Positions 1 to 64,000 of a DNA stretch of 64,000 nucleotides are shown in pieces. Origin of the DNA: Natronorubrum texcoconense (GTDB lineage: Archaea; Halobacteriota; Halobacteria; Halobacteriales; Natrialbaceae); contig NZ_FNFE01000002.1 of NCBI RefSeq assembly GCF_900100335.1, positions 434,001 through 498,000 of the forward strand, given 5' to 3'. The position numbers were made by a program, and so were the translations under genes. How positions within the stretch are numbered: the stretch's first letter is position 1; each line of letters opens with the position of its first letter. The notes under the pieces were generated by a model. It was not told the origin of the DNA. It saw only the letters and a list, made by a program, of their open reading frames with translations, and did no database searches.

Positions 1-654
1 GATGCTGACGGCGTCGACGTCGTTCGCGACGTTCCCCACATGGGCGGCGGAACCCGCGGTACCTCCCACGCCGAAATCGTCTACGAAAACGTTCGCGTGC
101 CGGAGGAACACCTGCTCGGCGAACTAAATCAGGGCTTTACTCACGCTCAGGAACGACTCGGCCCCGCTCGTCTCACCCACTGCATGCGCTTTTCGGGCAT
201 GGCCCAGCGCTCCCTCGAGATCGCGAAAGCGTACATCAGCGAGCGCGAGGGCTTCGGGTCGACGCTCTCGGACAAGCAGTCGCTGCGCTATCGGATCGCC
301 GACGCCGAAACCAGACTGCACGTCGCCCGAACCGCGATCCGCGACGCGGCCGACCGAATCGACGCGGGCGAGGAAGCGCGCATCCCCGTCTCGATGTGCA
401 AAGTCTTCACCGCGAACATCACGCAGGAGGCGATCGATCTCGCGGTCCAATGCTGTGGCGCCAATGGCATCGGAAAAGACCTCCCGCTCGCTGATTTCTA
501 CGAGGCCGTCCGTACGTTTCGGATTGTCGACGGTGCCGACGAAGTCCACCGGCGCGTCATCGCTCGCGACGCGTTCGAAGGCACACACGACGAAGAACTC
601 GAGCCCTTGACCCGCTTCGGCGAGCCAAACACGCGGCGCGCCGACGGGCACTGA
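1..654 (+). CDS. acyl-CoA dehydrogenase, ACAD10/11-like (C-terminal part)
   Basis: The reading frame is open from base 1, so the N-terminus lies outside the window; 217 residues are visible. They cover the end of the middle beta domain and the C-terminal helical bundle of an FAD-dependent acyl-CoA dehydrogenase, which oxidises acyl-CoA to enoyl-CoA and passes electrons to ETF. The catalytic segment reads IVDGADEVHRR. The usual catalytic Glu (YEGTSEIQ in the gene at 28665) is an Asp here, and the DG-x-DEVH signature is typical of the ACAD10/ACAD11 subgroup, which in other organisms acts on long-chain or 4-hydroxy acyl-CoAs. That substrate is inference. The stop TGA is at 652-654. Confidence 0.9.
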   Translation, partial: DADGVDVVRDVPHMGGGTRGTSHAEIVYENVRVPEEHLLGELNQGFTHAQERLGPARLTHCMRFSGMAQRSLEIAKAYISEREGFGSTLSDKQSLRYRIADAETRLHVARTAIRDAADRIDAGEEARIPVSMCKVFTANITQEAIDLAVQCCGANGIGKDLPLADFYEAVRTFRIVDGADEVHRRVIARDAFEGTHDEELEPLTRFGEPNTRRADGH

Positions 655-781
655 CTCGCGGCTCACGATCGACGGACTGTCGCCGTTTCTCTCGACTCTC
701 GTTTTTGACGGAGCGCTCGAGTCGGTCGATATCTGTTGGCTCGAGTACCTTCCTGACGGTTAGTCTCGAGAGTAAGAGGTC

Positions 782-795
782 CGAGCGGCCGCTCG
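782..795. other. perfect 14-bp palindrome
   Basis: CGAGCGGCCGCTCG is self-complementary and lies between the acyl-CoA dehydrogenase stop and the tRNA-like repeats. It could form a short hairpin in RNA or be a protein-binding site. No T-run follows, so a classical terminator is not supported. Confidence 0.5.
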
Positions 796-806
796 CGACG
801 GATTAC

Positions 807-827
807 GGGCGTGGCGGGATTCGAACC
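807..827 (-). repeat. partial copy of the tRNA-Arg 3' end
   Basis: These 21 bases match 904-924, the T-arm and 3' acceptor strand of the tRNA-Arg gene, at 20 of 21 positions and in the same orientation, 97 bp away. Beyond the match the sequence does not fold as a tRNA. A short direct repeat of a tRNA 3' end is what integration by a tyrosine recombinase leaves behind (an attL/attR-like scar). No integrase or element is present between the copies, so this is at most a remnant. Confidence 0.55.
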
Positions 828-856
828 ACGGTCGTTCCGCTTCGCTCCACTCCCTG

Positions 857-869
857 ATTCGAATCCCGT
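857..869 (+). repeat. third T-arm-like fragment, opposite orientation
   Basis: The 13 bases ATTCGAATCCCGT match the T-loop and 3' T-stem of the tRNA-Arg gene at 12 or 13 positions, but on the opposite strand. The core TTCGAA is itself palindromic and universal in tRNAs, so chance is possible. Its position between the other two copies makes it worth recording. Confidence 0.3.
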
Positions 870-902
870 TCCCGTCCGCTCCTCACGTCCGTTCGTCGCG
901 GA

Positions 903-975
903 CGGGCGTGACGGGATTCGAACCCGCGATCAGAAGGTTAGGAACCTCCTGCCCTCTCCGCTAGGCCACACGCCC
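903..975 (-). tRNA. tRNA-Arg (anticodon CCT)
   Basis: Read on the minus strand, the 7-bp acceptor stem GGGCGTG/CACGCCC closes, followed by a D-arm, a GGAGG/CCTTC anticodon stem with loop TTCCTAA, a 5-nt variable region, and a T-stem with loop TTCGAAT. The loop places CCT as the anticodon, which reads AGG arginine codons. The discriminator base is G; CCA is not encoded. No intron is visible. The gene is 13 bp downstream of the tatA stop, on the same strand, and its 3' side carries the duplicated T-arm fragments. Confidence 0.93.
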
Positions 976-988
976 CGTCAGAAAAGCG

Positions 989-1318
989 TTAGTTCGATTC
1001 CGTTTCGGTCTCTTCCTCAGTGACCGGCTCCGTATCGACGAAGTCGTCGTCGTCGGAATCGGTGTCGAGTTCCCCTTCGGCCTTGGCGGCGGCGAACTCC
1101 TCCTCTTCACCCTCTTCGAACCCTGCTTCGCGCATCTCCTCGAGTTCGGTTTCAACCTTTTCACGACCCTTCTGGAACTCGCCCATGGCCTCACCAGTCG
1201 ATCGGGCCAGCTTCGGGATCTTGTTCGCCCCGAAGAGCAGAATGGCGATGAAAAGGATGATCAGTAGTTCCGGACCCCCTGGAATAGGGGCAAACAGCGG
1301 TGCGATTTCGACTACCAT
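989..1318 (-). CDS. tatA: twin-arginine translocase subunit TatA
   Basis: The 109-residue product has one N-terminal membrane helix (about residues 16-32, LLIILFIAILLFGANKIPKL) followed by the conserved FG-x-x-K-(I/L)P hinge and an amphipathic helix. A very acidic tail follows (residues 65-109, rich in Glu and Asp). This is the pore-forming TatA/TatE type subunit, which exports folded proteins across the cytoplasmic membrane. Tat is the dominant secretion route in haloarchaea. The start is chosen because a TATA element lies about 30 bp upstream, implying a leaderless mRNA. TatC is not in this window. Confidence 0.95.
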   Translation of the reverse strand: MVVEIAPLFAPIPGGPELLIILFIAILLFGANKIPKLARSTGEAMGEFQKGREKVETELEEMREAGFEEGEEEEFAAAKAEGELDTDSDDDDFVDTEPVTEEETETESN

Positions 1319-1635
1319 CTCTATGCGTGGCTAGTCCGCTGGCAATTATAACCTTTTTGGACCACTTAGAAAAACAAGTATCGCCGAAAGTCCGTTTGAG
1401 AGCGGTTTTCGAGCTAATTGTACGCTCCTGTCCCTGGAATATAGCTCCAGTTTTCGAACTGACCCAACACGTCAGCTGGTCGCCGAGCGAAGCGACACAC
1501 GGCAGTATCGACCGCGAAGCAGCAGATTCGGTCGACTCGAGGGCGAACGATTGGGACCAAGGTTGCGCCCGCGCCCACCAGTGATCCGTTCCGCGAACGA
1601 AACTGACTTTCCGAGTTATCGTCAATCTACGGCTG
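1319..1635. other. intergenic region between tatA and the peroxiredoxin gene
   Basis: The genes on either side are divergent. Besides the tatA promoter it holds the inverted repeat CTGGA-7 nt-TCCAG at 1434-1450 around an AT-rich ATATAG centre, and a weak box (AGTTATCG) about 23 bp before the peroxiredoxin start. No convincing coding sequence is present. Confidence 0.6.
1345..1351 (-). promoter_or_regulatory. TATA box of tatA
   Basis: The minus-strand sequence TTATAAT is centred about 30 bp before the tatA start codon, the spacing expected for a leaderless archaeal transcript. Confidence 0.6.
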
Positions 1636-2115
1636 ATGCCAGAAACCGGAGATGCTGCGCCCGACTTCACTGCACCGCTCGCAAACGGCGACGTCGACTC
1701 CTTCACCCTCTCGGAGCGCCTCGAGAGCGAGGCCCCGATCGTCCTCGCCTTTTTCCCCGGCGCGTTCACCAGCGTCTGTACGACCGAGATGTGTGCGTTC
1801 CAGGACCGACTCGCCTCGTTCAACGACCTCGACGCCAGCGTCTACGGCGTCAGCCGCGACTCGCCGTTCACGCTCAACGAGTTCCGCGACCAGAACGATC
1901 TCGAGTTCGGGCTCATCAGCGACTACAACAAGGAGATCATCGACGACTACGGCGTCGCGATGGACTTCGCCGACCTCGGGGTCTACGGCGTCGCCAAGCG
2001 CTCGGTGTTCGTCGTCGACGCCGACGGCGAAGTTACCTACGCGTGGGTCAGCGACGACCCCGGCGTCGAACCCGACTACGACGAAGTCGAGGCCGCCGTC
2101 GAAGACGCGGCCTGA
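1636..2115 (+). CDS. peroxiredoxin, AhpC/TSA (Bcp-like) family
   Basis: The 159-residue thioredoxin-fold protein carries the peroxidatic motif F-P-G-A-F-T-S-V-C48-T-T, with a second cysteine at 53, the spacing found in atypical two-Cys enzymes of the BCP group. It reduces hydrogen peroxide and organic peroxides, taking electrons from a thioredoxin system in the cytoplasm. Its length is normal for the family and the acidic composition is halophilic. It is a monocistronic plus-strand gene, 90 bp upstream of the HD hydrolase, which has its own TATA-like box. Specific substrate and resolving partner are not readable from sequence. Confidence 0.92.
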   Translation: MPETGDAAPDFTAPLANGDVDSFTLSERLESEAPIVLAFFPGAFTSVCTTEMCAFQDRLASFNDLDASVYGVSRDSPFTLNEFRDQNDLEFGLISDYNKEIIDDYGVAMDFADLGVYGVAKRSVFVVDADGEVTYAWVSDDPGVEPDYDEVEAAVEDAA

Positions 2116-2205
2116 GCGGATCGGTCGATCAGATCCGACGGCCCCGTATCGATCATCGAACTCACTCGTCGCAGGGCTTTTTTAGTCGGCAGCCGACGTT
2201 CGCGT

Positions 2206-3021
2206 ATGAGCGATTCTGCAGGCGACGACGCCGGGCGACGTGTCTATCATCCTGATGCCGACCACCATTTCCCGGACGCGAAACTCAACCAGGTTCTCGA
2301 GTTCGTACAGACGGACGAGGAGATCCAGACCTATCTCGAGGCCCAGAACGTCAACGCGGTCGACCGGATGCAGTACAACGATCACGGCGCGAAACACATC
2401 GAGATCGTCCGTAACCGCGCGCTGTGTCTCTACGACCTCCTCAAAGCCGGCAACGTCGACTTCAACGGCGCGCGCCAGCAGGGCCTCGAGGAGGAAGACG
2501 AGTCGGTCATCATCGCGCTCGCGGCGACGCTCCACGATATCGGCCACGTCGTCCACCGCGACGAGCACGCCTACTACTCGATCCCCCTCGCGGCGGACGT
2601 GCTCGACCGCGTCCTCCCCGAGTTCTACGGCGTAGCCGAGACCGTCCGGATGAAAGGCGAAGTCCTCCACGCGATCCTCTGTCACCACCGAACCGAGACG
2701 CCGCTGACGACCGAGGCCGGCGTCATCCGCGTCGCCGACGCCCTCGACATGGAACGCGGGCGTTCGCGGATCCCCTACGAACACGGCGGCCGCGGGATCA
2801 ACACGCTCTCGAGTCAAGCCATCAGCCACGTCACCCTGCAGGAGGGCGACAGCAGCCCCGTCATGGTCGAGATCGCCATGACCAACGCCGCCGGCGTCTA
2901 TCAGGTCGACAATCTGTTGAAGGCGAAGCTTCAGGGCTCCGGCCTCGAGGATCAGATCCGAATCGTCGCGGTCAACACGAACGAGAACCGCGAGCAGTTG
3001 GTGGAGCGGATCGAGCTCTAA
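2206..3021 (+). CDS. HD-domain metal-dependent phosphohydrolase
   Basis: The 271-residue protein has the HD-superfamily metal motif: H at YNDHGAKH (about residues 68-75), then the HD pair in TLHDIGH (about 108-114), followed by His pairs in LCHHRTE and an Asp in VADALDMERGR. These are the ligands for a binuclear metal centre. The substrate is unknown; related archaeal proteins are annotated only as metal-dependent phosphohydrolases. The C-terminal 70 residues form a small beta-rich domain. The ATG is preceded by CTTTTTTAGTC about 28 bp upstream, fitting a leaderless transcript. Confidence 0.8.
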   Translation: MSDSAGDDAGRRVYHPDADHHFPDAKLNQVLEFVQTDEEIQTYLEAQNVNAVDRMQYNDHGAKHIEIVRNRALCLYDLLKAGNVDFNGARQQGLEEEDESVIIALAATLHDIGHVVHRDEHAYYSIPLAADVLDRVLPEFYGVAETVRMKGEVLHAILCHHRTETPLTTEAGVIRVADALDMERGRSRIPYEHGGRGINTLSSQAISHVTLQEGDSSPVMVEIAMTNAAGVYQVDNLLKAKLQGSGLEDQIRIVAVNTNENREQLVERIEL

Positions 3022-3292
3022 AGAACCAAACTTTTGCTCTGCGTGCGGTCGCTTCGCGACCACACTCGGCAAAACTTTGATGAAAAGCACTCCTCCTTCC
3101 GTTCTCTCGCTCGTTTCACTCGCTCGTTCACATCAGTCGTCGGCCCGCTCGTTCGCCCTACGGGCTCACTCGCGGTGACTATCGTTGGATTGCCTACCCT
3201 CCCCCGGATCGCGAAAGCGCCGCAGATCGCGGCGCTTCCGCTCTCGGCCGTCGAAATCGCACCCCATCAGAAACCATCGTTCGTGGCTCGAG
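3022..3292. other. intergenic region with serial hairpins
   Basis: This lies between the convergent HD gene and the small HTH gene. Clear stems are GGTCGC-TTC-GCGACC at 3047-3061 and a 9-bp stem AAGCGCCGC/GCGGCGCTT at 3215-3237. It contains one copy of the dispersed repeat described for 3067-3166. No coding potential is convincing here. The hairpins may act as bidirectional terminators or simply be part of the repeat. Confidence 0.6.
3067..3166 (+). repeat. dispersed intergenic repeat, copy A
   Basis: About 100 bp here align, by eye at roughly 75-80 percent, with the reverse complement of 28439-28534. The best-conserved block is an AAAA-x-GCAC-CTCC-x-TCCGTTCT-CTCGCTC core at 3084-3110. Both copies sit in non-coding DNA next to strings of short hairpins. 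The family is not one I can name. Confidence 0.5.
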
Positions 3293-3517
3293 TCAGGCGA
3301 GTTCGAATCCGGAATCCGTCCGCTTGAGGTACCCCCGCTCACGAAGCGTGCCGGTGATCGAAAGCACGGTGCCCTTCTTGACGTCGAGATCGTCACAGAG
3401 CCGCTCGGTCGTCGCGCCGTCGGTCGTCGCGACGTACAGGTAGACCAGCTTCGCCCGTGGTGACTCGAGCTCGTCTGGAACCGGTACCGTCGACTGGAGT
3501 CGTCCGTCTGGTTGCAT
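3293..3517 (-). CDS. small winged-helix DNA-binding protein
   Basis: The 74-residue product looks like a MarR/TrmB-type winged helix: a helix at ESPRAKLVYLYVA, a recognition helix around TTERLCDDLDVKKGTVLSITGTL, and a wing ending RGYLKRTDSGFEL. No sensor domain is attached, so it may act as a single-domain transcription factor. The start at 3517 is chosen over a start 15 codons upstream because a TATA element (TTTTAATA, minus strand) lies 24-31 bp before it and would fall inside the longer version. Its target is unknown; it is convergent with the HD gene. Confidence 0.75.
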   Translation of the reverse strand: MQPDGRLQSTVPVPDELESPRAKLVYLYVATTDGATTERLCDDLDVKKGTVLSITGTLRERGYLKRTDSGFELA

Positions 3518-3540
3518 ACGCCAGCGTCTATTTTCGACGA

Positions 3541-3548
3541 TATTAAAA
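3541..3548 (-). promoter_or_regulatory. TATA box of the small winged-helix gene
   Basis: The minus-strand TTTTAATA at this place is 24-31 bp upstream of the ATG at 3517 and supports a leaderless start. Confidence 0.6.
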
Positions 3549-3659
3549 CTGAGTGTCGTCATCTGTCGAACTTGAACGGGGACAGAACCGCCCGGTCAGA
3601 GTCGGGGCGTCGGGGCCGAGTCAGAGCGTTTTTTGGTATCGACCGTCTCCTCAACGGTC

Positions 3660-3854
3660 ATGAATCTCCAACTCATCCTGTTGGGACTGCTGACCGGGAC
3701 GCTCACCGGTGCGTTCTTCGCGTTGTTCGACGTCCCGATCCCGGCACCGCCGGAGCTCCCGGGACTCATGGGAATCGTCGGTATCTATCTCGGCTACAAA
3801 CTCGTCCAGCACCTGGGCGTCAGCGTCGACGTCTTCGAGTCGGTCGGCTTCTGA
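3660..3854 (+). CDS. XapX domain membrane protein
   Basis: The 64-residue protein has two membrane segments separated by the P-x-P-x-P-P-E-L-x-G-L-MGIVGIYLGY signature of the XapX domain, a small family found in bacteria and archaea with unknown function. In Escherichia coli the domain is encoded near xanthosine metabolism genes, but no such gene is adjacent here. The ATG at 3660 is preferred to an alternative start 9 codons upstream because TTTTGGTATC lies about 25-30 bp before it. Confidence 0.8.
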   Translation: MNLQLILLGLLTGTLTGAFFALFDVPIPAPPELPGLMGIVGIYLGYKLVQHLGVSVDVFESVGF

Positions 3855-3899
3855 CGAGAACAGTCACGTCGGTTGTCGAACAGGTTGTGGCGTGTGGTA

Positions 3900-5204
3900 T
3901 CAGGGCGCAGCGTCGAGGTCCGCGGCGAACTCGCGGGCCCGCGCTCTGATCGCCGCGGCGTCCGCGACGCACACGTCGCCGTCTCGCATCAGAACGTCGC
4001 CGTCGACCATCGTGAACTGGACGTCGTCGCCGTGCGCGGCGAACACCAGGTGGGAAAGCACGTCGTGAATCGGCGTGGCGCGGGTGATATCGGTCTCGAG
4101 CCCGACGATATCCGCTTTCCACCCCTCGCGAAGCGCCCCGACCCGGTCGAACCCCGCCGCGCGCGCCCCGTTGATCGTCGCCATCTCGAACACCGTCTGC
4201 GCGGGAAGCGCCTGGGGCTCGAGCCGATCGACCTTCTGGAGCAGGCTGGCCTGACGCATCTCCGTGAACGGATCGAGCGTGTTGTTACACGGCGGGCCGT
4301 CGTTGCCCAGTCCGACGTTGATCCCCCGGTCCAGATAGTCGAGCACCGGAGCCACGCCGCTCGCGAGCTTCATGTTCGAGGACGGGCAGTAGGTGACGTG
4401 CGTTCCCGTCTCCGCGAGCAGTTCCCGCTCCGCTTCGTCCGTCCAGACGCAGTGGGCGAGCACGACGTCCTCGCCGGTCAGCCCGACCTCGTTGAGCCAG
4501 TGGATGTTTCGGCGTCCGGTCTCGTCCTCGACCGTCTGGATCTCGCCCCGGTTCTCGCTCGCGTGCGTGTGAATCCGCACGCCGTCGTAGGCGTCCGCGA
4601 GTTCCCGGCTGCCGCGGAGACACGCTTCCGTACAGCTCACGGCGAACCGCGGCGTCACGGCGTACTGAATGCGGCCGTCCTCGATCCCGTGGTATCGCTG
4701 AATCAGCCGTTCGCTCTCCGCGAGAGCCTCGTCGGTGTCCTCGAGCAGCCCCGGCGGCGCCTCTTTGTCCATCATCACCTTCCCGAGTCGGGCGCGGATA
4801 CCGAGCTCTCGAGCGGCCTCGAACGCCTCTTCGGCGTGGGCGACCGAGAGGTGATCGACACAGCCCGTCGTCCCGCTCTCGATCATCTCGAGGTAGCCGA
4901 GTTCGGCCGCGGCTCTCATCGCCTCCGGCGAGAGCGACGCTTCCATCGGGAGGACGTACTCGAAGAGCCAGTCGAGGAGTTCGGTATCGTCGGCGATGCC
5001 GCGGCCGAGACTCTGGACGGAGTGGACGTGCGCGCCGACGGTGCCCGGCGCGAGGAGGTCGTACGAATCGCGCTCGTGGTCCGGATACCGCTCGAGACAG
5101 GTCGACCGATCGCCGACGGCGACGATGCGATCGTCCTCGACGACGACCGCTCCGTCGTGAATCACGGTCTCGGCGTCGACGACGACGGTTCCCGACAACA
5201 ACAT
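3900..5204 (-). CDS. amidohydrolase, MTA/SAH deaminase-like
   Basis: The 434-residue protein belongs to the metal-dependent amidohydrolase superfamily (nucleoside/guanine deaminase branch). Metal ligands are visible in order: H-V-H (residues about 59-61, GAHVHS), HTHASEN, LAHCVWTDEAE and the catalytic Asp in GNDGPPCNN. It therefore looks active. It resembles the deaminase at 27052-28344 but differs in key pockets (GNDGPPCNN against GTDGAASNN), so a different amino-purine or related substrate is likely; guanine or other hydrolyses remain possible. It is monocistronic, and a perfect palindrome touches its start codon. Confidence 0.82.
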   Translation of the reverse strand: MLLSGTVVVDAETVIHDGAVVVEDDRIVAVGDRSTCLERYPDHERDSYDLLAPGTVGAHVHSVQSLGRGIADDTELLDWLFEYVLPMEASLSPEAMRAAAELGYLEMIESGTTGCVDHLSVAHAEEAFEAARELGIRARLGKVMMDKEAPPGLLEDTDEALAESERLIQRYHGIEDGRIQYAVTPRFAVSCTEACLRGSRELADAYDGVRIHTHASENRGEIQTVEDETGRRNIHWLNEVGLTGEDVVLAHCVWTDEAERELLAETGTHVTYCPSSNMKLASGVAPVLDYLDRGINVGLGNDGPPCNNTLDPFTEMRQASLLQKVDRLEPQALPAQTVFEMATINGARAAGFDRVGALREGWKADIVGLETDITRATPIHDVLSHLVFAAHGDDVQFTMVDGDVLMRDGDVCVADAAAIRARAREFAADLDAAP

Positions 5205-5218
5205 ATCGAGACTCGATA
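5204..5218. promoter_or_regulatory. palindrome at the amidohydrolase start
   Basis: TATCGAG-A-CTCGATA is a perfect 7-1-7 inverted repeat covering the last base of the start triplet and about 14 bp upstream. In a leaderless promoter this overlaps the transcription start, a typical repressor site. The TCGAG half is common in this genome, so it remains a candidate. Confidence 0.4.
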
Positions 5219-5247
5219 ACCGGCGGTGGCCCTTATCTCTGTGGATC

Positions 5248-5436
5248 TCAGGACGATCTGAACGACATCGACAGCTGCGAGAGGCCCCACGCGAGCGATA
5301 TGAGTACGGCGAACGTGAGGTAGCCGACGCCGAGCGGCAGGAGAATCAACGGCAGGTAGTCGGCGAGGAGGTAGAACGCGACCGCGAGCACCGGAACGAG
5401 AACGAGATTCAGCCGGACGAATCGTTCGATACCCAT
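5248..5436 (-). CDS. small membrane protein, two helices
   Basis: The 62-residue product has two predicted membrane helices (about residues 8-27 and 29-52) with a short conserved-looking RLNLVLVPVLAVAFYLLADYL start. I do not recognise the family. It lies between the amidohydrolase and sdhA, all on the minus strand, with 99 bp to the sdhA stop, so it could be transcribed as a tail of the sdh operon or alone. Confidence 0.55.
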   Translation of the reverse strand: MGIERFVRLNLVLVPVLAVAFYLLADYLPLILLPLGVGYLTFAVLISLAWGLSQLSMSFRSS

Positions 5437-5535
5437 TACGTGAGGGAAACTGGACTGGACATTTAGCCCTGCTGGTGTTGGTCGAGAACGCGGCCGTCGG
5501 TAGCTGGCCGTCGGAAAACGGTCCGCAGTGAGCCG

Positions 5536-7374
5536 TCAGTAGCTGCGGTCTTTCGGCTCGTAGGTCTTGTCCTCGCCCTCGAGGATGACCGGCCGGTAGA
5601 AGATCTTCGGCTCGCCCTCCTCCCAGGAGATGAGCGTGTGTTTGAGCCAGTTCTCGTCGTCGCGGATCTGGTTCTCCTGGCGCCAGTGGGCGCCGCGGAA
5701 CTCGTTTCGCACGAGCGCGCCGAGCGCGATGGTCTCGGCGACGTCGATCAGGTTGCGCGTCTCGATGGTCTGCTGAAGGTCGGTGTTGAACGTGCGCGAG
5801 GGGTCGTCGACGTAGACGTCCTGGTACTCCTCGCGGCACTCGCGGATGAGTTTCAGCGCCTTCTTGACGCCCTCCTCGGTCCGGAAGACGTTCACGTAGT
5901 CCGTCATCGCGTTCTGGAGCTTCTGTCGGATCTCGGCGTGCTGGACGCCGGTATCCTTCTCCATCAGGTAGTCGACGTGCTCGCGGGCGCTTTCGACCTG
6001 ACGCTCGAGGATGCCCTCGGCGTCAGCGGTCATTCCGCCGTCCGCAGCGACACCGCCGCTGCCGTCGAGACCGGCGCTACCGGGCTGGACGGGCAACTCG
6101 GTGTCGGTCTCGTCCTCGACATCGTCGCCGTACCCCGTCCGAATCTGGGGCTCGCCGAGGTCGTCGCCGGCGGCGTGGCGTCCGGCGCGCTTGCCGAAGA
6201 CGATCAGTTCCGGCAGGGCGTTGCCGCCGAGTCGGTTGCCGCCGTGGACGGAGACGCAGGCGCACTCGCCGGCCGCGTAGAGCCCGTCGATGCAGGTCTG
6301 GCCGTTCTCGTCGACCTCGATGCCGCCCATCGCGTAGTGCTGGCCGGGTTTGACCGGCATCGGCTCGATGAGGCCGTCGACGCCCTCGAAATCCTCCGCG
6401 AGGTGGAGGATGTTCTCGAGGCGGTCCAGAATGCGCTCCTCGCCGAGGTGGCGCATGTCGAGGTGAACGTACTCGTCGTTGACGCCGCGACCCTCCTGGA
6501 CCTCGGTCAGTTCGGCGCGCGCGACGACGTCGCGGGAGGCGAGTTCGCCGTCGTTGTTCGCGTAGCCGTGTTCGAACATGAACCGCTCGCCGTCGTTGTT
6601 GTAGAGGATCCCACCCTCACCGCGGACACCCTCACTGATGAGGACGCCCGTCGAGGGGAGGGAGGTCGGGTGGAACTGGATGAACTCCATGTCCTCGAGC
6701 GGCGCGCCCGCACGATACGCCATCGCGTGGCCGTCGCCGGTACAGGAGACGGCGTTCGTGGTGTGGTCGAAGGCCTGTCCGGGACCGCCGGTCGCGAGGA
6801 TGACGCCGTCGTTCGCTTTGAAGCCCTCGACGTTGCCGGACTGGACGTCGTAGGCGACGACCCCGTGGCACTCGCGCTCGTTGGGGTCGTCCTCGTCGGT
6901 CGTCGCCAGATCCATGACGTACCACTCGTCGTAGACCTGAATGCCGCGTTTGACGACCTGCTCGTACATCACGTGCAGCAGGTGGTGGCCCGTCTCCGCG
7001 CCCGCGTAGGTGGTCCGCGGGAACGAGAGTCCGCCGAAGGGGCGCTGGGAGACGCGGCCGTCCTCCTCGCGGGAGAACGGCATACCCCAGTGCTCGAGCG
7101 TGATGGTGTCTTCGGGCGAGTCCTGCGTGAGGGTCTCGACCGCCGGGGCGTCGGCCAGGTAGTCCGACCCCTTCATCGTGTCGTAGGCGTGGAGTTCCCA
7201 ATCGTCGCCCTCGCGGAGCGCGGCGTTGATTCCGCCCTCCGCTGCACCCGTGTGACTGCGAACCGGGTGGAGTTTCGAAACGAGTGCGACGTCCGCACCC
7301 GCCTCGTCCGCTGCGACCGCAGCACGGAGACCGGCGCCGCCGGCGCCGACCACGATAACGTCGTGTTCGTACAT
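5536..7374 (-). CDS. sdhA: succinate dehydrogenase flavoprotein subunit
   Basis: The 612-residue protein oxidises succinate to fumarate in the TCA cycle as the catalytic subunit of complex II. It shows the FAD dinucleotide motif GAGGAGLRAAV (residues 10-20), the covalent flavin His41 in SHTGAAEGGIN, the QFHPT substrate loop, and a C-terminal FAD clasp GGNRLGGNAL. An acidic, Gly-rich insertion of about 40 residues lies near position 410-450, which looks like a halophilic surface loop. It is the last gene of sdhCDBA, one base after the sdhB stop. Confidence 0.97.
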   Translation of the reverse strand: MYEHDVIVVGAGGAGLRAAVAADEAGADVALVSKLHPVRSHTGAAEGGINAALREGDDWELHAYDTMKGSDYLADAPAVETLTQDSPEDTITLEHWGMPFSREEDGRVSQRPFGGLSFPRTTYAGAETGHHLLHVMYEQVVKRGIQVYDEWYVMDLATTDEDDPNERECHGVVAYDVQSGNVEGFKANDGVILATGGPGQAFDHTTNAVSCTGDGHAMAYRAGAPLEDMEFIQFHPTSLPSTGVLISEGVRGEGGILYNNDGERFMFEHGYANNDGELASRDVVARAELTEVQEGRGVNDEYVHLDMRHLGEERILDRLENILHLAEDFEGVDGLIEPMPVKPGQHYAMGGIEVDENGQTCIDGLYAAGECACVSVHGGNRLGGNALPELIVFGKRAGRHAAGDDLGEPQIRTGYGDDVEDETDTELPVQPGSAGLDGSGGVAADGGMTADAEGILERQVESAREHVDYLMEKDTGVQHAEIRQKLQNAMTDYVNVFRTEEGVKKALKLIRECREEYQDVYVDDPSRTFNTDLQQTIETRNLIDVAETIALGALVRNEFRGAHWRQENQIRDDENWLKHTLISWEEGEPKIFYRPVILEGEDKTYEPKDRSY

Positions 7375-7375
7375 G

Positions 7376-8254
7376 TTACCAGAATTTCAGGTTTTTCTTG
7401 ACCGCTTCCCGCTTGAGCTCCTGAATGTGCTCGGTGAGCGGGATGTCTTTCGGACACACCTCGGTACAGGAGAACTGGGTCTGGCAGCGCCAGACGCCGT
7501 GTTCCTGTTCGATGATGCGAAGTCGGTGCTCTTTGACCTCCTCGTCCTCGCGGTCGTCCATCGCGAAGCGGTAGGCCTTGTTGATCGCGGCCGGGCCGAG
7601 ATACTCGTTGTCGCCCGCGGCGATGTTACACGAGGACATACACGCGCCACACCAGATACAGCGCGTGGACATCTTGATCTTCTCGCGGTTCTCTCGAGAC
7701 TGGCGCTGTTCCTCTAAGTCGCCCGTCGGGAGGTCGTCCTGCTGGAGGTAGGGCTCGACGGTGTGCATCTGGTCGTAGAAGTGGTCCATATCGACGACCA
7801 GGTCCTTGACGACCTCTTGGTGGGGCAGCGGCTCGATTCGAACCGGGTGCTCGAGGTCGGCCATCTGCGTCTTACACCCGAGTCGCTGCTTGCCGTTGAC
7901 GAAGAAGGCGTCGGAGCCACAGACGGCCTGCCGACAGGAGTGTCGGAACGTCAGCGACGAGTCGTAGTGGTCCCGCGCGTACATCACGGCGTCGAGGACC
8001 GTCATTCCCTTCTCGAAGGGGACGTGGAACTCGTCGAACCGGGGTTCTTGCTTGTCCGCGACTTCGGGGTCGTAGCGGAAGACCTTGATGAGGACCGTCT
8101 CCCCCTCGAGTTCGGTCTCGTCCGCCGTCGTCTGGTCGATCTCACCGGTTTCTTTCTCTTTCTCGTCGACCGGTGACTCGGCCCCCTTCATTTCGGGGTC
8201 TTTCGGTGTCTCCTGACTCTCCGGCTGTTCGGGTTCCTGTTGTTGAGTGCTCAT
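7376..8254 (-). CDS. sdhB: succinate dehydrogenase iron-sulfur subunit
   Basis: The 292-residue protein carries electrons from SdhA to quinone through three clusters. The 2Fe-2S site reads SCRQAVCGSD and LGC; the third ligand is Asp rather than Cys, as in E. coli SdhB. The 4Fe-4S site is CIWCGACMSSC and the 3Fe-4S site uses the CQTQFSC-TEVCP region. An N-terminal extension of about 50 Gln/Glu/Pro-rich residues precedes the ferredoxin domain. The start at 8254 overlaps the sdhD stop by 4 bp (ATGA), which fixes it. Confidence 0.96.
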   Translation of the reverse strand: MSTQQQEPEQPESQETPKDPEMKGAESPVDEKEKETGEIDQTTADETELEGETVLIKVFRYDPEVADKQEPRFDEFHVPFEKGMTVLDAVMYARDHYDSSLTFRHSCRQAVCGSDAFFVNGKQRLGCKTQMADLEHPVRIEPLPHQEVVKDLVVDMDHFYDQMHTVEPYLQQDDLPTGDLEEQRQSRENREKIKMSTRCIWCGACMSSCNIAAGDNEYLGPAAINKAYRFAMDDREDEEVKEHRLRIIEQEHGVWRCQTQFSCTEVCPKDIPLTEHIQELKREAVKKNLKFW

Positions 8255-8622
8255 ACGATCTCCACCCCTGCCATAGCCATTGCAACGTAGATTCCCTGCA
8301 CGATGAGTGCCACGCTCGCGATAACAAGCACCGCGAGCACGACCTTCTTCTGCGTTCCCTTCAGCCCCTGGTTGACCAGCGCGTTGTAGACGCCGTTGAC
8401 GCCGTGGAACGTCCCGGCGATCAGGAACAGGACCATCGTCAGGAAGTAGCCGACGTTCTCCATGCGGGCCTGCGTGCCCGCAAACGTGACATCGGCCGCG
8501 TGATTCACGAAGTGGAGCTGGAAGAAGTGGAAAGCGAGAACGACGACCAGAAACGCCGCCGTGATCCGCTGAAGCAGCCATCCGGTGCCGCCCGGCGTGA
8601 ACGAGGAGTATCGTTCCGCCAT
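8251..8622 (-). CDS. sdhD: succinate dehydrogenase membrane anchor SdhD
   Basis: The 123-residue protein has three membrane helices (about 18-38, 57-77, 94-118) with the conserved His residues AFHFFQLHF and TFHGVNGVYN used to ligate haem and build the quinone site. It anchors SdhAB to the cytoplasmic membrane. Its ATG overlaps the sdhC stop by one base and its stop overlaps the sdhB start, so the operon is translationally coupled. Confidence 0.9.
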   Translation of the reverse strand: MAERYSSFTPGGTGWLLQRITAAFLVVVLAFHFFQLHFVNHAADVTFAGTQARMENVGYFLTMVLFLIAGTFHGVNGVYNALVNQGLKGTQKKVVLAVLVIASVALIVQGIYVAMAMAGVEIV

Positions 8623-9050
8623 CAGAGCGTCACCCCGTCCAGGAAGGTGGGAACGCTCGCGACGGTGATGATCGCCGTCAGCACCAGCGAGGCGTAGAAA
8701 CTCTTGTCCTGTGCGTCCAGCCCGACGCCGAGATCGACCATCAGCAGTCGAAGCCCGTTCAGAATGTGGAACACGGCTACGGCGAGGAGACCGACCTCGA
8801 GCACGCGGACGATGAACAGTGACTCGAGCCCCTGGATCGTCGTCGTGTAGATGTCATCGCCCGATGCAACCAGCGAGGCGTCGCCGCTCGCTGCGCCGAC
8901 GGCTGTACTCAGCACGGCGATATGGGTGAACAGATAACCGATTAGCATCCACCCGGTGAACTTGTGGAAGATCCACGCCCACATGCCGGCCGAGAACTCC
9001 TTCCATCGGCCGAAGTCCTCGATGAGACCGCGATTGTAAGACTGACTCAT
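8622..9050 (-). CDS. sdhC: succinate dehydrogenase cytochrome b subunit SdhC
   Basis: The 142-residue protein is the first gene of the sdhCDBA operon. It has three membrane helices, with haem-ligand candidates in [18 protein letters not shown] and [11 protein letters not shown]. It begins MSQSYNRG; an in-frame start 31 codons upstream would read through the promoter and gives an uncharacteristic basic leader, so it was rejected. With SdhD it forms the membrane quinone reductase part of complex II. Confidence 0.92.
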
Positions 9051-9078
9051 ACGCTCATGTGCACCGTTAGACCGCGGG

Positions 9079-9100
9079 GGTATAGAAGTTACTTTTATCG
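9079..9100 (-). promoter_or_regulatory. sdh operon promoter region
   Basis: On the minus strand the boxes GATAAAAG (9092-9099) and TTCTATAC (about 9080-9087) lie 30-50 bp before the sdhC ATG. Either could serve as TATA box for the operon; the first would give a short leader. Confidence 0.45.
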
Positions 9101-9217
9101 CTCCTGTCTTGTCTTCCGCGCGAACACGAGTGGGCAGAAACAAACCAGGTTCGGCGACCGGTCCCGAACGGGTTCGCGACTCGGGCGCTGAGATGTCAGA
9201 CGAAATATGTCAGTGGA

Positions 9218-10312
9218 CTACTCAGTCTGGCCGGCCGGCCGGAGATCCGACTGCGAACTCTCCGTCGTTCGCTCGCGCTCTAAGGCCGTTCGGGTGTCCG
9301 CCGAGAGCCCGACGAGATGGCACAGCGGGTTCCCCGGGTAGACCACCGGATTCTCGAGGACGCCAACGATGAGGCCGGTGAACGGGGCTTCGACGGTGAC
9401 GATGTCGTCTTCCTCCTTGAACGGGTTCGTGATCGCACAGATCACCTCGCCCTCGCGGACGAACTCCCCGCGACCGCGTTTCATGTCGACGATCCCGCCG
9501 GCGTCGGCGCGAATCCAGGTCTTCTCGTTGTCGTCGTCGATCACGGTCCGCCACCCGGGCCAGTGGACGGAAGAATCCGGGTGAAGCCCGAACTCGGCGA
9601 GGACGCTCGCCACGCCGGTCAGCGCGCGATCGATCAGGCGGCGCTGGAACCGGTGGGCTTCGCCCATCTCCACGGTGATGGTCGGGACATCGGCCTGCGT
9701 CGCCTCCCGTCGGAGCGTTCCGGCGGGTCCTTCGCCGGCGATGATGACGTTCGAACTGAACGACTTCGCGAGGCGCTCGACGCTCGGCTTCTCGATGTTC
9801 GCTCGCACGTGCAGCATGTTGGTTCGCCCGCGAGTGGACGTATGAAAGTCGATTCCGAGATCGCAGGGCTCGATGAAGTTCGTGAAAATGCGGTGGGCCA
9901 TCCGTCGGGCACTGGTCGATCCCTCACGGCCGGGGAACGACCGATTCAGGTCCCGGTCGTAGATCGGCAGGTAGCGTTCTTGGGCGAGAAAGCCCGGCAC
10001 GTTCATCACCGGGAGACAGACCAGCGTGCCGTGGAGCATCGAGTGGTCCCAGTCGTGTGCGACCTCGCGGACGACCTCGATCCCGTTGAGTTCGTCCCCG
10101 TGGGCCGCCGCCGAGAGACAGACCGTCGGGCCGGGATGTTTGCCGTTGATGACCGTTACGGGGATCCGTACCGGATCGCCGAGGTACGTCTCACTGATGC
10201 CGTACCGGATGTTGGCCGACTCGCCGGGATCGACCCGGCCACCGTTGTACGTAAACGCCTCGGCTGGGTCGGACGAACCGTCGTCGGGCGGTTCGTCTCT
10301 CTCGTCGCTCAT
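9218..10312 (-). CDS. succinylglutamate desuccinylase/aspartoacylase family protein
   Basis: The 364-residue zinc carboxypeptidase-like protein shows the AstE/AspA metal motif AAHGDELNG (H and E ligands, about residues 68-76) and the third ligand His in GIDFHTS, plus an RDLNRSFPG arginine motif. The family removes acyl groups from amino acids (N-succinylglutamate, N-acetylaspartate); haloarchaeal members of this long type have no proven substrate. The C-terminal third is a beta-barrel-like extension. The start at 10312 (MSDERDEP) is preferred over one 55 codons earlier, which has basic, non-halophilic composition. It is divergent from the GNAT gene. Confidence 0.8.
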   Translation of the reverse strand: MSDERDEPPDDGSSDPAEAFTYNGGRVDPGESANIRYGISETYLGDPVRIPVTVINGKHPGPTVCLSAAAHGDELNGIEVVREVAHDWDHSMLHGTLVCLPVMNVPGFLAQERYLPIYDRDLNRSFPGREGSTSARRMAHRIFTNFIEPCDLGIDFHTSTRGRTNMLHVRANIEKPSVERLAKSFSSNVIIAGEGPAGTLRREATQADVPTITVEMGEAHRFQRRLIDRALTGVASVLAEFGLHPDSSVHWPGWRTVIDDDNEKTWIRADAGGIVDMKRGRGEFVREGEVICAITNPFKEEDDIVTVEAPFTGLIVGVLENPVVYPGNPLCHLVGLSADTRTALERERTTESSQSDLRPAGQTE

Positions 10313-10509
10313 AGTAGTGTCTCCGCGGGAAGCAATGTGAATGTTCTCTTGTAGACCCGAGAGATCCATCCAGTCGGACGGACGCCGGCGACTACTTACC
10401 GTTCCCGCGGTATCAATGTTACCGAAAAACGCTCGTTCCGCGAACAGAAGACCGGGAAAAACTGACCCCGTGGGCATACGTTTTGTACGAGGGCATGGTA
10501 CTATCGGCT

Positions 10510-11259
10510 ATGGAGATTCGTGAAGCGACCGACGACGACATCGACGCCATCCGATCGATCGCCCACCGCTCACTCGAGTCGACCTACACCGATTTCCTCG
10601 ACGAGGAAACCGTCGACGACGCAATCGAACAGTGGTACGGCGAGTCGTTCGCCGACGAACTCGCGGACGACCACTCGCTCGTCCTCGTGATCGAACGCGA
10701 CGGAGAGGTCGTCGGCTTCTCTCAAAACGACCTGATCGGCCAGCGCTACGATACCGGGCGAATCCTGTGGCTCCACATCGACCCCGACGCCCGCGGCGGC
10801 GGGACGGGTGTCCGCCTGCTCGTTCGGACCCGCGAGAAACTACTGGAGAAGGGTGCCGACCACGTGCAGGCGCTCGTCCTCGAGGACAACGAGGGCGGTA
10901 ACGAGTTCTACCAGGATCACGGCTTCGAACGGGCCGGCCAACGGGATGTCGAGATCGGTGACGAGACGTTCACGGAGAACGTCTACGCCGAAGGCAAGAT
11001 CGGTGACGAGGGCTGGGGAGCCGTCGACGAACTCGAGATCGACGGCGAAACCGTCTACGTGAGCTACGGCGAAGCCGCTCGCGGCGAGAAGTCGCCGTTC
11101 TACGGCGCCTACGAGACCGAAGAGCAGGAGGAACTGTACGCCTGGTTCTGTGGGAACTGCGACTCGCTGGACAACACGATGGACACGATGGGCCGAATCG
11201 AGTGTAACGTCTGTGGCAACCGACGGAAAGCGACGCGCTGGGACGCGTCGTACCTCTAA
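10510..11259 (+). CDS. GNAT acetyltransferase fused to a DUF5816-type zinc ribbon
   Basis: The 249-residue protein starts with a GNAT acetyltransferase domain (residues 1-150; acetyl-CoA loop around HIDPDARGGGTGVRLL). It ends in about 80 residues resembling the haloarchaeal DUF5816 domain, including a four-Cys zinc ribbon (CGNCDS and CNVCGN) and terminal TRWDASYL. It likely acetylates a small molecule or protein; the ribbon may recognise the target. The start at 10510 is chosen because the protein fold begins MEIREATDDD; an upstream start adds 9 residues without support. Confidence 0.8.
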   Translation: MEIREATDDDIDAIRSIAHRSLESTYTDFLDEETVDDAIEQWYGESFADELADDHSLVLVIERDGEVVGFSQNDLIGQRYDTGRILWLHIDPDARGGGTGVRLLVRTREKLLEKGADHVQALVLEDNEGGNEFYQDHGFERAGQRDVEIGDETFTENVYAEGKIGDEGWGAVDELEIDGETVYVSYGEAARGEKSPFYGAYETEEQEELYAWFCGNCDSLDNTMDTMGRIECNVCGNRRKATRWDASYL

Positions 11260-11296
11260 CCTGCCAGCGACGCGACTGCTCGGGTGAGAACGGTCT

Positions 11297-11316
11297 CCGA
11301 ATCGTTCACGCGTCCG
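11297..11316 (+). repeat. direct repeat, left copy
   Basis: CCGAATCGTT(C/T)ACGCGTCCG occurs here and again at 11353-11372 with one mismatch; the copies start 56 bp apart. Two phased 20-bp copies upstream of the flippase gene could be a regulator site, or a small duplication. Confidence 0.5.
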
Positions 11317-11352
11317 ATCCGATACGCGCACGATCGAAGTACGGCGGGCTTA

Positions 11353-11372
11353 CCGAATCGTTTACGCGTCCG
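11353..11372 (+). repeat. direct repeat, right copy
   Basis: Second copy of the 20-bp sequence at 11297-11316, differing at one base. Confidence 0.5.
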
Positions 11373-11573
11373 CTTCCCTCCTCGAGCGGGAAACCGGTCC
11401 GGGCGGCACATCGCCGGCGTGTCAGGCGGTTGGTACTGTAGCTGAACGTTTCAGCGCAGGTATCGCGACCGTACGCTGTTTGTCTCCGCATTACAATTGC
11501 GGGATCAGTCCACCGAACAACTACGTCGGACCCGCCGGTCGCCGAAGCCACCACGTCGTCCAACGGATTTCGA

Positions 11574-13043
11574 ATGAGTAGACAGGAGCACATCGTTCAC
11601 GGGTTCAAGGCAACGCTCGTCGCTCGAGCAGTCTACATGCTCTCGAGCGCGCTGTTGATGTTCGTTCTGGCGCGGTATCTCCTCGATACCGACGGCTACG
11701 GAACGCTGTACTGGGTGATCGGCATCCTAGCGATAGTGCAGTTAGTCGCGGACCTCGGGATCGGGAAATCCGCCGCCCGGTACATCTCGGAGTACAGCGA
11801 GAAGGATCCGGGACAGATTCCCTACCTGATCACGTCGACGATCACGATCAAAATTATCGCGATCACGTTCGTCGTCTACCTCCTCTTGCTGTTTCACGAG
11901 CAGATCGCGACCGTGTTGGGCAACCCCGAAGCCGCGCCGTTTCTCGCGGCCGGCGTGATCTACGTCACCGTCTTCTCCTTCAGCGGCTTCACGCAAATCG
12001 CCTTCCAGGGGTTCAACAATCTCACCTACAGCGCCGGTGTACAGGCGCTCAGCGGGTTCGCACGGCTCATCTTCGCCGTCGGATTCGCCCTGATGGGACT
12101 GGGTGCGCTCGGCGCCTTCTTCGGCTACATCGTCGGCTACGCGATTTCGGCCGCCGTCGGGTTAGCACTGCTTTACTACACCTACTACGCGCCGTACGAC
12201 TCCGCAGACTCGTACGAGGACGGTCTGTCGCGACGGCTCCTCGAGTACAGCGTGCCGCTGACGGCGACGCGCAGCGCGAACGTCGTCGACAAGCAGATCG
12301 ACACCGTCCTCGTCGGCGTCTTCCTGACACCCACGGCGGTCGCGTTCTACACGATCGCCAAGCAGATCACCGACTTCGTGCTCTCGCCTGCGGAGGCGCT
12401 CGGCTTTACGATCTCGCCGAACTTCGGCGAGCAGAAGGCCTCCGGACAGCTCGCGGAGGCCCGTCAGATCTACGAGACGGCGCTGACGAATACGATGTTG
12501 TTGTACATCCCTGCGGCCGCCGGGCTGGCGATCGTCGCGGGTCCGTTCATCACGATGATCATCGGCGAGAACTACGCGGGTGCGGTGCCCGTCCTCCAGA
12601 TCCTCGCCGGCTTCGTCGTGTTGCAGGCGATTACGAACCTAACCAGCGACAGTTTGGACTATCTCGGCCGCGCCCGCCATCGAGCGATCGCAAAGGGTGG
12701 GACGGCCGCGGCCAACTTCGGGCTAAATATCGTCCTCATCCCGACGATGGGTGTTGTCGGCGCCGCAGCGGCGACGGTCGCCACGCACACGGTGTACGTC
12801 GCGGTAAACCTGTACATCGTCCACCTGGAGCTCGACCTCAACCTCCTGGCCCTCGCCCGTTCGGTCGGGCTGATCTGTGCCATCACGGGCGTGATGGCCC
12901 TCGCCGTGTTGGTCGTGATGCCGATGGTCTCGAGCATCGCGGTCCTGTTCGGTGCGATCGCACTCGGTGCGGCCACGTGGGCCGTCCTCGCCGTCGCGAG
13001 CGGACTGGTCGATCCGGGGGAAGTCCGAGCAGCAATTTCGTGA
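11574..13043 (+). CDS. polysaccharide/lipid-linked oligosaccharide flippase (MOP superfamily)
   Basis: The 489-residue integral membrane protein has 12-14 predicted helices and the layout of Wzx/RfbX-type flippases: an N-terminal ARYLLDTDGYGTLYW block and a central VDKQIDTVLVGVFLTPTAVAFY block. Such proteins flip lipid-linked sugars across the membrane for cell-surface glycans or S-layer N-glycosylation (AglR-like role in haloarchaea). No glycosyltransferase is adjacent, so the exact glycan is unknown. It is followed 97 bp downstream by the ATP-grasp gene on the same strand, which has its own TATA-like box. Confidence 0.88.
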   Translation: MSRQEHIVHGFKATLVARAVYMLSSALLMFVLARYLLDTDGYGTLYWVIGILAIVQLVADLGIGKSAARYISEYSEKDPGQIPYLITSTITIKIIAITFVVYLLLLFHEQIATVLGNPEAAPFLAAGVIYVTVFSFSGFTQIAFQGFNNLTYSAGVQALSGFARLIFAVGFALMGLGALGAFFGYIVGYAISAAVGLALLYYTYYAPYDSADSYEDGLSRRLLEYSVPLTATRSANVVDKQIDTVLVGVFLTPTAVAFYTIAKQITDFVLSPAEALGFTISPNFGEQKASGQLAEARQIYETALTNTMLLYIPAAAGLAIVAGPFITMIIGENYAGAVPVLQILAGFVVLQAITNLTSDSLDYLGRARHRAIAKGGTAAANFGLNIVLIPTMGVVGAAAATVATHTVYVAVNLYIVHLELDLNLLALARSVGLICAITGVMALAVLVVMPMVSSIAVLFGAIALGAATWAVLAVASGLVDPGEVRAAIS

Positions 13044-13140
13044 GAATTTCTCGGAAAGTCGAACAGAAACCAGCTATATCGGCCACCTGCCGTCGTTCGA
13101 TGACAGTATACTTTTCCCGCACCTCATCGTCTACGCTAGT

Positions 13141-14484
13141 ATGGCTGTCGACGATCCTGTCACCGTTGGAGTATTAAGTCTACACACGAGCAAGGAGACG
13201 AAGGCGATTTTGAACGCCGTCGAAGGGCTCGGTCACGAGACCGAGTGGCTCCGTTCCGAAAATACGTCGATCAGCGTGACCGACGGCAGCGTCGTCTTAG
13301 AACCCGACGTCGACGTCATCGCGAATCGAATGCTCCTGTCGAACACTGAACAGCCCGCCGAGGAGCTCGGGCTGGCGAACACCTTCGCACAGCTGGTTCC
13401 GACGCTGAACGAACCGTCGACGGTGCTGACGGCGATCCACAAACTCGCGACGGCGACGACGCTCGCGGCCAACGACGTGCGAACGCCCGACGTCACCCTC
13501 GCGCTGAGCAGCGAGAAGCTGAACGCCGCCCGCAAGCAGTACGGTGAGGAGGCCGTCTACAAGACGGCGATCGGGACCCACGGCGGCGGGACGTGGAAGG
13601 TCAGCGGTGACGATCCGGTCAACGCCAAAGTCGGTAACCGATACGCCTTCCTGCAGGAACTCATCGACCGAGACGACGATCGTCACTTCGACGCTCGCGT
13701 CTACGTCGTCGACGGCGAGATCATCAGCGCGATGTACCGCTACGCGCCGGAGAACGACTGGCGAACGAACGTCGCCCTCGGCGGCGACGTCGAGGATGCG
13801 ACCGACGACCTCCCCGAAGAAGCGCGGGATATGGCCCGTCGAGCGTCCACCGCGATCGGCCTCGACTACGCCGGCGTCGACCTCGTCGAGGGCGACGAGG
13901 GCTGGTTCGTCCTCGAGGTCAACCCGACGGCCGGATTCAAGGGACTCTACGAGGCGACGCACGTGAGTCCCGCGCCGTACATCGCCAAGCTCGCGATCGA
14001 AGAGGCAGGTGGGGAGGTCGACGACGACCGCGTCCGCGACCTCGCGAACGTCCTCGACGACTCCCGACCGACGGCCCAGCCCGTCGAGGCGACGTCGCCG
14101 GATGCGGAGTCCGCCATCATCGGTTACACCGAAGAGGTCGTTCTGTCGGGAACCAGCGGCTCGAAATCCGTTCTCGCGAAGTCCGACACCGGCGCGACGC
14201 GGACGAGCATCGACACGAGTCTCGCGGCCGACATCGGGGCCGGCCCGATCAAATCCATCACGCGCATCCGCTCGGGCAGCAGCAAGACGGCCAAGAGCCG
14301 GCCCGTCGTCGACGTCGTCGTCGGCGTCGGCGGCAACCAGCACACCGTCACCGCGAGCGTCGAAGACCGCAGCCACATGGACTACCCCGTCATCCTCGGC
14401 CGGGATATCCTCGGAAACTACCAGGTCGACGTCGGTCGGCGAGCCGACAAGGACGTCCCCGACACGCCCGAAGAAGAGGAGTAA
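13141..14484 (+). CDS. RimK/LysX-like ATP-grasp ligase fused to a retropepsin-like domain
   Basis: The 447-residue protein joins two domains. Residues 1-285 are an ATP-grasp ligase like RimK/LysX (nucleotide region YKTAIGTHGGGTWKV, metal motif FVLEVNPTAGFKG near 257-268), which attaches amino acids to a carboxyl or amino group. Residues 325-440 resemble the retropepsin-like RimB / ATP-dependent zinc protease family, with the aspartic protease signature DTGA at 349-352 and the second LGRD block at 419-422. One chain may thus both add and remove an amino-acid tail. The start at 13141 has a TATA-like AGTATACTTTT about 30 bp upstream. Confidence 0.8.
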   Translation: MAVDDPVTVGVLSLHTSKETKAILNAVEGLGHETEWLRSENTSISVTDGSVVLEPDVDVIANRMLLSNTEQPAEELGLANTFAQLVPTLNEPSTVLTAIHKLATATTLAANDVRTPDVTLALSSEKLNAARKQYGEEAVYKTAIGTHGGGTWKVSGDDPVNAKVGNRYAFLQELIDRDDDRHFDARVYVVDGEIISAMYRYAPENDWRTNVALGGDVEDATDDLPEEARDMARRASTAIGLDYAGVDLVEGDEGWFVLEVNPTAGFKGLYEATHVSPAPYIAKLAIEEAGGEVDDDRVRDLANVLDDSRPTAQPVEATSPDAESAIIGYTEEVVLSGTSGSKSVLAKSDTGATRTSIDTSLAADIGAGPIKSITRIRSGSSKTAKSRPVVDVVVGVGGNQHTVTASVEDRSHMDYPVILGRDILGNYQVDVGRRADKDVPDTPEEEE

Positions 14485-14748
14485 TCGGACGAGACTCGGC
14501 GACTCCGGTGGGCTCTCGACGACCGACGACATCCGTCTCGAGTGGTCGCCAAGCAGTATCTCGCTTTTCGGTGTTCGAACACAACTCGAGTGGGTCAACA
14601 GTTATCGGTCTAAAACACGAATAGGGTAGCGAAGGAGAGGCACCATCGGGACCGAAACCGATCGCAGGCCACTGACGACGAGGACGGCTGAGTTTCTCGG
14701 ATAACGATGGATCTCAGCGGTCGTACAGAGACACTTCCGAAAAGGTTT

Positions 14749-14787
14749 ATGAAAATGAAAAATAAGTTGTGCCACAGCGAAGGCTAA
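14749..14787 (+). other. 12-codon open frame upstream of katG
   Basis: ATG at 14749 opens a frame of 12 residues with three lysines near its start, ending TAA at 14787. It could be a leader peptide if transcription starts upstream, but it lies within a promoter-like A-rich stretch and may be chance. Confidence 0.15.
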
Positions 14788-14800
14788 CTTCTCGCATTAG

Positions 14801-17026
<2,226 letters not shown>

Positions 17027-17108
17027 CGACTCGAGCCGTCGACACCGGTCTCTCTGTCACCTCTTCTTTGCGGCCGTCGCGTCACGCAGTCGTGATCGCC
17101 CAGCGTCG

Positions 17109-18404
17109 TCACTCGACGTGTTCGTCGTCGCCTCGGTGCTGGATGATGACCTCGTCGTCGGTGATCTCGTTGATCTCGGAGCTCTCGACGGGGTAGTCGT
17201 CGTCGCCGTGGCCGCCCCAGTTCAGCCGCGCTTTGAGCCGGTCGGTCAGCCCCGGTTCGGGGTCGATGTAGGCGGTCTGACCCTCGACCTCCGCGACGAT
17301 GCCGATCTGTTCGCCCCGCTCGTCGACGACGTCTTTCCCCTGATCGTCTTCGGAGAGTTCGACAGCTCCCGCACCGGTACCGCTCTCGACTTCGACGTCG
17401 GGTTCGGTATCGTCCGCCGCGGCACCAGCGCTCGCACCGGTACCAGCGCCGGCCTCGGCCGTCGTCTCCATCGCGCCGTACTCCTCGACGTCGATGATCT
17501 CGCCCTCGATGAGGTCGCTACCGATAACCTCCGACTCGAGCAGTTCGGTCTCCTCGAGCGCAAAGCGCATCCGGCTTCGTTCGTCGATCTGCTCCTCGAT
17601 GGTGCGGCGCTCGAGCAGTTCGCTCCGGACGGTGTCGCCCTCGCCCCGCTTGCTCTGGATGACCTCTCGGTCGACGACCTCGTCGGCGGCGACGTCCGTC
17701 TGCACGACGTCGCTGTCGAGGATCGATCGCTGGACGCTCTCGAGTTCGATATTCGTCTTGACCTCGTCTCGTTCGAGCTGATCGTGCTGCTCGACGTCGA
17801 CGTCGACCACCCGACTCTCGATCGTGTAGCGCTCGACCTCTTCGATCGTCTCGATGCGGGACTCGTCGGTCGTCACCTCGATGAGGTCGGCGTTGACGAA
17901 CTCGGTGTCGACGATCTCTCGCGAGAGGAGTTCGGAGTCGACGACGGTGCGCTCGGCGAGTTCGGTGTCGACGACTTCGCTCTCGATCGTATCGCGTTCG
18001 ACGACTTCGGTCTCGACGACCTGCGTCTCGACGATCTCGGTCGTCACGGTCTCGCCCTCCCGAAGCTGGTCTTCGAGCTCGCTCCGGCCGAGGTCGGCGC
18101 GCTCGAACGCCGCCTCGCGCTCGACGATCTCGAAGTGGCCCAGCCCCTCGCCGGTGGGTTCGTCCTCGTGGTAGACGAACACCAGATTCTCGTCGTCGAA
18201 CGTCTCGACGAACTCGTCCCAGGTGTACTCCTCGTGGCGCTCCTCGAGGTGGCCCTGCCGGGCGAACGAGTGGCCGTGATCGTCGCTATCACGAACCGTG
18301 ACGGGGACGGCGTCGCGGGCTTCCGCCCACTCGCGGATCCGTTCGGGATCGGTGGTTATTCGTCGCTGTTCGGGGCCGTCGTCTACGGGTGGTTCGTTTG
18401 CCAT
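17109..18404 (-). CDS. acidic pentad-repeat (beta-helix-like) protein with PRC-like C-terminus
   Basis: The 431-residue protein is of no family I can name. Residues 14-95 form a small globular domain (REWAEARDAVPVTV and EYTWDEFVETFDDENLVFVY). Residues 124-178 are eleven perfect five-residue repeats of the form hydrophobic-hydrophobic-acidic-x-acidic (VVETE, VVDTE, IVDTE, FVNAD). More pentads occur at 194-223, 228-252, 258-277 and 288-307, about 30 in all. One unit contains ADLIE, close to the pentapeptide-repeat consensus. A Gly/Ala/acidic linker (316-350) leads to a PRC-barrel-like tail (356-422). It has no signal peptide or membrane helix. A structural scaffold is inferred. Confidence 0.75.
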   Translation of the reverse strand: MANEPPVDDGPEQRRITTDPERIREWAEARDAVPVTVRDSDDHGHSFARQGHLEERHEEYTWDEFVETFDDENLVFVYHEDEPTGEGLGHFEIVEREAAFERADLGRSELEDQLREGETVTTEIVETQVVETEVVERDTIESEVVDTELAERTVVDSELLSREIVDTEFVNADLIEVTTDESRIETIEEVERYTIESRVVDVDVEQHDQLERDEVKTNIELESVQRSILDSDVVQTDVAADEVVDREVIQSKRGEGDTVRSELLERRTIEEQIDERSRMRFALEETELLESEVIGSDLIEGEIIDVEEYGAMETTAEAGAGTGASAGAAADDTEPDVEVESGTGAGAVELSEDDQGKDVVDERGEQIGIVAEVEGQTAYIDPEPGLTDRLKARLNWGGHGDDDYPVESSEINEITDDEVIIQHRGDDEHVE

Positions 18405-18690
18405 CTCGTTTCCGAACCCACCCGGATCGCACTTGAGTCGGTATGGCCGTCTCGTCGGTCAGTATCTCGTTTCTCGAGACGCCCCGTTCAGACTGTATCG
18501 TCGGGGACGTAATCGTCCGTTGTCCACCCGGGACGTCCGAACCTCGGGACGGAGATCGGCGACAGTAACGGATTACCGCAGCTGACCGGCCGAACCCGCC
18601 GCGACCGGCGACCGTTTCACTCCGTTTCTCCTCGGAAACTCGTGTTTGTACGTCGATCGCTGTGGTATTCGTGACCCGCACCGGAGCCCG
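18405..18690. other. intergenic region, nothing recognised
   Basis: These 286 bp separate the glycosylase stop from the pentad-repeat gene start, both on the minus strand. I see no strong hairpin, repeat or coding sequence. Confidence 0.4.
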
Positions 18691-19284
18691 CTACGCCGAT
18701 TCGTACTCGGCCCAGATGTACCGCGTCGCGACGCTTCGGTACGGCCGCCACGCCTCGGCGATCTCGCGCATCTCCGCCCGCGTCAGCTCCTCGTCACCGT
18801 TCCCGTACAGCTGTTCGATACCGCGGCGAACGGCGAGATCGCCGAGGGGGAGAACGTCCGGACGCTCGAGGACGAACAGGAGGTACATGCGGGCCGTCCA
18901 GTCGCCGATCCCCTTGATTTCGGTGAGCAGATCCATCACGTCGTCGTTCGAGTGGTCGGCCAGCCCCTCCCTCGTGTAATCCCCCTCCTGAAACGCGCGG
19001 GCCGCGTTTCGGACGTACTCGATTTTCTGTCGCGAGAGTCCGGCCGACCGAAGGGCGTCGTCCGCCGCTTCGAGGACGGTTTCGGGCGTCACGTCGCCGT
19101 CTAACAGCTCGAAGAATCGCTCTCGAACGGCGGCCGCGCTCGCCGTCGACAGCTGCTGGTTGATGATCGAAATACAGAGCCGTTCGAACTCGCTCCAGTT
19201 CGGTTCAATGTACGGATCGTGTCGCTCGACGAGTTTCGCCATCACGGGGTCCTGCCGGAGAACCGGCTCGGCGTCTGCTAACAT
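18691..19284 (-). CDS. DNA-3-methyladenine glycosylase, AlkA-type HhH-GPD
   Basis: The 197-residue protein is a base-excision repair glycosylase that removes alkylated purines from DNA. The helix-hairpin-helix is IKGIGDWTARMYLL and the catalytic Asp follows in LPLGDLAVRRG, both diagnostic of the AlkA branch. It lacks the N-terminal beta domain of bacterial AlkA, as usual in shorter archaeal forms, and lacks the Fe-S Cys cluster of the Nth branch. The start at 19284 (MLADAEPV) is selected by homology; longer versions run into the next gene. Confidence 0.88.
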   Translation of the reverse strand: MLADAEPVLRQDPVMAKLVERHDPYIEPNWSEFERLCISIINQQLSTASAAAVRERFFELLDGDVTPETVLEAADDALRSAGLSRQKIEYVRNAARAFQEGDYTREGLADHSNDDVMDLLTEIKGIGDWTARMYLLFVLERPDVLPLGDLAVRRGIEQLYGNGDEELTRAEMREIAEAWRPYRSVATRYIWAEYESA

Positions 19285-19372
19285 CTGTGTGGTTCGAATG
19301 AGAGGTGGCGAGGCGCCAAAGGCGTCTCGGTGACGATCACCGATCGGCAGAACCCGATCGACGGTCGCCCCG

Positions 19373-21223
19373 TTATTCGAGGTGGTGATAGTCGAGTTCG
19401 TGATCCTCGTCGAGGGCCGCTCGGACCGCATCCGACGGGTCGGCGACGCCGCGTCGCCGGATTCTGAGGCCGCCCTCGTCGGCCGAAAGGACGAGGTTCG
19501 CTCGCCAGTCCGAGTCGGTCTCGGGGAAGTCGGTCCGGTAGTGAGCACCTCTGGATTCGGTTCGCTCGAGTGCGGTTCGGAGCATCGTCTCCGCGACGGT
19601 GAGGCTGAACGAGAGGTCGACCGCGTACTCGAACGAGCGGGACGTTCGATCGCCGTCGACGCGGAGGTCGGCGGTCCGCGCTCGGAGTTCGGCGACGGCC
19701 GAAAGCCCCTCGCGGAGCGACTCTTCGTCGCGGAGGATGCCGGCGGTCTCCCACAGCACGTCGCCGAGTTCCTCGAGGAGTTCGACCGGGCGAACGCTGC
19801 CCTCGGCCGCAGCGAGGTCGTCGAGCGCTCGAAACTCCCGTTCGGCGAGGGCCTGTTGGGCGCTGGTCACGGTAGGCACGCGGTCCCTGCTGGTAACCGC
19901 GTTCACCACGTGCTCGCCGACGACTTTGCCCACGGCGACGGTCTCCGCCAGGGAGTTGCCGCCGAGACGGTTCGCGCCGTGGACGCCTGCGACGGTCTCG
20001 CCGACGGCGTACAGGCCCTCGACGCCCGTCTCGCCGGTTCGGAAGTCGATGTCGACGCCGCCCATCGTGTAGTGGGCGGTCGGCGCAACCTCCATCGGCT
20101 CCCTCGTGATGTCCACGCCGAGTCCCTCGAAGCGCTCGACCATCGTCGGCAGTCGGTCGCGGATGTAGTCGGGGTCGCGGTGGGAGATATCGAGGTAGAC
20201 GCCGCCGTGGTCCGTGCCGCGACCTTCCCGCACCTCCTGTGCGATCGCTCGCGCGACGACGTCCCGCGCGTCGAGTTCCATCTGGGTCGGCGAGTAGCGT
20301 TCCATGAACCGCTCGCCCTCCGAATTGTACAGCCGTCCGCCCTCGCCGCGGACCGCCTCGGTCACGAGTCTGCCGTCCCACTCCTCGCCGTAGCGTTCGC
20401 CGACCATCCCTGTCGGGTGGAACTGGACGAACTCGAGGTCGACCAATCGAGCGCCCGCCTCGAGGGCCAGCGCCTGGCCGTCGCCGTTGTTCTCGTCGCC
20501 TCGCGAGGAGTGGCGGTGGTACAGCGCCGAGAAGCCGCCCGCGGCGAGCACGACGTGGTTCGTCCGGAACAGCAGCCCCTCGCCGGTCTCCATGTCGAAC
20601 CCCACGGCGCCGTCGACGCGGGTGCCGTCGGAGAGCAGCCGGGTGATCATCACGTTGTCGCGGTAGGGGATCTCGAGCGCCTGTGCGCGGTCGATTAGCG
20701 TCTCGAGCATGGCCTCGCCGGTTCGGTCGCCGACGAAGCAGGTTCGGCGCGAGGACTGCGCGCCGAAGTAGCGCTGGTTGATCGCGCCGTCCTCGGTTCG
20801 ATCGAACGGCATCCCCCACTCTGCGAGTTCGTGGATGCGGTCCGGCATGTGCTTCGCGGTCAGTTCGACGGCTTCGGGGTCGTTCAGGTGGTGGCCCTCG
20901 TTCAGCGTGTCCGCGGCGTGGATCGTCCAGTCGTCCTCGTCGAGCGAGCCGAGTGCGGCGTTGATGCCGCCCGCAGCCCACGTGGTGTGAGCGTCGCCGT
21001 GGTCTCGCTTCCCGATGACGAGCGGCTCGAGGCCCGACTCGGCGAGTTCGATCGCAACCCGTGCACCTGCGGCACCCGCACCAATGACGAGGACGGGGGT
21101 CGTGACGGTGTCGTACTCGATCTCGCGATCGGTGTCACCGCCGTTACGGGTGTTGATTCGGCCGTCGACGCCGGCGTCGTCGGTCGTCGGTACACCGTGG
21201 TCGGTCGGCGGTATTTTTGTCAT
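19373..21223 (-). CDS. FAD-dependent oxidoreductase, FrdA/SdhA/NadB family, stand-alone
   Basis: The 616-residue flavoprotein has the FAD motif VIGAGAAGARVA near residue 45, TTWAAGGINAALG, the substrate loop EFVQFHPTGM, active-site arginine regions, and GANRLGGNSLAE. This superfamily includes succinate dehydrogenase, fumarate reductase and L-aspartate oxidase. The SHTGAAEGG His used for covalent FAD in SdhA (5536-7374) is replaced by THTTWAAGG-like sequence, so FAD is probably non-covalent, as in NadB or soluble fumarate reductase. No nadA, nadC or Fe-S subunit is adjacent. It is preceded by a 40-residue N-terminal extension. The start at 21223 excludes a hydrophobic leader. Confidence 0.8.
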   Translation of the reverse strand: MTKIPPTDHGVPTTDDAGVDGRINTRNGGDTDREIEYDTVTTPVLVIGAGAAGARVAIELAESGLEPLVIGKRDHGDAHTTWAAGGINAALGSLDEDDWTIHAADTLNEGHHLNDPEAVELTAKHMPDRIHELAEWGMPFDRTEDGAINQRYFGAQSSRRTCFVGDRTGEAMLETLIDRAQALEIPYRDNVMITRLLSDGTRVDGAVGFDMETGEGLLFRTNHVVLAAGGFSALYHRHSSRGDENNGDGQALALEAGARLVDLEFVQFHPTGMVGERYGEEWDGRLVTEAVRGEGGRLYNSEGERFMERYSPTQMELDARDVVARAIAQEVREGRGTDHGGVYLDISHRDPDYIRDRLPTMVERFEGLGVDITREPMEVAPTAHYTMGGVDIDFRTGETGVEGLYAVGETVAGVHGANRLGGNSLAETVAVGKVVGEHVVNAVTSRDRVPTVTSAQQALAEREFRALDDLAAAEGSVRPVELLEELGDVLWETAGILRDEESLREGLSAVAELRARTADLRVDGDRTSRSFEYAVDLSFSLTVAETMLRTALERTESRGAHYRTDFPETDSDWRANLVLSADEGGLRIRRRGVADPSDAVRAALDEDHELDYHHLE

Positions 21224-21345
21224 CGATATAAGAGAAGGGGCGACGGGGAATAAGCCGACCACCAAACCATGCAGCCCGCGAAAGCGGTCGAGCGCGCACG
21301 CTCAGTCCGGGGATTTAGTAAGCTACATCGGCTACGTTCGGACGG

Positions 21346-21873
21346 ATGCAACCGGTCGTCCATCTCGCCGTCGGCTACCTCTGTTATGCAGCCTACACGC
21401 GATGGCAACACGGTCGCGAGCCAGCCGATCTGCCCGCGCTCGTCGCCGTCTTCGCGGCCGGGCTCGCGGACTTCATCGACAAGCCGCTCGAGGCGGCGGG
21501 CGTCGTCCCGGTCGGCCGAACCATCGGCCACTCGCTGCTGTTCGTAGTTCCACTGGTCCTCCTCGTCTGGGTCGTCGCGAGCCGTCGGGACCGACGGTCC
21601 CTCGGCGTGGCCTTCGCGATCGGCTATCTCTCACACATCGCGACGGACGTGCCGTGGCACGTCCTCTCGGGCGATTTCGACGAACTCGGCTTTCTCCTCT
21701 GGCCGGTGACGGAGATGCCCGCGTACACGGGGGTCAAACCCCTCGGAATCGTCGGCGGGGTCGAGATCACGACGCTGTGGCTCGAGGCTGTAATCCTCGC
21801 CGCCGCCGTGGCTCTGTGGTGGATGGACGGGCGACCCGGCGTCGATCTGTTCCGTCCCAGCCGCAGAACGTGA
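21346..21873 (+). CDS. YdjM/DUF457-type membrane-bound metal-dependent hydrolase
   Basis: The 175-residue protein has four or five membrane helices carrying the DUF457 signature: His5 region VHLAVGYL, DFIDKP, GRTIGHSLL and GYLSHIATD. Conserved His and Asp residues probably bind a metal at the membrane surface. The family is annotated as metal-dependent hydrolase without a proven substrate. It is divergent from the flavoprotein (122 bp between starts) and 64 bp upstream of the CBS gene. Confidence 0.8.
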   Translation: MQPVVHLAVGYLCYAAYTRWQHGREPADLPALVAVFAAGLADFIDKPLEAAGVVPVGRTIGHSLLFVVPLVLLVWVVASRRDRRSLGVAFAIGYLSHIATDVPWHVLSGDFDELGFLLWPVTEMPAYTGVKPLGIVGGVEITTLWLEAVILAAAVALWWMDGRPGVDLFRPSRRT

Positions 21874-21937
21874 CAAACGGTGGAACTGACCGCTCGGTTG
21901 GGGAAATATCATAACCGCCGCGTCCGTTGGTTGTGGT

Positions 21938-22312
21938 ATGAGTCCCGAAGAGAGACAAACCGTCGAAGACGTCATGTCATCCCCATTAGAGACCGTTTCG
22001 AAGGACGCGACGGTCGTGGAGGCCGTCCAGCAGATGCGTGAAAAGAATATCAACGCGTTGGTCGTCCCGACGACGCCACGGGCGATCATCAGCAGTACGG
22101 ACGTCCTCGACGCCGTCGCCGACGGTCAGGACATCACGGAGCTGACGGTCGCAGACGTGATGACGACCGACGTCGAAACGGTCGCGCCGGATCTCTACAT
22201 GGAGGAAGTCGCCGCGATGATGACCACGTACGGTATCAAACATCTCCCCGTCGTCGACGACGACTACGTCGGGATGGTGTCGTCGACAGACGTCACAGCG
22301 CACCTCTCGTAA
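21938..22312 (+). CDS. two-CBS-domain protein
   Basis: The 124-residue cytoplasmic protein consists of a CBS pair: VEDVMSSPLETVSKDATVVEAVQQM and VADVMTTDVETVAPDLYMEEVAAMM, each followed by a beta-strand block ending in SSTDVL or SSTDVT. CBS pairs bind adenosyl ligands (AMP, ATP, SAM) and regulate partner proteins. No effector domain is attached, so it acts in trans. TATA-like AAATATCATA lies about 28 bp upstream. Confidence 0.93.
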   Translation: MSPEERQTVEDVMSSPLETVSKDATVVEAVQQMREKNINALVVPTTPRAIISSTDVLDAVADGQDITELTVADVMTTDVETVAPDLYMEEVAAMMTTYGIKHLPVVDDDYVGMVSSTDVTAHLS

Positions 22313-22366
22313 GTCGGCCGTCCGCTCGATTCGCGCGCCGGAACGCTTTTCAGCAAATTCGATCGA

Positions 22367-24937
22367 TCAGTGACCACCGTCGCCGCGCCCCTCGAGTCCC
22401 TCGGGCGTCTCGGGTTCGACGTTCGCCAGCCGCATCGCGTTGCCCGTCACGCCGAGGCTCATTCCCATGTCGCCGATGACGACCGCGTGGATCACCGTCA
22501 CGATCCCGAACGGAGCACCAACCGCGAGGACGGCCTTGACGGCCAGACTCGACCAGACGTTCTGACGGATCACGCCGTTGGCCGTTCCGGAGAGTTCGAA
22601 GAGATAGGGGAGCCGAGTGAGATCGTCGCCCATCAGCGCGACGTCGGCGGTCTCGAGGGCCGTGTCGGTCCCCGCCGCACCCATCGCGATGCCGACGCTG
22701 GCGGTCGCGAGCGCCGGCGCGTCGTTGATACCGTCGCCGACCATGGCGACGTGGCCGTCGCCGCCGTTGCCCACACCCGCCTCGTCCGCTAACCGTCGGA
22801 TCCACTCGAGTTTCTCGTCGGGCAGGAGCTCGGCGTGGTACTCGTCGATCCCGACCTCGCTCGCGATCGCGCGGGCGGTCCCCTCGTTGTCGCCGGTGAG
22901 CATGACGACGCGAACGCCCTGATCCTGGAGCCGTGAGACGGCCCACTTCGCTTCGGGCCGAACCCTGTCCGCGACGCCGATGACGCCGAGCGGTCGCTCT
23001 TCGGTGCCGACGATCACGACGGTCTTCCCCTCGGCCTGGAGGTCGGGGACGACCTCGCTGAGCACGTCCAGACAGCCCGCCCGGTCGCACTGGGACGAAC
23101 CACTGTAACCCATCTCGGCGAGTGCCACGCCGCCGTCGGTCGTCGCGTGGGCGTGCTCGAGATCCGCGAGTCCGTCGAACAGGCCCGGTTTCCCGACGTA
23201 GTGTGTCGTCCCGTCGATCTCGGCGCGGACACCCTTGCCCGTCAGCGCCTCGAAGTTCGAAACATCGGATTCGGTCCCGTCCTCGCCGTCGGCCGCGATG
23301 CCCTGCTCGTCGGCGTAGCCGACGATCGCCTGCCCGATCGGGTGTTCGCTCCGTCGCTCGAGCGCACTCGCTCGGCGGAGCAGGTCGTCCTCGTCGGTGC
23401 CCTCGAGCGGGATCACGTCGGTGACCGTCAGATCGCCTTCCGTCAGCGTCCCCGTCTTGTCCACCGCGAGGACGTCGCTGTCGCCGACGGCCTCGAGGTG
23501 TTTGCCGCCCTTGATCAGGACGCCGTTGCGCGCCGCGCTCGTGATCCCCGAGACGACGCTGACCGGCGTCGAGATGACCAGCGCGCAGGGACAGGAGATC
23601 ACGAGCAGCGTCAGCCCGACGACGAACCAGTAGCTCCAGGACGCGCCGAACAGCAGGGGCGGCACGACCACAGCTGCCACTGCGAGCACGACCACGATCG
23701 GCGTGTAGACGCTCGCGAAGCGGTCGATGAACTGTTCACGCTCGGTCTTCTCCCGCTCGGCGTCTTCGACCATCCGGACGATCCGCGCGATGGTGGAGTC
23801 GTCGGCTTCGCTTTCGACCTCGACCTCGAGATACCCCGACTCTGGGATCGTCCCGGCGAAGACCTCGGCCCCTGCGGCCTTGTCCACGGGCACGCTCTCG
23901 CCCGTGATCGGCGACTGGTCGATCGCGCTCTCGCCTTCCAGTACGACGCCGTCGGCCGGAATCTTCTCACCCGGTCGCACGATGACCGTGTCGCCGACCA
24001 CGAGTTCGTCCGCGGGAATCGTCTCCTCGGTGCCGTCCTCTCGACGAACGGTCGCGGTATCCGGGGAGAGATCCATCAGTTCTCGTAGCGAGTCCCGGGC
24101 GCGGTCCATCGAGAACCGCTCGAGCAGTTCCGCGACGCTGAACAGAACCGCGAGTATGGCCCCTTCGAAGGGGTGGTGGGCCGCCACGCTGGCGACGATC
24201 CCGAGGCTCATCAGGAAGTCGATGTCGAGGCTCCGATTGCGCGCCGAGTAGTAGCCGTTGCGGAGGATCGGCGTCCCCGCGACGACCACGGCCGCGATGA
24301 ACAGCAGATGCGAGAGTTCGTAGGTTCGGCCCGCGACGGCCCCCAGCGCTGGATCGAGGGCCGGGAAGACGAACTCGAGGGCCATCCCGACCGTCACGAG
24401 CACGGCGCCGATCGCGGTGCCGACGGCGCGGCGGCTCTTCCAGACGGCCGCTCGATCGGCGAGCGAGTCGCCGTCGTCGTCGATCGGCGACGCGTCGTAA
24501 CCGGCGCTCTCGATCGCATCGATGACGGCCGTCGATTCGAGGCCATCGTCGACCGTCACGGTCACGCGACCCGAGGCGGGGCGCGTCTCGATGTCGTCGA
24601 CGCCGTCGGTTCGCTCGAGGGCGTTCTCGACCTTGTTCGCACAGGAGGCACAGTCCATGTCGGGGACCGAAAACGTGCGCTCGTCGGCCGAGGATTCGAT
24701 CTCGTAGCCCGCCGCACGCACGCGCTCGCGAATCTCGGACTCGCCGGTCAGCGTCGGATCGTAGTCGACGACGAGGCGGCCGCTGGTCACCCGTGGCTCG
24801 ATGTCGTCGATGCCGTCGAGTCGTCCAACGCTGTTCTCGACCTTCCCGGCACAGGTGGGACAGTCCATGTCGGGAACGCGAAGTTCGAGGGTCCGACTCG
24901 AGTCCGGCGGCGTAGATGGGGAGGGGGTATCGCTCAT
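22367..24937 (-). CDS. heavy-metal translocating P1B-type ATPase (Zn/Cd/Pb type)
   Basis: The 856-residue export pump has two N-terminal heavy-metal-binding domains (C26/C29 in MDCPTC and C96/C99 in MDCASC), membrane helices, TGES at 345-348, the ion-site CPC at 449-451, the phosphorylated Asp493 in DKTGT, and an SEHPIGQ nucleotide loop. The segment after CPC (ALVISTPVSVVSG) follows the ZntA/CadA pattern rather than the copper pattern ALGLATP, so Zn2+, Cd2+ or Pb2+ export is favoured. An extra Cys pair (QCDRAGC, about residue 615) sits in the nucleotide-binding region. Convergent with the CBS gene; an HTH-10 regulator lies about 0.5 kb beyond its start. Confidence 0.93.
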   Translation of the reverse strand: MSDTPSPSTPPDSSRTLELRVPDMDCPTCAGKVENSVGRLDGIDDIEPRVTSGRLVVDYDPTLTGESEIRERVRAAGYEIESSADERTFSVPDMDCASCANKVENALERTDGVDDIETRPASGRVTVTVDDGLESTAVIDAIESAGYDASPIDDDGDSLADRAAVWKSRRAVGTAIGAVLVTVGMALEFVFPALDPALGAVAGRTYELSHLLFIAAVVVAGTPILRNGYYSARNRSLDIDFLMSLGIVASVAAHHPFEGAILAVLFSVAELLERFSMDRARDSLRELMDLSPDTATVRREDGTEETIPADELVVGDTVIVRPGEKIPADGVVLEGESAIDQSPITGESVPVDKAAGAEVFAGTIPESGYLEVEVESEADDSTIARIVRMVEDAEREKTEREQFIDRFASVYTPIVVVLAVAAVVVPPLLFGASWSYWFVVGLTLLVISCPCALVISTPVSVVSGITSAARNGVLIKGGKHLEAVGDSDVLAVDKTGTLTEGDLTVTDVIPLEGTDEDDLLRRASALERRSEHPIGQAIVGYADEQGIAADGEDGTESDVSNFEALTGKGVRAEIDGTTHYVGKPGLFDGLADLEHAHATTDGGVALAEMGYSGSSQCDRAGCLDVLSEVVPDLQAEGKTVVIVGTEERPLGVIGVADRVRPEAKWAVSRLQDQGVRVVMLTGDNEGTARAIASEVGIDEYHAELLPDEKLEWIRRLADEAGVGNGGDGHVAMVGDGINDAPALATASVGIAMGAAGTDTALETADVALMGDDLTRLPYLFELSGTANGVIRQNVWSSLAVKAVLAVGAPFGIVTVIHAVVIGDMGMSLGVTGNAMRLANVEPETPEGLEGRGDGGH

Positions 24938-25101
24938 TATCTGTTCATAGTCGCCGGGCCAACATACGGGTTATTTGGCGTGCGCCAACTCGCGACTCGT
25001 TCCGGGACAGCTCCGACTCTCGTATCGGCGTCTCAGCGTTCGAATCAGCGAACCATCGAGGGTCCAGGCGTTATTTGCCCCTGATTGACGTACCCTCCTC
25101 G

Positions 25102-25380
25102 ATGGCAACACGCGTCAGGCTCGACGATTGGGAAGCGGCGGTCGACGAACTGCGCCGGTTCGGTAAACCCGGAGAGGTGACGACCGGCGACGACTGGATT
25201 CGGCTCGACTTCGGCTCCGCACAGGTCGAGGTAACACAAGGGGGGCGCGTCAGCACGGGTATGGCACTCCACGAGTTCGAACGAGAGGGGGAGGTCGAGC
25301 TTCTGGTGGACCACGACGAGGGGACGCTCGCGATCGAGACCGACGACGTGGGCTACACGTTCAGAAGACCTGGGGGGTGA
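25102..25380 (+). CDS. small acidic haloarchaeal protein, unknown function
   Basis: The 92-residue protein begins MATRVRLDDWEAAVDEL and is mainly beta-strands after the first helix (VEVTQGGRVSTGMALHEF, VELLVDHDEGTLAIE). It has no membrane segment, Cys or metal motif. I do not recognise it. A TATA-like GTTATTTG about 30 bp upstream supports the leaderless ATG. It sits between the P1B ATPase and the HTH-10 regulator, which are both on the other strand; whether it belongs to the metal response is not shown. Confidence 0.7.
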   Translation: MATRVRLDDWEAAVDELRRFGKPGEVTTGDDWIRLDFGSAQVEVTQGGRVSTGMALHEFEREGEVELLVDHDEGTLAIETDDVGYTFRRPGG

Positions 25381-25416
25381 ACGAACCGCGAGCGACGATC
25401 CGTCCCCCGGCGACCG

Positions 25417-26163
25417 TTAGCGGCTCGCCGACAGCGCCTCGAGCGAGTCGTCCTCGTCGACGAACGTCGTCGCGAGGCTGGCTTCGGCCCGGCGAAGTCG
25501 GTAGGAAAGCGTCGACCGAGGGATCTCGAGCCGCTCGGCGAGGTCGGAGAGTTCGATCCGGCGCGGCGTCTCGTAGTAGCCGTGGTCGACGGCCGCGCGC
25601 AACGCCTCTCGCTGTTCGTCCGGCAACTCGTCTGCGGGTTCGGGATGGCTGCGATCCGGGTCGAGTTCGGTCAGCCGCAGCATCTCCATTCCCGTACACT
25701 CGCCGACCTCCTCGCCCAGCGCGTCGAAGAAGTCGTGAATCGGCGCGTCGCTCGCGAGGACGATCCGCCACCGGTAGCGCCGGCCCTCGCGGTAGGTTTC
25801 GAAGAGGAGTCCCTCGCCGAGGTACTCGAGGGCGACGTGGGGAACCGACGTACAGACCTTAGTTCGATCCCAGTAGGTGTAGACGACCAGCGTGTCGTTC
25901 GACCGGTCGAGCACCTGCACCTCACAATCCGCGCCGCAGTCGTCTTTCACGAGACAGTCGGCGAAGAAGTCCGCCGTCTCGTAGGCTTCCTCGAGGGCCT
26001 CGAGCGCCTCGCTCGACCCTTCGGCGTGGTCGACCCGCCAGAGGCTGTCCGCCGTGACGTGACACGACAGCGAGCGGATCGACGCGTCGGGGTAGTCCGC
26101 GAGCACGTCGGCGACCGGGTTCGTCCCCGATTCGTACTCGAGGGCGAAGACGAATTCTCTCAT
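25417..26163 (-). CDS. HTH-10 (Bat-like) transcriptional regulator
   Basis: The 248-residue protein ends in the haloarchaeal HTH-10 domain (LPDEQREALRAAVDHGYYETPRRI ... RLEIPRSTLSYRLRRAE, split here around residue 195). The N-terminal two thirds is a sensor-like domain with a cysteine cluster DCLVKDDCGADCEVQ (about residues 68-82) that could bind a metal or redox signal. Located 0.5 kb from a P1B-type ATPase and on the same strand, it is a good candidate to control that pump. In Halobacterium a regulator of this type is reported near a metal pump; I recall this only generally. Start fixed by conserved MREFVFALEYE. Confidence 0.85.
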   Translation of the reverse strand: MREFVFALEYESGTNPVADVLADYPDASIRSLSCHVTADSLWRVDHAEGSSEALEALEEAYETADFFADCLVKDDCGADCEVQVLDRSNDTLVVYTYWDRTKVCTSVPHVALEYLGEGLLFETYREGRRYRWRIVLASDAPIHDFFDALGEEVGECTGMEMLRLTELDPDRSHPEPADELPDEQREALRAAVDHGYYETPRRIELSDLAERLEIPRSTLSYRLRRAEASLATTFVDEDDSLEALSASR

Positions 26164-26225
26164 TAGCCCTACAGAGGGGGGCACACGCCAAAGGGGTTTC
26201 TCGATGGCTGCCGTAGCGATGACCG

Positions 26226-26867
26226 ATGGGGCTGGCATCGACGGTCGTGCTCTCGAGCGTCACGCACTGGGTTCAGGACTTCTGGGTGTTCTATCGTCGC
26301 TATACGGACACGACGGTCCACACGGCGTCGACGGCGGCGCTCGCCATCTTCGGAATCCTCGTGTTCGTCGATCCCTGGTTCGCGGCGGTCGCGATCGTCT
26401 GTTACGTCGTTCCACCGATCGCGCTGTACGTGCTCGCGGACGACCCGATCCCCGGCCCGGAACGCCCCGTCGAACGGCGCGGTTCCGAGGGGAACGCGAC
26501 AGAGACGGCCGGTCGAGCGGTCGAATCCGTGGCCGCGCGTTCGAACCCGGCACGCTCGAGCGGTGACGGGGACTCGAGGTCGTCCTCAAGCACGGCCGAC
26601 GATAGCGTCGGCGCCGATAGCGGTAGCGAGGATGGAACGTGCGACGTCGATGCCGACTCCGGCGACGACGGCGACATTGACACCGATAGCGGTAGTACGG
26701 ACACCGATTCGGACAGCGACGACGGTGACGCTAGCGCCGATTCTGATACCGATGATGGCGACACCGATTCGGACAGCGACAACGGCGATACAGACTCCGA
26801 TAGTGACGACGGCGATACCGATTCGGATAGCAACGACGGCGACTCTGACTCCGACAGTGATTCGTGA
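26226..26867 (+). CDS. membrane protein with Ser/Asp-repeat tail
   Basis: The 213-residue product has two N-terminal membrane helices (about residues 33-50 and 52-72, ALAIFGILVFVD and VAIVCYVVPPIALYVL). From residue 75 it is hydrophilic, and from about 155 nearly pure Ser, Asp and Thr, ending in copies of a nine-residue unit TDSDSDDGD. The tail is intensely acidic and lacks charges of the opposite sign. Similar SD tails occur in cell-surface stalks of other organisms. I do not recognise the family; an extracellular spacer or ion-binding brush is inference. It is divergent from the HTH-10 gene, with 62 bp between them. Confidence 0.7.
   Translation: MGLASTVVLSSVTHWVQDFWVFYRRYTDTTVHTASTAALAIFGILVFVDPWFAAVAIVCYVVPPIALYVLADDPIPGPERPVERRGSEGNATETAGRAVESVAARSNPARSSGDGDSRSSSSTADDSVGADSGSEDGTCDVDADSGDDGDIDTDSGSTDTDSDSDDGDASADSDTDDGDTDSDSDNGDTDSDSDDGDTDSDSNDGDSDSDSDS
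26700..26858 (+). repeat. 27-30 bp coding tandem repeat
   Basis: About five degenerate units encode TDSDSDDGD-like peptides. Codons vary between units at silent positions (gattcggacagc, gactccgatagt), so the repeat is old or under protein-level selection rather than a recent expansion. Confidence 0.7.
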
Positions 26868-27051
26868 CGGGCCCTCACTCGTCGCAACCAGTTCGAAATC
26901 TCCGAGAGATACACTCGAGGTCGGCGGTCGACCGAGAACGGAGCGAGGTCGGACTGGGAACGGACGGTATCACGGCCCGGGGGCGACGCGGTGTCCGTCG
27001 CGTTGTCAGTATCGCTCGCCGTTTCCTGCTCGAACTCTCGTCCCGAGGCGG

Positions 27052-28344
27052 TCACGCTCCGACCCGAGCCGCGATCTCTTCGGCCGCCGTCTCGGCGCGG
27101 TCCAACACCGCCGATTCGTCGAGGGTTCGGACGTCGCGGTCGCGCATGAGAACTCGGCCGTCGCAGACGGTGTGTCGAACGTCGGCGGCCGTCGCCGCGT
27201 AGACGAGGTGGCTCACGAGATCGTGAGACGGCGTCAGATGGGGCTTCTCGAGGTCGATTACGGCCAGATCGGCCGGCGCGCCCGGTTCGAGTCGCCCGGC
27301 GTCGAATCCGAGTGCCCTCGCGCCCCCGCGGGTCAGCAACTCGACGACCGTCTCGGCGGAGACCGCTCCGGCGTCGTCAGCGGCGATCTTCCCCAACATG
27401 GCCGCGTCGCGGGCCTCGTCGAGCATCGAGAGATCGTTGTTCGAAGCCGCGCCGTCGGTTCCCAACCCGATCGAGACCCCCGCCTCGAGCATGCGCTGGA
27501 CCGGAGCCATCCCGCTGGCGAGTTTCATGTTCGAGGCCGGGCAGTGGATCACGCTCGTCCCCGCGTCCGACAGCAGTTCGATCTCGCGGTCGTCGACGTG
27601 AACGCCGTGAGCGACGAAATCTTCGGGTTCGAGCAGCCCCCGTTCGGCCGCGTACGCGAGCGGTCGAACGCCGTGGTTCTCGACGATCGGCGACACTTCG
27701 TTCTGCGTCTCGTTCGCGTGGTAGTGGACCGGAAGGCCGGCCGCGCGGGCTTTCGGAACGAACTCCTCGAGGTACTCGGCCCCGACCGTGACCAACGAGT
27801 GGGGCATGAACGCCGTCGAGATGCGACCCTCGGCCGCGCCGTCGTACTCGCGGGCGAACGCGAGGCTCTCCTCGGCGTCGGCCCGCGCGGCTTCCTCGGC
27901 TTTTCCGACGGTCACGATCCCGTGTCCCAACAGGGCGCGGACGCCCGCTCGATCGACGACGGCGGCGATTTCGGGCGCGTGGAAATACATATCGGCAAAC
28001 CCCGTCACGCCGGACGTGATCGACTCGAGGACTCCCAACTCGGCGCCCGCTCGGACGTCGGCGGCCGTAAATTCGCTCTCGGCGGGCCAGATGTCTTCCT
28101 CGAGCCAGTGATCCAACGGCTTGTCGTCGGCGAAACCGCGAAGCAGCGTCATCGGCGTGTGACAGTGGCCGTTGACGAATCCGGGCGTCACGAGGGCCCC
28201 TTCGGCGTCGAGCGTCTCGTCACCCTCGAGGTCGGATCCGATCTCGAGGATCGTGCCGGAGTCTCGATCGATCAGTACGTCCGCGCGTGTGGTCGTCAGA
28301 TCCGGCAACAGTACGTCGCCGCCGGTCACCGAAAGCGTCACCAT
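27052..28344 (-). CDS. 5-methylthioadenosine/S-adenosylhomocysteine deaminase-like amidohydrolase
   Basis: The 430-residue protein has all amidohydrolase metal ligands of the MtaD/DadD family: HCH in NGHCHTPM (about 60-67), HYHANET, the His in AHGVHVDD and the catalytic Asp in GTDGAASNNDLSML. It converts amino-purine nucleosides such as S-adenosylhomocysteine or methylthioadenosine to inosine derivatives, recycling SAM by-products in the cytoplasm. Its paralogue is at 3900-5204. Monocistronic, minus strand; a 320-bp intergenic region with a dispersed repeat precedes its start. Confidence 0.9.
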   Translation of the reverse strand: MVTLSVTGGDVLLPDLTTTRADVLIDRDSGTILEIGSDLEGDETLDAEGALVTPGFVNGHCHTPMTLLRGFADDKPLDHWLEEDIWPAESEFTAADVRAGAELGVLESITSGVTGFADMYFHAPEIAAVVDRAGVRALLGHGIVTVGKAEEAARADAEESLAFAREYDGAAEGRISTAFMPHSLVTVGAEYLEEFVPKARAAGLPVHYHANETQNEVSPIVENHGVRPLAYAAERGLLEPEDFVAHGVHVDDREIELLSDAGTSVIHCPASNMKLASGMAPVQRMLEAGVSIGLGTDGAASNNDLSMLDEARDAAMLGKIAADDAGAVSAETVVELLTRGGARALGFDAGRLEPGAPADLAVIDLEKPHLTPSHDLVSHLVYAATAADVRHTVCDGRVLMRDRDVRTLDESAVLDRAETAAEEIAARVGA

Positions 28345-28664
28345 CGAGCGAATGTTTTCGACCTGCGCTAATAGTCACATGGTCACGCCCGGACGATTCA
28401 GAGGGTCAAGAACCCGGTCGAAGTCATCCATTGAGGGCAGCCCTCAGGCTTCGAGTGGACCGATGACTGGTGAGAGAGCGGCTGAAAGGAGCGAAAGAAC
28501 GGACGGAGGTGCGTTTTGAATCGAATTTTTCCCGAGGGGCGCCGGAGGCGCACCCGTGGTTCGAAAGCCGCCTTCGGCGTCTTTCGTCATCGAGCGAGAT
28601 CGAAGATCTCGCAGACCTCACGAATCGTTGACTCGCTCAGTCACGAGACAGTAAAACTACGTCT
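28345..28664. other. intergenic region with four short hairpins and a dispersed repeat
   Basis: Stems seen are TGAGGGC-A-GCCCTCA (28432-28446), GCGCC-GGA-GGCGC near 28540, CGCC-TTC-GGCG near 28570 and CGAGATC-GAA-GATCTCG (28595-28611). Copy B of the dispersed repeat lies inside. No gene is supported. The flanking genes both run on the minus strand. Confidence 0.55.
28439..28534 (-). repeat. dispersed intergenic repeat, copy B
   Basis: The reverse complement of this interval aligns with 3067-3166 over about 100 bp. Conserved blocks are AAAA-GCAC-CTCC-TCCGTTCT-TCGCTC and a downstream CAGTC-TCGG-CC-CTCG block. It lies beside a run of hairpins, as copy A does. Confidence 0.5.
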
Positions 28665-29816
28665 CTAGAATCCCTTGCCGAGCAGTTCCCGCGCGATCAC
28701 GTTCTTCTGGATCTCGGAGGTTCCCTCGTAGATCTGGGTGATCTTCGAGTCGCGGTAGAAGCGCTCGACGGGGAAGTCGTTGACGTAGCCGGAGCCGCCG
28801 TGGATCTGGACGGCCTCGTTGGAGACGTCGACGGCGACGCGGGAGGTGTACTCCTTGGCCATCGAGGCGAGTTTCGTGATGTCGTTGCCCTGGTCGACGT
28901 TCCAGGCGGCCTTGTAGGTCAGGTTGCGGGCGGCCTCGGTTTGGGTCGCCATGTCGGCGAGTTTGTGCTGGATGGCCTGGAACTCGCTGATCGGCTGGCC
29001 GAACTGCTCGCGGTCCTGGGCGTACTCGAGGGCCGCGCGGAGCGCCCCTTTGGCGATGCCGACGCCCTGTGCGGCGACGCCGGTTCGGGTGGCGTCGAAG
29101 AACTGCATCTGCTGCATGAAGGCGGCGTCCTGCGTGCCGATGAGGTTCTCCTCGGGGACGCGAACGTCGTCGAAGATGAGTTCGGCGGTGTCCGACGCTC
29201 GAATGCCGAGTTTGCCGGTGATCTTGTCCGAACTGAAGCCGTCGCGGTCGGACTCGACGACGATCTGACTGAAGCCGTTGTACCGACCCTCGGCGTCGGG
29301 GTTGGTCTTACAGAGGACGACGAAGAAGTCGCCGACGGTGCCGTTGGTGATCCACATCTTGTTGCCGTTGACGACCCACTCGTCGCCGTCCTTTTCGGCG
29401 CGCGTCGAGACCGAGGAGACGTCGGAGCCGGTGTCGGGTTCCGAAATCGCGGCGCCCGAAATCTTCTCGCCCATCGCGACGGGCTCTAAGAAGCGTTCCT
29501 TCTGGTCTTCGTTCCCGAACTCCCGGATGGCTTCGGTCCCGAACGAACAGGCCATGATCGAGAGCGCGATGCCGGGATCCCAGGAGAACAGCTCCTCGGC
29601 GATGAGCACCGACTCGAGCGTCGAGTAGCCCGCGCCGCCGTACTCGATCGGGATCGACGAGCCGACGAGTCCCATGTCAGCGGCCTTGTCGACGATTTCG
29701 TGGGGGAACGTCTCTTCGACGTCGTACTTCTCGGCTTCGGGGACGATTTCGTTCTTGGCGAACCGCTCGACTTCCTCGCGAATCTGTTCCTGCTCTTCGG
29801 AGAGACCGAATTCCAT
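28665..29816 (-). CDS. acyl-CoA dehydrogenase
   Basis: The 383-residue protein is complete and typical: N-terminal helical domain ([14 protein letters not shown]), middle flavin-binding domain ([26 protein letters not shown]), and C-terminal helices with the catalytic Glu in [11 protein letters not shown]. It oxidises acyl-CoA in beta-oxidation, passing electrons to ETF. It is divergent from the HBD-ECH fusion gene with 114 bp between starts, so the two steps of one pathway probably share a control region. Confidence 0.95.
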
Positions 29817-29930
29817 GTGAACGTGTTCCTAGGCCAGCGGTAAAGAACTTTGTAACCGGGAGTAAACTGAACTGTAGTTTCTACCAAGCGGAGGGAAACG
29901 TTGAAACACGTGCCGATTGCATGTGTACCC

Positions 29931-31904
29931 ATGGAGTTAGAAGATATCAACACCGTCGCAGTTCTCGGCGCAGGGAATATGGGCCACGGCATCGCGGAGG
30001 TCGTCGCGATGGCTGGCTACGACGTCAATATGCGCGACATCAAAGACGAGTTCGTGCAAAACGGTTACGACCAGATCGAGTGGTCGCTCGGGAAACTCGC
30101 CGAGAACGACCAGCTCAGCGAGGAGGAGGCCGACGCCGCCTTGGAACGAGTCACCCCGCTCGTCGACATGGAAGAGGCCTGTGGCGACGCGGACGTCGTC
30201 ATCGAGGCCGTGCCGGAGCAGATGGAGATCAAAGAGGACGTCTACACCGAACTCGAGGCGGTCGCCCCCGACCGCGCGATTTTCGCGACGAACACCTCGA
30301 GTCTCTCGATCACGAAACTCGCCGAGTTCACCGAGCGGCCCGGGCAGTTCTGCGGGATGCACTTCTTCAACCCGCCGGTCCGGATGGACCTCGTCGAGGT
30401 CATCTCGGGAGCCGAAAGCGACGAGGAGACGCTCGACGTCATCGAGGAACTGGCCGACGACATCGGGAAATCGCCCGTGCGCGTGCACAAAGATTCGCCC
30501 GGATTCATCGTCAACCGCGTGCTCGTTCCCCTGATGAACGAGGCCTGCTGGCTCGTGAGCGACGACGAGGCGACCATCTCGGAGGTCGACTCGACGACGA
30601 AGTACGACATGGGGCTCCCGATGGGCTCGTTCGAACTCGCCGATCTCACCGGGATCGACGTCGGCTATCACGTCCTCGATTACATGCACGAGGTGCTGGG
30701 CGAGGCCTACGAGCCGAGCCCGCTGTTCGTCGAAAAGGTCGAAAAGGAGGAGCTCGGCAAGAAGACCGGCAAGGGCTTCTACGACTACGAGGACGGTCCG
30801 GGCGCCGAGATCCCGACCGACGAGCAGTCCGACCTCGTCAAGGCGCGACTGGTCGCCTCGATGGCCAACGAAGTCGCTAAACTGATCGGTAACGACGTCG
30901 CACCGCCGGCGTCCATCGACGAGGCGACCAAACTCGGCGCCGGTTTCCCCGACGGCCCCGTGAAGATGGTCGACCAGTTCGGCGTCGAGAAGGCCCTCGA
31001 GACGCTCGAGGAGGCCTACGAGAAGACGGGCCACGCGCGCTACGAGCCCGCCGACTATCTCGAGGAACGCGCCGGCGAGGGCGGCTTCTACGAGCAAGAG
31101 GGAGACGACGGGCGGACCGACTTCGACGCCATCCGCGTCGAGTACCCCGGGGACATGGTCGGCCACATCGTCCTCGACCGACCCCACCGAATGAACACGA
31201 TCAGCGACGAATTGCTCGAGGAGCTCTCGGCGGCGATCGATCTGCTCGAGGACGACGACGAAGTTCGCTCGATCCTGATCACCGGCGAGGGTGAGAAGGC
31301 CTTCTCCGCGGGTGCGGACGTCCAGAGCATGGCCGCGGGCGGCGCGGACCCGATTCAGGCCCAGGAGCTCTCGAAGAAGGGCCAGTCCACGTTCGGCAAG
31401 CTCGAGGCCTGCGACATGCCCGTCGTCGCCGGCGTCGACGGCTTCTGTCTCGGCGGCGGGATGGAGCTGGCGACCTGTGCCGACATGCGCGTCGCGAGCG
31501 AGCGATCGTCGTTCGGCCAGCCCGAACTCGATCTCGGGCTGCTCCCCGGCTGGGGCGGCACCCAGCGGCTCAAACACATCGTCGGTGAGGGCCGCGCGAA
31601 GGAGATCATCCTCACGGCCGAGCGCTACGAGGCCGAGACGATGGCAGACTACGGCTTCGTCAACGATGTCGTCGACAACGACGAACTCGAGGATACGGCA
31701 CTCGATCTGGCGGCCGATCTCGCGGGCGGGCCACCGATCGCCCAGAAGTTCACCAAGCGCGCGATGCTCGCCGGTCGCGACGACACCGACGCCGGCCTCG
31801 AGTACGAGGCCTCCGCGTTCGGTCACCTGATGGCGACCGACGACCTCATGGAGGGGATGACGGCCTTCATGGGCGACGGTGAGCCGAACTTCGAGGGCAA
31901 GTAA
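29931..31904 (+). CDS. 3-hydroxyacyl-CoA dehydrogenase / enoyl-CoA hydratase fusion
   Basis: The 657-residue bifunctional beta-oxidation enzyme has an N-terminal NAD-dependent 3-hydroxyacyl-CoA dehydrogenase (GAGNMGHGIAEVV at about 12-24, catalytic His in CGMHFFNPP, helical dimerisation region to about 370). The C-terminal part is an enoyl-CoA hydratase (from about 395; oxyanion loop AFSAGADVQ, CLGGGMELA, PELDLGLLPGWGG). The domain order is reversed compared with bacterial FadB, as is usual for the archaeal Hbd-Ech type. The start at 29931 matches the dehydrogenase N-terminus; an upstream start 10 codons earlier is less likely. Confidence 0.95.
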   Translation: MELEDINTVAVLGAGNMGHGIAEVVAMAGYDVNMRDIKDEFVQNGYDQIEWSLGKLAENDQLSEEEADAALERVTPLVDMEEACGDADVVIEAVPEQMEIKEDVYTELEAVAPDRAIFATNTSSLSITKLAEFTERPGQFCGMHFFNPPVRMDLVEVISGAESDEETLDVIEELADDIGKSPVRVHKDSPGFIVNRVLVPLMNEACWLVSDDEATISEVDSTTKYDMGLPMGSFELADLTGIDVGYHVLDYMHEVLGEAYEPSPLFVEKVEKEELGKKTGKGFYDYEDGPGAEIPTDEQSDLVKARLVASMANEVAKLIGNDVAPPASIDEATKLGAGFPDGPVKMVDQFGVEKALETLEEAYEKTGHARYEPADYLEERAGEGGFYEQEGDDGRTDFDAIRVEYPGDMVGHIVLDRPHRMNTISDELLEELSAAIDLLEDDDEVRSILITGEGEKAFSAGADVQSMAAGGADPIQAQELSKKGQSTFGKLEACDMPVVAGVDGFCLGGGMELATCADMRVASERSSFGQPELDLGLLPGWGGTQRLKHIVGEGRAKEIILTAERYEAETMADYGFVNDVVDNDELEDTALDLAADLAGGPPIAQKFTKRAMLAGRDDTDAGLEYEASAFGHLMATDDLMEGMTAFMGDGEPNFEGK

Positions 31905-32245
31905 GGCGAGCGTCGAACGGCTCACAGCGCGAGTCGTTCGGACGGGAGCCCGAGTTCGACGAGACGTAACGCGGCGTCGGAATCCGCGGCCGACGCCGGT
32001 CGCCGACCATCGACACCGGTTACGATCGGCGTCTCCGCGAGTCCGCTGTAACCGCGTCTCTCGGAACGACTATGATTTTGAGACGGTCACTACTCCGTAG
32101 TTGTGTCTCTCGGTTATCGAGTACGCCGCGTCAGAGTCAGTCCAAAGCAGTCTGTGTTCTGACAACTGGTCGCGAGATTTATCACCAAGAGGTACCATTG
32201 GTGGCCCGTGGCAGTATTCGATGATGAGAACCGAGGGGGCAACCA
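31905..32245. other. intergenic region before the HalX regulator gene
   Basis: Apart from a TATA-like GAGATTTATC around 32171-32180 and a purine-rich GAGGGGG 8-14 bp before the HalX gene ATG, which could be a rare Shine-Dalgarno-type site, I see nothing here. The spacing implies a leader of about 45 nt. Confidence 0.4.
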
Positions 32246-32830
32246 ATGAGTGAGAATCTCGAAGTACTCGTCGTAGACGACGAGTCTCGACTCGCCGACC
32301 TGTTCGCCGCGTGGCTGCAGAGCGAGTGGCGCGCCGATACGGCCTACGACGGCGAAGAGGCGCTCGAGAAGATGGCCGACTCCGTCGAGGTCGTGCTGCT
32401 GGACCGCCGCATGCCGGGGCTTTCCGGTGACGAAGTGCTGGCGAAGATCAGGGACGCCGGCTACGACTCGCGGGTGGTAATGGTCACGGCGGTCGATCCC
32501 GACTTCGACATCATCGAGATGGGCTTCGACGACTATCTGGTCAAGCCGGTCTCGAAGGACGAACTCGTCGACATCGTCGACAACGTCGCCGATCGATCGG
32601 AGTACGAGTCGGACATCCAGGAGTACTACGCGCTCGTCTCGAAGAAAGCGCTGCTGGAGTCCGAGAAGGCCGACCGCGAACTCGCGGACAACGAGGAGTA
32701 CCAAGAGCTCCACGAGCGCGTCGCTGAACTCGAGAAACGGGTCGACGAGACGGTCTCCGGGATGACCTCCCACGACGACTTCGTCGGCGCGTTTCAGGAT
32801 CTCCAGTCCGAGAACTGTAGCAGCCACTGA
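32246..32830 (+). CDS. response regulator with HalX domain
   Basis: The 194-residue protein has an N-terminal receiver domain (acidic pocket VVDDES, phospho-acceptor Asp in VLLDRRMPG, Thr in MVTAVDP, Lys in YLVKPV) and a C-terminal coiled-coil HalX domain (YYALVSKKALLESEKADREL) typical of haloarchaea. It has no classical DNA-binding domain, so output is probably through protein contacts. It is convergent, 54 bp apart, with the histidine kinase at 32885-34993, a plausible but unproven partner. Confidence 0.92.
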   Translation: MSENLEVLVVDDESRLADLFAAWLQSEWRADTAYDGEEALEKMADSVEVVLLDRRMPGLSGDEVLAKIRDAGYDSRVVMVTAVDPDFDIIEMGFDDYLVKPVSKDELVDIVDNVADRSEYESDIQEYYALVSKKALLESEKADRELADNEEYQELHERVAELEKRVDETVSGMTSHDDFVGAFQDLQSENCSSH

Positions 32831-32884
32831 ACGCCGATGCACACCCAATCGCACAGCACTCGTGCGATCAGTGTGTAACTCGTT

Positions 32885-34993
32885 TCAGTTGAGACAACGA
32901 CGCCGGTCGTCCGACTCGGCGTCGAACGCGAACTCGAACCGGGCCCCTCCGGCTTCGCTCTCCGCTGCGGTAACCGACCAGCCGTGTCCAGTAGCGACTT
33001 CTCTGACGACCCACAGCCCGATTCCGAGCCCGTCCGACGACGACGAGACGGACGGATCGAACAACTCCTGGCGCATATTCTCGGGCAACCCCGCACCATC
33101 GTCCTCGACGAAGAAGCCGCGCGGCTCGACGTCCACCCCGTCGCCCGACTCGAGGAGCCCGATTCGAACTGAGAGCCCTGTGTCACCGTCGTTGCCCGTT
33201 TCTCCCTGAGCCCGTGACGCAGGGCTCGTCGAGCCGTGTTCCACCGCATTTCGAAACAGGTTCTCGAGCAACCGCAACAGCCGCGACCGATCGGCTTCGA
33301 TGGCGGTCGTTTCCGCGACGGAGAGCGACGCGTCGGCCGTAGAAACGTACTCCCAGGCATCGTGGGCGACCGACTCGAGATCGACGGGTTCGGTGTCGGT
33401 CGCCCACTGGCCGTCGCGGGCGATCGCCAGGACGTCCTCGACGATCGATTCCATTCGATCGAGGCCGTCGCGGACGTTTTCGGCGTGCTCGAGCGATTCG
33501 GTCTCCTCGAGCAGGTCGAGATAGCCCTGGGCGACGCTCAACGGGTTTCGGAGGTCGTGACTGACGATTCGCGCGAAGGCGTCGAGGCGCTCGTTCTGCT
33601 CGCGGAGTTTCCGCTCGCTGCGCTTGCGTTCGGTGATGTCGCGGATGACGGCGACCGAACCCAGATACTCCCCGTCGTGGACGAGCACGGCGATCTGGAC
33701 CTCGCACGGGATTCGGTCGCCGGTTTTCGTCTCGAGGTACAGTTCGAGGGTGTCGGTTCCGGTCCCGCTGGAGAGCAGCGAGCGAATCTTCGCCTCGCCG
33801 GCCTCGATATCGTCCGGATCGAAGACCAGCGAGGCGTGTTCGCCGAGTAATCCCTCGCGGCTGTAGCCGGTCATCTCCGTGAGGGCGTCGTTGACCGTCA
33901 TGAAGTGGCCGTGTTCGTCGAGGACGTACATGCCGTCGCCGGCGGTCTCGACGAGGCGCTCGTATCGCCGGAGGCTGCGCTCCTGTTGCTCGAGGGCTCC
34001 GCGGGCGACGATCGTCTCGAGGACGTGCGAACTCGCGTCGGCGGCCGCGCGAATCGCCGTCCGTTCCGCCTCGGCGAACGGCTCGAGGGCGTAGACGACG
34101 AACACGCCGTAGACGTCGTCGCTGGAGGAAAGTGGGGCGACGGCGATAGCGTGGACGCCCCGATCGAACGCGTGGTCACCGAACGGAACGTCGTCGCGAT
34201 TGTTCGCGATGTGTTGGAGCGTCTGCAGTTCGCCCGTTCGCAGTGCGCGTTCGAGCAACGGGTGCTCGCCGTCGCCGATGGGGAAGGTCCGTTGCATCGG
34301 CCACTCCATGCTGTCCGGATCGGTCAGCCACGGGACGACCTCGCGCTCACCGCGATCGTACTCGCCGACCCAGGCGAACCCGAACCGGTCGGTAGCCGTG
34401 AACTCCTCGCGGAGGATTCGTTCGACGGCGACGGGCGAAGTCACGTCGACGAGGCGTCGTCTGACGCCGCTGACGATGGCCTCGAGATCGTCCGGGAGGT
34501 CGGGGATACGCCGGTCGCCGTCCGTCCCGAGGGCTCCCTCCGTCGCACTCGAGCCGCCGGCTGCGGTCGATTCGTCAGTCTCGTCGGCCGCGCTCGAGTC
34601 GCTACGGGCGTCGTTTGCCGTGGCACTCGAATCAGCGTCGATACGTCCCGCGACGGCGTCGGCCAGCCGATCCGGTGACTCGGTGTCCTCGGTGCGCGCG
34701 ACTACTTCGCTGAGGACGGCGACGGATCCCGCGTCCGTTTCGGTGTCGCCCCAGTGAACGAACGTCGGCGTCTCCGGCGACTCAGATTCGACGGTGTCGA
34801 CGAGCGCCGGCACGTTCGCGACCGTGCTCGCGTCGATGACGATCGCGTCGATCGATTGCTGTGCGAGTCGCTCGACGGCGTCGGAAGTACACTGGGCGAC
34901 GACGACGTTGACCGCGGTGTCGGTCAGCGCGAGCGTCACGGACGCTCGCGTCGAGCGATCGCTACTCACACAGAGGACGCGTGGTCGGCTCAT
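32885..34993 (-). CDS. receiver-GAF-PAS sensor histidine kinase
   Basis: The 702-residue soluble kinase has an N-terminal receiver-like domain (residues 1-115; VLCVSSDR and VIDAST keep the acidic positions only partly), a Ser/Ala/Asp-rich linker (120-150), a GAF domain like that of bacterio-opsin regulators (FGFAWVGEYDRGEREVVPW), a PAS domain (AGDGMYVLDEHGHFMTVNDALTEMTGYS), the HisKA box with His in FARIVSHDLRNPL, and an ATPase domain (LFRNAVEHG, GLGIGLWVV). No membrane segment is seen, so it senses a cytoplasmic signal. Confidence 0.92.
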   Translation of the reverse strand: MSRPRVLCVSSDRSTRASVTLALTDTAVNVVVAQCTSDAVERLAQQSIDAIVIDASTVANVPALVDTVESESPETPTFVHWGDTETDAGSVAVLSEVVARTEDTESPDRLADAVAGRIDADSSATANDARSDSSAADETDESTAAGGSSATEGALGTDGDRRIPDLPDDLEAIVSGVRRRLVDVTSPVAVERILREEFTATDRFGFAWVGEYDRGEREVVPWLTDPDSMEWPMQRTFPIGDGEHPLLERALRTGELQTLQHIANNRDDVPFGDHAFDRGVHAIAVAPLSSSDDVYGVFVVYALEPFAEAERTAIRAAADASSHVLETIVARGALEQQERSLRRYERLVETAGDGMYVLDEHGHFMTVNDALTEMTGYSREGLLGEHASLVFDPDDIEAGEAKIRSLLSSGTGTDTLELYLETKTGDRIPCEVQIAVLVHDGEYLGSVAVIRDITERKRSERKLREQNERLDAFARIVSHDLRNPLSVAQGYLDLLEETESLEHAENVRDGLDRMESIVEDVLAIARDGQWATDTEPVDLESVAHDAWEYVSTADASLSVAETTAIEADRSRLLRLLENLFRNAVEHGSTSPASRAQGETGNDGDTGLSVRIGLLESGDGVDVEPRGFFVEDDGAGLPENMRQELFDPSVSSSSDGLGIGLWVVREVATGHGWSVTAAESEAGGARFEFAFDAESDDRRRCLN

Positions 34994-35251
34994 CTCAGCT
35001 GAACTCCGTCGGGATATCCATCTCCATCACGGGGGATCGTCGGTGCTAGCTGATCGGAGGCGACCGCAACAGATTGTTCTTTCGACACAATTTTTGCGCT
35101 GGCCGGCCCGCAGGGCATCACTCCTGTTCGTCCGCAGTCAGACGTGTTGGTGGTTTCGGCCGAGGTCGTGGTCACGTTCGAGAGGCGAGAACGGACCTGT
35201 GGAGGCGGGAGCGCGCGATACCGTGATCGGCGTCGTCCGAGTCGATCCCCG
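34994..35251. other. intergenic region, nothing recognised
   Basis: These 258 bp separate two minus-strand genes. No convincing open frame, hairpin or repeat is seen. Confidence 0.4.
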
Positions 35252-36406
35252 TTATGACGGCGCCTGCCCGTAGATCAGGTTCCGCTGGATCTCGTTCGCC
35301 CCCTCGTAGATGACGGGGATGCGGACGTCGCGATAGACGCGAGCGATCCGTCGTTCGTCGAGCACCGATCGACCGCCGTGGAACTGCATCCCACGTTCGG
35401 CGACGTCGACGGCCGTCTCCGTCGCGCTCGTCTTCGACAGCGCCGCCCAGTAGCCCTCGTTCTCGCCGTTTTCGACCTTCTCGCAGGCTCGCCAGGCGAG
35501 CGACCGGGCGCGTTCGAAGCCCATCAGCATGTCCGCGAGCCCGTGTTGAACCGCCTGAAAGTCGCTGATCGTTCGGCCAAACTGTTCGCGGTCGTGGACG
35601 AACTCCCAGGTCTCCTCGATGGCGGCCGCCGCGAGTCCGAGACCGTGCCCGGAGACGGCGATCCGTCCGTGGTTGAAGAACTCCGCGAGCATCCAGAAGC
35701 CCGCTCCCTCCGAGCCGATCAGGTTCTCCTCGGGGATGCGACAGTCCTCGAGTTCGATGTGGGCCTGCTTCGAGGCGCGCATCGCCATCTTCTCGGGGAT
35801 GTGCTCGGCCTCGTAGCCGTCGGTGTCCGTCGGTACGATAAAGAGCGAGTGGTTGCCGTACCGGTTGGTCTCGTCGTCGTCCGTCCGCGCGTAGAGCGTG
35901 ATCCAGTCCGCTTCGACGCCGTTCCCGATCCAGTACTTTTCGCCGTTGAGGACGTACTCGTCGCCGTCTTTCTCCGCCGTCGTCTCCATCCCCGTGAGAT
36001 CGCTGCCGGTGTCGGGTTCCGAGACCGCGAGCCCCGAGCGCTGCTCGCCGTTCGCGACCGGCTGGATGTACTCCTCGCACTGCTCGTCGGTCCCGTAGTT
36101 GTAGGTCATCTTGCAGCCGAAACTCGCCAACTGGAGCGTCAGCGCGATGCCCGCGTCCGCGCGGTAGAACTCCTCGGTGAGCGCGAGCAACTGCGGGAGG
36201 TCGAGCCCGCGACCGCCCCACTCCTCCGGAATGTCCTGGGCGACGAGGTTCGCCTCCTGACCGGCCTCGAGGATCTCCTCCGGGTAGGTCCCCTCCTGAT
36301 AGTGTTTCTGCGCGTTCGGTTCGATGTGTTCGCGAGCGAACTCGCGAGCCTCGGCCTTGATCTCGTGGGCGTGATCCGGAACGATACTCTCCTCGAGTAG
36401 ATCCAT
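35252..36406 (-). CDS. acyl-CoA dehydrogenase
   Basis: The 384-residue flavoenzyme is the third acyl-CoA dehydrogenase in the window. The middle domain shows [15 protein letters not shown] and YVLNGEKYWIGNG, and the catalytic Glu is in VIYEGANEIQRN. It differs from the 28665 gene by an N-terminal start MDLLEESIVPDHAHEIKAE and by a shorter C-terminus. Substrate chain length cannot be read. It is monocistronic on the minus strand. Confidence 0.94.
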   Translation of the reverse strand: MDLLEESIVPDHAHEIKAEAREFAREHIEPNAQKHYQEGTYPEEILEAGQEANLVAQDIPEEWGGRGLDLPQLLALTEEFYRADAGIALTLQLASFGCKMTYNYGTDEQCEEYIQPVANGEQRSGLAVSEPDTGSDLTGMETTAEKDGDEYVLNGEKYWIGNGVEADWITLYARTDDDETNRYGNHSLFIVPTDTDGYEAEHIPEKMAMRASKQAHIELEDCRIPEENLIGSEGAGFWMLAEFFNHGRIAVSGHGLGLAAAAIEETWEFVHDREQFGRTISDFQAVQHGLADMLMGFERARSLAWRACEKVENGENEGYWAALSKTSATETAVDVAERGMQFHGGRSVLDERRIARVYRDVRIPVIYEGANEIQRNLIYGQAPS

Positions 36407-36502
36407 ATCCTGTCACACGACAGCGAGGTGGATATATTCGCGGGGCAACAGTGCAAGCTTCGCTCCCTCACGGCGGAACGCGGCCGATCGGCGAATCCCC
36501 GT

Positions 36503-36874
36503 TCATCGAAGCGCGCGGACCAGTTCGTCCGCAGTCGCGGTCTCGTCGGCTTGCCGTTCCAGACGCCAGCGATCCCAGAGCACGTCACTGAGGATGTGGA
36601 CGTAGAGCACGGTGCCGGTCAGAATCGCGAGAGGGACACTCGAGACCGCGAGTAGCGGGACGACGACGCCGACGATGAGGAGGTGGCTCGCCAGCCGCGA
36701 GAGGAGTCCGACGTCACCCGCGTCGAAGATCCGCTGTTGGTCGGCGACGGCCGCAGTGGGGTTCGCGAGACAGAACCTCACGGCGGTCCAACGGCCCGTC
36801 TTGAGCCGAGCGATGAGGAAGTGATCGAGGTCGACGAGCACGCCCACCGCGGTGCCGTAGCCGACGAGAACCAC
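36503..36874 (-). CDS. membrane protein, probable N-terminal frameshift
   Basis: The 123-residue frame from the GTG at 36874 contains a conserved-looking VGVLVDLDHFLIARLKTGRW block and two membrane helices (about 66-82 and 85-97). The same frame stays open upstream to a stop at 36980-36982 and encodes a further hydrophobic, protein-like segment (SKHHALVSFAVASVLAYALS) but has no ATG, GTG or TTG there. A GTG in another frame at 36983 would join it after removal of one base near 36970. A real frameshift, a sequencing error or a shorter protein are all possible. The family is unrecognised. Confidence 0.55.
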   Translation of the reverse strand: MVLVGYGTAVGVLVDLDHFLIARLKTGRWTAVRFCLANPTAAVADQQRIFDAGDVGLLSRLASHLLIVGVVVPLLAVSSVPLAILTGTVLYVHILSDVLWDRWRLERQADETATADELVRALR

Positions 36875-37085
36875 TGTTGGAACCGAATAGCCGAGGATCG
36901 CGACCGGTGACAGCGCGTAGGCGAGGACGCTGGCGACAGCGAACGAGACGAGCGCGTGATGTTTCGAGTAGATCGATCGTCACCCGGCCGATCCGACGGG
37001 GGCGGGCCACTAAATCGTCCCGCCGGGTTTCGGAGATTGGTTGGGTCGAGTCAAAAACACGGCAAAAGCCGTACCGATCGACGAC

Positions 37086-37457
37086 TCAGCCGGCGAACCC
37101 GGAGAGCAGCCACTCGTCGTCGTCGTCGTCGCCGATGCTCGGTGCGCTGACGAGGACGAAGGCGCTCTCCTCGTCGCCGTTGCGGATCTGTCGCGTCGAT
37201 GCCGGCGGGATCCACAGCGCGTCGCCGGTCTCCATCTCGACCGGTTCGTCGTCGATGACGACGGTCGCCGCCCCCTCGATCAGCACGTAGACCTCCTCGT
37301 GCTCGTTGTCCGTGTGATCGTGTGGCTTGCTGTTCCAGCCCGGATCGCAGCGTGCGACCGTCACGCCGACGTGTTCGGTCTCGAGCGGATCGCTCAAGAA
37401 GTGCATCGCACTCGAGACCTGATCGACGTCCTCGTAGTTTACCTTCCGATAGCTCAT
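37086..37457 (-). CDS. cupin domain protein
   Basis: The 123-residue single-domain cupin has the two metal motifs: PHDHTDNEHEEVYVLIEG (motif 1, three His and one Glu) and GDALWIPPASTRQIRNG (motif 2, without the usual His). Such small cupins bind a divalent metal and may be isomerases, dioxygenases or binding proteins. The acidic stretch IGDDDDDEW lies near the C-terminus. It is about 100 bp beyond the stop of the Cys-rich peptide gene on the same strand, so the two might be co-transcribed. Confidence 0.88.
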   Translation of the reverse strand: MSYRKVNYEDVDQVSSAMHFLSDPLETEHVGVTVARCDPGWNSKPHDHTDNEHEEVYVLIEGAATVVIDDEPVEMETGDALWIPPASTRQIRNGDEESAFVLVSAPSIGDDDDDEWLLSGFAG

Positions 37458-37555
37458 GGCTCTCCATTGGACGGGAAACCAGTAAAACTACGCGTTCCGC
37501 GACGGACGGCGAGAAATCGTTCGACCGGGGCGGTGCCTCGAGCGTGGCGTCGCGG

Positions 37556-37636
37556 CTAACAGTCGTCGCAACTGCAGTCGTCGCCACACGTACAGACCGG
37601 CTCACAGGCGCAGTCGGGTTCACAACAGGCGGACAT
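37556..37636 (-). CDS. 26-residue Cys-rich, metallothionein-like peptide
   Basis: An ATG at 37636 opens 26 codons ending TAG at 37556-37558. Nine residues are cysteine (positions 4, 5, 9, 11, 15, 17, 21, 23 and 26), mostly as C-x-C pairs in an acidic background with no aromatic or hydrophobic core. This is the composition of metallothioneins and predicts a metal-thiolate cluster. Reading further upstream in frame gives a basic non-Cys-rich segment, so the start is set by composition and by the palindrome just before it. No homologue is known to me. Metal sequestration is inference. Confidence 0.6.
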   Translation of the reverse strand: MSACCEPDCACEPVCTCGDDCSCDDC

Positions 37637-37651
37637 TGGTACAGTGTACCA
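37637..37651. promoter_or_regulatory. perfect palindrome before the Cys-rich peptide
   Basis: TGGTAC-AGT-GTACCA is a perfect 6-3-6 inverted repeat directly before the ATG at 37636, flanked by a direct repeat CAATG on each side. In a leaderless promoter it would cover the transcription start, as a repressor operator would. A TATA-like AGTTATG lies about 20 bp further upstream. Confidence 0.6.
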
Positions 37652-37841
37652 TTGGGGAGGGACCGGGCATAACTGTTGTGGGTATTCCGGACGAACCGGA
37701 CTGTGAGCGACCAGTTCGATTCCGTTCCGACCAGCGCGCATCGGCGGCTCCGATCGAGACGGGTGCATCGTGCTATCGCTGTGACCGGAACACGCGAAGA
37801 AGACAACCTTTTTTGAGGGGTAGCCGGAGTTGGGGAAGATA

Positions 37842-39182
37842 ATGGCCTCCGACTCCGGTGATCCGGTCTACTACGTCATTAGTGACCTTCACATCGGCGG
37901 CGACGAACAGCTCGAGGAAGTCGAGTTTCTCGACGAGTTGTACGAGTTTCTCGAGCGACTGGAAGCGACCGACGAGAACGCCGAACTGATCATCAACGGC
38001 GACGCGTTCGGGCTGTGGGAGTTTACGACGGTCGAGGGGATCGAAAAGTTCGACGTGCTCGAAGAGACGTATCCGCAACTCTTCGAGCAGTTGCGTGCGA
38101 CCGGCGAGAACGTTCCGATCACGCTCCTGCCGGGGAATCACGACCACGAACTCGCCGCGTACGACGAGTACGTCGAGCGCCTCGCCGCGTACAACGTGAC
38201 GCTCGTTCAGGAGCAGTCGATCACGCGGTCGGTCGGCGAACAGGCGATTCACTTCGAGCACGGCCACCAGCAGGATCCGAACAATCGAATCGACGACTGG
38301 GGGAATCCCCACTCGACGCCGCTTGGCTACTTCTACAACACGCTCGTCACGAGCCGCGCAGGACAACTTTCGGATCGCGGACGGTACAACTGGCTGAAGG
38401 ACGTACAGGCGGTGACGCCGACCGAACGAATGCCGGTGTGGCTCCTCTCGAAGTACTTCTATCGGGAGATGAACCCGCTGTTGCGGTACTCGTTGGTTCC
38501 GTTCCTGCTACTGTTCAACATCAGTGCGATCATCGCGGTGCTGGCGGGGCTGGATCTCGCGGGGATCTGGTCGATGCCGGTCGATCGGACGGAGACTTTC
38601 CTCGGTCAGTTCGGCACGGCCGGGACGGTGGCCTGGTTCTTCCTCGCCCTCAACGCGACCGTCGCCGGCTTGCTGTTGCTCGTCGGCATCCCGCTGCACT
38701 TTATCCGACGCGACATCAGAAAGACCGTCGACCGGTTCGGGGTGTTCGAGACCGAGATGACCGTCGATCCCGAAACGCCGTACGAGGAGGCCGCCGCCGA
38801 CGTCTTCGCCGAGCAACCGGAGACGACGGTCTTCTGCTACGGCCACACGCACCGACCGACGATCACGGAAATCGACGGCGGAATCCTCGTCAATAGCGGA
38901 ACGTGGCTGAAGCGACTCCACCGCAAAGACGGGATCATCGGGATTCTCCCGCCGGTCTTCCACCCGTCCTACCAGCTTGCTGCCGTCCGTATCACCCCCG
39001 AATCGTCGGGTGTGGCCGTCGAATTCGAAGAGATCACGAAGCCCAGCCCCGCGCCGGACGAACTGACGCGCACTGAGCGGTTTTTCACCGTCGGCCGGGA
39101 GCCTCGCCCCGAACTGCCAGACCGATACGTCGTCGAGAAAGAGACGGCCGCTCCTTCCCGGGAGGAGGAAGCGGCTCCATAA
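37842..39182 (+). CDS. membrane-associated metallophosphoesterase
   Basis: The 446-residue protein is a calcineurin-like phosphoesterase interrupted by two membrane helices (about residues 218-240 and 263-285, IIAVLAGLDLAGIW and ALNATVAGLLLLVGIPLHF). Metal motifs are VISDLHIGG, NGDA, LPGNHDHE and CYGHTHRP, resembling UDP-diacylglucosamine hydrolases (LpxH) in order, although haloarchaea make no lipid A. A membrane lipid or nucleotide pyrophosphate substrate is inference. The start ATG at 37842 follows a purine run and excludes a TTG four codons earlier. Confidence 0.85.
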   Translation: MASDSGDPVYYVISDLHIGGDEQLEEVEFLDELYEFLERLEATDENAELIINGDAFGLWEFTTVEGIEKFDVLEETYPQLFEQLRATGENVPITLLPGNHDHELAAYDEYVERLAAYNVTLVQEQSITRSVGEQAIHFEHGHQQDPNNRIDDWGNPHSTPLGYFYNTLVTSRAGQLSDRGRYNWLKDVQAVTPTERMPVWLLSKYFYREMNPLLRYSLVPFLLLFNISAIIAVLAGLDLAGIWSMPVDRTETFLGQFGTAGTVAWFFLALNATVAGLLLLVGIPLHFIRRDIRKTVDRFGVFETEMTVDPETPYEEAAADVFAEQPETTVFCYGHTHRPTITEIDGGILVNSGTWLKRLHRKDGIIGILPPVFHPSYQLAAVRITPESSGVAVEFEEITKPSPAPDELTRTERFFTVGREPRPELPDRYVVEKETAAPSREEEAAP

Positions 39183-39199
39183 GAAACCGTATGCGTCGT

Positions 39200-39628
39200 C
39201 TAGTTGTCCTGTGAGATCGGATCGAAGCTGTCGACGGGGATCACGGAGTAGTCGACGGTCAGCGCGTCCTTGGTCGCGCGAATCTTTCCGACGAACGTGG
39301 AGATGTCCTCGAGTTCGCCCTCCAGGACGAACAGTTCCATGCAGTAGTGGTCGCCGACGTGGCTGTGGAAGTTCGAGGCCACGAGATCCTCGTGTTCGTG
39401 GCGCAGGTGCATCATGCGCTCTTCGACGCTGGTCGTCTCGTAGTCGAAGAGGACGGTAACGATACCCATCAGCTCTCGCTCTTCGAGACGGGTATCCTCG
39501 AACTCGCCGAGGAGGTTACGGGAGGCCTCTCGGACGACTTCGCTGCGGCCGGTGTAGCCGTGTTCGTCCGCAAACTGGTCGAGTCGCTCGAGGAGTTCGT
39601 CCGGCATGGAGACGCTTACGACTGCCAT
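39200..39628 (-). CDS. nikR: nickel-responsive regulator NikR
   Basis: The 142-residue repressor has an N-terminal ribbon-helix-helix ([17 protein letters not shown]) and a C-terminal ACT-type domain. The nickel ligands H77, H88, H90 and C96 fit the E. coli NikR set (H76, H87, H89, C95) at a constant offset of one. It binds nickel and represses nickel uptake genes. A strong TATA box is 24-32 bp upstream. No nik transporter is in the window, so its targets lie elsewhere. It is convergent with the metallophosphoesterase gene. Confidence 0.93.
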
Positions 39629-39651
39629 ATAATAACTCGCGGGGCAAAATC

Positions 39652-39659
39652 TATTAAGC
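39652..39659 (-). promoter_or_regulatory. TATA box of nikR
   Basis: The minus-strand GCTTAATA lies 24-31 bp before the nikR ATG at 39628, matching a leaderless transcript. Confidence 0.65.
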
Positions 39660-39756
39660 CTTATCATATATCCGGCGCTCGAGCCGGTCGGTCGGTGTCC
39701 GGTCGCGGCGGTTCGCCGGCACACACTGTTTTCCGACTCGACCGTGAGCAGCGTGT

Positions 39757-40530
39757 ATGTACCTTCCAAACCGAACCTGGCCGGAGGTCGGCGAGTACGT
39801 CGCGGACGAATCGCTCGCGGTCGTCCCGCTCGGCTCGACCGAACAGCACGGTCCCCATCTTCCCGAGGGGACCGACCACCTGATCGCCGAGGCGCTCGCC
39901 CGGGAGGCGACCGATCGGACGGGGTATCTCTGCACGCCGCCGGTTCGGATCGGCGTCAGCTCCCACCACCGGCAGTTCCCCGGCACGATGTGGGTCGACG
40001 CGCCCGTCTTCCGGGACTACGTCGAGAGCCTCTCGAGAAACCTCACCGCTCACGGCATCGACCGCATCGTCTACGTTAACGCCCACGGGGGCAACGTCGC
40101 CCACCTCCGAGAGGTCGGCCGGCGGCTCCACGACGACGGGACGGCGTACGCCATCGAGTGGATGTGGGACGAATCGATCCCCGGGCTGATCGAAGAGGTC
40201 TTCGAGACGCCGGGCCCCCACGGCGGTCCCAAGGAGACCGCGATGATCATGCATATCGCGAACGAACTCGTCCGGAAAGAGCGACTCGAGGAGGCCCGCG
40301 ACGGCGGCGCAATCTTCGATTACGACGCCGAGCGAGTCCACGGGGCGACCACCTTCTACGACTGTATCGAGAACAGTCCGAACGGCGTCTTCGGCGACCA
40401 GACGGACGCGACGCCCGAAATCGGCGAGGAGCTGTTCGAGGCCGCGACGGATCAACTCGTCTCGCTGCTCGAGTGGCTCGACGCGCGGCCGGTCGACGAT
40501 CTCATGCCCGAGCCCCAGCTCGAGCCGTAG
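39757..40530 (+). CDS. creatininase family protein, ArfB-like
   Basis: The 257-residue enzyme shows the creatininase metal motif [15 protein letters not shown] (residues 26-40; ligands E29, H31, D40) and NAHGGN. In archaea a member of this family (ArfB) removes the formyl group in riboflavin and coenzyme F420 synthesis; others hydrolyse creatinine or mature peptides (MftE). ArfB is the best guess for a haloarchaeon, but no riboflavin gene is adjacent. The start ATG is 127 bp divergent from nikR. Confidence 0.85.
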
Positions 40531-40708
40531 CCGCCGTCGGGAAACCGGCGATACTCCGCGTCGGATCACGCCTACTCGAGCGTCGTGCGGCCCGTGTCGT
40601 ACCCGTTTCGCTCGAGGGACGGGGGCCGCCGAAGGGCGGGTCGAGGACGCCGCGAACCGGCCTTCTCGTCTCGCTGGACTTATGCGCCCGAAACGCCTGA
40701 CACAGATA

Positions 40709-43700
40709 ATGAGCGACCGAACGGAGTCGTCGGGAACGAGTTTCTGGACGGCCGGCGACGACCGGGCGACGAGAGAGTGTTGCCAGGCACTCGTCGACAC
40801 GGTCGGAGACGGCGTCTTTCGGCTCGATGCCGACGACCGGTTCCTCGCGATCGACGACGCACTTCTCGAGACGACGGGCTACGCGCGCGACGCCGTCCTC
40901 GGCGAACACGTCTCGCTCCTGTTTTCGAGGTCGAACGCCGAGGCCCTCGAAGGAGCCGTTCGAAACGACGCCGACGGCGTCACGTCCCTCGAGTTCCCGC
41001 TCCGAACGAGCGACGGCACCACGATTCCCTGTGAGTGCCGAGCGAACGGCGTCAGCGTTGGCGGCCGATTTCGGGGATCGATCGTGACCGTTCGGGAACG
41101 CGAGGAGTCCGTCACCGAGACCGACAGCGTGTCCGAACGAACGAGCGCTCCCTCACAGTCTGCCACGTTCGAAGCGGCGACGACGGTCCTCGAGGCGGCC
41201 GACGTCGGCGTCTTCGTGCTCGACGACGAGTTCGACGTCGCGTGGATCAACGAGGCGACCGAGCGATACTTCGGTCTCGACCGGGAGGCGGTCCTCGGCC
41301 GAGACAAACACCGGCTGATCGACGAGACGATCGCCGATCGGCTCGCCGATCCGGACGCGTTCACCGAGACCGTCACCGCAACCTACGCGGACAACACCGC
41401 CGTCGAGCGCTTCGAATGTCACGTCACCGCGAGCGGCGAGCGCGAGGAGCGCTGGCTCGAACACCGGAGCAAACCAATCGAGACCGGACGATACGCCGGC
41501 GGCCGAATCGAACTGTACTACGACGTCACCGCACAGCACGACCGGGCGAGCCAGCTGCGACGGCTGAACGAGGCCGTCCGCGAGTGGCTCGCCGAGGACT
41601 CCCGCGAGCGGGTCGCCGAACTGGCGAGCCGCCACGTTCGGGAGATCCTCGACCTCGAGATCAACGGCGTGTTCTGTTACGACGACGACACGCAGCTGCT
41701 TCGCCCCGCCGGCTGGTCCGAACCGGCGGAGACGCTGCTCGGCGACATCCCGTCGTTCGCACCGGGAGAGGGAATCGCGTGGCGCGTCTTCGAGACCGGC
41801 GAACCGGTCGTCTACGACGACGTCACGACCGATTCGGACGTATACAACCCCGACACGCCGATTCGGAGCGAGATCTGCCTGCCGATTAGCGACCACGGCG
41901 TCCTCATGATCGGCTCCGAACAGCCGACCGAGTTCGACGACGGGGATCTCTCGCTGGCGAAGATCGTCGCCTCGAGCCTCGAGGTGATCTTCGATCGGAT
42001 CCGCCACGAGCGCCACCTCGAGCGCGAGCGCACGCAAACGCAGAAACTGCTCCAGACGGCCCCGATCGGCATCTCGGTCGAGGACGCCGACGGCGAGACC
42101 GTGCTCGCGAACCAGCGGGTACAGGAACGCGTGGATTCGATGGCGGAGGCGGCGCTCGGCGAGACGGAGATGGTGCGGGAGTGGGCCGTCCGCGACGCGT
42201 CGGGCGAGCCGGTCGAGCCCGGATCGAACCCGTCGGCTCGCGTCAGGGAAACCGGCGAACCGGTGCTCGACGAAGAGCTCGTCGTCGAGGGGCCGACGGG
42301 CGAACGTCGGTGGCTCTCGGTCAACGCCGTCCCGGTGTTCGACGCCGACGGCGGTCTCGAGCGCGTGATCTCCAGCGCGGAGGATATCACGGCGCTCAAA
42401 GAGCGCAAACGTCGTCTCGAGCGCCGGAAGAGCGAGCTCGAGACGGAGCTGAGCGAGATCTTCGGTCGCATCTCGGACGGCTTCTACGCGCTCGACGAGG
42501 AGTTCCGATTCACGCACGTCAACGAGACCGCCGAACGGCTCCTCGACCGGTCACGGACGGAGCTGCTCGGGACCAAGCTGTGGGACGTCTACCCCGAGGC
42601 CGCGGGCTCGGAGCTCGAGGAACGGTACGAGACGGCCCTGGCCACGCAGGAGCCGGTCTCGTTCGAGCAGTACTTCGAACCGATGGAGATGTGGGCGCAG
42701 GTGCAGGTGTATCCCTCCGAAACCGGGCTCTCTATCTACTTCCGCGACACCACGGAAGAGAAAGCCCGCGAGCGAGAGCTGATCACCTACGAGACGATCT
42801 TCGAGACGGTCAAAGACGGCATCTACGTCATCGACGGTGAGGGCCGATTCACGACCGTCAACGAGGCGTACGCGGCCATGGCCGGCTACGACCGCGACGA
42901 ACTGATCGGTGCTCACGCCTCGATCGTCGTCGACGAATCGGTGATGGATCTCGCACGGGATATCGCCGCCGAGGAGAGCGACGTCCCGACGATCGAAACC
43001 GAACTCGAGACGAAAACCGGGGACCGGGTGCCGATCGAAGCGACGGTGACCGCGCTCTCCGTGGCCGATTCCGATCGCGAACGCGTCGGCGTCGTCCGGG
43101 ACGTCACCGACCGCAAGGAACGCCAACGAAAACTCGTGGCGAGCGAACAGCGCTACCGAACCCTCGCGGAGAACTTCCCGAACGGGACCGTTGGCCTGTA
43201 CGACGACGATCTGCGGTATACGGCCGCCGGGGGCCAGCTACTCGATGAGCTCGGGATCGACCGCGCCGACGTGATCGGGCAGACGGTCGCCGACCGGTAT
43301 CCCGAGTCGATTTTCGAGGCGGTCGAACCTCACTTCCGAGCCGCACTCGATGGGGAGGAGCGGTCGTTCGATCTGCGCTATCACGGCCGGGAGCTACTGG
43401 CCCACACCCTCCCCGTTCACACCGACGGCACCGTTCGTCGGGGGATGCTCGTCGTGCAGGATATCACCGAGCGGAAGGCCTACGAGCGGAAACTCGAGGA
43501 GTCGAACGAGCGACTCGAGCAGTTCGCCTACGCCGCCAGTCACGACCTGCAGGAGCCGTTGCGGATGGTCACGAGCTACCTCCAGCTGATCGAATCCCGT
43601 TACGCGGACGAACTCGACGACGACGCCGAGGAGTTCATCGCGTTCGCCGTCGACGGCGCCGATCGGATGCGCGAGATGATCGACGGACTGCTCGAGTACT

Positions 43701-44176
43701 CTCGCGTCGAGACGCGCGGCGATCCGTTCGAGTCGGTGGATCTCGACGACGTGCTCGAAGACGTGCGACGGGACCTCGAGCTCCAGGTCGACGAGAGCGG
43801 GACCGAGATCGAGACGACGGACTCGCTGCCCGCGGTCCGCGGCGACAGAAGTCAGCTTCGGCAGGTGTTCCAGAACCTGCTCGCGAACGCGATCGAGTAC
43901 AGCGACGGCGAGCCGCGCGTGACCATCTCGGCCGAACGCGACGGGCGACGGTGGACCGTCTCGGTCAGCGACGAGGGGATCGGTATCGACCCGGACGACG
44001 CCGATCGGGTCTTCGAGATCTTTCAGCGACTCCACAGTCACGAGGAACACGACGGCACCGGGATCGGGCTCGCGCTCTGTCAGCGAATCGTCGAACGTCA
44101 CGGCGGCCAGATCTGGGTCGACTCCGAACCCGGGGCGGGCTCGACGTTCTCGATGACGCTGCCGGCGACCGAGTGA
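40709..44176 (+). CDS. multi-PAS/GAF sensor histidine kinase
   Basis: The 1155-residue soluble kinase is one of the largest proteins here. Domain order by eye: PAS (20-125), PAS (150-275), GAF (285-430), PAS (440-555), PAS (565-685), PAS (690-805), PAS (810-925), HisKA (His in FAYAASHDLQEPL, about 940) and HATPase (LLANAIEYS, GTGIGLALC). Its kinase core closely resembles that at 53104-54591. No receiver or regulator gene is adjacent. The start at 40709 is preferred to an ATG at 40682 because TTATGCG sits about 27 bp before it. Confidence 0.92.
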   Translation: MSDRTESSGTSFWTAGDDRATRECCQALVDTVGDGVFRLDADDRFLAIDDALLETTGYARDAVLGEHVSLLFSRSNAEALEGAVRNDADGVTSLEFPLRTSDGTTIPCECRANGVSVGGRFRGSIVTVREREESVTETDSVSERTSAPSQSATFEAATTVLEAADVGVFVLDDEFDVAWINEATERYFGLDREAVLGRDKHRLIDETIADRLADPDAFTETVTATYADNTAVERFECHVTASGEREERWLEHRSKPIETGRYAGGRIELYYDVTAQHDRASQLRRLNEAVREWLAEDSRERVAELASRHVREILDLEINGVFCYDDDTQLLRPAGWSEPAETLLGDIPSFAPGEGIAWRVFETGEPVVYDDVTTDSDVYNPDTPIRSEICLPISDHGVLMIGSEQPTEFDDGDLSLAKIVASSLEVIFDRIRHERHLERERTQTQKLLQTAPIGISVEDADGETVLANQRVQERVDSMAEAALGETEMVREWAVRDASGEPVEPGSNPSARVRETGEPVLDEELVVEGPTGERRWLSVNAVPVFDADGGLERVISSAEDITALKERKRRLERRKSELETELSEIFGRISDGFYALDEEFRFTHVNETAERLLDRSRTELLGTKLWDVYPEAAGSELEERYETALATQEPVSFEQYFEPMEMWAQVQVYPSETGLSIYFRDTTEEKARERELITYETIFETVKDGIYVIDGEGRFTTVNEAYAAMAGYDRDELIGAHASIVVDESVMDLARDIAAEESDVPTIETELETKTGDRVPIEATVTALSVADSDRERVGVVRDVTDRKERQRKLVASEQRYRTLAENFPNGTVGLYDDDLRYTAAGGQLLDELGIDRADVIGQTVADRYPESIFEAVEPHFRAALDGEERSFDLRYHGRELLAHTLPVHTDGTVRRGMLVVQDITERKAYERKLEESNERLEQFAYAASHDLQEPLRMVTSYLQLIESRYADELDDDAEEFIAFAVDGADRMREMIDGLLEYSRVETRGDPFESVDLDDVLEDVRRDLELQVDESGTEIETTDSLPAVRGDRSQLRQVFQNLLANAIEYSDGEPRVTISAERDGRRWTVSVSDEGIGIDPDDADRVFEIFQRLHSHEEHDGTGIGLALCQRIVERHGGQIWVDSEPGAGSTFSMTLPATE

Positions 44177-44452
44177 GTCTCGTCGGATCCCGAACCGCCG
44201 GACTGGAACCCCCTACCGCGGGCAGCGGTCGGCACCGCGGGCTGGCGGCCGTCGGTCGGTTTTCCGGCACCCTGGCGAGTTCGAAGGGACGACTCGAGCG
44301 CTGACGCGCCGTTCCCAACGGCGAAGGCGACGATCAGGGAGCGACCGCTGGGGCGGAAATCAGTCCCTACCGAGTTTCAATCAGGCGTGTTTTGTGTTGA
44401 ATGTGTGAAAGTCACCCGAACGTTTACTATTGTCTACCACACTTGATCCACC

Positions 44453-44704
44453 ATGTCCACCGACCAGGCAGGCCTGTCGCTCCGATTCGATGCGGGACGG
44501 TTCGAAGAACAGTTGCTCTACCTGATTTTGATTCTACAACTGACGCTGGGGGCGATGCTCGTCGTGGTCGCGGTCGGGTGGCTGTTTTTCTCGTTCAACC
44601 ACCTCTCGTACTCGGCGCAATCGGTTCTCTACCTGTTCGGAGTGATTCCGATACTGATCGGGTTAGCGGCGCCGCTTTACGTTCTTACGTATCTGTACGA
44701 ATAA
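44453..44704 (+). CDS. small membrane protein, two helices
   Basis: The 83-residue product has two predicted helices (about residues 22-45 and 53-78) after a short N-terminal MSTDQAGLSLRFDAGRFEEQ tail. The sequence is hydrophobic with no charge in the helices. It is unrecognised. A TATA-like GTTTACTATT lies about 30 bp before the ATG. It is the first of several tiny genes in 44.4-46.4 kb. Confidence 0.65.
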   Translation: MSTDQAGLSLRFDAGRFEEQLLYLILILQLTLGAMLVVVAVGWLFFSFNHLSYSAQSVLYLFGVIPILIGLAAPLYVLTYLYE

Positions 44705-44869
44705 TTCCCGTGCCAGCGTGAGCGACGGGGTTTCGACGGGCGTGATAGTTCTGCAGTGGTGGTGTGTCGAACGCCAGTCCACGGCCCGGGTCCGCCTCGA
44801 GCGTCTCGCACGCTCGATTCTCGAGCAGGAGATGATTTAAACGGGTTTCGTGAGTGTCGTTCGCGTCCG

Positions 44870-45058
44870 TCAGTCACTCGGGTGGGAGGTCTCGTGTGAG
44901 GTAGGCCAGAACCGACAGCCACAGGGGTGGGCCGTCCCTTCGGTCGGTCCGCGGACGGTCACGGCCGTGATCAGATTGCCGCAGGTCGGACACTCGGGCA
45001 GCGCGGGTCGGTCGTTCGTCGATTGTTCGTCCGTCACTGGCGACGACGTGTCGCTCAT
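44870..45058 (-). CDS. small zinc-finger protein
   Basis: The 62-residue protein contains CPTCGN and HPCGC, four Cys suited to one zinc ion, in an otherwise hydrophilic chain. Such small Cys4 proteins are frequent in haloarchaea and often regulatory, with most functions unknown. Its start is opposite to the TATA-like element at 45111-45119, with a leader of about 30 nt possible. Confidence 0.65.
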   Translation of the reverse strand: MSDTSSPVTDEQSTNDRPALPECPTCGNLITAVTVRGPTEGTAHPCGCRFWPTSHETSHPSD

Positions 45059-45110
45059 CGTGCCTCCCGGTCGGGCGCTCGAGGCGGGCGGTTCGTCGGT
45101 CGTGCGGGAC

Positions 45111-45119
45111 GTTTATATC
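45111..45119. promoter_or_regulatory. strong TATA box, near-symmetric
   Basis: TTTATATCC (plus) reads GGATATAAA on the minus strand, so it can serve either direction. On the plus strand it predicts a start near 45139, directly at the structured locus; on the minus strand it precedes the small zinc-finger gene. Confidence 0.6.
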
Positions 45120-45138
45120 CCGTCGAAAGAGACGTAAT

Positions 45139-45250
45139 CATGGCTTCAACCCGTCGTGGGGTTGGAAGCCACGTCTCGGGTGTCTCAGCACCCGGGACAT
45201 TTCGGCGCATGCCCCCGGCGACTGGTGTGGAGAGCGGCTTCCGTTCTAAT
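45139..45250 (+). ncRNA. candidate structured RNA with alternative pairings
   Basis: Hairpin 1 pairs GGCTTCAACCC (45142-45152) with GGGTT-G-GAAGCC (45159-45170), 11 bp with one bulge. Hairpin 2 is a 10-bp stem at 45173-45182 with 45189-45198 (loop TCTCAG). A downstream GGCTTCC (45236-45242) is perfectly complementary to GGAAGCC (45164-45170), which is already used in hairpin 1. GAGACGT (45129-45135) is complementary to ACGTCTC (45171-45177), which overlaps hairpin 2. These mutually exclusive pairings resemble an attenuator or regulatory RNA. An open frame of 38 basic residues starts at 45140 but looks incidental. It matches no RNA family I recognise. Confidence 0.4.
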
Positions 45251-45294
45251 TGTTGAACTGTTGTGCCTTATATCTACTGCTAATGAGTGACAAT

Positions 45295-45327
45295 GAGAAC
45301 GCGGGCTCGAGGGGGAGTGCCGTTCTC
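45295..45327. other. 7-bp inverted repeat enclosing a GC-rich loop
   Basis: GAGAACG (45295-45301) and CGTTCTC (45321-45327) are perfect complements with a 19-nt loop. It lies just downstream of the 47-residue minus-strand gene and may be its transcription terminator region. Confidence 0.35.
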
Positions 45328-45354
45328 GTTCGGTCCCTGACCGTTTGGGGTCCT

Positions 45355-45498
45355 TCAGCCAGAAGTTCGGTAGTCAAATCCGTATTTGACCTGTAGAAAG
45401 AGAGCGAGAAGAAACACCCCTATACCGAGGACGAGAACGACAGTCGTTACCGATTCAGGAGCCGTCGTTATCTCGAACTGCTGTTCGAACTGAAACAC
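45355..45498 (-). CDS. single-helix mini membrane protein
   Basis: A GTG at 45498 opens a 47-residue frame with one clear membrane helix (about residues 18-37, TVVLVLGIGVFLLALFLQV) and a short soluble tail ending YRTSG. It has SD-like GGGAAG just before the GTG. Reading further upstream gives basic, non-membrane sequence, so the shorter form is chosen. Function unknown. It is divergent from the membrane protein at 45578, with a shared palindromic TATATA between them. Confidence 0.45.
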   Translation of the reverse strand: MFQFEQQFEITTAPESVTTVVLVLGIGVFLLALFLQVKYGFDYRTSG

Positions 45499-45542
45499 CT
45501 TCCCGATAGTCGAGTGCCGCGGGGTCGGGCCGAGCCAACAGC

Positions 45543-45548
45543 TATATA
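45543..45548. promoter_or_regulatory. shared TATATA element
   Basis: TATATA lies between the 47-residue gene (minus) and the 151-residue gene (plus), 32 bp before the latter's GTG, and is identical on both strands. Confidence 0.5.
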
Positions 45549-45577
45549 TCCGACCGCCTGTTCGTCCCAGCAAAGCG

Positions 45578-46033
45578 GTGCACGACGTGATTTCGATACC
45601 TACTCGATCGAATCGGCTGTTGCTCGCCGTATCGTTCGCCTGCTTCGCCGTTGCCGGTCTTCTCACCAGTGCCGTCGACACACTCGTACCGACCCTCGTG
45701 GCCACCGCCGTCGCCATCGCGGGGGTCTACTGCGTCGCCCGCTACGCGACCCGCGTCTCCCGGCGAACGCTCGCCAACCTCGCGCTCGCGTTCTGGGTCG
45801 CCTTCCTCGCCGTCGCCGGCGTTCACGCGATCGGCCTCGAGACCGTCGGCGCCGCCATCCCTGGCAACGCGTCGACGTACGTTCACTCGCTGACCGCGAT
45901 CACCTGGGGCACGCTGCTCATCGCCGCCGCGGCGACGGTCTTCCTCGGCTTTCGTGAGTACGGCGCGACCTCGAGCGCCGACGCTCCCGAAGAGCAGATC
46001 CTCGAGGGCGAATCCGACTACTCGACCCGGTGA
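45578..46033 (+). CDS. membrane protein, four helices, unknown
   Basis: The 151-residue product has four predicted helices (about 11-29, 34-54, 66-86, 104-123) and an acidic tail (SADAPEEQILEGESDY). I do not recognise it. The GTG at 45578 is placed by the TATA spacing; a later GTG at 45587 is possible. Confidence 0.6.
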   Translation: MHDVISIPTRSNRLLLAVSFACFAVAGLLTSAVDTLVPTLVATAVAIAGVYCVARYATRVSRRTLANLALAFWVAFLAVAGVHAIGLETVGAAIPGNASTYVHSLTAITWGTLLIAAAATVFLGFREYGATSSADAPEEQILEGESDYSTR

Positions 46034-46096
46034 TCGGCGTCGAACGGCGGTGTCGCCGTCCACAACAGTTATTTCTCGTGGAACGTTCTGTCGGTC

Positions 46097-46342
46097 GTGA
46101 GTTACCGATCTCGTCGAGGAATCCTGTCGAGCAGATCGTTCGTCGTCGCGATTCTCGCGGTGTTCATCCTCGCCAGTATCCTCAGCCCCGTGCTCGCGGG
46201 CTGGACGGTGGCCTCAGTCCTCGGGCGAGAGGGTGACGTCCACTCCTGGCTGGCGCTGACGGCCGCGTACACGCTCTTTTTCGTGGCGCTGGGCGGACTG
46301 TGTAGCTACCGCCTCGCGGCGACGGTACGCGAACGCAGCTGA
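46097..46342 (+). CDS. small membrane protein, two helices
   Basis: The 81-residue protein has helices at about 15-37 and 49-70 flanked by Arg-rich ends (MSYRSRRGILSSR). The start is GTG. Function is unknown. It lies 63 bp after the previous gene on the same strand and may be co-transcribed with it. Confidence 0.55.
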   Translation: MSYRSRRGILSSRSFVVAILAVFILASILSPVLAGWTVASVLGREGDVHSWLALTAAYTLFFVALGGLCSYRLAATVRERS

Positions 46343-46390
46343 GACGTCCCGAGCCTCGACGTTTCGGACTCAACGATCCTCGAGTCGCTC

Positions 46391-47059
46391 TTAGCTGACC
46401 CGATAGCTCACCGCGATCCCTTCGCCCAGCGGGAGTACGATCGTCTCGAAATCCGGGTCGGCGGTCACCCGCTCGAGGTAGTCCGCGATCCCCTGCGTGT
46501 GTTCGTTCACGTCGTCGGGCGCTCCGCCCTCCGCGATTGTCAGCAACGCCTCGAAATCGATCGGCCCCGCGGTGATCGCGTTGTCCGCGATCACGACGCC
46601 ACCCACGGGAACCTTCGAGCGGACGGCCTCGAACGCGTCCGCGTACCGGTGTTTCTGGTGGTCGATCAACACCACATCGAACGGGCCCGCGTACTCCTCG
46701 ATGGTCGCCATCGCATCGCCCAGTTCGTACCGCGCGAGGTCGTCGTACTCGCCTGCGTCCATATACTCTCGAGCGAGCTCGAGTTCGTCCTCGTCGACCT
46801 CCGTCAGTACGATTTCGCCGTCGTCGCGCAAAGCTTGGGCCATCCAGTACGCCGAGTAGCCGTAGCCGGAGCCGAACTCGAAGATCCGCTCGGCGTCGGC
46901 CATCCGAGCGACGAACCGCAAGAACGCGCCGACCTCGGGACCGACGTGGGGGAACCCCTCACGTTCGGCGTAGTCGTCCATCTCGCGCAGCGTCTCGTCG
47001 GGTTCGGGTCCGACCGCGCGTACGAAGCGAGCGATCTCGTCCGAGAGAACGTCGACCAT
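46391..47059 (-). CDS. O-methyltransferase, SAM-dependent (class I)
   Basis: The 222-residue protein shows the Rossmann SAM motif FEFGSGYGYSAYWMAQ (residues about 63-78), VLIDHQKHRY and VIADNAITAG, matching the catechol-O-methyltransferase-like family (COG4122). It transfers a methyl group from SAM to a hydroxyl of a small molecule; the substrate is unknown. The start at 47059 is supported by TTTGATATCGG about 28 bp upstream, giving a leaderless transcript. Confidence 0.9.
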   Translation of the reverse strand: MVDVLSDEIARFVRAVGPEPDETLREMDDYAEREGFPHVGPEVGAFLRFVARMADAERIFEFGSGYGYSAYWMAQALRDDGEIVLTEVDEDELELAREYMDAGEYDDLARYELGDAMATIEEYAGPFDVVLIDHQKHRYADAFEAVRSKVPVGGVVIADNAITAGPIDFEALLTIAEGGAPDDVNEHTQGIADYLERVTADPDFETIVLPLGEGIAVSYRVS

Positions 47060-47136
47060 ACGGCTCCCTACGGCCGCACCGATATCAAAGCCAGTGGCCT
47101 TTTCACGACCCGCTGCGGACTCGAGACCGAGAACCA

Positions 47137-47814
47137 GTGACGCTGACGACGGCCCTCGCAGGAGTGATCTTCGGACTCGCCCTCGCCGCACCGCCGGGAC
47201 CCATGAACGCCATTATCGCCGAGGAGAGCGTCGTCCGCGGCTGGACGGCCGGCTTCCGGGCCGGACTGGGCGCGATGTCGGCCGACGTGCTCTTTTTCGT
47301 GCTCACGCTCGCCGGTGCGGTCGCCGTCATCGATCAGGTGCCGGCGGCCCGACCGCTCCTCTATCTCGTCGGCGGCCTCCTCATGCTGTACTTCGCCATC
47401 GGCGCGCTCGAAGAGGCGAGCGCCGCGGCCACGTTCACCGCCGACGGCGATCACGCCGTCTCGACGGGGTTCCGAAAGACGTTCGCCCTCTCGCTGACCA
47501 ACCCCTATCAAATCGGCTTCTGGCTCACCGTCGGCGTCGGGTTACTCGAGTCCGGCACACTGGACGTCCTCTCGCACGTCCCGGGAGCCGGCGCGGCGCT
47601 CGAGGGCGCGTTGACCGTCCAGACCGGCTCGCCGACGCTGCTCGTCGGCTTCTTCGCCGGGATCGCGATCTGGATTGTGGTCTACCCCGCCGCGCTGGTC
47701 GCGGCGGGCCGGCGCGTCGACGCCTTCGCACCCGTCGTCGCCGCGCTGAGCGCCGTCGTCCTTGTTGGCTTCGGACTCCTCTTTCTCGCGATCGGGACGC
47801 TGCGAATCGTCTGA
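47137..47814 (+). CDS. LysE family amino acid exporter
   Basis: The 225-residue membrane protein has six predicted helices and the LysE/RhtB signature at the N-terminus (PPGPMNAIIAEESVVRGW) and around residues 120-130 (SLTNPYQIGFW). The family exports lysine, arginine or homoserine-like amino acids. The start is GTG at 47137. It is divergent from the methyltransferase gene with 77 bp between starts. Confidence 0.88.
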   Translation: MTLTTALAGVIFGLALAAPPGPMNAIIAEESVVRGWTAGFRAGLGAMSADVLFFVLTLAGAVAVIDQVPAARPLLYLVGGLLMLYFAIGALEEASAAATFTADGDHAVSTGFRKTFALSLTNPYQIGFWLTVGVGLLESGTLDVLSHVPGAGAALEGALTVQTGSPTLLVGFFAGIAIWIVVYPAALVAAGRRVDAFAPVVAALSAVVLVGFGLLFLAIGTLRIV

Positions 47815-47859
47815 GGCGAGGCAAAGCGCAGCCTCCATGAAAAACGGCCGACGGTCGAA

Positions 47860-49206
47860 TCAGAACCGATCGGACCGATCGTCAGACCCCTCGCGGTCCG
47901 CCTCATCGGTCGAGTCCCCAGCACCGTCCGAACGCTCGGAATCGTCGACTTCCGTCTCCGACGTATCGGCGTCGTCGCCGTCCGTCTCCGTGTCCCAGCC
48001 TGACCACGGTCTCGAGCCGCCGTCGCTCGAGTCGGTATCCGATCCTGTCGAACCGTCTCGTTCCGACTCGTCGGTCCAGCCGTCCAGGTCGTCCCACGCG
48101 GCCGATCTGTTCCACGTAGGTTCGTCTCGAGTTACGTCGCGTCGGTCGCTCGAGGCGGACTCTCCACCTCGACCGACTCTGTCGGCGTCGGTCCCTTGCT
48201 CCCAGTCGATCGCCTCACGTGGATCGCGGCCGGCTGATCGATCGACAGCGGTTCCCGTTCCGTCGTCGGACCGAACCGCCGCGCGCTGTGCCGGGATGAG
48301 GTCGAGCGCGTCGTCCGTATCGCCGAGGATCAACAGCGCGTGGTATCGAACGAAGCTCCGGACGGGTGCCTCGATCGCCGCGACGACGTACTGGTAGCCC
48401 AGATAGGCGAGGAGCAACAGGACGACCGCAACCCAGAGGAGGTTCGGATGAATCGCTTCGAACAGCAGCGCCACGAGGACGAACGCGATGATCCCGAAGA
48501 AGGTGAGGAAAAAGCCGATCATCGCGAACAGCATCCAGAAGGCGAACCCGATCAGCCAGGCGATCACGAGGTAGCCGAGCATCCCGCTCCAGTTCGACGC
48601 CAGCGTCGGGACGAACCGTCGCCAGGCGGCGATCGGGCCACACGCCTGCTGTAGCATGATCGGAACCACGAACGCCGTCGTGAGCGTGTAAACCGCGTAC
48701 CAGCCGACGAAGATCACGATCGCAGAGAGGACGATGAGGGCGATGAGACCGTCCGAAAGATCGGCAACGTCGGTGACGTCGCCGCCGACGATCACAGCCC
48801 CGACGAGGGCCGCGATCGCGATGATTAGTCCGAGCCACAGTAGGATCCGGAACGCCAGCAGCCACAGGGCGCGGCCGAGGTTCGCGCGACCGTATCGCCG
48901 GAGGTGGATCGCCTCGGAGCGAAGCGACTCGACAAAGACGAACTCGAGGAGCGCGGCGAGATACCTGAACGCGCCGTAGACGGAGAGGACGAGGAGGAGC
49001 ACCGCTACTGCGAGCCATCGGACATCGGGGTCGTCGACACCCTCGGCAATCGCGTCGAGCGGGACGTTGAAAAACTGCGTCGTAATGGTGATCCCGCCGA
49101 GAAAGAGGACGACGAGCGCGAGTTTGAGCCAGCCGACGGAGCCCAGCGCGCCGAAATAGCGTTTCGTGACCGCGAAGGCGTCACGCAGGGTGCCGATCGC
49201 ATACAT
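47860..49206 (-). CDS. haloarchaeal polytopic membrane protein with acidic tail
   Basis: The 448-residue protein has about six membrane helices in residues 20-280, including long hydrophobic runs near 110-155 and 200-265, and a cytoplasmic or exposed tail of about 140 residues dominated by Asp, Ser, Glu and Gly (GSDTDSSDGGSRPW). It resembles haloarchaeal glycerophosphoryl-diester-like or DUF75xx membrane families, but no catalytic motif is seen. Function is unknown. The start at 49206 excludes ten residues that would overlap the promoter. Confidence 0.65.
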   Translation of the reverse strand: MYAIGTLRDAFAVTKRYFGALGSVGWLKLALVVLFLGGITITTQFFNVPLDAIAEGVDDPDVRWLAVAVLLLVLSVYGAFRYLAALLEFVFVESLRSEAIHLRRYGRANLGRALWLLAFRILLWLGLIIAIAALVGAVIVGGDVTDVADLSDGLIALIVLSAIVIFVGWYAVYTLTTAFVVPIMLQQACGPIAAWRRFVPTLASNWSGMLGYLVIAWLIGFAFWMLFAMIGFFLTFFGIIAFVLVALLFEAIHPNLLWVAVVLLLLAYLGYQYVVAAIEAPVRSFVRYHALLILGDTDDALDLIPAQRAAVRSDDGTGTAVDRSAGRDPREAIDWEQGTDADRVGRGGESASSDRRDVTRDEPTWNRSAAWDDLDGWTDESERDGSTGSDTDSSDGGSRPWSGWDTETDGDDADTSETEVDDSERSDGAGDSTDEADREGSDDRSDRF

Positions 49207-49337
49207 GTTGAGTGTAAAACCAGTCTCGACTATCAAATAGATGCTGATACGTTCCGCACGAAACGATAGCCGGCGCTCCCTCCGATACTCAACCGTGGGG
49301 ATACGGACCCTCGCGCGGTCTCACGTGCGTCGGGTGG

Positions 49338-50009
49338 TTATCCCATCGCCGCGATCTCGTCCTCGAGCCACTCGCTGAACCACTTCACGCGCTTGAGTCG
49401 CTGGTGAGCGATGCTCTCGGCGGTGTCGCTTCGGACGCGCGAGGCAGCGTCGTAGCCGCGCTCTAAGACCCGTTCGACCATCTCGTCGGAGTCCATGTGC
49501 GTCCGAGCCTCGTAGCCCATCCGGAGGAGCATGAGCGCGGTGCCGTTCGCGCCGACTTTGTCGAGCAAGTCGGCCTCGATGAGACACTGGGTTTCGAGCG
49601 CGAGGTCGGTCAGCTCGCCCTGATAGGAGTGGTGTTCGATCGCGCGACACACCTGTTCGATGAATGATTCGGGGTACTCCGCGCGGGACTCGAGGTACTC
49701 GCGGGCGACGCGAGCCCCGGCCTCGGCATGGAGCTCCTGGTCGGTCTCGAGTTTGGCGACGTCGTGGAAGAGCGCGGCGACGCGGGTGACGTCGGGGTCC
49801 GCGCCCTCCTCGTGGGCGATCTCTTCGGCGAGTTCGACCACGTTGAGGATGTGGTTGTGCCGGTACTCCGCGGAGTGCCACGGATACCAGCGCATGCGGC
49901 CGCCTTCCTCCTCCTTTTCGACGCTGGCCGAGAGGTACTCGAAGACGAAACCCTTCATCTCCTCGAACTCGGCGTCGGACACCCTGGTCTCTTTTATTTC
50001 GACGCCCAC
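49338..50009 (-). CDS. HD-domain hydrolase
   Basis: The 223-residue protein has the HD pattern: His in HSAEYRHNHILNV (about 45-57), HD in ALFHDVAKLE (about 80-89), HH in AIEHHSY and Asp in IEADLLDKVG. This is a metal-dependent phosphohydrolase, small and soluble; the substrate is unknown, with nucleotides the usual guess. It starts at GTG with TTTACT about 25 bp upstream. It is divergent from the methylmalonyl-CoA mutase gene. Confidence 0.82.
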   Translation of the reverse strand: MGVEIKETRVSDAEFEEMKGFVFEYLSASVEKEEEGGRMRWYPWHSAEYRHNHILNVVELAEEIAHEEGADPDVTRVAALFHDVAKLETDQELHAEAGARVAREYLESRAEYPESFIEQVCRAIEHHSYQGELTDLALETQCLIEADLLDKVGANGTALMLLRMGYEARTHMDSDEMVERVLERGYDAASRVRSDTAESIAHQRLKRVKWFSEWLEDEIAAMG

Positions 50010-50328
50010 GAGAGATCCCTCCGCAGTAAACGAACGATAGTCATTACCAGAATGTTAGGTCGTTTCGCTCTTTAGCCTTTGGTTCAGTTCAGTCCGTCTC
50101 GCCGCGAGACGGACACGAATTCAGGCGGCCGTCGCCTGCCGGTATCGTCGGTTCGGACCGGTCGCTCGCGGACGGATGACGGTACCGCTCGATGATGGGG
50201 CTAGCAACGACACGGTTGGCGACGTCCTGTTCGAACGACATCCCGCACGACCGTTCCACGGACCACGTTCCGGCGAAATATGCACGAACTTCCGTTAAAG
50301 TCAAACAGGCGGCTGGGAAAGTGGGGGT
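50010..50328. other. divergent promoter region with a 10-bp hairpin
   Basis: This 319-bp region carries a perfect stem GTCCGTCTCG-CCG-CGAGACGGAC (50092-50114), far from both starts. TATA-like CGTTAAAGTC lies about 30 bp before the mutase ATG. No coding sequence is supported. Confidence 0.5.
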
Positions 50329-50745
50329 ATGAGCAGCGAACAGGAGCAGGAGTCGATTCGATGTCTCGTCGCCAAGGTCGGTCTCGACGGTCACGATCGC
50401 GGCGCCCACGTCATCGCGCGCGCCTTCCGCGACGCCGGCTTCGAAGTTATCTACTCCGGACTGCACAAGGCCCCCGAAGAGATCGTTCAGGCGACCGTCC
50501 AGGAGGACGTCGACGTCCTCGGCATTTCGATCCTCTCGGGCGCACACGACACGCTCGTCCCGAAGATCATGGACGGCCTCGAGGAGTACGGCGCGAAAGA
50601 GGACACCCTCGTCTTAGCCGGCGGCGTCATCCCCGACGAGGATCGCGCGGAACTCGAGGCACAGGGCGTCTCGGCGATCTTCGGCCCCGGAACGTCGATC
50701 GAAGAGACGATCGAATTCGTCCGCGAGAACGCCCCCGAGCGATGA
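50329..50745 (+). CDS. methylmalonyl-CoA mutase, B12-binding (small) subunit
   Basis: The 138-residue protein is the cobalamin-binding domain with the signature DGHDRG (about residues 20-25), SGLHK and GPGT. Together with a separately encoded large subunit it converts (R)-methylmalonyl-CoA to succinyl-CoA, linking propionate and odd-chain fatty acids to the TCA cycle. The large subunit is not in the window. It overlaps the next gene by four bases (ATGA), so the two are translationally coupled. Confidence 0.93.
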   Translation: MSSEQEQESIRCLVAKVGLDGHDRGAHVIARAFRDAGFEVIYSGLHKAPEEIVQATVQEDVDVLGISILSGAHDTLVPKIMDGLEEYGAKEDTLVLAGGVIPDEDRAELEAQGVSAIFGPGTSIEETIEFVRENAPER

Positions 50746-51815
50746 GCTCCGACGAGGACCTGCTCGAGGCGCTGCTCGCGGGCGAACACCGCGCGCTGGC
50801 TCGAGTGATTTCGAAGATCGAGAACCGGTCGCCGGGCTACCGGGACCTCGTTTCGGAACTGTACGCCCATACCGGTGAAGCCGACGTGATCGGCATCACG
50901 GGCAGTCCCGGCGCGGGGAAATCGACCTTAGTCGACAAACTCGCCGAGACGTACCGCGACCGCGGCGAGACCGTCGGCGTCATCGCGATCGATCCCTCCT
51001 CGCCCTTTACCGGTGGTGCCGTCCTCGGCGACCGTATCCGGATGGCGTCGACCGTCGGTGATATGGACGTCTTCGTCCGCTCGATGAGCGCCCGCGGAAC
51101 CCTCGGCGGACTCTCGACGGCCACCGCCGACGCCGTCAAGGCGATGGACGCCTTCGGCAAGGAGAAGATCATCATCGAGACCGTCGGCGCCGGCCAGAAC
51201 GAGATCGACATCGTTCGAACTGCGGACACCGTCGCCGTCCTCGTTCCGCCGGGATCGGGTGACGATATCCAGACGCTGAAGGCCGGCATTCTCGAGATAG
51301 CCGACGTTTTCGTGGTCAACAAGGCGGATCGACCCGGCTCGGATCGAACGGTCCAGGAACTGCGGGACATGATCCAACTCGGCGGCGGTGGAATCGGTGG
51401 TGGTGGCGGCCATCACAGCCAGGAGGTCATCGATGCCCACGACGACTGGGATGGAGAGACCGACGACGAGGGCGAGACGGCGGGCTGGACGACACCCATC
51501 GTCGAAACCGTCGCCACGAAGGCAGAGGGTGTCGACGATCTCATTAGCGAGTTCGCGAACCACCGTACCTATCTCGTCGACTCCGGCGAACACGCCGAGC
51601 AGGTCCGCGGCCGCTACGCCGAAGAGATCCGCACGCTCCTGCGCGAGGACGTCCACGCCCTGCTCGAGGACCGACTCGCCGACCGTGGCGGAATCGACGA
51701 CCTCGCGGAGTCCGTTCGTCGGGGCGAGACCGATCCCTACTCGATCGCCGGCGAGTTGCTCGACCCCGTCGAGGACTGTCTCGACGAACTCGAGACGAAC
51801 GGCGAAAACGGATAG
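50742..51815 (+). CDS. meaB: MeaB/ArgK-type GTPase, mutase chaperone
   Basis: The 357-residue G3E GTPase has the Walker A GITGSPGAGKST (about 49-60), the metal/switch DPSSPFTGG, and NKAD for guanine specificity. It loads and protects the methylmalonyl-CoA mutase cofactor. A Gly/His-rich and acidic insertion (QLGGGGIGGGGGHH, then DDWDGETDDEGET) sits near residue 210-235. The start at 50742 lies inside the end of the mutase gene (ATGA), as expected for a co-translated pair. Confidence 0.92.
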   Translation: MSSDEDLLEALLAGEHRALARVISKIENRSPGYRDLVSELYAHTGEADVIGITGSPGAGKSTLVDKLAETYRDRGETVGVIAIDPSSPFTGGAVLGDRIRMASTVGDMDVFVRSMSARGTLGGLSTATADAVKAMDAFGKEKIIIETVGAGQNEIDIVRTADTVAVLVPPGSGDDIQTLKAGILEIADVFVVNKADRPGSDRTVQELRDMIQLGGGGIGGGGGHHSQEVIDAHDDWDGETDDEGETAGWTTPIVETVATKAEGVDDLISEFANHRTYLVDSGEHAEQVRGRYAEEIRTLLREDVHALLEDRLADRGGIDDLAESVRRGETDPYSIAGELLDPVEDCLDELETNGENG

Positions 51816-51937
51816 CGAATAGCGAAGGGCGACGGGCTGGCTGGGCCAACGAGTTGGGGCCGACCAGCTGGAAGCGACTGGTACAGATTGTGAACGCCGA
51901 CCGCAGGCCTAAGGCCGTCGACGGCATACGCCCCAGT

Positions 51938-52879
51938 ATGAAACTCCGTACAGTCCTCGGTGCCGCGGTCGGTACCGTCGGCGCGGCCGTGCTCGGCAAT
52001 CGACTCCTCGCGAAACGAGCCGGAGAACTCGAGAACCCGCTCGTCGGGGTCGAACGAACGTACCGCTGGCGCGGGATCGAGACGAAGTACACCGTCGCCG
52101 GTGATCCCAACGACCCGGATATGATCCTCTGTCACGGGATCCACGCGGGCGCGAGCAGCCGCGAGTTCGAACCGATCGTCGAGCGACTGGCGGAAGAGTA
52201 CCACGTAATCGCGGTCGATCTTCCCGGGTTCGGTCGGTCGAACCGGCCGCCGTTGATCTACTCGTCGACTCTCTACGCCGAGTTCATCCGCGACTTCGCG
52301 GCCGACGTCGCCGACGAGCCGATCGTCGTCGCCTCCTCGCTGACCGGGTCGTTCGCCGCCGAAGCGGCCCAGGAGAGCGAGTTCGACCAACTCGTCCTGA
52401 TCTGTCCGACCGACGAGACGACCGACGAACGTCCCTGGGTTCGGACCCTCGTTCGGACACCGATCGTCGGCTCGACGCTGTTCAACCTGCTCGCCACCAA
52501 ACCCGGAATCCGCTACTTCTACGACCGGGACGGCTACTACGACAGCGACCGGATCGACGACGCGGAGATCGAGTACGCCTGGCGGAGCGCCCACCAGCCC
52601 GGCGCTCGGTACGCCCCTGCGTCCTTTAGCTCGGGAACCCTCGATCCCGAGTTCGACCTGGCGACGGAGCTGGCGGCGCTCGAGACCCCGACCACGCTCG
52701 TCTGGGGTCGCGACGCCGAGCTCGTCCCGCTGCGCGAGGGCCGAGACCTCGCCGATGCGGCCGATCTCGAACTCGTCGTCGTCGACTACGCGACGCAGCT
52801 CCCACACGCCGAACATCCCGACAAGTTCGTCGAGTATCTGAGCGCCGAGTTGCCACACGCCGACATCGATCTCGAGTAA
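51938..52879 (+). CDS. alpha/beta hydrolase
   Basis: The 313-residue protein has an N-terminal hydrophobic segment (about 4-18) and an alpha/beta-hydrolase fold. The oxyanion region is ILCHGIHAGASSREF, the nucleophile elbow is VVASSLTGS (Gly positions replaced by small residues), the acid is the Asp in VWGRDAE, and the His is in LPHAEHPDKF. Esterase-like activity is likely, substrate unknown. The start at 51938 places the ATG before the helix. Confidence 0.82.
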   Translation: MKLRTVLGAAVGTVGAAVLGNRLLAKRAGELENPLVGVERTYRWRGIETKYTVAGDPNDPDMILCHGIHAGASSREFEPIVERLAEEYHVIAVDLPGFGRSNRPPLIYSSTLYAEFIRDFAADVADEPIVVASSLTGSFAAEAAQESEFDQLVLICPTDETTDERPWVRTLVRTPIVGSTLFNLLATKPGIRYFYDRDGYYDSDRIDDAEIEYAWRSAHQPGARYAPASFSSGTLDPEFDLATELAALETPTTLVWGRDAELVPLREGRDLADAADLELVVVDYATQLPHAEHPDKFVEYLSAELPHADIDLE

Positions 52880-53103
52880 TATCGACTCGAGCCGACCGAG
52901 CGGCCCGTTCGACCGTCACTGTCCGTAAACGGCTCGCCGTCAGCCGGACCGATAGGTCGCCGATGGCTCACGTCGAATAGCGATCCGGCTGGAGCGTCCA
53001 CCATCGATTAGTGACCGACACCGATCCGTGTATTACCAAAAATATACGCGAAATAGATGGAACAGACGAAGTCTACTTAGGGACGGGTCACAAGAAGTCG
53101 ACA

Positions 53104-54591
53104 ATGAGTCAGGAGAAAGAGTACAACTTCCAGCAGAATTCCCAGACAGAGAGTACTGCTACCGTCGACTCTCTGACCGTCGAGAGCGGGCTGGAAGCCC
53201 TGCAATCGAGTCCGGAGTTTCACGGCACGGTCGAGCCGCTCGACGGACTCGACGCCCTCGAAACTTGCGAGCACATCGCCCTGTTCCACAGAAGCCACGA
53301 AGAACGGTTCGCGACGGTAGCGCCGTTCGTTCGGCAGGGCATCGAGCGGGGCGAGCGGGTCATGTACGTCTTCGACGAGTTCACCAAGTCCGAGATTCTC
53401 GCGGAACTCCGCGGCGGTACCGTCGACGTCGACGCGGCCCTCGAGTCGGGTCAGCTGACGTTCCACACGCTCGAGGAAACCTATCTCCGATCCGGACGCT
53501 TCGACGCCGACGATATGCTCGACGTGTACGCCGAGGCGATCGAGGAAGCGAAAGCGGAGTATCCGGCGCTTCGCGTGACCGCGAGCACGAACTTCATTCT
53601 CGACGAGTACGCGACGATCGAGGAGTTCATGGCCTACGAGAGCCGGGTAAACGATCTCTTCAAGGGGGAGGACGCCATCGCGCTCTGTCACTACGACTGC
53701 GAGCGAATTCCGCCGGAGACGCTCGTCGACGTCGTTCGAACCCACCCGCATCTCGTCTACGACGATACGGTCTGTCACAACTTCTACTACACGCCGCCGG
53801 AGGAGTTCTTCGCGCCGGACGAGCCCACTCGAGACGTCGAGCGAATGCTGCACACGCTGGTGGACCGATCCAGGGCACGGTCCGAACTCAACGAAATGGT
53901 CGCGGAACTGGAGGAATCGAACGAACGCCTCAAACGGTTCGCCTACGTCGCCTCTCACGACCTCCAAGAGCCGCTGCGGATGATTTCGAGCTATCTCCAG
54001 TTGCTCGAATCCAGCTACGCGGACGAACTCGACGAGGAAGCCCAGGAGTGCATCGACTTCGCCGTGGACGGCGCCGACCGCATGCGGGAGATGGTCGACG
54101 GACTGCTCGCGTACTCGCGGATCGACATGGACGAGACGGAGTTCGAACCGGTCGCGTGCGACGATATCGTCGACGACGCCCTGATCGATCTGCAGGTGCG
54201 GATCGACGAGACCGACGCCACGGTCGTCGCCGGAGCGTTGCCCACGGTACGCGGCGACGCCAACCAACTCAAGCAACTCTTCTCGAATCTGCTCTCGAAC
54301 GCGATCAAGTACAGCGGCGACGAGCCACCGCACGTAGAGATCACCGCCGAGCGACAGGGTGATCGCTGCGTGTTCTCCGTCGCCGACAACGGGATCGGAA
54401 TCGAGTCGGAGTACGTCGATCAGATCTTCGAGATCTTCAATCGACTCCACTCGAACGACGAGTTCCAGGGAACCGGACTCGGCCTCTCCCTCTGCCGAAA
54501 GATCGTCAACCACCACGGCGGGGATATCTGGGTCGACTCCGAGCCGGGCGATGGGACGACCTTTTACTTTACCCTCCCCAAGGCCTCGTGA
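53104..54591 (+). CDS. MEDS-domain sensor histidine kinase
   Basis: The 495-residue kinase starts with a MEDS/DcmR-like sensory domain (CEHIALFHRSHEERF, ERVMYVFDEF, ALCHYDCERIP, CHNFYYTPPEEFF; conserved Cys and His). It continues with HisKA (His in FAYVASHDLQEPL, about residue 285) and HATPase (LLSNAIKYS, GTGLGLSLC). MEDS domains are associated with sensing of small organohalogen or hydrocarbon compounds and sometimes a metal cofactor. It overlaps or abuts the response regulator gene. The start at 53104 is chosen over a longer form with a weak N-terminus. Confidence 0.88.
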   Translation: MSQEKEYNFQQNSQTESTATVDSLTVESGLEALQSSPEFHGTVEPLDGLDALETCEHIALFHRSHEERFATVAPFVRQGIERGERVMYVFDEFTKSEILAELRGGTVDVDAALESGQLTFHTLEETYLRSGRFDADDMLDVYAEAIEEAKAEYPALRVTASTNFILDEYATIEEFMAYESRVNDLFKGEDAIALCHYDCERIPPETLVDVVRTHPHLVYDDTVCHNFYYTPPEEFFAPDEPTRDVERMLHTLVDRSRARSELNEMVAELEESNERLKRFAYVASHDLQEPLRMISSYLQLLESSYADELDEEAQECIDFAVDGADRMREMVDGLLAYSRIDMDETEFEPVACDDIVDDALIDLQVRIDETDATVVAGALPTVRGDANQLKQLFSNLLSNAIKYSGDEPPHVEITAERQGDRCVFSVADNGIGIESEYVDQIFEIFNRLHSNDEFQGTGLGLSLCRKIVNHHGGDIWVDSEPGDGTTFYFTLPKAS

Positions 54592-54608
54592 GGGTTCGTT
54601 CGGAACAA

Positions 54609-55070
54609 ATGGTCGAGGAACCGCTACATGTGCTGGTGGTCGAGGACAACCGCGGTGACGTTCGGCTGATCGAAAACGGGTTCGAGGAGAGTAGCGTCGA
54701 GCGTTCGCTAACCGTCGTCAACGACGGCGAAGCGGCGCTCGACTACCTCTACCGACGAAATGGCTACGAGTCCGAGGCGAAACCGGACCTCGTACTGTTA
54801 GATCTGAACGTGCCGAAAAAGACCGGGAGGGACGTTCTCGAGCAGATCGGTGGCGAGCGGGATCTCCGCTCGATACCGCTCCTCGTTCTCTCGGGCTCGC
54901 AGGCCGAGAACCACATTCTCGAGACGCACGAGTTGGGTGCGGACGGCTACTTCGTCAAACCCGTCGACCCGCACGAGTTCATCTCGCTCGTGGGTCGGGT
55001 CGCGAATTCGATCGCCACCTCGGGAACGCTCCCCCCGGGAGAGTACTCCGAGATCGATCGCAGGACGTGA
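54609..55070 (+). CDS. CheY-like response regulator
   Basis: The 153-residue single-domain receiver has VVEDNRGDVRL, the phospho-acceptor Asp in LVLLDLNVPKK, Ser/Thr in LVLSGSQ and Lys in YFVKPVD, of the Rcp1-type seen in bacteriophytochrome partners. It follows the MEDS kinase gene on the same strand, 17 bp after its stop, or overlapping if a GTG at 54588 is used. They are a probable two-component pair. It has no output domain. Confidence 0.93.
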   Translation: MVEEPLHVLVVEDNRGDVRLIENGFEESSVERSLTVVNDGEAALDYLYRRNGYESEAKPDLVLLDLNVPKKTGRDVLEQIGGERDLRSIPLLVLSGSQAENHILETHELGADGYFVKPVDPHEFISLVGRVANSIATSGTLPPGEYSEIDRRT

Positions 55071-55138
55071 GCGGCGATCCCGCTCGAGAAGCGTCTGAGT
55101 ACCGCGTTTCGACAGCGACGAAAAGCCGAACGGCAGCC

Positions 55139-55534
55139 CTAAACCGGACTGAAGCTGAGCACACGCTCGCCGGTCGTCTCCGAGACCGTGATCTCCGGCT
55201 CGACCTCGAGTCCGTTCTCGATCGCTTCGAGGTCCACGCCGACGATCTGTCCGGTGATCCGAACGGGTCCGAAGTCGACGACGGCCGTCGCGTACGGCGC
55301 GTCTTCCTCGAACGCCGGCGTCGGGACGTGTGTCACGGTGAACGTGGCGACCTCGCCGGATTCGGGGAGTGCAGTCTCCTCGAGTTCGGTCGAGCCGCAG
55401 TCGGGACAGACTCGCCGCGGCGGCAGCGAGCCGTGGCCGTTCGCACACTCGAGGTAGTAGGCCTCGCCCGCTTCCGCGGCGTCGAGCCACTCGTCGAAGC
55501 CGGCGTCTCGCGTCTGGGATTCGTCGTCGCTCAT
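55139..55534 (-). CDS. DUF35/OB-fold zinc-ribbon partner of a thiolase
   Basis: The 131-residue protein has an N-terminal helix, a rubredoxin-like zinc ribbon with CANGHGSLPPRRVCPDCG (three Cys and a His), and an OB-fold C-terminus (GQIVGVDLEAIENG). Such proteins bind acyl-CoA and form a complex with thiolase-like partners in archaea. Its ATG overlaps the thiolase stop by one base, so the two are translationally coupled. Confidence 0.9.
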   Translation of the reverse strand: MSDDESQTRDAGFDEWLDAAEAGEAYYLECANGHGSLPPRRVCPDCGSTELEETALPESGEVATFTVTHVPTPAFEEDAPYATAVVDFGPVRITGQIVGVDLEAIENGLEVEPEITVSETTGERVLSFSPV

Positions 55535-56700
55535 CAGTTATCCACCTCCAGCACGTGAACGGTCGCACTCGCAACCGTGCCACCCGCGTTGTGGGCGACG
55601 GCTGTCGTCCCGCTCTCGACGAATTCGCTGTTCGGGTGGTCGCCGGAGAGGAGCGTCGCGACCTCCGCGATCTGTGAAGCGCCGGTCGCACCGACCGGGT
55701 GACCCTTGGCCTTCAAGCCGCCGGAGAGGTTGATCGGCGTCTCGCCGTCGGCGGTCGTCCGGCCGTCGCGGGCCGCCGAGATGCCCTCGCCGACCGGGAA
55801 GAGATCCAGCGACTCGATCGCCAGCACTTCCGCGATGGTGAAACAGTCGTGGACCTCCGCGAAGTCCACGTCCGCGGCGTCGATGCCGGCGTCGGCGTAG
55901 GCCTGCTCGCCGGCCTCGCGGGCCGCGGGCGAGCGGGCGAGGTGATCGCGGTCGTGGAGCGCCATGCGATCGCCGCCCTGACCGGTTCCCGTGATGGAGA
56001 CCGGCGCGTCGAGGCCGTGTTCTTCCGCGTACTCCTCGCTCGTGAGGACGATCGCGGCGGCGCCGTCGGAGAGCGGACAGGAGTCGTAGAGACCGAGCGG
56101 AGAGGAGACCTGCGGGGCCTCGAGCACGTCGCTGACCTCGATGGCGCTCTGGTACTGGGCCTTGTCGTTGTTCAGTGCGTTCTCGTGGTTCTTGACGGCG
56201 ATGTGTGCCAGATCCTCGTGTTCGCCGCCGTACTCGGTGAAGTAAGCCTGGGCCATCAACGCGTACGCGCCCGGGAAGGTTACTCCGGCGCGCACCTCCC
56301 AGAGGTCGTCGGCGGCGATGGCGAGCGCTTCCGTCGCGCCCGCGGTACCGAGGTTGGTCATTCGTTCGGCGCCGCCGACGAGGAGCACGTCGTCCTCGCC
56401 GTTTCGGATCCGCATGACGGCGTCTCGAACGGCCGTTCCGCTCGAGGCACACGCGGATTCGTAGCGGGTTGCGGGGGCCTGCACGCCCGCGGCCTCGGCC
56501 ATCAGCGGGCCGTGGTGACCCTGATGTTCGGACAGTTCGCCCATGAAATTACCGTAGAGGAGGGCGTCGACGTCGTCTCGAGGCACGCCGCTGTCCTCGA
56601 ACGCCGTAATACTCGCTTCTGCGAAGAGGTCTCGGCTCGTTCGTTCGGGCGTGTTCCCGAACGATGTCAGACCGACACCCGCAACACGTACGTTACTCAT
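55534..56700 (-). CDS. thiolase family protein (acetyl-CoA acyltransferase type)
   Basis: The 388-residue thiolase has the active Cys in YESACASSG (about residue 86), the His region HDCFTIAEVL (about 294), and GGLKAKGHPVGATG with the second His. It cleaves or condenses 3-ketoacyl-CoA. In archaea this SCP-x-like class works as a complex with DUF35 proteins, here encoded just downstream. Both beta-oxidation and acetoacetyl-CoA synthesis are possible. The start at 56700 fits MSNVRVAGVGLTSFG; a longer upstream frame is not conserved. Confidence 0.93.
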   Translation of the reverse strand: MSNVRVAGVGLTSFGNTPERTSRDLFAEASITAFEDSGVPRDDVDALLYGNFMGELSEHQGHHGPLMAEAAGVQAPATRYESACASSGTAVRDAVMRIRNGEDDVLLVGGAERMTNLGTAGATEALAIAADDLWEVRAGVTFPGAYALMAQAYFTEYGGEHEDLAHIAVKNHENALNNDKAQYQSAIEVSDVLEAPQVSSPLGLYDSCPLSDGAAAIVLTSEEYAEEHGLDAPVSITGTGQGGDRMALHDRDHLARSPAAREAGEQAYADAGIDAADVDFAEVHDCFTIAEVLAIESLDLFPVGEGISAARDGRTTADGETPINLSGGLKAKGHPVGATGASQIAEVATLLSGDHPNSEFVESGTTAVAHNAGGTVASATVHVLEVDN

Positions 56701-56853
56701 GTACACGCGTTTAGCAGGTCGCTCCGTTAATACTCCGCGGTTGCTCTCGTGTCGAAACCTTCCAGTTACTAGTCGTACAGTATCGATCACGCGAGAGCGT
56801 CGCCGGATCTCCGTAGCCCGTATGTTTATGACGGATTCCCCATCAGACTGTGT

Positions 56854-57921
56854 ATGGAAACAGTTCCGTTCGATGAAGACCTTCTGACGAAACTGACCGA
56901 GACGAGTGGCGTCCCCGGCTACGAAGACCGAATTCGGGACCTCGTGATCGACGAGTTCGAGGACAGCGTCGACCGGGTTCGCACCGACGCGATGGGGAAC
57001 GTCGTCGGGACGCTCGAGGGCGACTCGGAGTACTCCGTGGCCATCGCAGCCCATATGGACGAGATCGGCTTTATGGTACGCCATCTCAAAGGCGACGACG
57101 ACGGCTTCGGCTTCCTCGAACTCGACGCGCTCGGCGGCTGGGACGCCCGAATCCTCAAGGCCCAGCGCGTGACGATCCACACCGACGACGGCGACCTCCC
57201 GGGCGTCATCGGCTCCCCACCGCCACACACCCTGACCGACGAGGAACGCGAGAAGACGCCCAAAGTCGAGGACGTCGTCGTCGACGTCGGGCTCCCATAC
57301 GAGGAGCTTGCGGAGCGCGTCTCGGTCGGCGACCTCGTGACGATGGACCAGACCACCGAGCGCGTCGGCGAGACGATCACCGGCAAAGCCCTGGACGACC
57401 GCGTCTGTCTGTTCGCGATGCTCGAGGCCGCCCGCCGACTCGAATCACCCGACGTGACGATCCACTTCTGTGCGACGGTCCAGGAGGAGGTCGGCCTGCG
57501 CGGCGCACGCGCGCTCGGCGTCGACGTCGATCCGGACCTGGCGATCGCGCTGGACGTCACCGTGGCCAACGACGTCCCCAGCTTCGACGCCGGCAAACAC
57601 GTCACCGAACTCGGCGATGGCGCGGCGATCAAGCTCAAAGACGGGAGCGTCATCACGAACCCGAAGGTCCACAAACGGCTGCAGGCGGTCGCGGAGGAGA
57701 AGGGAATCGAGTTCCAGCACGAAATTCTCCCCGCGGGCGGCACCGACACGGCCGGCTTCCAGTTCTCGGGCGGGGCGAAGCCCGTCGGCGCGATCTCGAT
57801 CCCGACGCGCTACCTCCACACGCCGACCGAGACGGCCCACGTCGACGATATCTCGGCGACGATCGACCTCCTCGCGGCGTTCCTCGAGAGCGAAAACGGG
57901 GATCACGAGTACACGCTCTGA
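56854..57921 (+). CDS. M42 family aminopeptidase (tetrahedral)
   Basis: The 355-residue metallopeptidase shows AAHMDEIGF (about 65-73), ALDDRVC, the catalytic Glu pair in QEEVGLRGA, ALDVTVANDV and GGTDTAG with further metal ligands. Such enzymes form 12-subunit tetrahedra and trim peptides released by the proteasome in the cytoplasm. No signal sequence. It is divergent from the thiolase gene, with 153 bp between starts. Confidence 0.93.
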   Translation: METVPFDEDLLTKLTETSGVPGYEDRIRDLVIDEFEDSVDRVRTDAMGNVVGTLEGDSEYSVAIAAHMDEIGFMVRHLKGDDDGFGFLELDALGGWDARILKAQRVTIHTDDGDLPGVIGSPPPHTLTDEEREKTPKVEDVVVDVGLPYEELAERVSVGDLVTMDQTTERVGETITGKALDDRVCLFAMLEAARRLESPDVTIHFCATVQEEVGLRGARALGVDVDPDLAIALDVTVANDVPSFDAGKHVTELGDGAAIKLKDGSVITNPKVHKRLQAVAEEKGIEFQHEILPAGGTDTAGFQFSGGAKPVGAISIPTRYLHTPTETAHVDDISATIDLLAAFLESENGDHEYTL

Positions 57922-57969
57922 GCGGCAACGACAGACGTTCTACCGCGGTTCAGCGCGTTTCGAGACCCG

Positions 57970-58491
57970 TCAGGGCATCTCGTGAACCGTCAGCTCCACG
58001 TCTCGGCGTTGGCCCTCGATATCCGCGACGAGGCGTTCGACGACCGACTCGGCTTCGCTCAGCAGTTTCGGTTGCACCTTCGTGACGACCCAGTCCAGCG
58101 AGACGAATCGCGGCAGCGAGAGTGCGCTCTTGTCCGCCGAGTAGGGGTCGTACTGCGCCTCGAAGTAGATCCGACTCGCCGTCTCGACTCCGTCGGGTGC
58201 CGACTCGGGCTCCGGTTCGACGCGCCACTCGCCGCGGGCGTCGAGGTCGTTGACCAACTGCCACTCGAGCGAGTCTGGTTCAGTGATGGCGATCACCTTC
58301 GAGCGCGCCGTGTAGCTGAGCTTCCACCAGCCCAACTCGAGGTCGTAGACGGAGCCGACGTCGCCGTCTCCGTGTACGCGGACCGCTTTCAGGTGGTCGG
58401 TGTACCGCGGGTAGTTTCTGAACGCTCGCACGTACGGAAAGACCTCCTCTGGCGAGCGGTAGGCGACTGTGCTGAGGAGAATTCTGTCCAC
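57970..58491 (-). CDS. SRPBCC/coenzyme Q-binding-like protein
   Basis: The 173-residue START/SRPBCC-like domain (DRILLSTVAYRSPEEVFPYV, then an RFVSLDWVVTKVQPKLLSEAE helix) is a hydrophobic-ligand binding fold, related to COQ10-type proteins, common in haloarchaea with unknown ligand. The GTG at 58491 is chosen because the fold starts there, with a TATA-like CTTACTTTC about 25-30 bp upstream; a longer frame adds 28 non-conserved residues. Confidence 0.75.
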   Translation of the reverse strand: MDRILLSTVAYRSPEEVFPYVRAFRNYPRYTDHLKAVRVHGDGDVGSVYDLELGWWKLSYTARSKVIAITEPDSLEWQLVNDLDARGEWRVEPEPESAPDGVETASRIYFEAQYDPYSADKSALSLPRFVSLDWVVTKVQPKLLSEAESVVERLVADIEGQRRDVELTVHEMP

Positions 58492-58614
58492 ATCGGCGTT
58501 ACAACGCGTCCGAAAGTAAGGATTGCCATCGTGACGGTCGACTCGAGAGATGTCATCGTCCGACGCCGGCTGCAAGTACGAACCTTTGATACCCGCGACG
58601 GCCTACGACGACCC

Positions 58615-59403
58615 ATGCGAGACGTCTGTATCGTCGGCGGAGGGGTCTCCGGACTCGCCGCGTCGATCTTCACCGCACGCGCGGGACTGGATACCCTCGT
58701 CGTCGACGGCGGCGAGTCCATCCTCGCGCGCAACGCCAGCCTCGAGAACTTCCCCGGCTTCCCCGACGGGCTCGACGCCCGCCGGTACCTGCAACTGACC
58801 CGCGAGCAGGCCCGAAACGCCGGTGCAACGTTCGAACTCGGCCACGTAACGCACGTGCACCCGGTCGACGACGCGGATCCGGAAGAGTCCCGAGAGATCG
58901 GTGCAACGACCCGACCGAACGATATCGAGGACGGCTTCGTCCTCGAGACCGAGGGCGGCGAACCCCTCGAGGCGCGGCGAGTGATCGCCGCCTCGTGGTC
59001 GAACAGCGACTATCTCGTTCCGCTAGATGTTGGCCGCAAACAGCGCGGAAACAAGCACTTCATCGCGGTCGACGAGGCCGGACGGACGGCCGTCGACGGC
59101 ATCTACGCCGCGGGTCGGATCGCTGATGAACCACACCAGGCGATCGTCGCGGCCGGCCACGGGGCGAAAGTCGGCCTCGCGGTCATCCACGACTCCGACG
59201 CGAACTTCTATCACGACTGGGTCGTCCCGGCAGGCTACTTCACCGAGCGCGGAATCGAGGTGCCGCCGGGCTGTGAGGAGATCGACGACGCGGAACGGCG
59301 CGAGCGCGACGAACGCGCACGCGAAACGATTCGCGAGGCGTTCGCCGAACCGCTCGAGGAGACGCCGACGATGCACCCCAGCGTCGAACGGGAGCGAGAG
59401 TGA
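58615..59403 (+). CDS. compact FAD-dependent oxidoreductase, thioredoxin reductase-like, no CxxC
   Basis: The 262-residue protein has a GGGVSGLAAS FAD motif at the N-terminus and GIYAAGRIAD near residue 163. The intermediate NAD-binding domain is much reduced and no redox CxxC pair is present, so it is not a true thioredoxin reductase. A C-terminal extension (after about 195) is His- and Glu-rich. It may be a flavin-only oxidase or reductase; partner unknown. It is divergent from the SRPBCC gene. Confidence 0.75.
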   Translation: MRDVCIVGGGVSGLAASIFTARAGLDTLVVDGGESILARNASLENFPGFPDGLDARRYLQLTREQARNAGATFELGHVTHVHPVDDADPEESREIGATTRPNDIEDGFVLETEGGEPLEARRVIAASWSNSDYLVPLDVGRKQRGNKHFIAVDEAGRTAVDGIYAAGRIADEPHQAIVAAGHGAKVGLAVIHDSDANFYHDWVVPAGYFTERGIEVPPGCEEIDDAERRERDERARETIREAFAEPLEETPTMHPSVERERE

Positions 59404-59533
59404 TCCCAAACGTGGCGAGGGTCCGGTCCCGAACGCACCCAGGTGGCGGCGAGCGCACGTTCACAATCGCTGTACCGTCCCCCGGTGAGTTAACCCGTCG
59501 CGCGACGAACGCCGAACCGACGATTTCGTAACA

Positions 59534-61666
59534 ATGGACGGGACGAACCGAGGGAATCGCGACCGGACGATCCTCGAGACGGCCGCGGAACGGGACGCGT
59601 TCGGTGCCGCGGCCCGATACGCGCGGGCGAACGACCTCGCGGTACCGGCCGAACGAGCCTACCTCGAGGCGCTCGCGGATGCCCGACGGGAGATTTGCCA
59701 TCGGTTCGTCCGCGGGCTCCTTCGCGGCAAACCGGAGGGCCTCTCCGACGTGCGGTTCGTGGGACTCGAGCCGACAGCGACCGGATCGCCGGGCGCTCCT
59801 GAGGACCCCGGCCCACTGTCGGCCCTCGACGGCGAACGACTACCGACGCTCGCCGCGTCGCTTCCGGACGCGTGTCGGCAACTCGCGTTGCTTCCGTTGC
59901 CCGCCACCGAAAGCGTCCTCCTCGCACCGATCGCCGCGCGCCACGGCTTCGATCGGTTCCGACTGTGCGGCCCGGTTCGTCGGTGGTCCGTCGCGGACGA
60001 GACGACAACCGTCGACCACCCCGTCGATCTCGTCCCGCTGCTCGAGCGCGAGGGCGCGTTCATCGACGCCGGGCAGGCCGACCGAATCCGCGCGGAGGTC
60101 GCCGAAAGCGTCGCCAATCTCGCGTTGGCCCGGCTCGCCTCCCGAGTTCGCGCGCGTGCGTGCGACGCGAAAGGGGATAATCGATCGCCACTCGAGACCG
60201 TCGCGACCGGGATCCCGGCCGCCGACCCTGCCGCCGCGTTCGAGCGGATCGTCACCGACGGCCACCCGTTTCACCCGAGCGGGAAGATCCGTCGCGGGAT
60301 GAACGCCGCCGACGGTCTCGCGTACGCCCCCGAGTTCACCGACCGGATCGACCTCCGATTCGTCGCCGTCGATCGCGAGTACGCCCTCGAGACGCAGGCG
60401 GAGACGACCGGCGGCGACCGACTGACCGAGCGGCTGTTCGCGACGTTCGATGGACTCGAGGGGGCGCTCGAACGAGCGATACCGGCCGAACGGCGGCCCG
60501 GCGAGTACGCCGTCGTCCCCGTCCATCCGCTGCAGTATCACCGGACGATCCCGGACCGCTACGCGGCACAGATCGGCGACGGCCGCGTCGCACCGATTCC
60601 CGACTACACGCAGCCGGCGACGCCGCAGCTCAATCTCCGAACGGTGGTGCCCTACGAGACCGAACGGACTGCCACTGCCGACGCTGACGGCGCGCTGCCA
60701 CACCTCAAGCTCGCGATTCCCGTCCAGACGACGAACGTCGTTCGGACGCTCTCGCCCCACGCCGTGACGAACGGCCCGCAGGTGACCGACGTGGTGCGAA
60801 CGATCGCCGACCGAGAGTCGTTCGAAACGCTCGGCCTGCTCGCCGAACCCGCGGCGACCTGTTACTACCCGCCGGGCGGCCCCCACCCGAGCGGCGACGG
60901 GTTCGACGACGCCCGGCATCTCTCGGGGTTGCTGCGGACGAACCCCGAGGCCCATCCGCTCGTTGCAGACCGGCCGGACGACGCGTACCCGGTGGTCGCG
61001 TCGAGTCTCGTCGCCGAGTCACCGGCGACCGGCCGGCCGCTCGTCTGCGACCTGATCGAGCAATACGGGACCTCGAGGAGGATTTCGAACGACGAAAACG
61101 CGGCGCTCGCGTTCCTCGAGCGCTATGCGGCAGTCGTCGTTCCCGATCAGCTTCGACTGCTGTCCAAATACGGCGTCGCCCTCGAGAGCCACCTCCAGAA
61201 CAGCCTGATCGTCTTCGAGGGTGAGAGCGCGCGCCCGACGGCGACGATCGTTCGAGATCTCGGTGGAATTCGCGTGCATCGGGGGCGACTCGAGGAGCGC
61301 GGACTCTCGATCGATCCCTATCCGGACTCGGATCTGGATGCGGACGGTGAGGCCGACCTCTACCGGAAGCTGTACTACGCGCTCTTCCAGAACCACCTCG
61401 CGGAACTCCTCGCGACGATCAGTGACGAACTGGACGTCGACGAGCGGGCGTGTTGGCTGCGGATTCGCGAGCAGTGTGAGCAGGCGTTCGAGGCGATCCG
61501 CAGCGAGGGGACCGTTCCCGACGAGCGGATCGAACGCGACGAACGGGCGCTGTTCGAGGATCCCACGCCCCACAAGGCGCTGACCGCGATGCGACTGCGG
61601 GGGAAACGCCACGAGTACGTGACGAGCGAGGTGTCGAATCCGCTTTTTTCGGCGGATCGACCGTAA
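59534..61666 (+). CDS. IucA/IucC-type NIS siderophore synthetase
   Basis: The 710-residue enzyme carries the IucA/IucC signature: GHPFHPSGKIRRG (about 239-251), VPVHPLQYH, IPVQTTNVVRTLSPHA, a GVALESHLQNSL block, RDLGGIRVH and a FhuF-like C-terminus. It joins a polyamine or amino alcohol to citrate using ATP, the key step in NRPS-independent siderophores. The usual partners (decarboxylase, hydroxylase, acetyltransferase) are not adjacent, so it is an orphan here. It starts at the first ATG; its neighbours are unrelated housekeeping genes. Confidence 0.88.
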   Translation: MDGTNRGNRDRTILETAAERDAFGAAARYARANDLAVPAERAYLEALADARREICHRFVRGLLRGKPEGLSDVRFVGLEPTATGSPGAPEDPGPLSALDGERLPTLAASLPDACRQLALLPLPATESVLLAPIAARHGFDRFRLCGPVRRWSVADETTTVDHPVDLVPLLEREGAFIDAGQADRIRAEVAESVANLALARLASRVRARACDAKGDNRSPLETVATGIPAADPAAAFERIVTDGHPFHPSGKIRRGMNAADGLAYAPEFTDRIDLRFVAVDREYALETQAETTGGDRLTERLFATFDGLEGALERAIPAERRPGEYAVVPVHPLQYHRTIPDRYAAQIGDGRVAPIPDYTQPATPQLNLRTVVPYETERTATADADGALPHLKLAIPVQTTNVVRTLSPHAVTNGPQVTDVVRTIADRESFETLGLLAEPAATCYYPPGGPHPSGDGFDDARHLSGLLRTNPEAHPLVADRPDDAYPVVASSLVAESPATGRPLVCDLIEQYGTSRRISNDENAALAFLERYAAVVVPDQLRLLSKYGVALESHLQNSLIVFEGESARPTATIVRDLGGIRVHRGRLEERGLSIDPYPDSDLDADGEADLYRKLYYALFQNHLAELLATISDELDVDERACWLRIREQCEQAFEAIRSEGTVPDERIERDERALFEDPTPHKALTAMRLRGKRHEYVTSEVSNPLFSADRP

Positions 61667-61740
61667 CTCGACGACGCGAGAACACACGATCGGCGAAACC
61701 TCGCTACGCTTAACATACCCCGAGAGAGACTAGCAGACGA

Positions 61741-62952
61741 ATGCTCGAGGGAGTCAACGTCGCGCTCGGGGTGACGGGATCGATCGCCGCCGTCAAGACG
61801 GTCGAACTGGCCCACGAGTTGCGACGCCAGGGAGCCGAGGTGCGAGGCGTGATGACCGGCAGTTCCCAGGGGATCATCCACCCGTGGGCGGTCGAGTTCG
61901 CCACCGAGAACGACGTGGTGACGGAGATCACGGGCAGCGTCGAGCACGTCGAACTGTGCGGCTACGACGGCTGGGCCGACGTGCTCCTGATCGCGCCCGC
62001 CACGGCGAACACGGTCGGCAAGATCGCCGGCGCGGTCGACGACACGCCCGTCACGACGTGTGCAACGACCGCACTCGGCGCCGGAACACCCGTCGTGATC
62101 GCGCCCGCGATGCACGAACCGATGTACGACCACCCCGGCGTCCTCGAGGCCATCGACACCGTCGCCGACTGGGGCGTCGACTTCGTCGACCCGCGCATCG
62201 AGGAGGGGAAGGCCAAGGTCGCCAGCGAGGCAGCTATGGTCACTGACGTCGCGCGCGCGACGGGCGAGGGCTCGCTCGAGGGCGAACACGTCGTCGTCAC
62301 GAGCGGCGCCACGGGTGAGTCGATCGATCCCGTCCGCGTGCTCACGAACCGCTCGTCCGGAAAGATGGGACGAGCCGTCGCGAGAGCCTGTTACGCGCGC
62401 GGCGCCGACGTCACCCTCATCCACGGCTTCGTCGGTCCGCAGCCGTTGACACAGGACGCGGATCTGCCAGAGACTGACGACGACGGTGACGTCCCCTACG
62501 CCACCGTCGAGCACGTCGAAAGCGCGAGCGAGATGCTCGAGGCCACGCGAGCGGCCTGCGCGGACGCGGACACCCTCGTCTCGGCGGCCGCGATCGGCGA
62601 CTACGCCACCGAGACGAGGGCCGAAAAGATTCGATCCGGCCAGGAGTTCTCGCTCTCGCTCGAGCCGACGCCGAAACTCATCGACGAGGTCCGCGACGAG
62701 CGGCCGGAGCTGCCGATCGTCGGCTTCAAAACGGAGACGTCGGGCGACGAGACGGCGATGATCGAGCAGGCGCGAGGGACGCTCGAGCGCGCGGGGCTGG
62801 CGTTCGTCGTCGCCAACGACGCGAGCGTGATGGGTGCGGACCGAACGAGAGCGCTCTTGGTCCACGACGCGGACGCCGCCCGCTACGAGGGGACGAAGGC
62901 GGGGCTGGCCGCAGAGATCGCCGATTCGATCGCGGCGATAACCGGCCCGTAG
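61741..62952 (+). CDS. coaBC: bifunctional phosphopantothenoylcysteine decarboxylase/synthetase
   Basis: The 403-residue CoaBC (Dfp) enzyme has an N-terminal flavin decarboxylase domain (GVTGSIAAVKTVEL, catalytic His in EGIIHPWAVEF-like region, PAMHEPMY) and a C-terminal CTP-dependent synthetase domain (VVTSGATGESIDPVRVLTN, VSAAAIGDY, KTETSGDE). It makes 4'-phosphopantetheine for coenzyme A. It starts 74 bp after the siderophore gene stop; co-transcription is possible but a separate promoter is more likely. Confidence 0.95.
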   Translation: MLEGVNVALGVTGSIAAVKTVELAHELRRQGAEVRGVMTGSSQGIIHPWAVEFATENDVVTEITGSVEHVELCGYDGWADVLLIAPATANTVGKIAGAVDDTPVTTCATTALGAGTPVVIAPAMHEPMYDHPGVLEAIDTVADWGVDFVDPRIEEGKAKVASEAAMVTDVARATGEGSLEGEHVVVTSGATGESIDPVRVLTNRSSGKMGRAVARACYARGADVTLIHGFVGPQPLTQDADLPETDDDGDVPYATVEHVESASEMLEATRAACADADTLVSAAAIGDYATETRAEKIRSGQEFSLSLEPTPKLIDEVRDERPELPIVGFKTETSGDETAMIEQARGTLERAGLAFVVANDASVMGADRTRALLVHDADAARYEGTKAGLAAEIADSIAAITGP

Positions 62953-63048
62953 ACGTACGGTATAGTAGACACGTTGAACGTTCTTTCCTTCGGTCGCCGT
63001 CCGTCAGGAGAGTTATATAGGTGGGGTTCCTGCCACGAATTAACAGGT

Positions 63049-63144
63049 ATGCGACCGGTTTCAACGGCGGACTCGGCTTCGGTATCGGGCTCTCTTCCCG
63101 GCCCCGATAGCTTCGATCCGATCCCAACTGGCGCAACGAGGTGA
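63049..63144 (+). other. 31-codon open frame before the HTH membrane gene
   Basis: An ATG at 63049, with a TATA-like TTATATAGG about 32-38 bp upstream, opens 31 codons rich in Ser, Pro and Thr and ending TGA at 63142-63144, 3 bp before the next gene's GTG. It may be a leader peptide that couples translation, or chance. Confidence 0.3.
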
Positions 63145-63147
63145 TCC

Positions 63148-63738
63148 GTGGTGGCTCAACAACAACGAACTGACAATATCGACGACAGCGGTCCGCTATC
63201 GAAAGGCGAAATATTCGAAGTGTTACGCAACCAGCGACGGCGCTACGTGCTGCAGTATCTCAAACAGGATACCCGACCCGTCGAACTCGGCGACCTCGCC
63301 CAGCAGGTCGCCGCCTGGGAGTACGAGACGACCCTCGAGGAAGTCACCCCCGAACAGCGAAAGCGCGTCTACACGACGCTCCAGCAGACCCATCTCCCGA
63401 AGATGGATCAGTCGGGGATTCTCCTGTTCGACTCCGACGACGGCGTGATCGAGGTCACTGATCGAACGCGCGACATCAGTATCTACCTCGAGATCGTCCC
63501 CGGCCACGAGTTCGCGTGGCGCGAGCTCTACCTCTCGCTCGGGGCGATCAGCTCCGCGCTGGTCGCCGCGCTGTGGCTCGAGATCTACCCGCTGACGATG
63601 CTCTCGGATCTCACCTGGACCGGAATCGTCGCCGTGACGTTCACCCTGACCGCCGTGGTTCACATCTACTACGAGCGCAACATGCGCCTCGGTCACGGCG
63701 AACAACCGCCGGAACTCAGCTACGGGAGCGACGACTGA
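63148..63738 (+). CDS. winged-helix membrane regulator (DUF7344-like)
   Basis: The 196-residue protein has an N-terminal winged helix ([22 protein letters not shown], then [11 protein letters not shown]) followed by two membrane helices (about 128-147 and 154-172). This is the haloarchaeal DUF7344-like class, thought to be membrane-anchored regulators. Target unknown. It starts at GTG 63148, or the next GTG codon. A small open frame precedes it. Confidence 0.8.
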
Positions 63739-63913
63739 CTGCCGCGTCGCGGACCGACGCGAAACGCACCGTCTAGTTTCGGCGGTCGATAGCTCTACCG
63801 ACCCTCGAGCGGTGCTCACGCCGAATTCGAGCGATGCGCCCGAACGTGACAGAGAGTCACCCACGCCTCGAGTGGATCGTCAACTTTTACTCCGAGACCA
63901 CCAGACCCACGAC

Positions 63914-64000
63914 ATGGATCAGTTGAAGCAGTCGCTTCTCGACGCGCCGATCATCGAGAAAAACGGCTACCACTACTTCGTCCACCCGATCAGTGACGGC
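63914..64000 (+). CDS. hypoxanthine/adenine phosphoribosyltransferase (N-terminal fragment)
   Basis: Only the first 29 residues are in the window ([19 protein letters not shown], then [10 protein letters not shown]). The opening matches the haloarchaeal hypoxanthine/adenine phosphoribosyltransferase family, which salvages purine bases with PRPP. The frame runs off the right edge. TATA-like CAACTTTTAC lies about 25-30 bp upstream. Confidence 0.75.

Follow-up and report, generated by a model that had tools for sequence, protein, structure and literature searches.

The stretch of DNA analysed here (the window, 64,000 nucleotides from Natronorubrum texcoconense) carries a gene for a 26-residue peptide with nine cysteines that is real, conserved and unannotated. 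Judged from its sequence and its conservation, the peptide is very probably a minimal metal-binding protein (metallothionein), a type scarcely recorded from archaea. In eukaryotes and some bacteria, metallothioneins are familiar proteins. As genes of 26 codons fall below the size that gene finders usually report, peptides like this one may go unnoticed across the archaea. What makes the finding interesting is a metallothionein-like archaeal family that lacks annotation and is patchily distributed; the peptide is small enough for direct synthesis and titration, and its presence or absence among sister species provides natural controls for metal tolerance. A targeted genome survey of one haloarchaeon reported no metallothionein (PMC9240420), and a review of haloarchaeal metal resistance, in its available text, treats metallothioneins in general terms only (PMC3600143). 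No archaeal metallothionein family was found in titles, abstracts and passages of the open-access literature.

A conserved nine-cysteine peptide gene with a patchy distribution

Translation and a composition count confirm the tiny, acidic nine-cysteine frame with C-x-C pairs that was noted in the preliminary description of this DNA. The peptide, MSACCEPDCACEPVCTCGDDCSCDDC, which is encoded from an ATG whose first base is window position 37636, has cysteines at residues 4, 5, 9, 11, 15, 17, 21, 23 and 26 (9 of 26 residues), seven Asp/Glu, no Lys or Arg, no His and no aromatic residues. When the 64 kb window is read in all six frames, every 26-codon stretch with more than five cysteines belongs to this peptide; with its conservation, this places the cysteine frame beyond chance. 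A longer start, which would give a 70-residue ORF from 37768, was ruled out because protein conservation starts at the short Met and because two homologous loci (G183 and G204) have a stop two codons 5' of the ATG.

Table 1 Features of the window around the peptide gene.
Feature	Position	Strand	Remark
YdjM-like membrane gene (VDLDHFLIAR)	36503-36949	-	Adjoins the cupin gene across the family
Cupin gene (PF07883)	37086-37457	-	Family-wide neighbour
Nine-Cys metallothionein-like peptide gene	37556-37636, stop included	-	26 aa, MSACCEPDCACEPVCTCGDDCSCDDC
Perfect 6-3-6 inverted repeat TGGTACAGTGTACCA	37637-37651		Possible operator, G000 and G003 only
TTAT, core of TATA-like box	37669-37672	-	-36 to -33 from the ATG
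Metallophosphoesterase gene	37830-39182	+	Between NikR and the peptide
NikR gene (PF08753)	39200-39769	-	Family-wide neighbour of the cupin gene

A protein search identified the peptide in G000, G003 and G009, which are three of ten species in the genus. A profile made from these three congeners alone returned five full-length matches (G183, G197, G190, G210 and G204), every one of them from a single further family of the order, f14, in which they represent five of ten species; G003 lay outside the draw used for the profile search and was already known from the protein search. The eight homologues, from two families, are each 25-26 residues long and share the identical cysteine spacing CC-x3-CxC-x3-CxC-x3-CxC-x2-C; non-cysteine positions such as A3, P7, T16 and D20 are invariant too. 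The preliminary description had made its case depend on a cysteine pattern shared with relatives and on an intact frame in close strains. Comparison shows both: all nine cysteines are invariant in the eight species of both families and the frame is unbroken in the carrier relatives, though 7 of 10 congeners are without the gene.

The changes that separate the homologues fall mostly at silent positions. In three independent species pairs, 21 of ~42 synonymous sites differ compared to 8 of ~189 nonsynonymous sites (pN/pS 0.08, p=3e-12), and third codon positions hold 22 of the 29 changes in the gene. Such a pattern of substitution is direct evidence that selection acts on the protein.

The distribution of the family is patchy. 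Seven congeners and almost all of the other genomes searched lack the peptide, and no further full-length match was found in 125 genomes of its own family, two order draws of ~390 or one phylum draw of 393, sets that overlap one another. Weaker profile matches were partial, either without a comparable cysteine array (L014-L016 and L082-L085) or inside a 361-residue frame (L213). A scan of GTDB species contigs for the cysteine spacing was filled by low-complexity repeats, with no stand-alone small ORF after filtering among the matches listed, and is therefore uninformative on rarer homologues. Viral scans gave no homologue (a single chance frame in L239) and plasmid scans found none.

The cupin and NikR genes close to the peptide had been offered as a clue from context, which does not survive comparison between genomes. 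NikR and cupin genes adjoin in most sampled members of the family and in the seven peptide-less congeners, in which no Cys-rich frame matching the peptide lies between them, and the f14 peptide sits between unrelated genes, for an M29 aminopeptidase and an FkbM methyltransferase, which G176 and G151 possess without the peptide. As the NikR/cupin pair is family-wide and usually without the peptide, it says nothing about the metal, and neither do the other neighbours; the two genes appear functionally unlinked to the peptide. Neither a metal transporter nor a metal sensor neighbours the peptide in both families. G009 has the peptide gene between NikR and the cupin gene. The metallophosphoesterase gene, which intervenes between NikR and peptide in G000 and G003 and is lacking at the G009 locus, has close DNA relatives on Haloarcula, Natronococcus and Haladaptatus plasmids; these observations suggest a recent insertion. 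The YdjM-like membrane gene is the sole neighbour common to the peptide loci of both families, which hints weakly at a shared ancestral locus.

The upstream region: TATA-like box and palindrome

Each of the eight homologues has a TATA-like box 32-38 bases 5' of the ATG, with TTAT at -36, -36 and -38 in the three congeners and at -32 in all five f14 homologues. The box block (-45 to -31) is conserved at 15 of 15 bases between G000 and G003, and the box is also kept in the upstream region of G009. In archaea, transcription usually starts 26-27 bases from the box. With the box at -36, this spacing predicts a start near -7, inside the palindrome that precedes the ATG, and a short leader would be more likely than a strictly leaderless mRNA.

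The perfect 6-3-6 inverted repeat described as abutting the ATG is indeed there (Table 1); the repeat, TGGTACACTGTACCA, fills the 15 bases from -15 to -1. It is intact in two of the eight homologues (G000 and G003), is reduced in G009 to its start-proximal half, GTACCA, the distal half being lost, and is absent from the five f14 loci. Between G000 and G003 the palindrome is identical at 15/15 bases and the adjoining upstream blocks at 9/15 (the block between box block and palindrome) and, farther upstream, 9/15 and 2/15. Because it is fully kept in G003 amid poorly kept blocks, the palindrome may be constrained there. The window contains 54 perfect 6-3-6 inverted repeats, such a repeat abuts 2 of 902 ATGs, and a perfect stem of 6 with a loop of at most 10 occurs in 18% of random 50-base segments. 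The palindrome is only partly beyond chance. An RNA hairpin was also considered and rejected: the palindrome can pair, yet the predicted fold of the region is no more stable than that of shuffled sequences (z -1.0).

A genome-wide search has now been run, as the preliminary description had suggested, and found the exact word once in the 4.64 Mb genome and one-mismatch copies three times, versus one match for a reversed control pattern. One near-copy precedes, by 3 bases, the ATG of a gene for a universal stress protein (Pfam Usp). Another lies 35 bases upstream of a possible ATG for a His-rich, Tat-exported protein, which had no Pfam match and looks cupredoxin-like by eye; these two near-copies are L002:1501-1515 and L004:1501-1515. 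The remaining one lies across the start of a gene, perhaps within coding sequence. We regard the near-copies upstream of genes as a lead, not as evidence. A different element, an imperfect dyad (in G210, TTGTTAACTCACCTGCCGAAAACGGGGTGATGTTACCAAC), lies ~65-105 bases upstream of f14 peptide genes (L077, L078, L079 and L080) and could be either their own operator or the terminator of the aminopeptidase gene.

The preliminary description placed the palindrome where a repressor would block a leaderless transcript. What stands is the location: from -15 to -1 the palindrome spans the start site that the TATA-like box predicts, so that a dimeric, probably metal- or stress-sensing repressor bound there could block the peptide gene. 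The complete retention in G003 between poorly conserved blocks, and the one-mismatch copies before the Usp gene and the gene for the exported His-rich protein, point the same way. A strictly leaderless transcript is the less likely form, and the reading as a whole is weak: G009 has the start-proximal half alone and the five f14 loci have no trace of the repeat, the DNA of the window is rich in inverted repeats of this sort, and the three near-copies compare with one control match. We consider a true operator possible but doubtful; the palindrome would be at best a lineage-specific one.

A probable minimal metallothionein and its alternatives

The best explanation of the nine-cysteine peptide is probably a minimal, single-domain metallothionein. 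The suggestion of a metallothionein-like peptide had been made in the preliminary description and has gained support from the composition, the invariant spacing, the purifying selection and the conserved position of the promoter box. Nine thiolates in CC and CxC pairs, with no His, no aromatics and seven acidic residues, are the build expected of a peptide that holds a metal-thiolate cluster. The peptide also has the general traits of metallothioneins, namely a small size, a Cys-rich CC/CxC array without aromatic residues and cysteine positions that are conserved among homologues.

We infer its expression, metal binding, metal identity, stoichiometry and regulation along the following lines. 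The peptide would have its own short transcription unit, transcribed from the TATA-like box ~32-38 bases before the ATG, and transcription would probably be metal-induced. Being small and acidic, with no signal sequence, it would wrap a single metal-thiolate cluster with its nine thiolates (the CC, three CxC and the terminal Cys), a number appropriate for three Zn(II) or Cd(II) ions or for about six Cu(I). The mammalian beta domain likewise has three divalent ions bound by nine cysteines. Since its C-terminal half is laid out like the Neurospora copper-thionein, the peptide would be expected to buffer or detoxify Cu(I) or Zn/Cd. A stable fold is not expected of a metal-free metallothionein. 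AlphaFold2, moreover, misjudges small haloarchaeal metal sites (PMC11241148).

Other readings of the peptide have to be weighed. A thiol peptide with another role, such as a redox or persulfide buffer, a cysteine store or a Cu/Zn chaperone to a particular partner, would be just as Cys-rich, the sequence cannot separate storage from delivery or redox buffering, and the invariant A3, P7, T16 and D20 are what a partner-binding surface might require. However, a plain thiol store needs no exact nine-cysteine spacing and no common partner gene adjoins the peptide in the two families, so we judge such a role unlikely. Shortness, richness in cysteine and patchy distribution would also fit a small secreted or signalling peptide, for example an antimicrobial or modified peptide with disulfide bonds. 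This is very improbable given that the stop two codons before the ATG in G183 and G204 leaves no room for a leader or signal, that the peptide is strongly acidic with CxC pairs and an odd number of cysteines, and that no maturation or export gene adjoins it in both families. Least credible of all is a chance open frame without a product. The ORF is very short, of an unannotated kind and absent from most relatives, but its mostly synonymous change (p=3e-12) and its conservation in two families with different neighbours contradict this reading.

The minimal metallothionein may be part of a broader proposal, which we put forward tentatively and consider less likely than not: that the peptide represents the founding family of archaeal metallothioneins, a single-cluster 26-mer of an origin independent of those in bacteria and eukaryotes. 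In some species a repressor that senses metal and sits on the start site would control it, and it would be gained and lost between close haloarchaea according to metal exposure.

Comparison with known small cysteine-rich proteins

No Pfam or NCBIfam family matched the peptide at E values up to 1, a test whose power is limited by the short length, and the sole PDB match, the Neurospora copper metallothionein 1t2y, which is the nearest solved structure in cysteine layout, was not significant (E=7.9). Haloarchaea contain CPxCG micro-proteins, very small Cys proteins like the peptide, several of which bind zinc (PMC11241148). These carry two C(P)xCG knuckles that form four-Cys sites, whereas the peptide has only CC, CxC pairs and a final Cys, with no CPxCG motif and no CxxC followed by G. 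The bacterial SmtA/BmtA metallothioneins are likewise prokaryotic, small, Cys-rich and metal-binding (PMC10612145). By contrast with the peptide, which has no His and is about half the size, they possess His ligands and a folded zinc-finger part.

The fungal family 8 copper metallothioneins (Neurospora crassa, 1t2y; Agaricus bisporus) resemble the peptide in their ~26 residues, the size of one cluster. The short fungal copper-thionein has seven cysteines in the arrangement X2-CXC-X5-CXC-X3-CXC-X2-C-X3 (PMC4755600). The last five cysteines of the peptide, CxC-x3-CxC-x2-C, are in the same register but the first four are not: the peptide has nine cysteines rather than seven and an N-terminal CC-x3-CxC in place of CXC-X5-CXC, such that the full family 8 pattern, CXC-X5-CXC-X3-CXC-X2-C, does not occur in it and the C-terminal part alone agrees. 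The peptide is also acidic and archaeal, whereas the fungal proteins are Ser/Gly-rich, and the sequence match between them is not significant. We propose that the peptide works like the fungal copper-thionein but stands outside its family.
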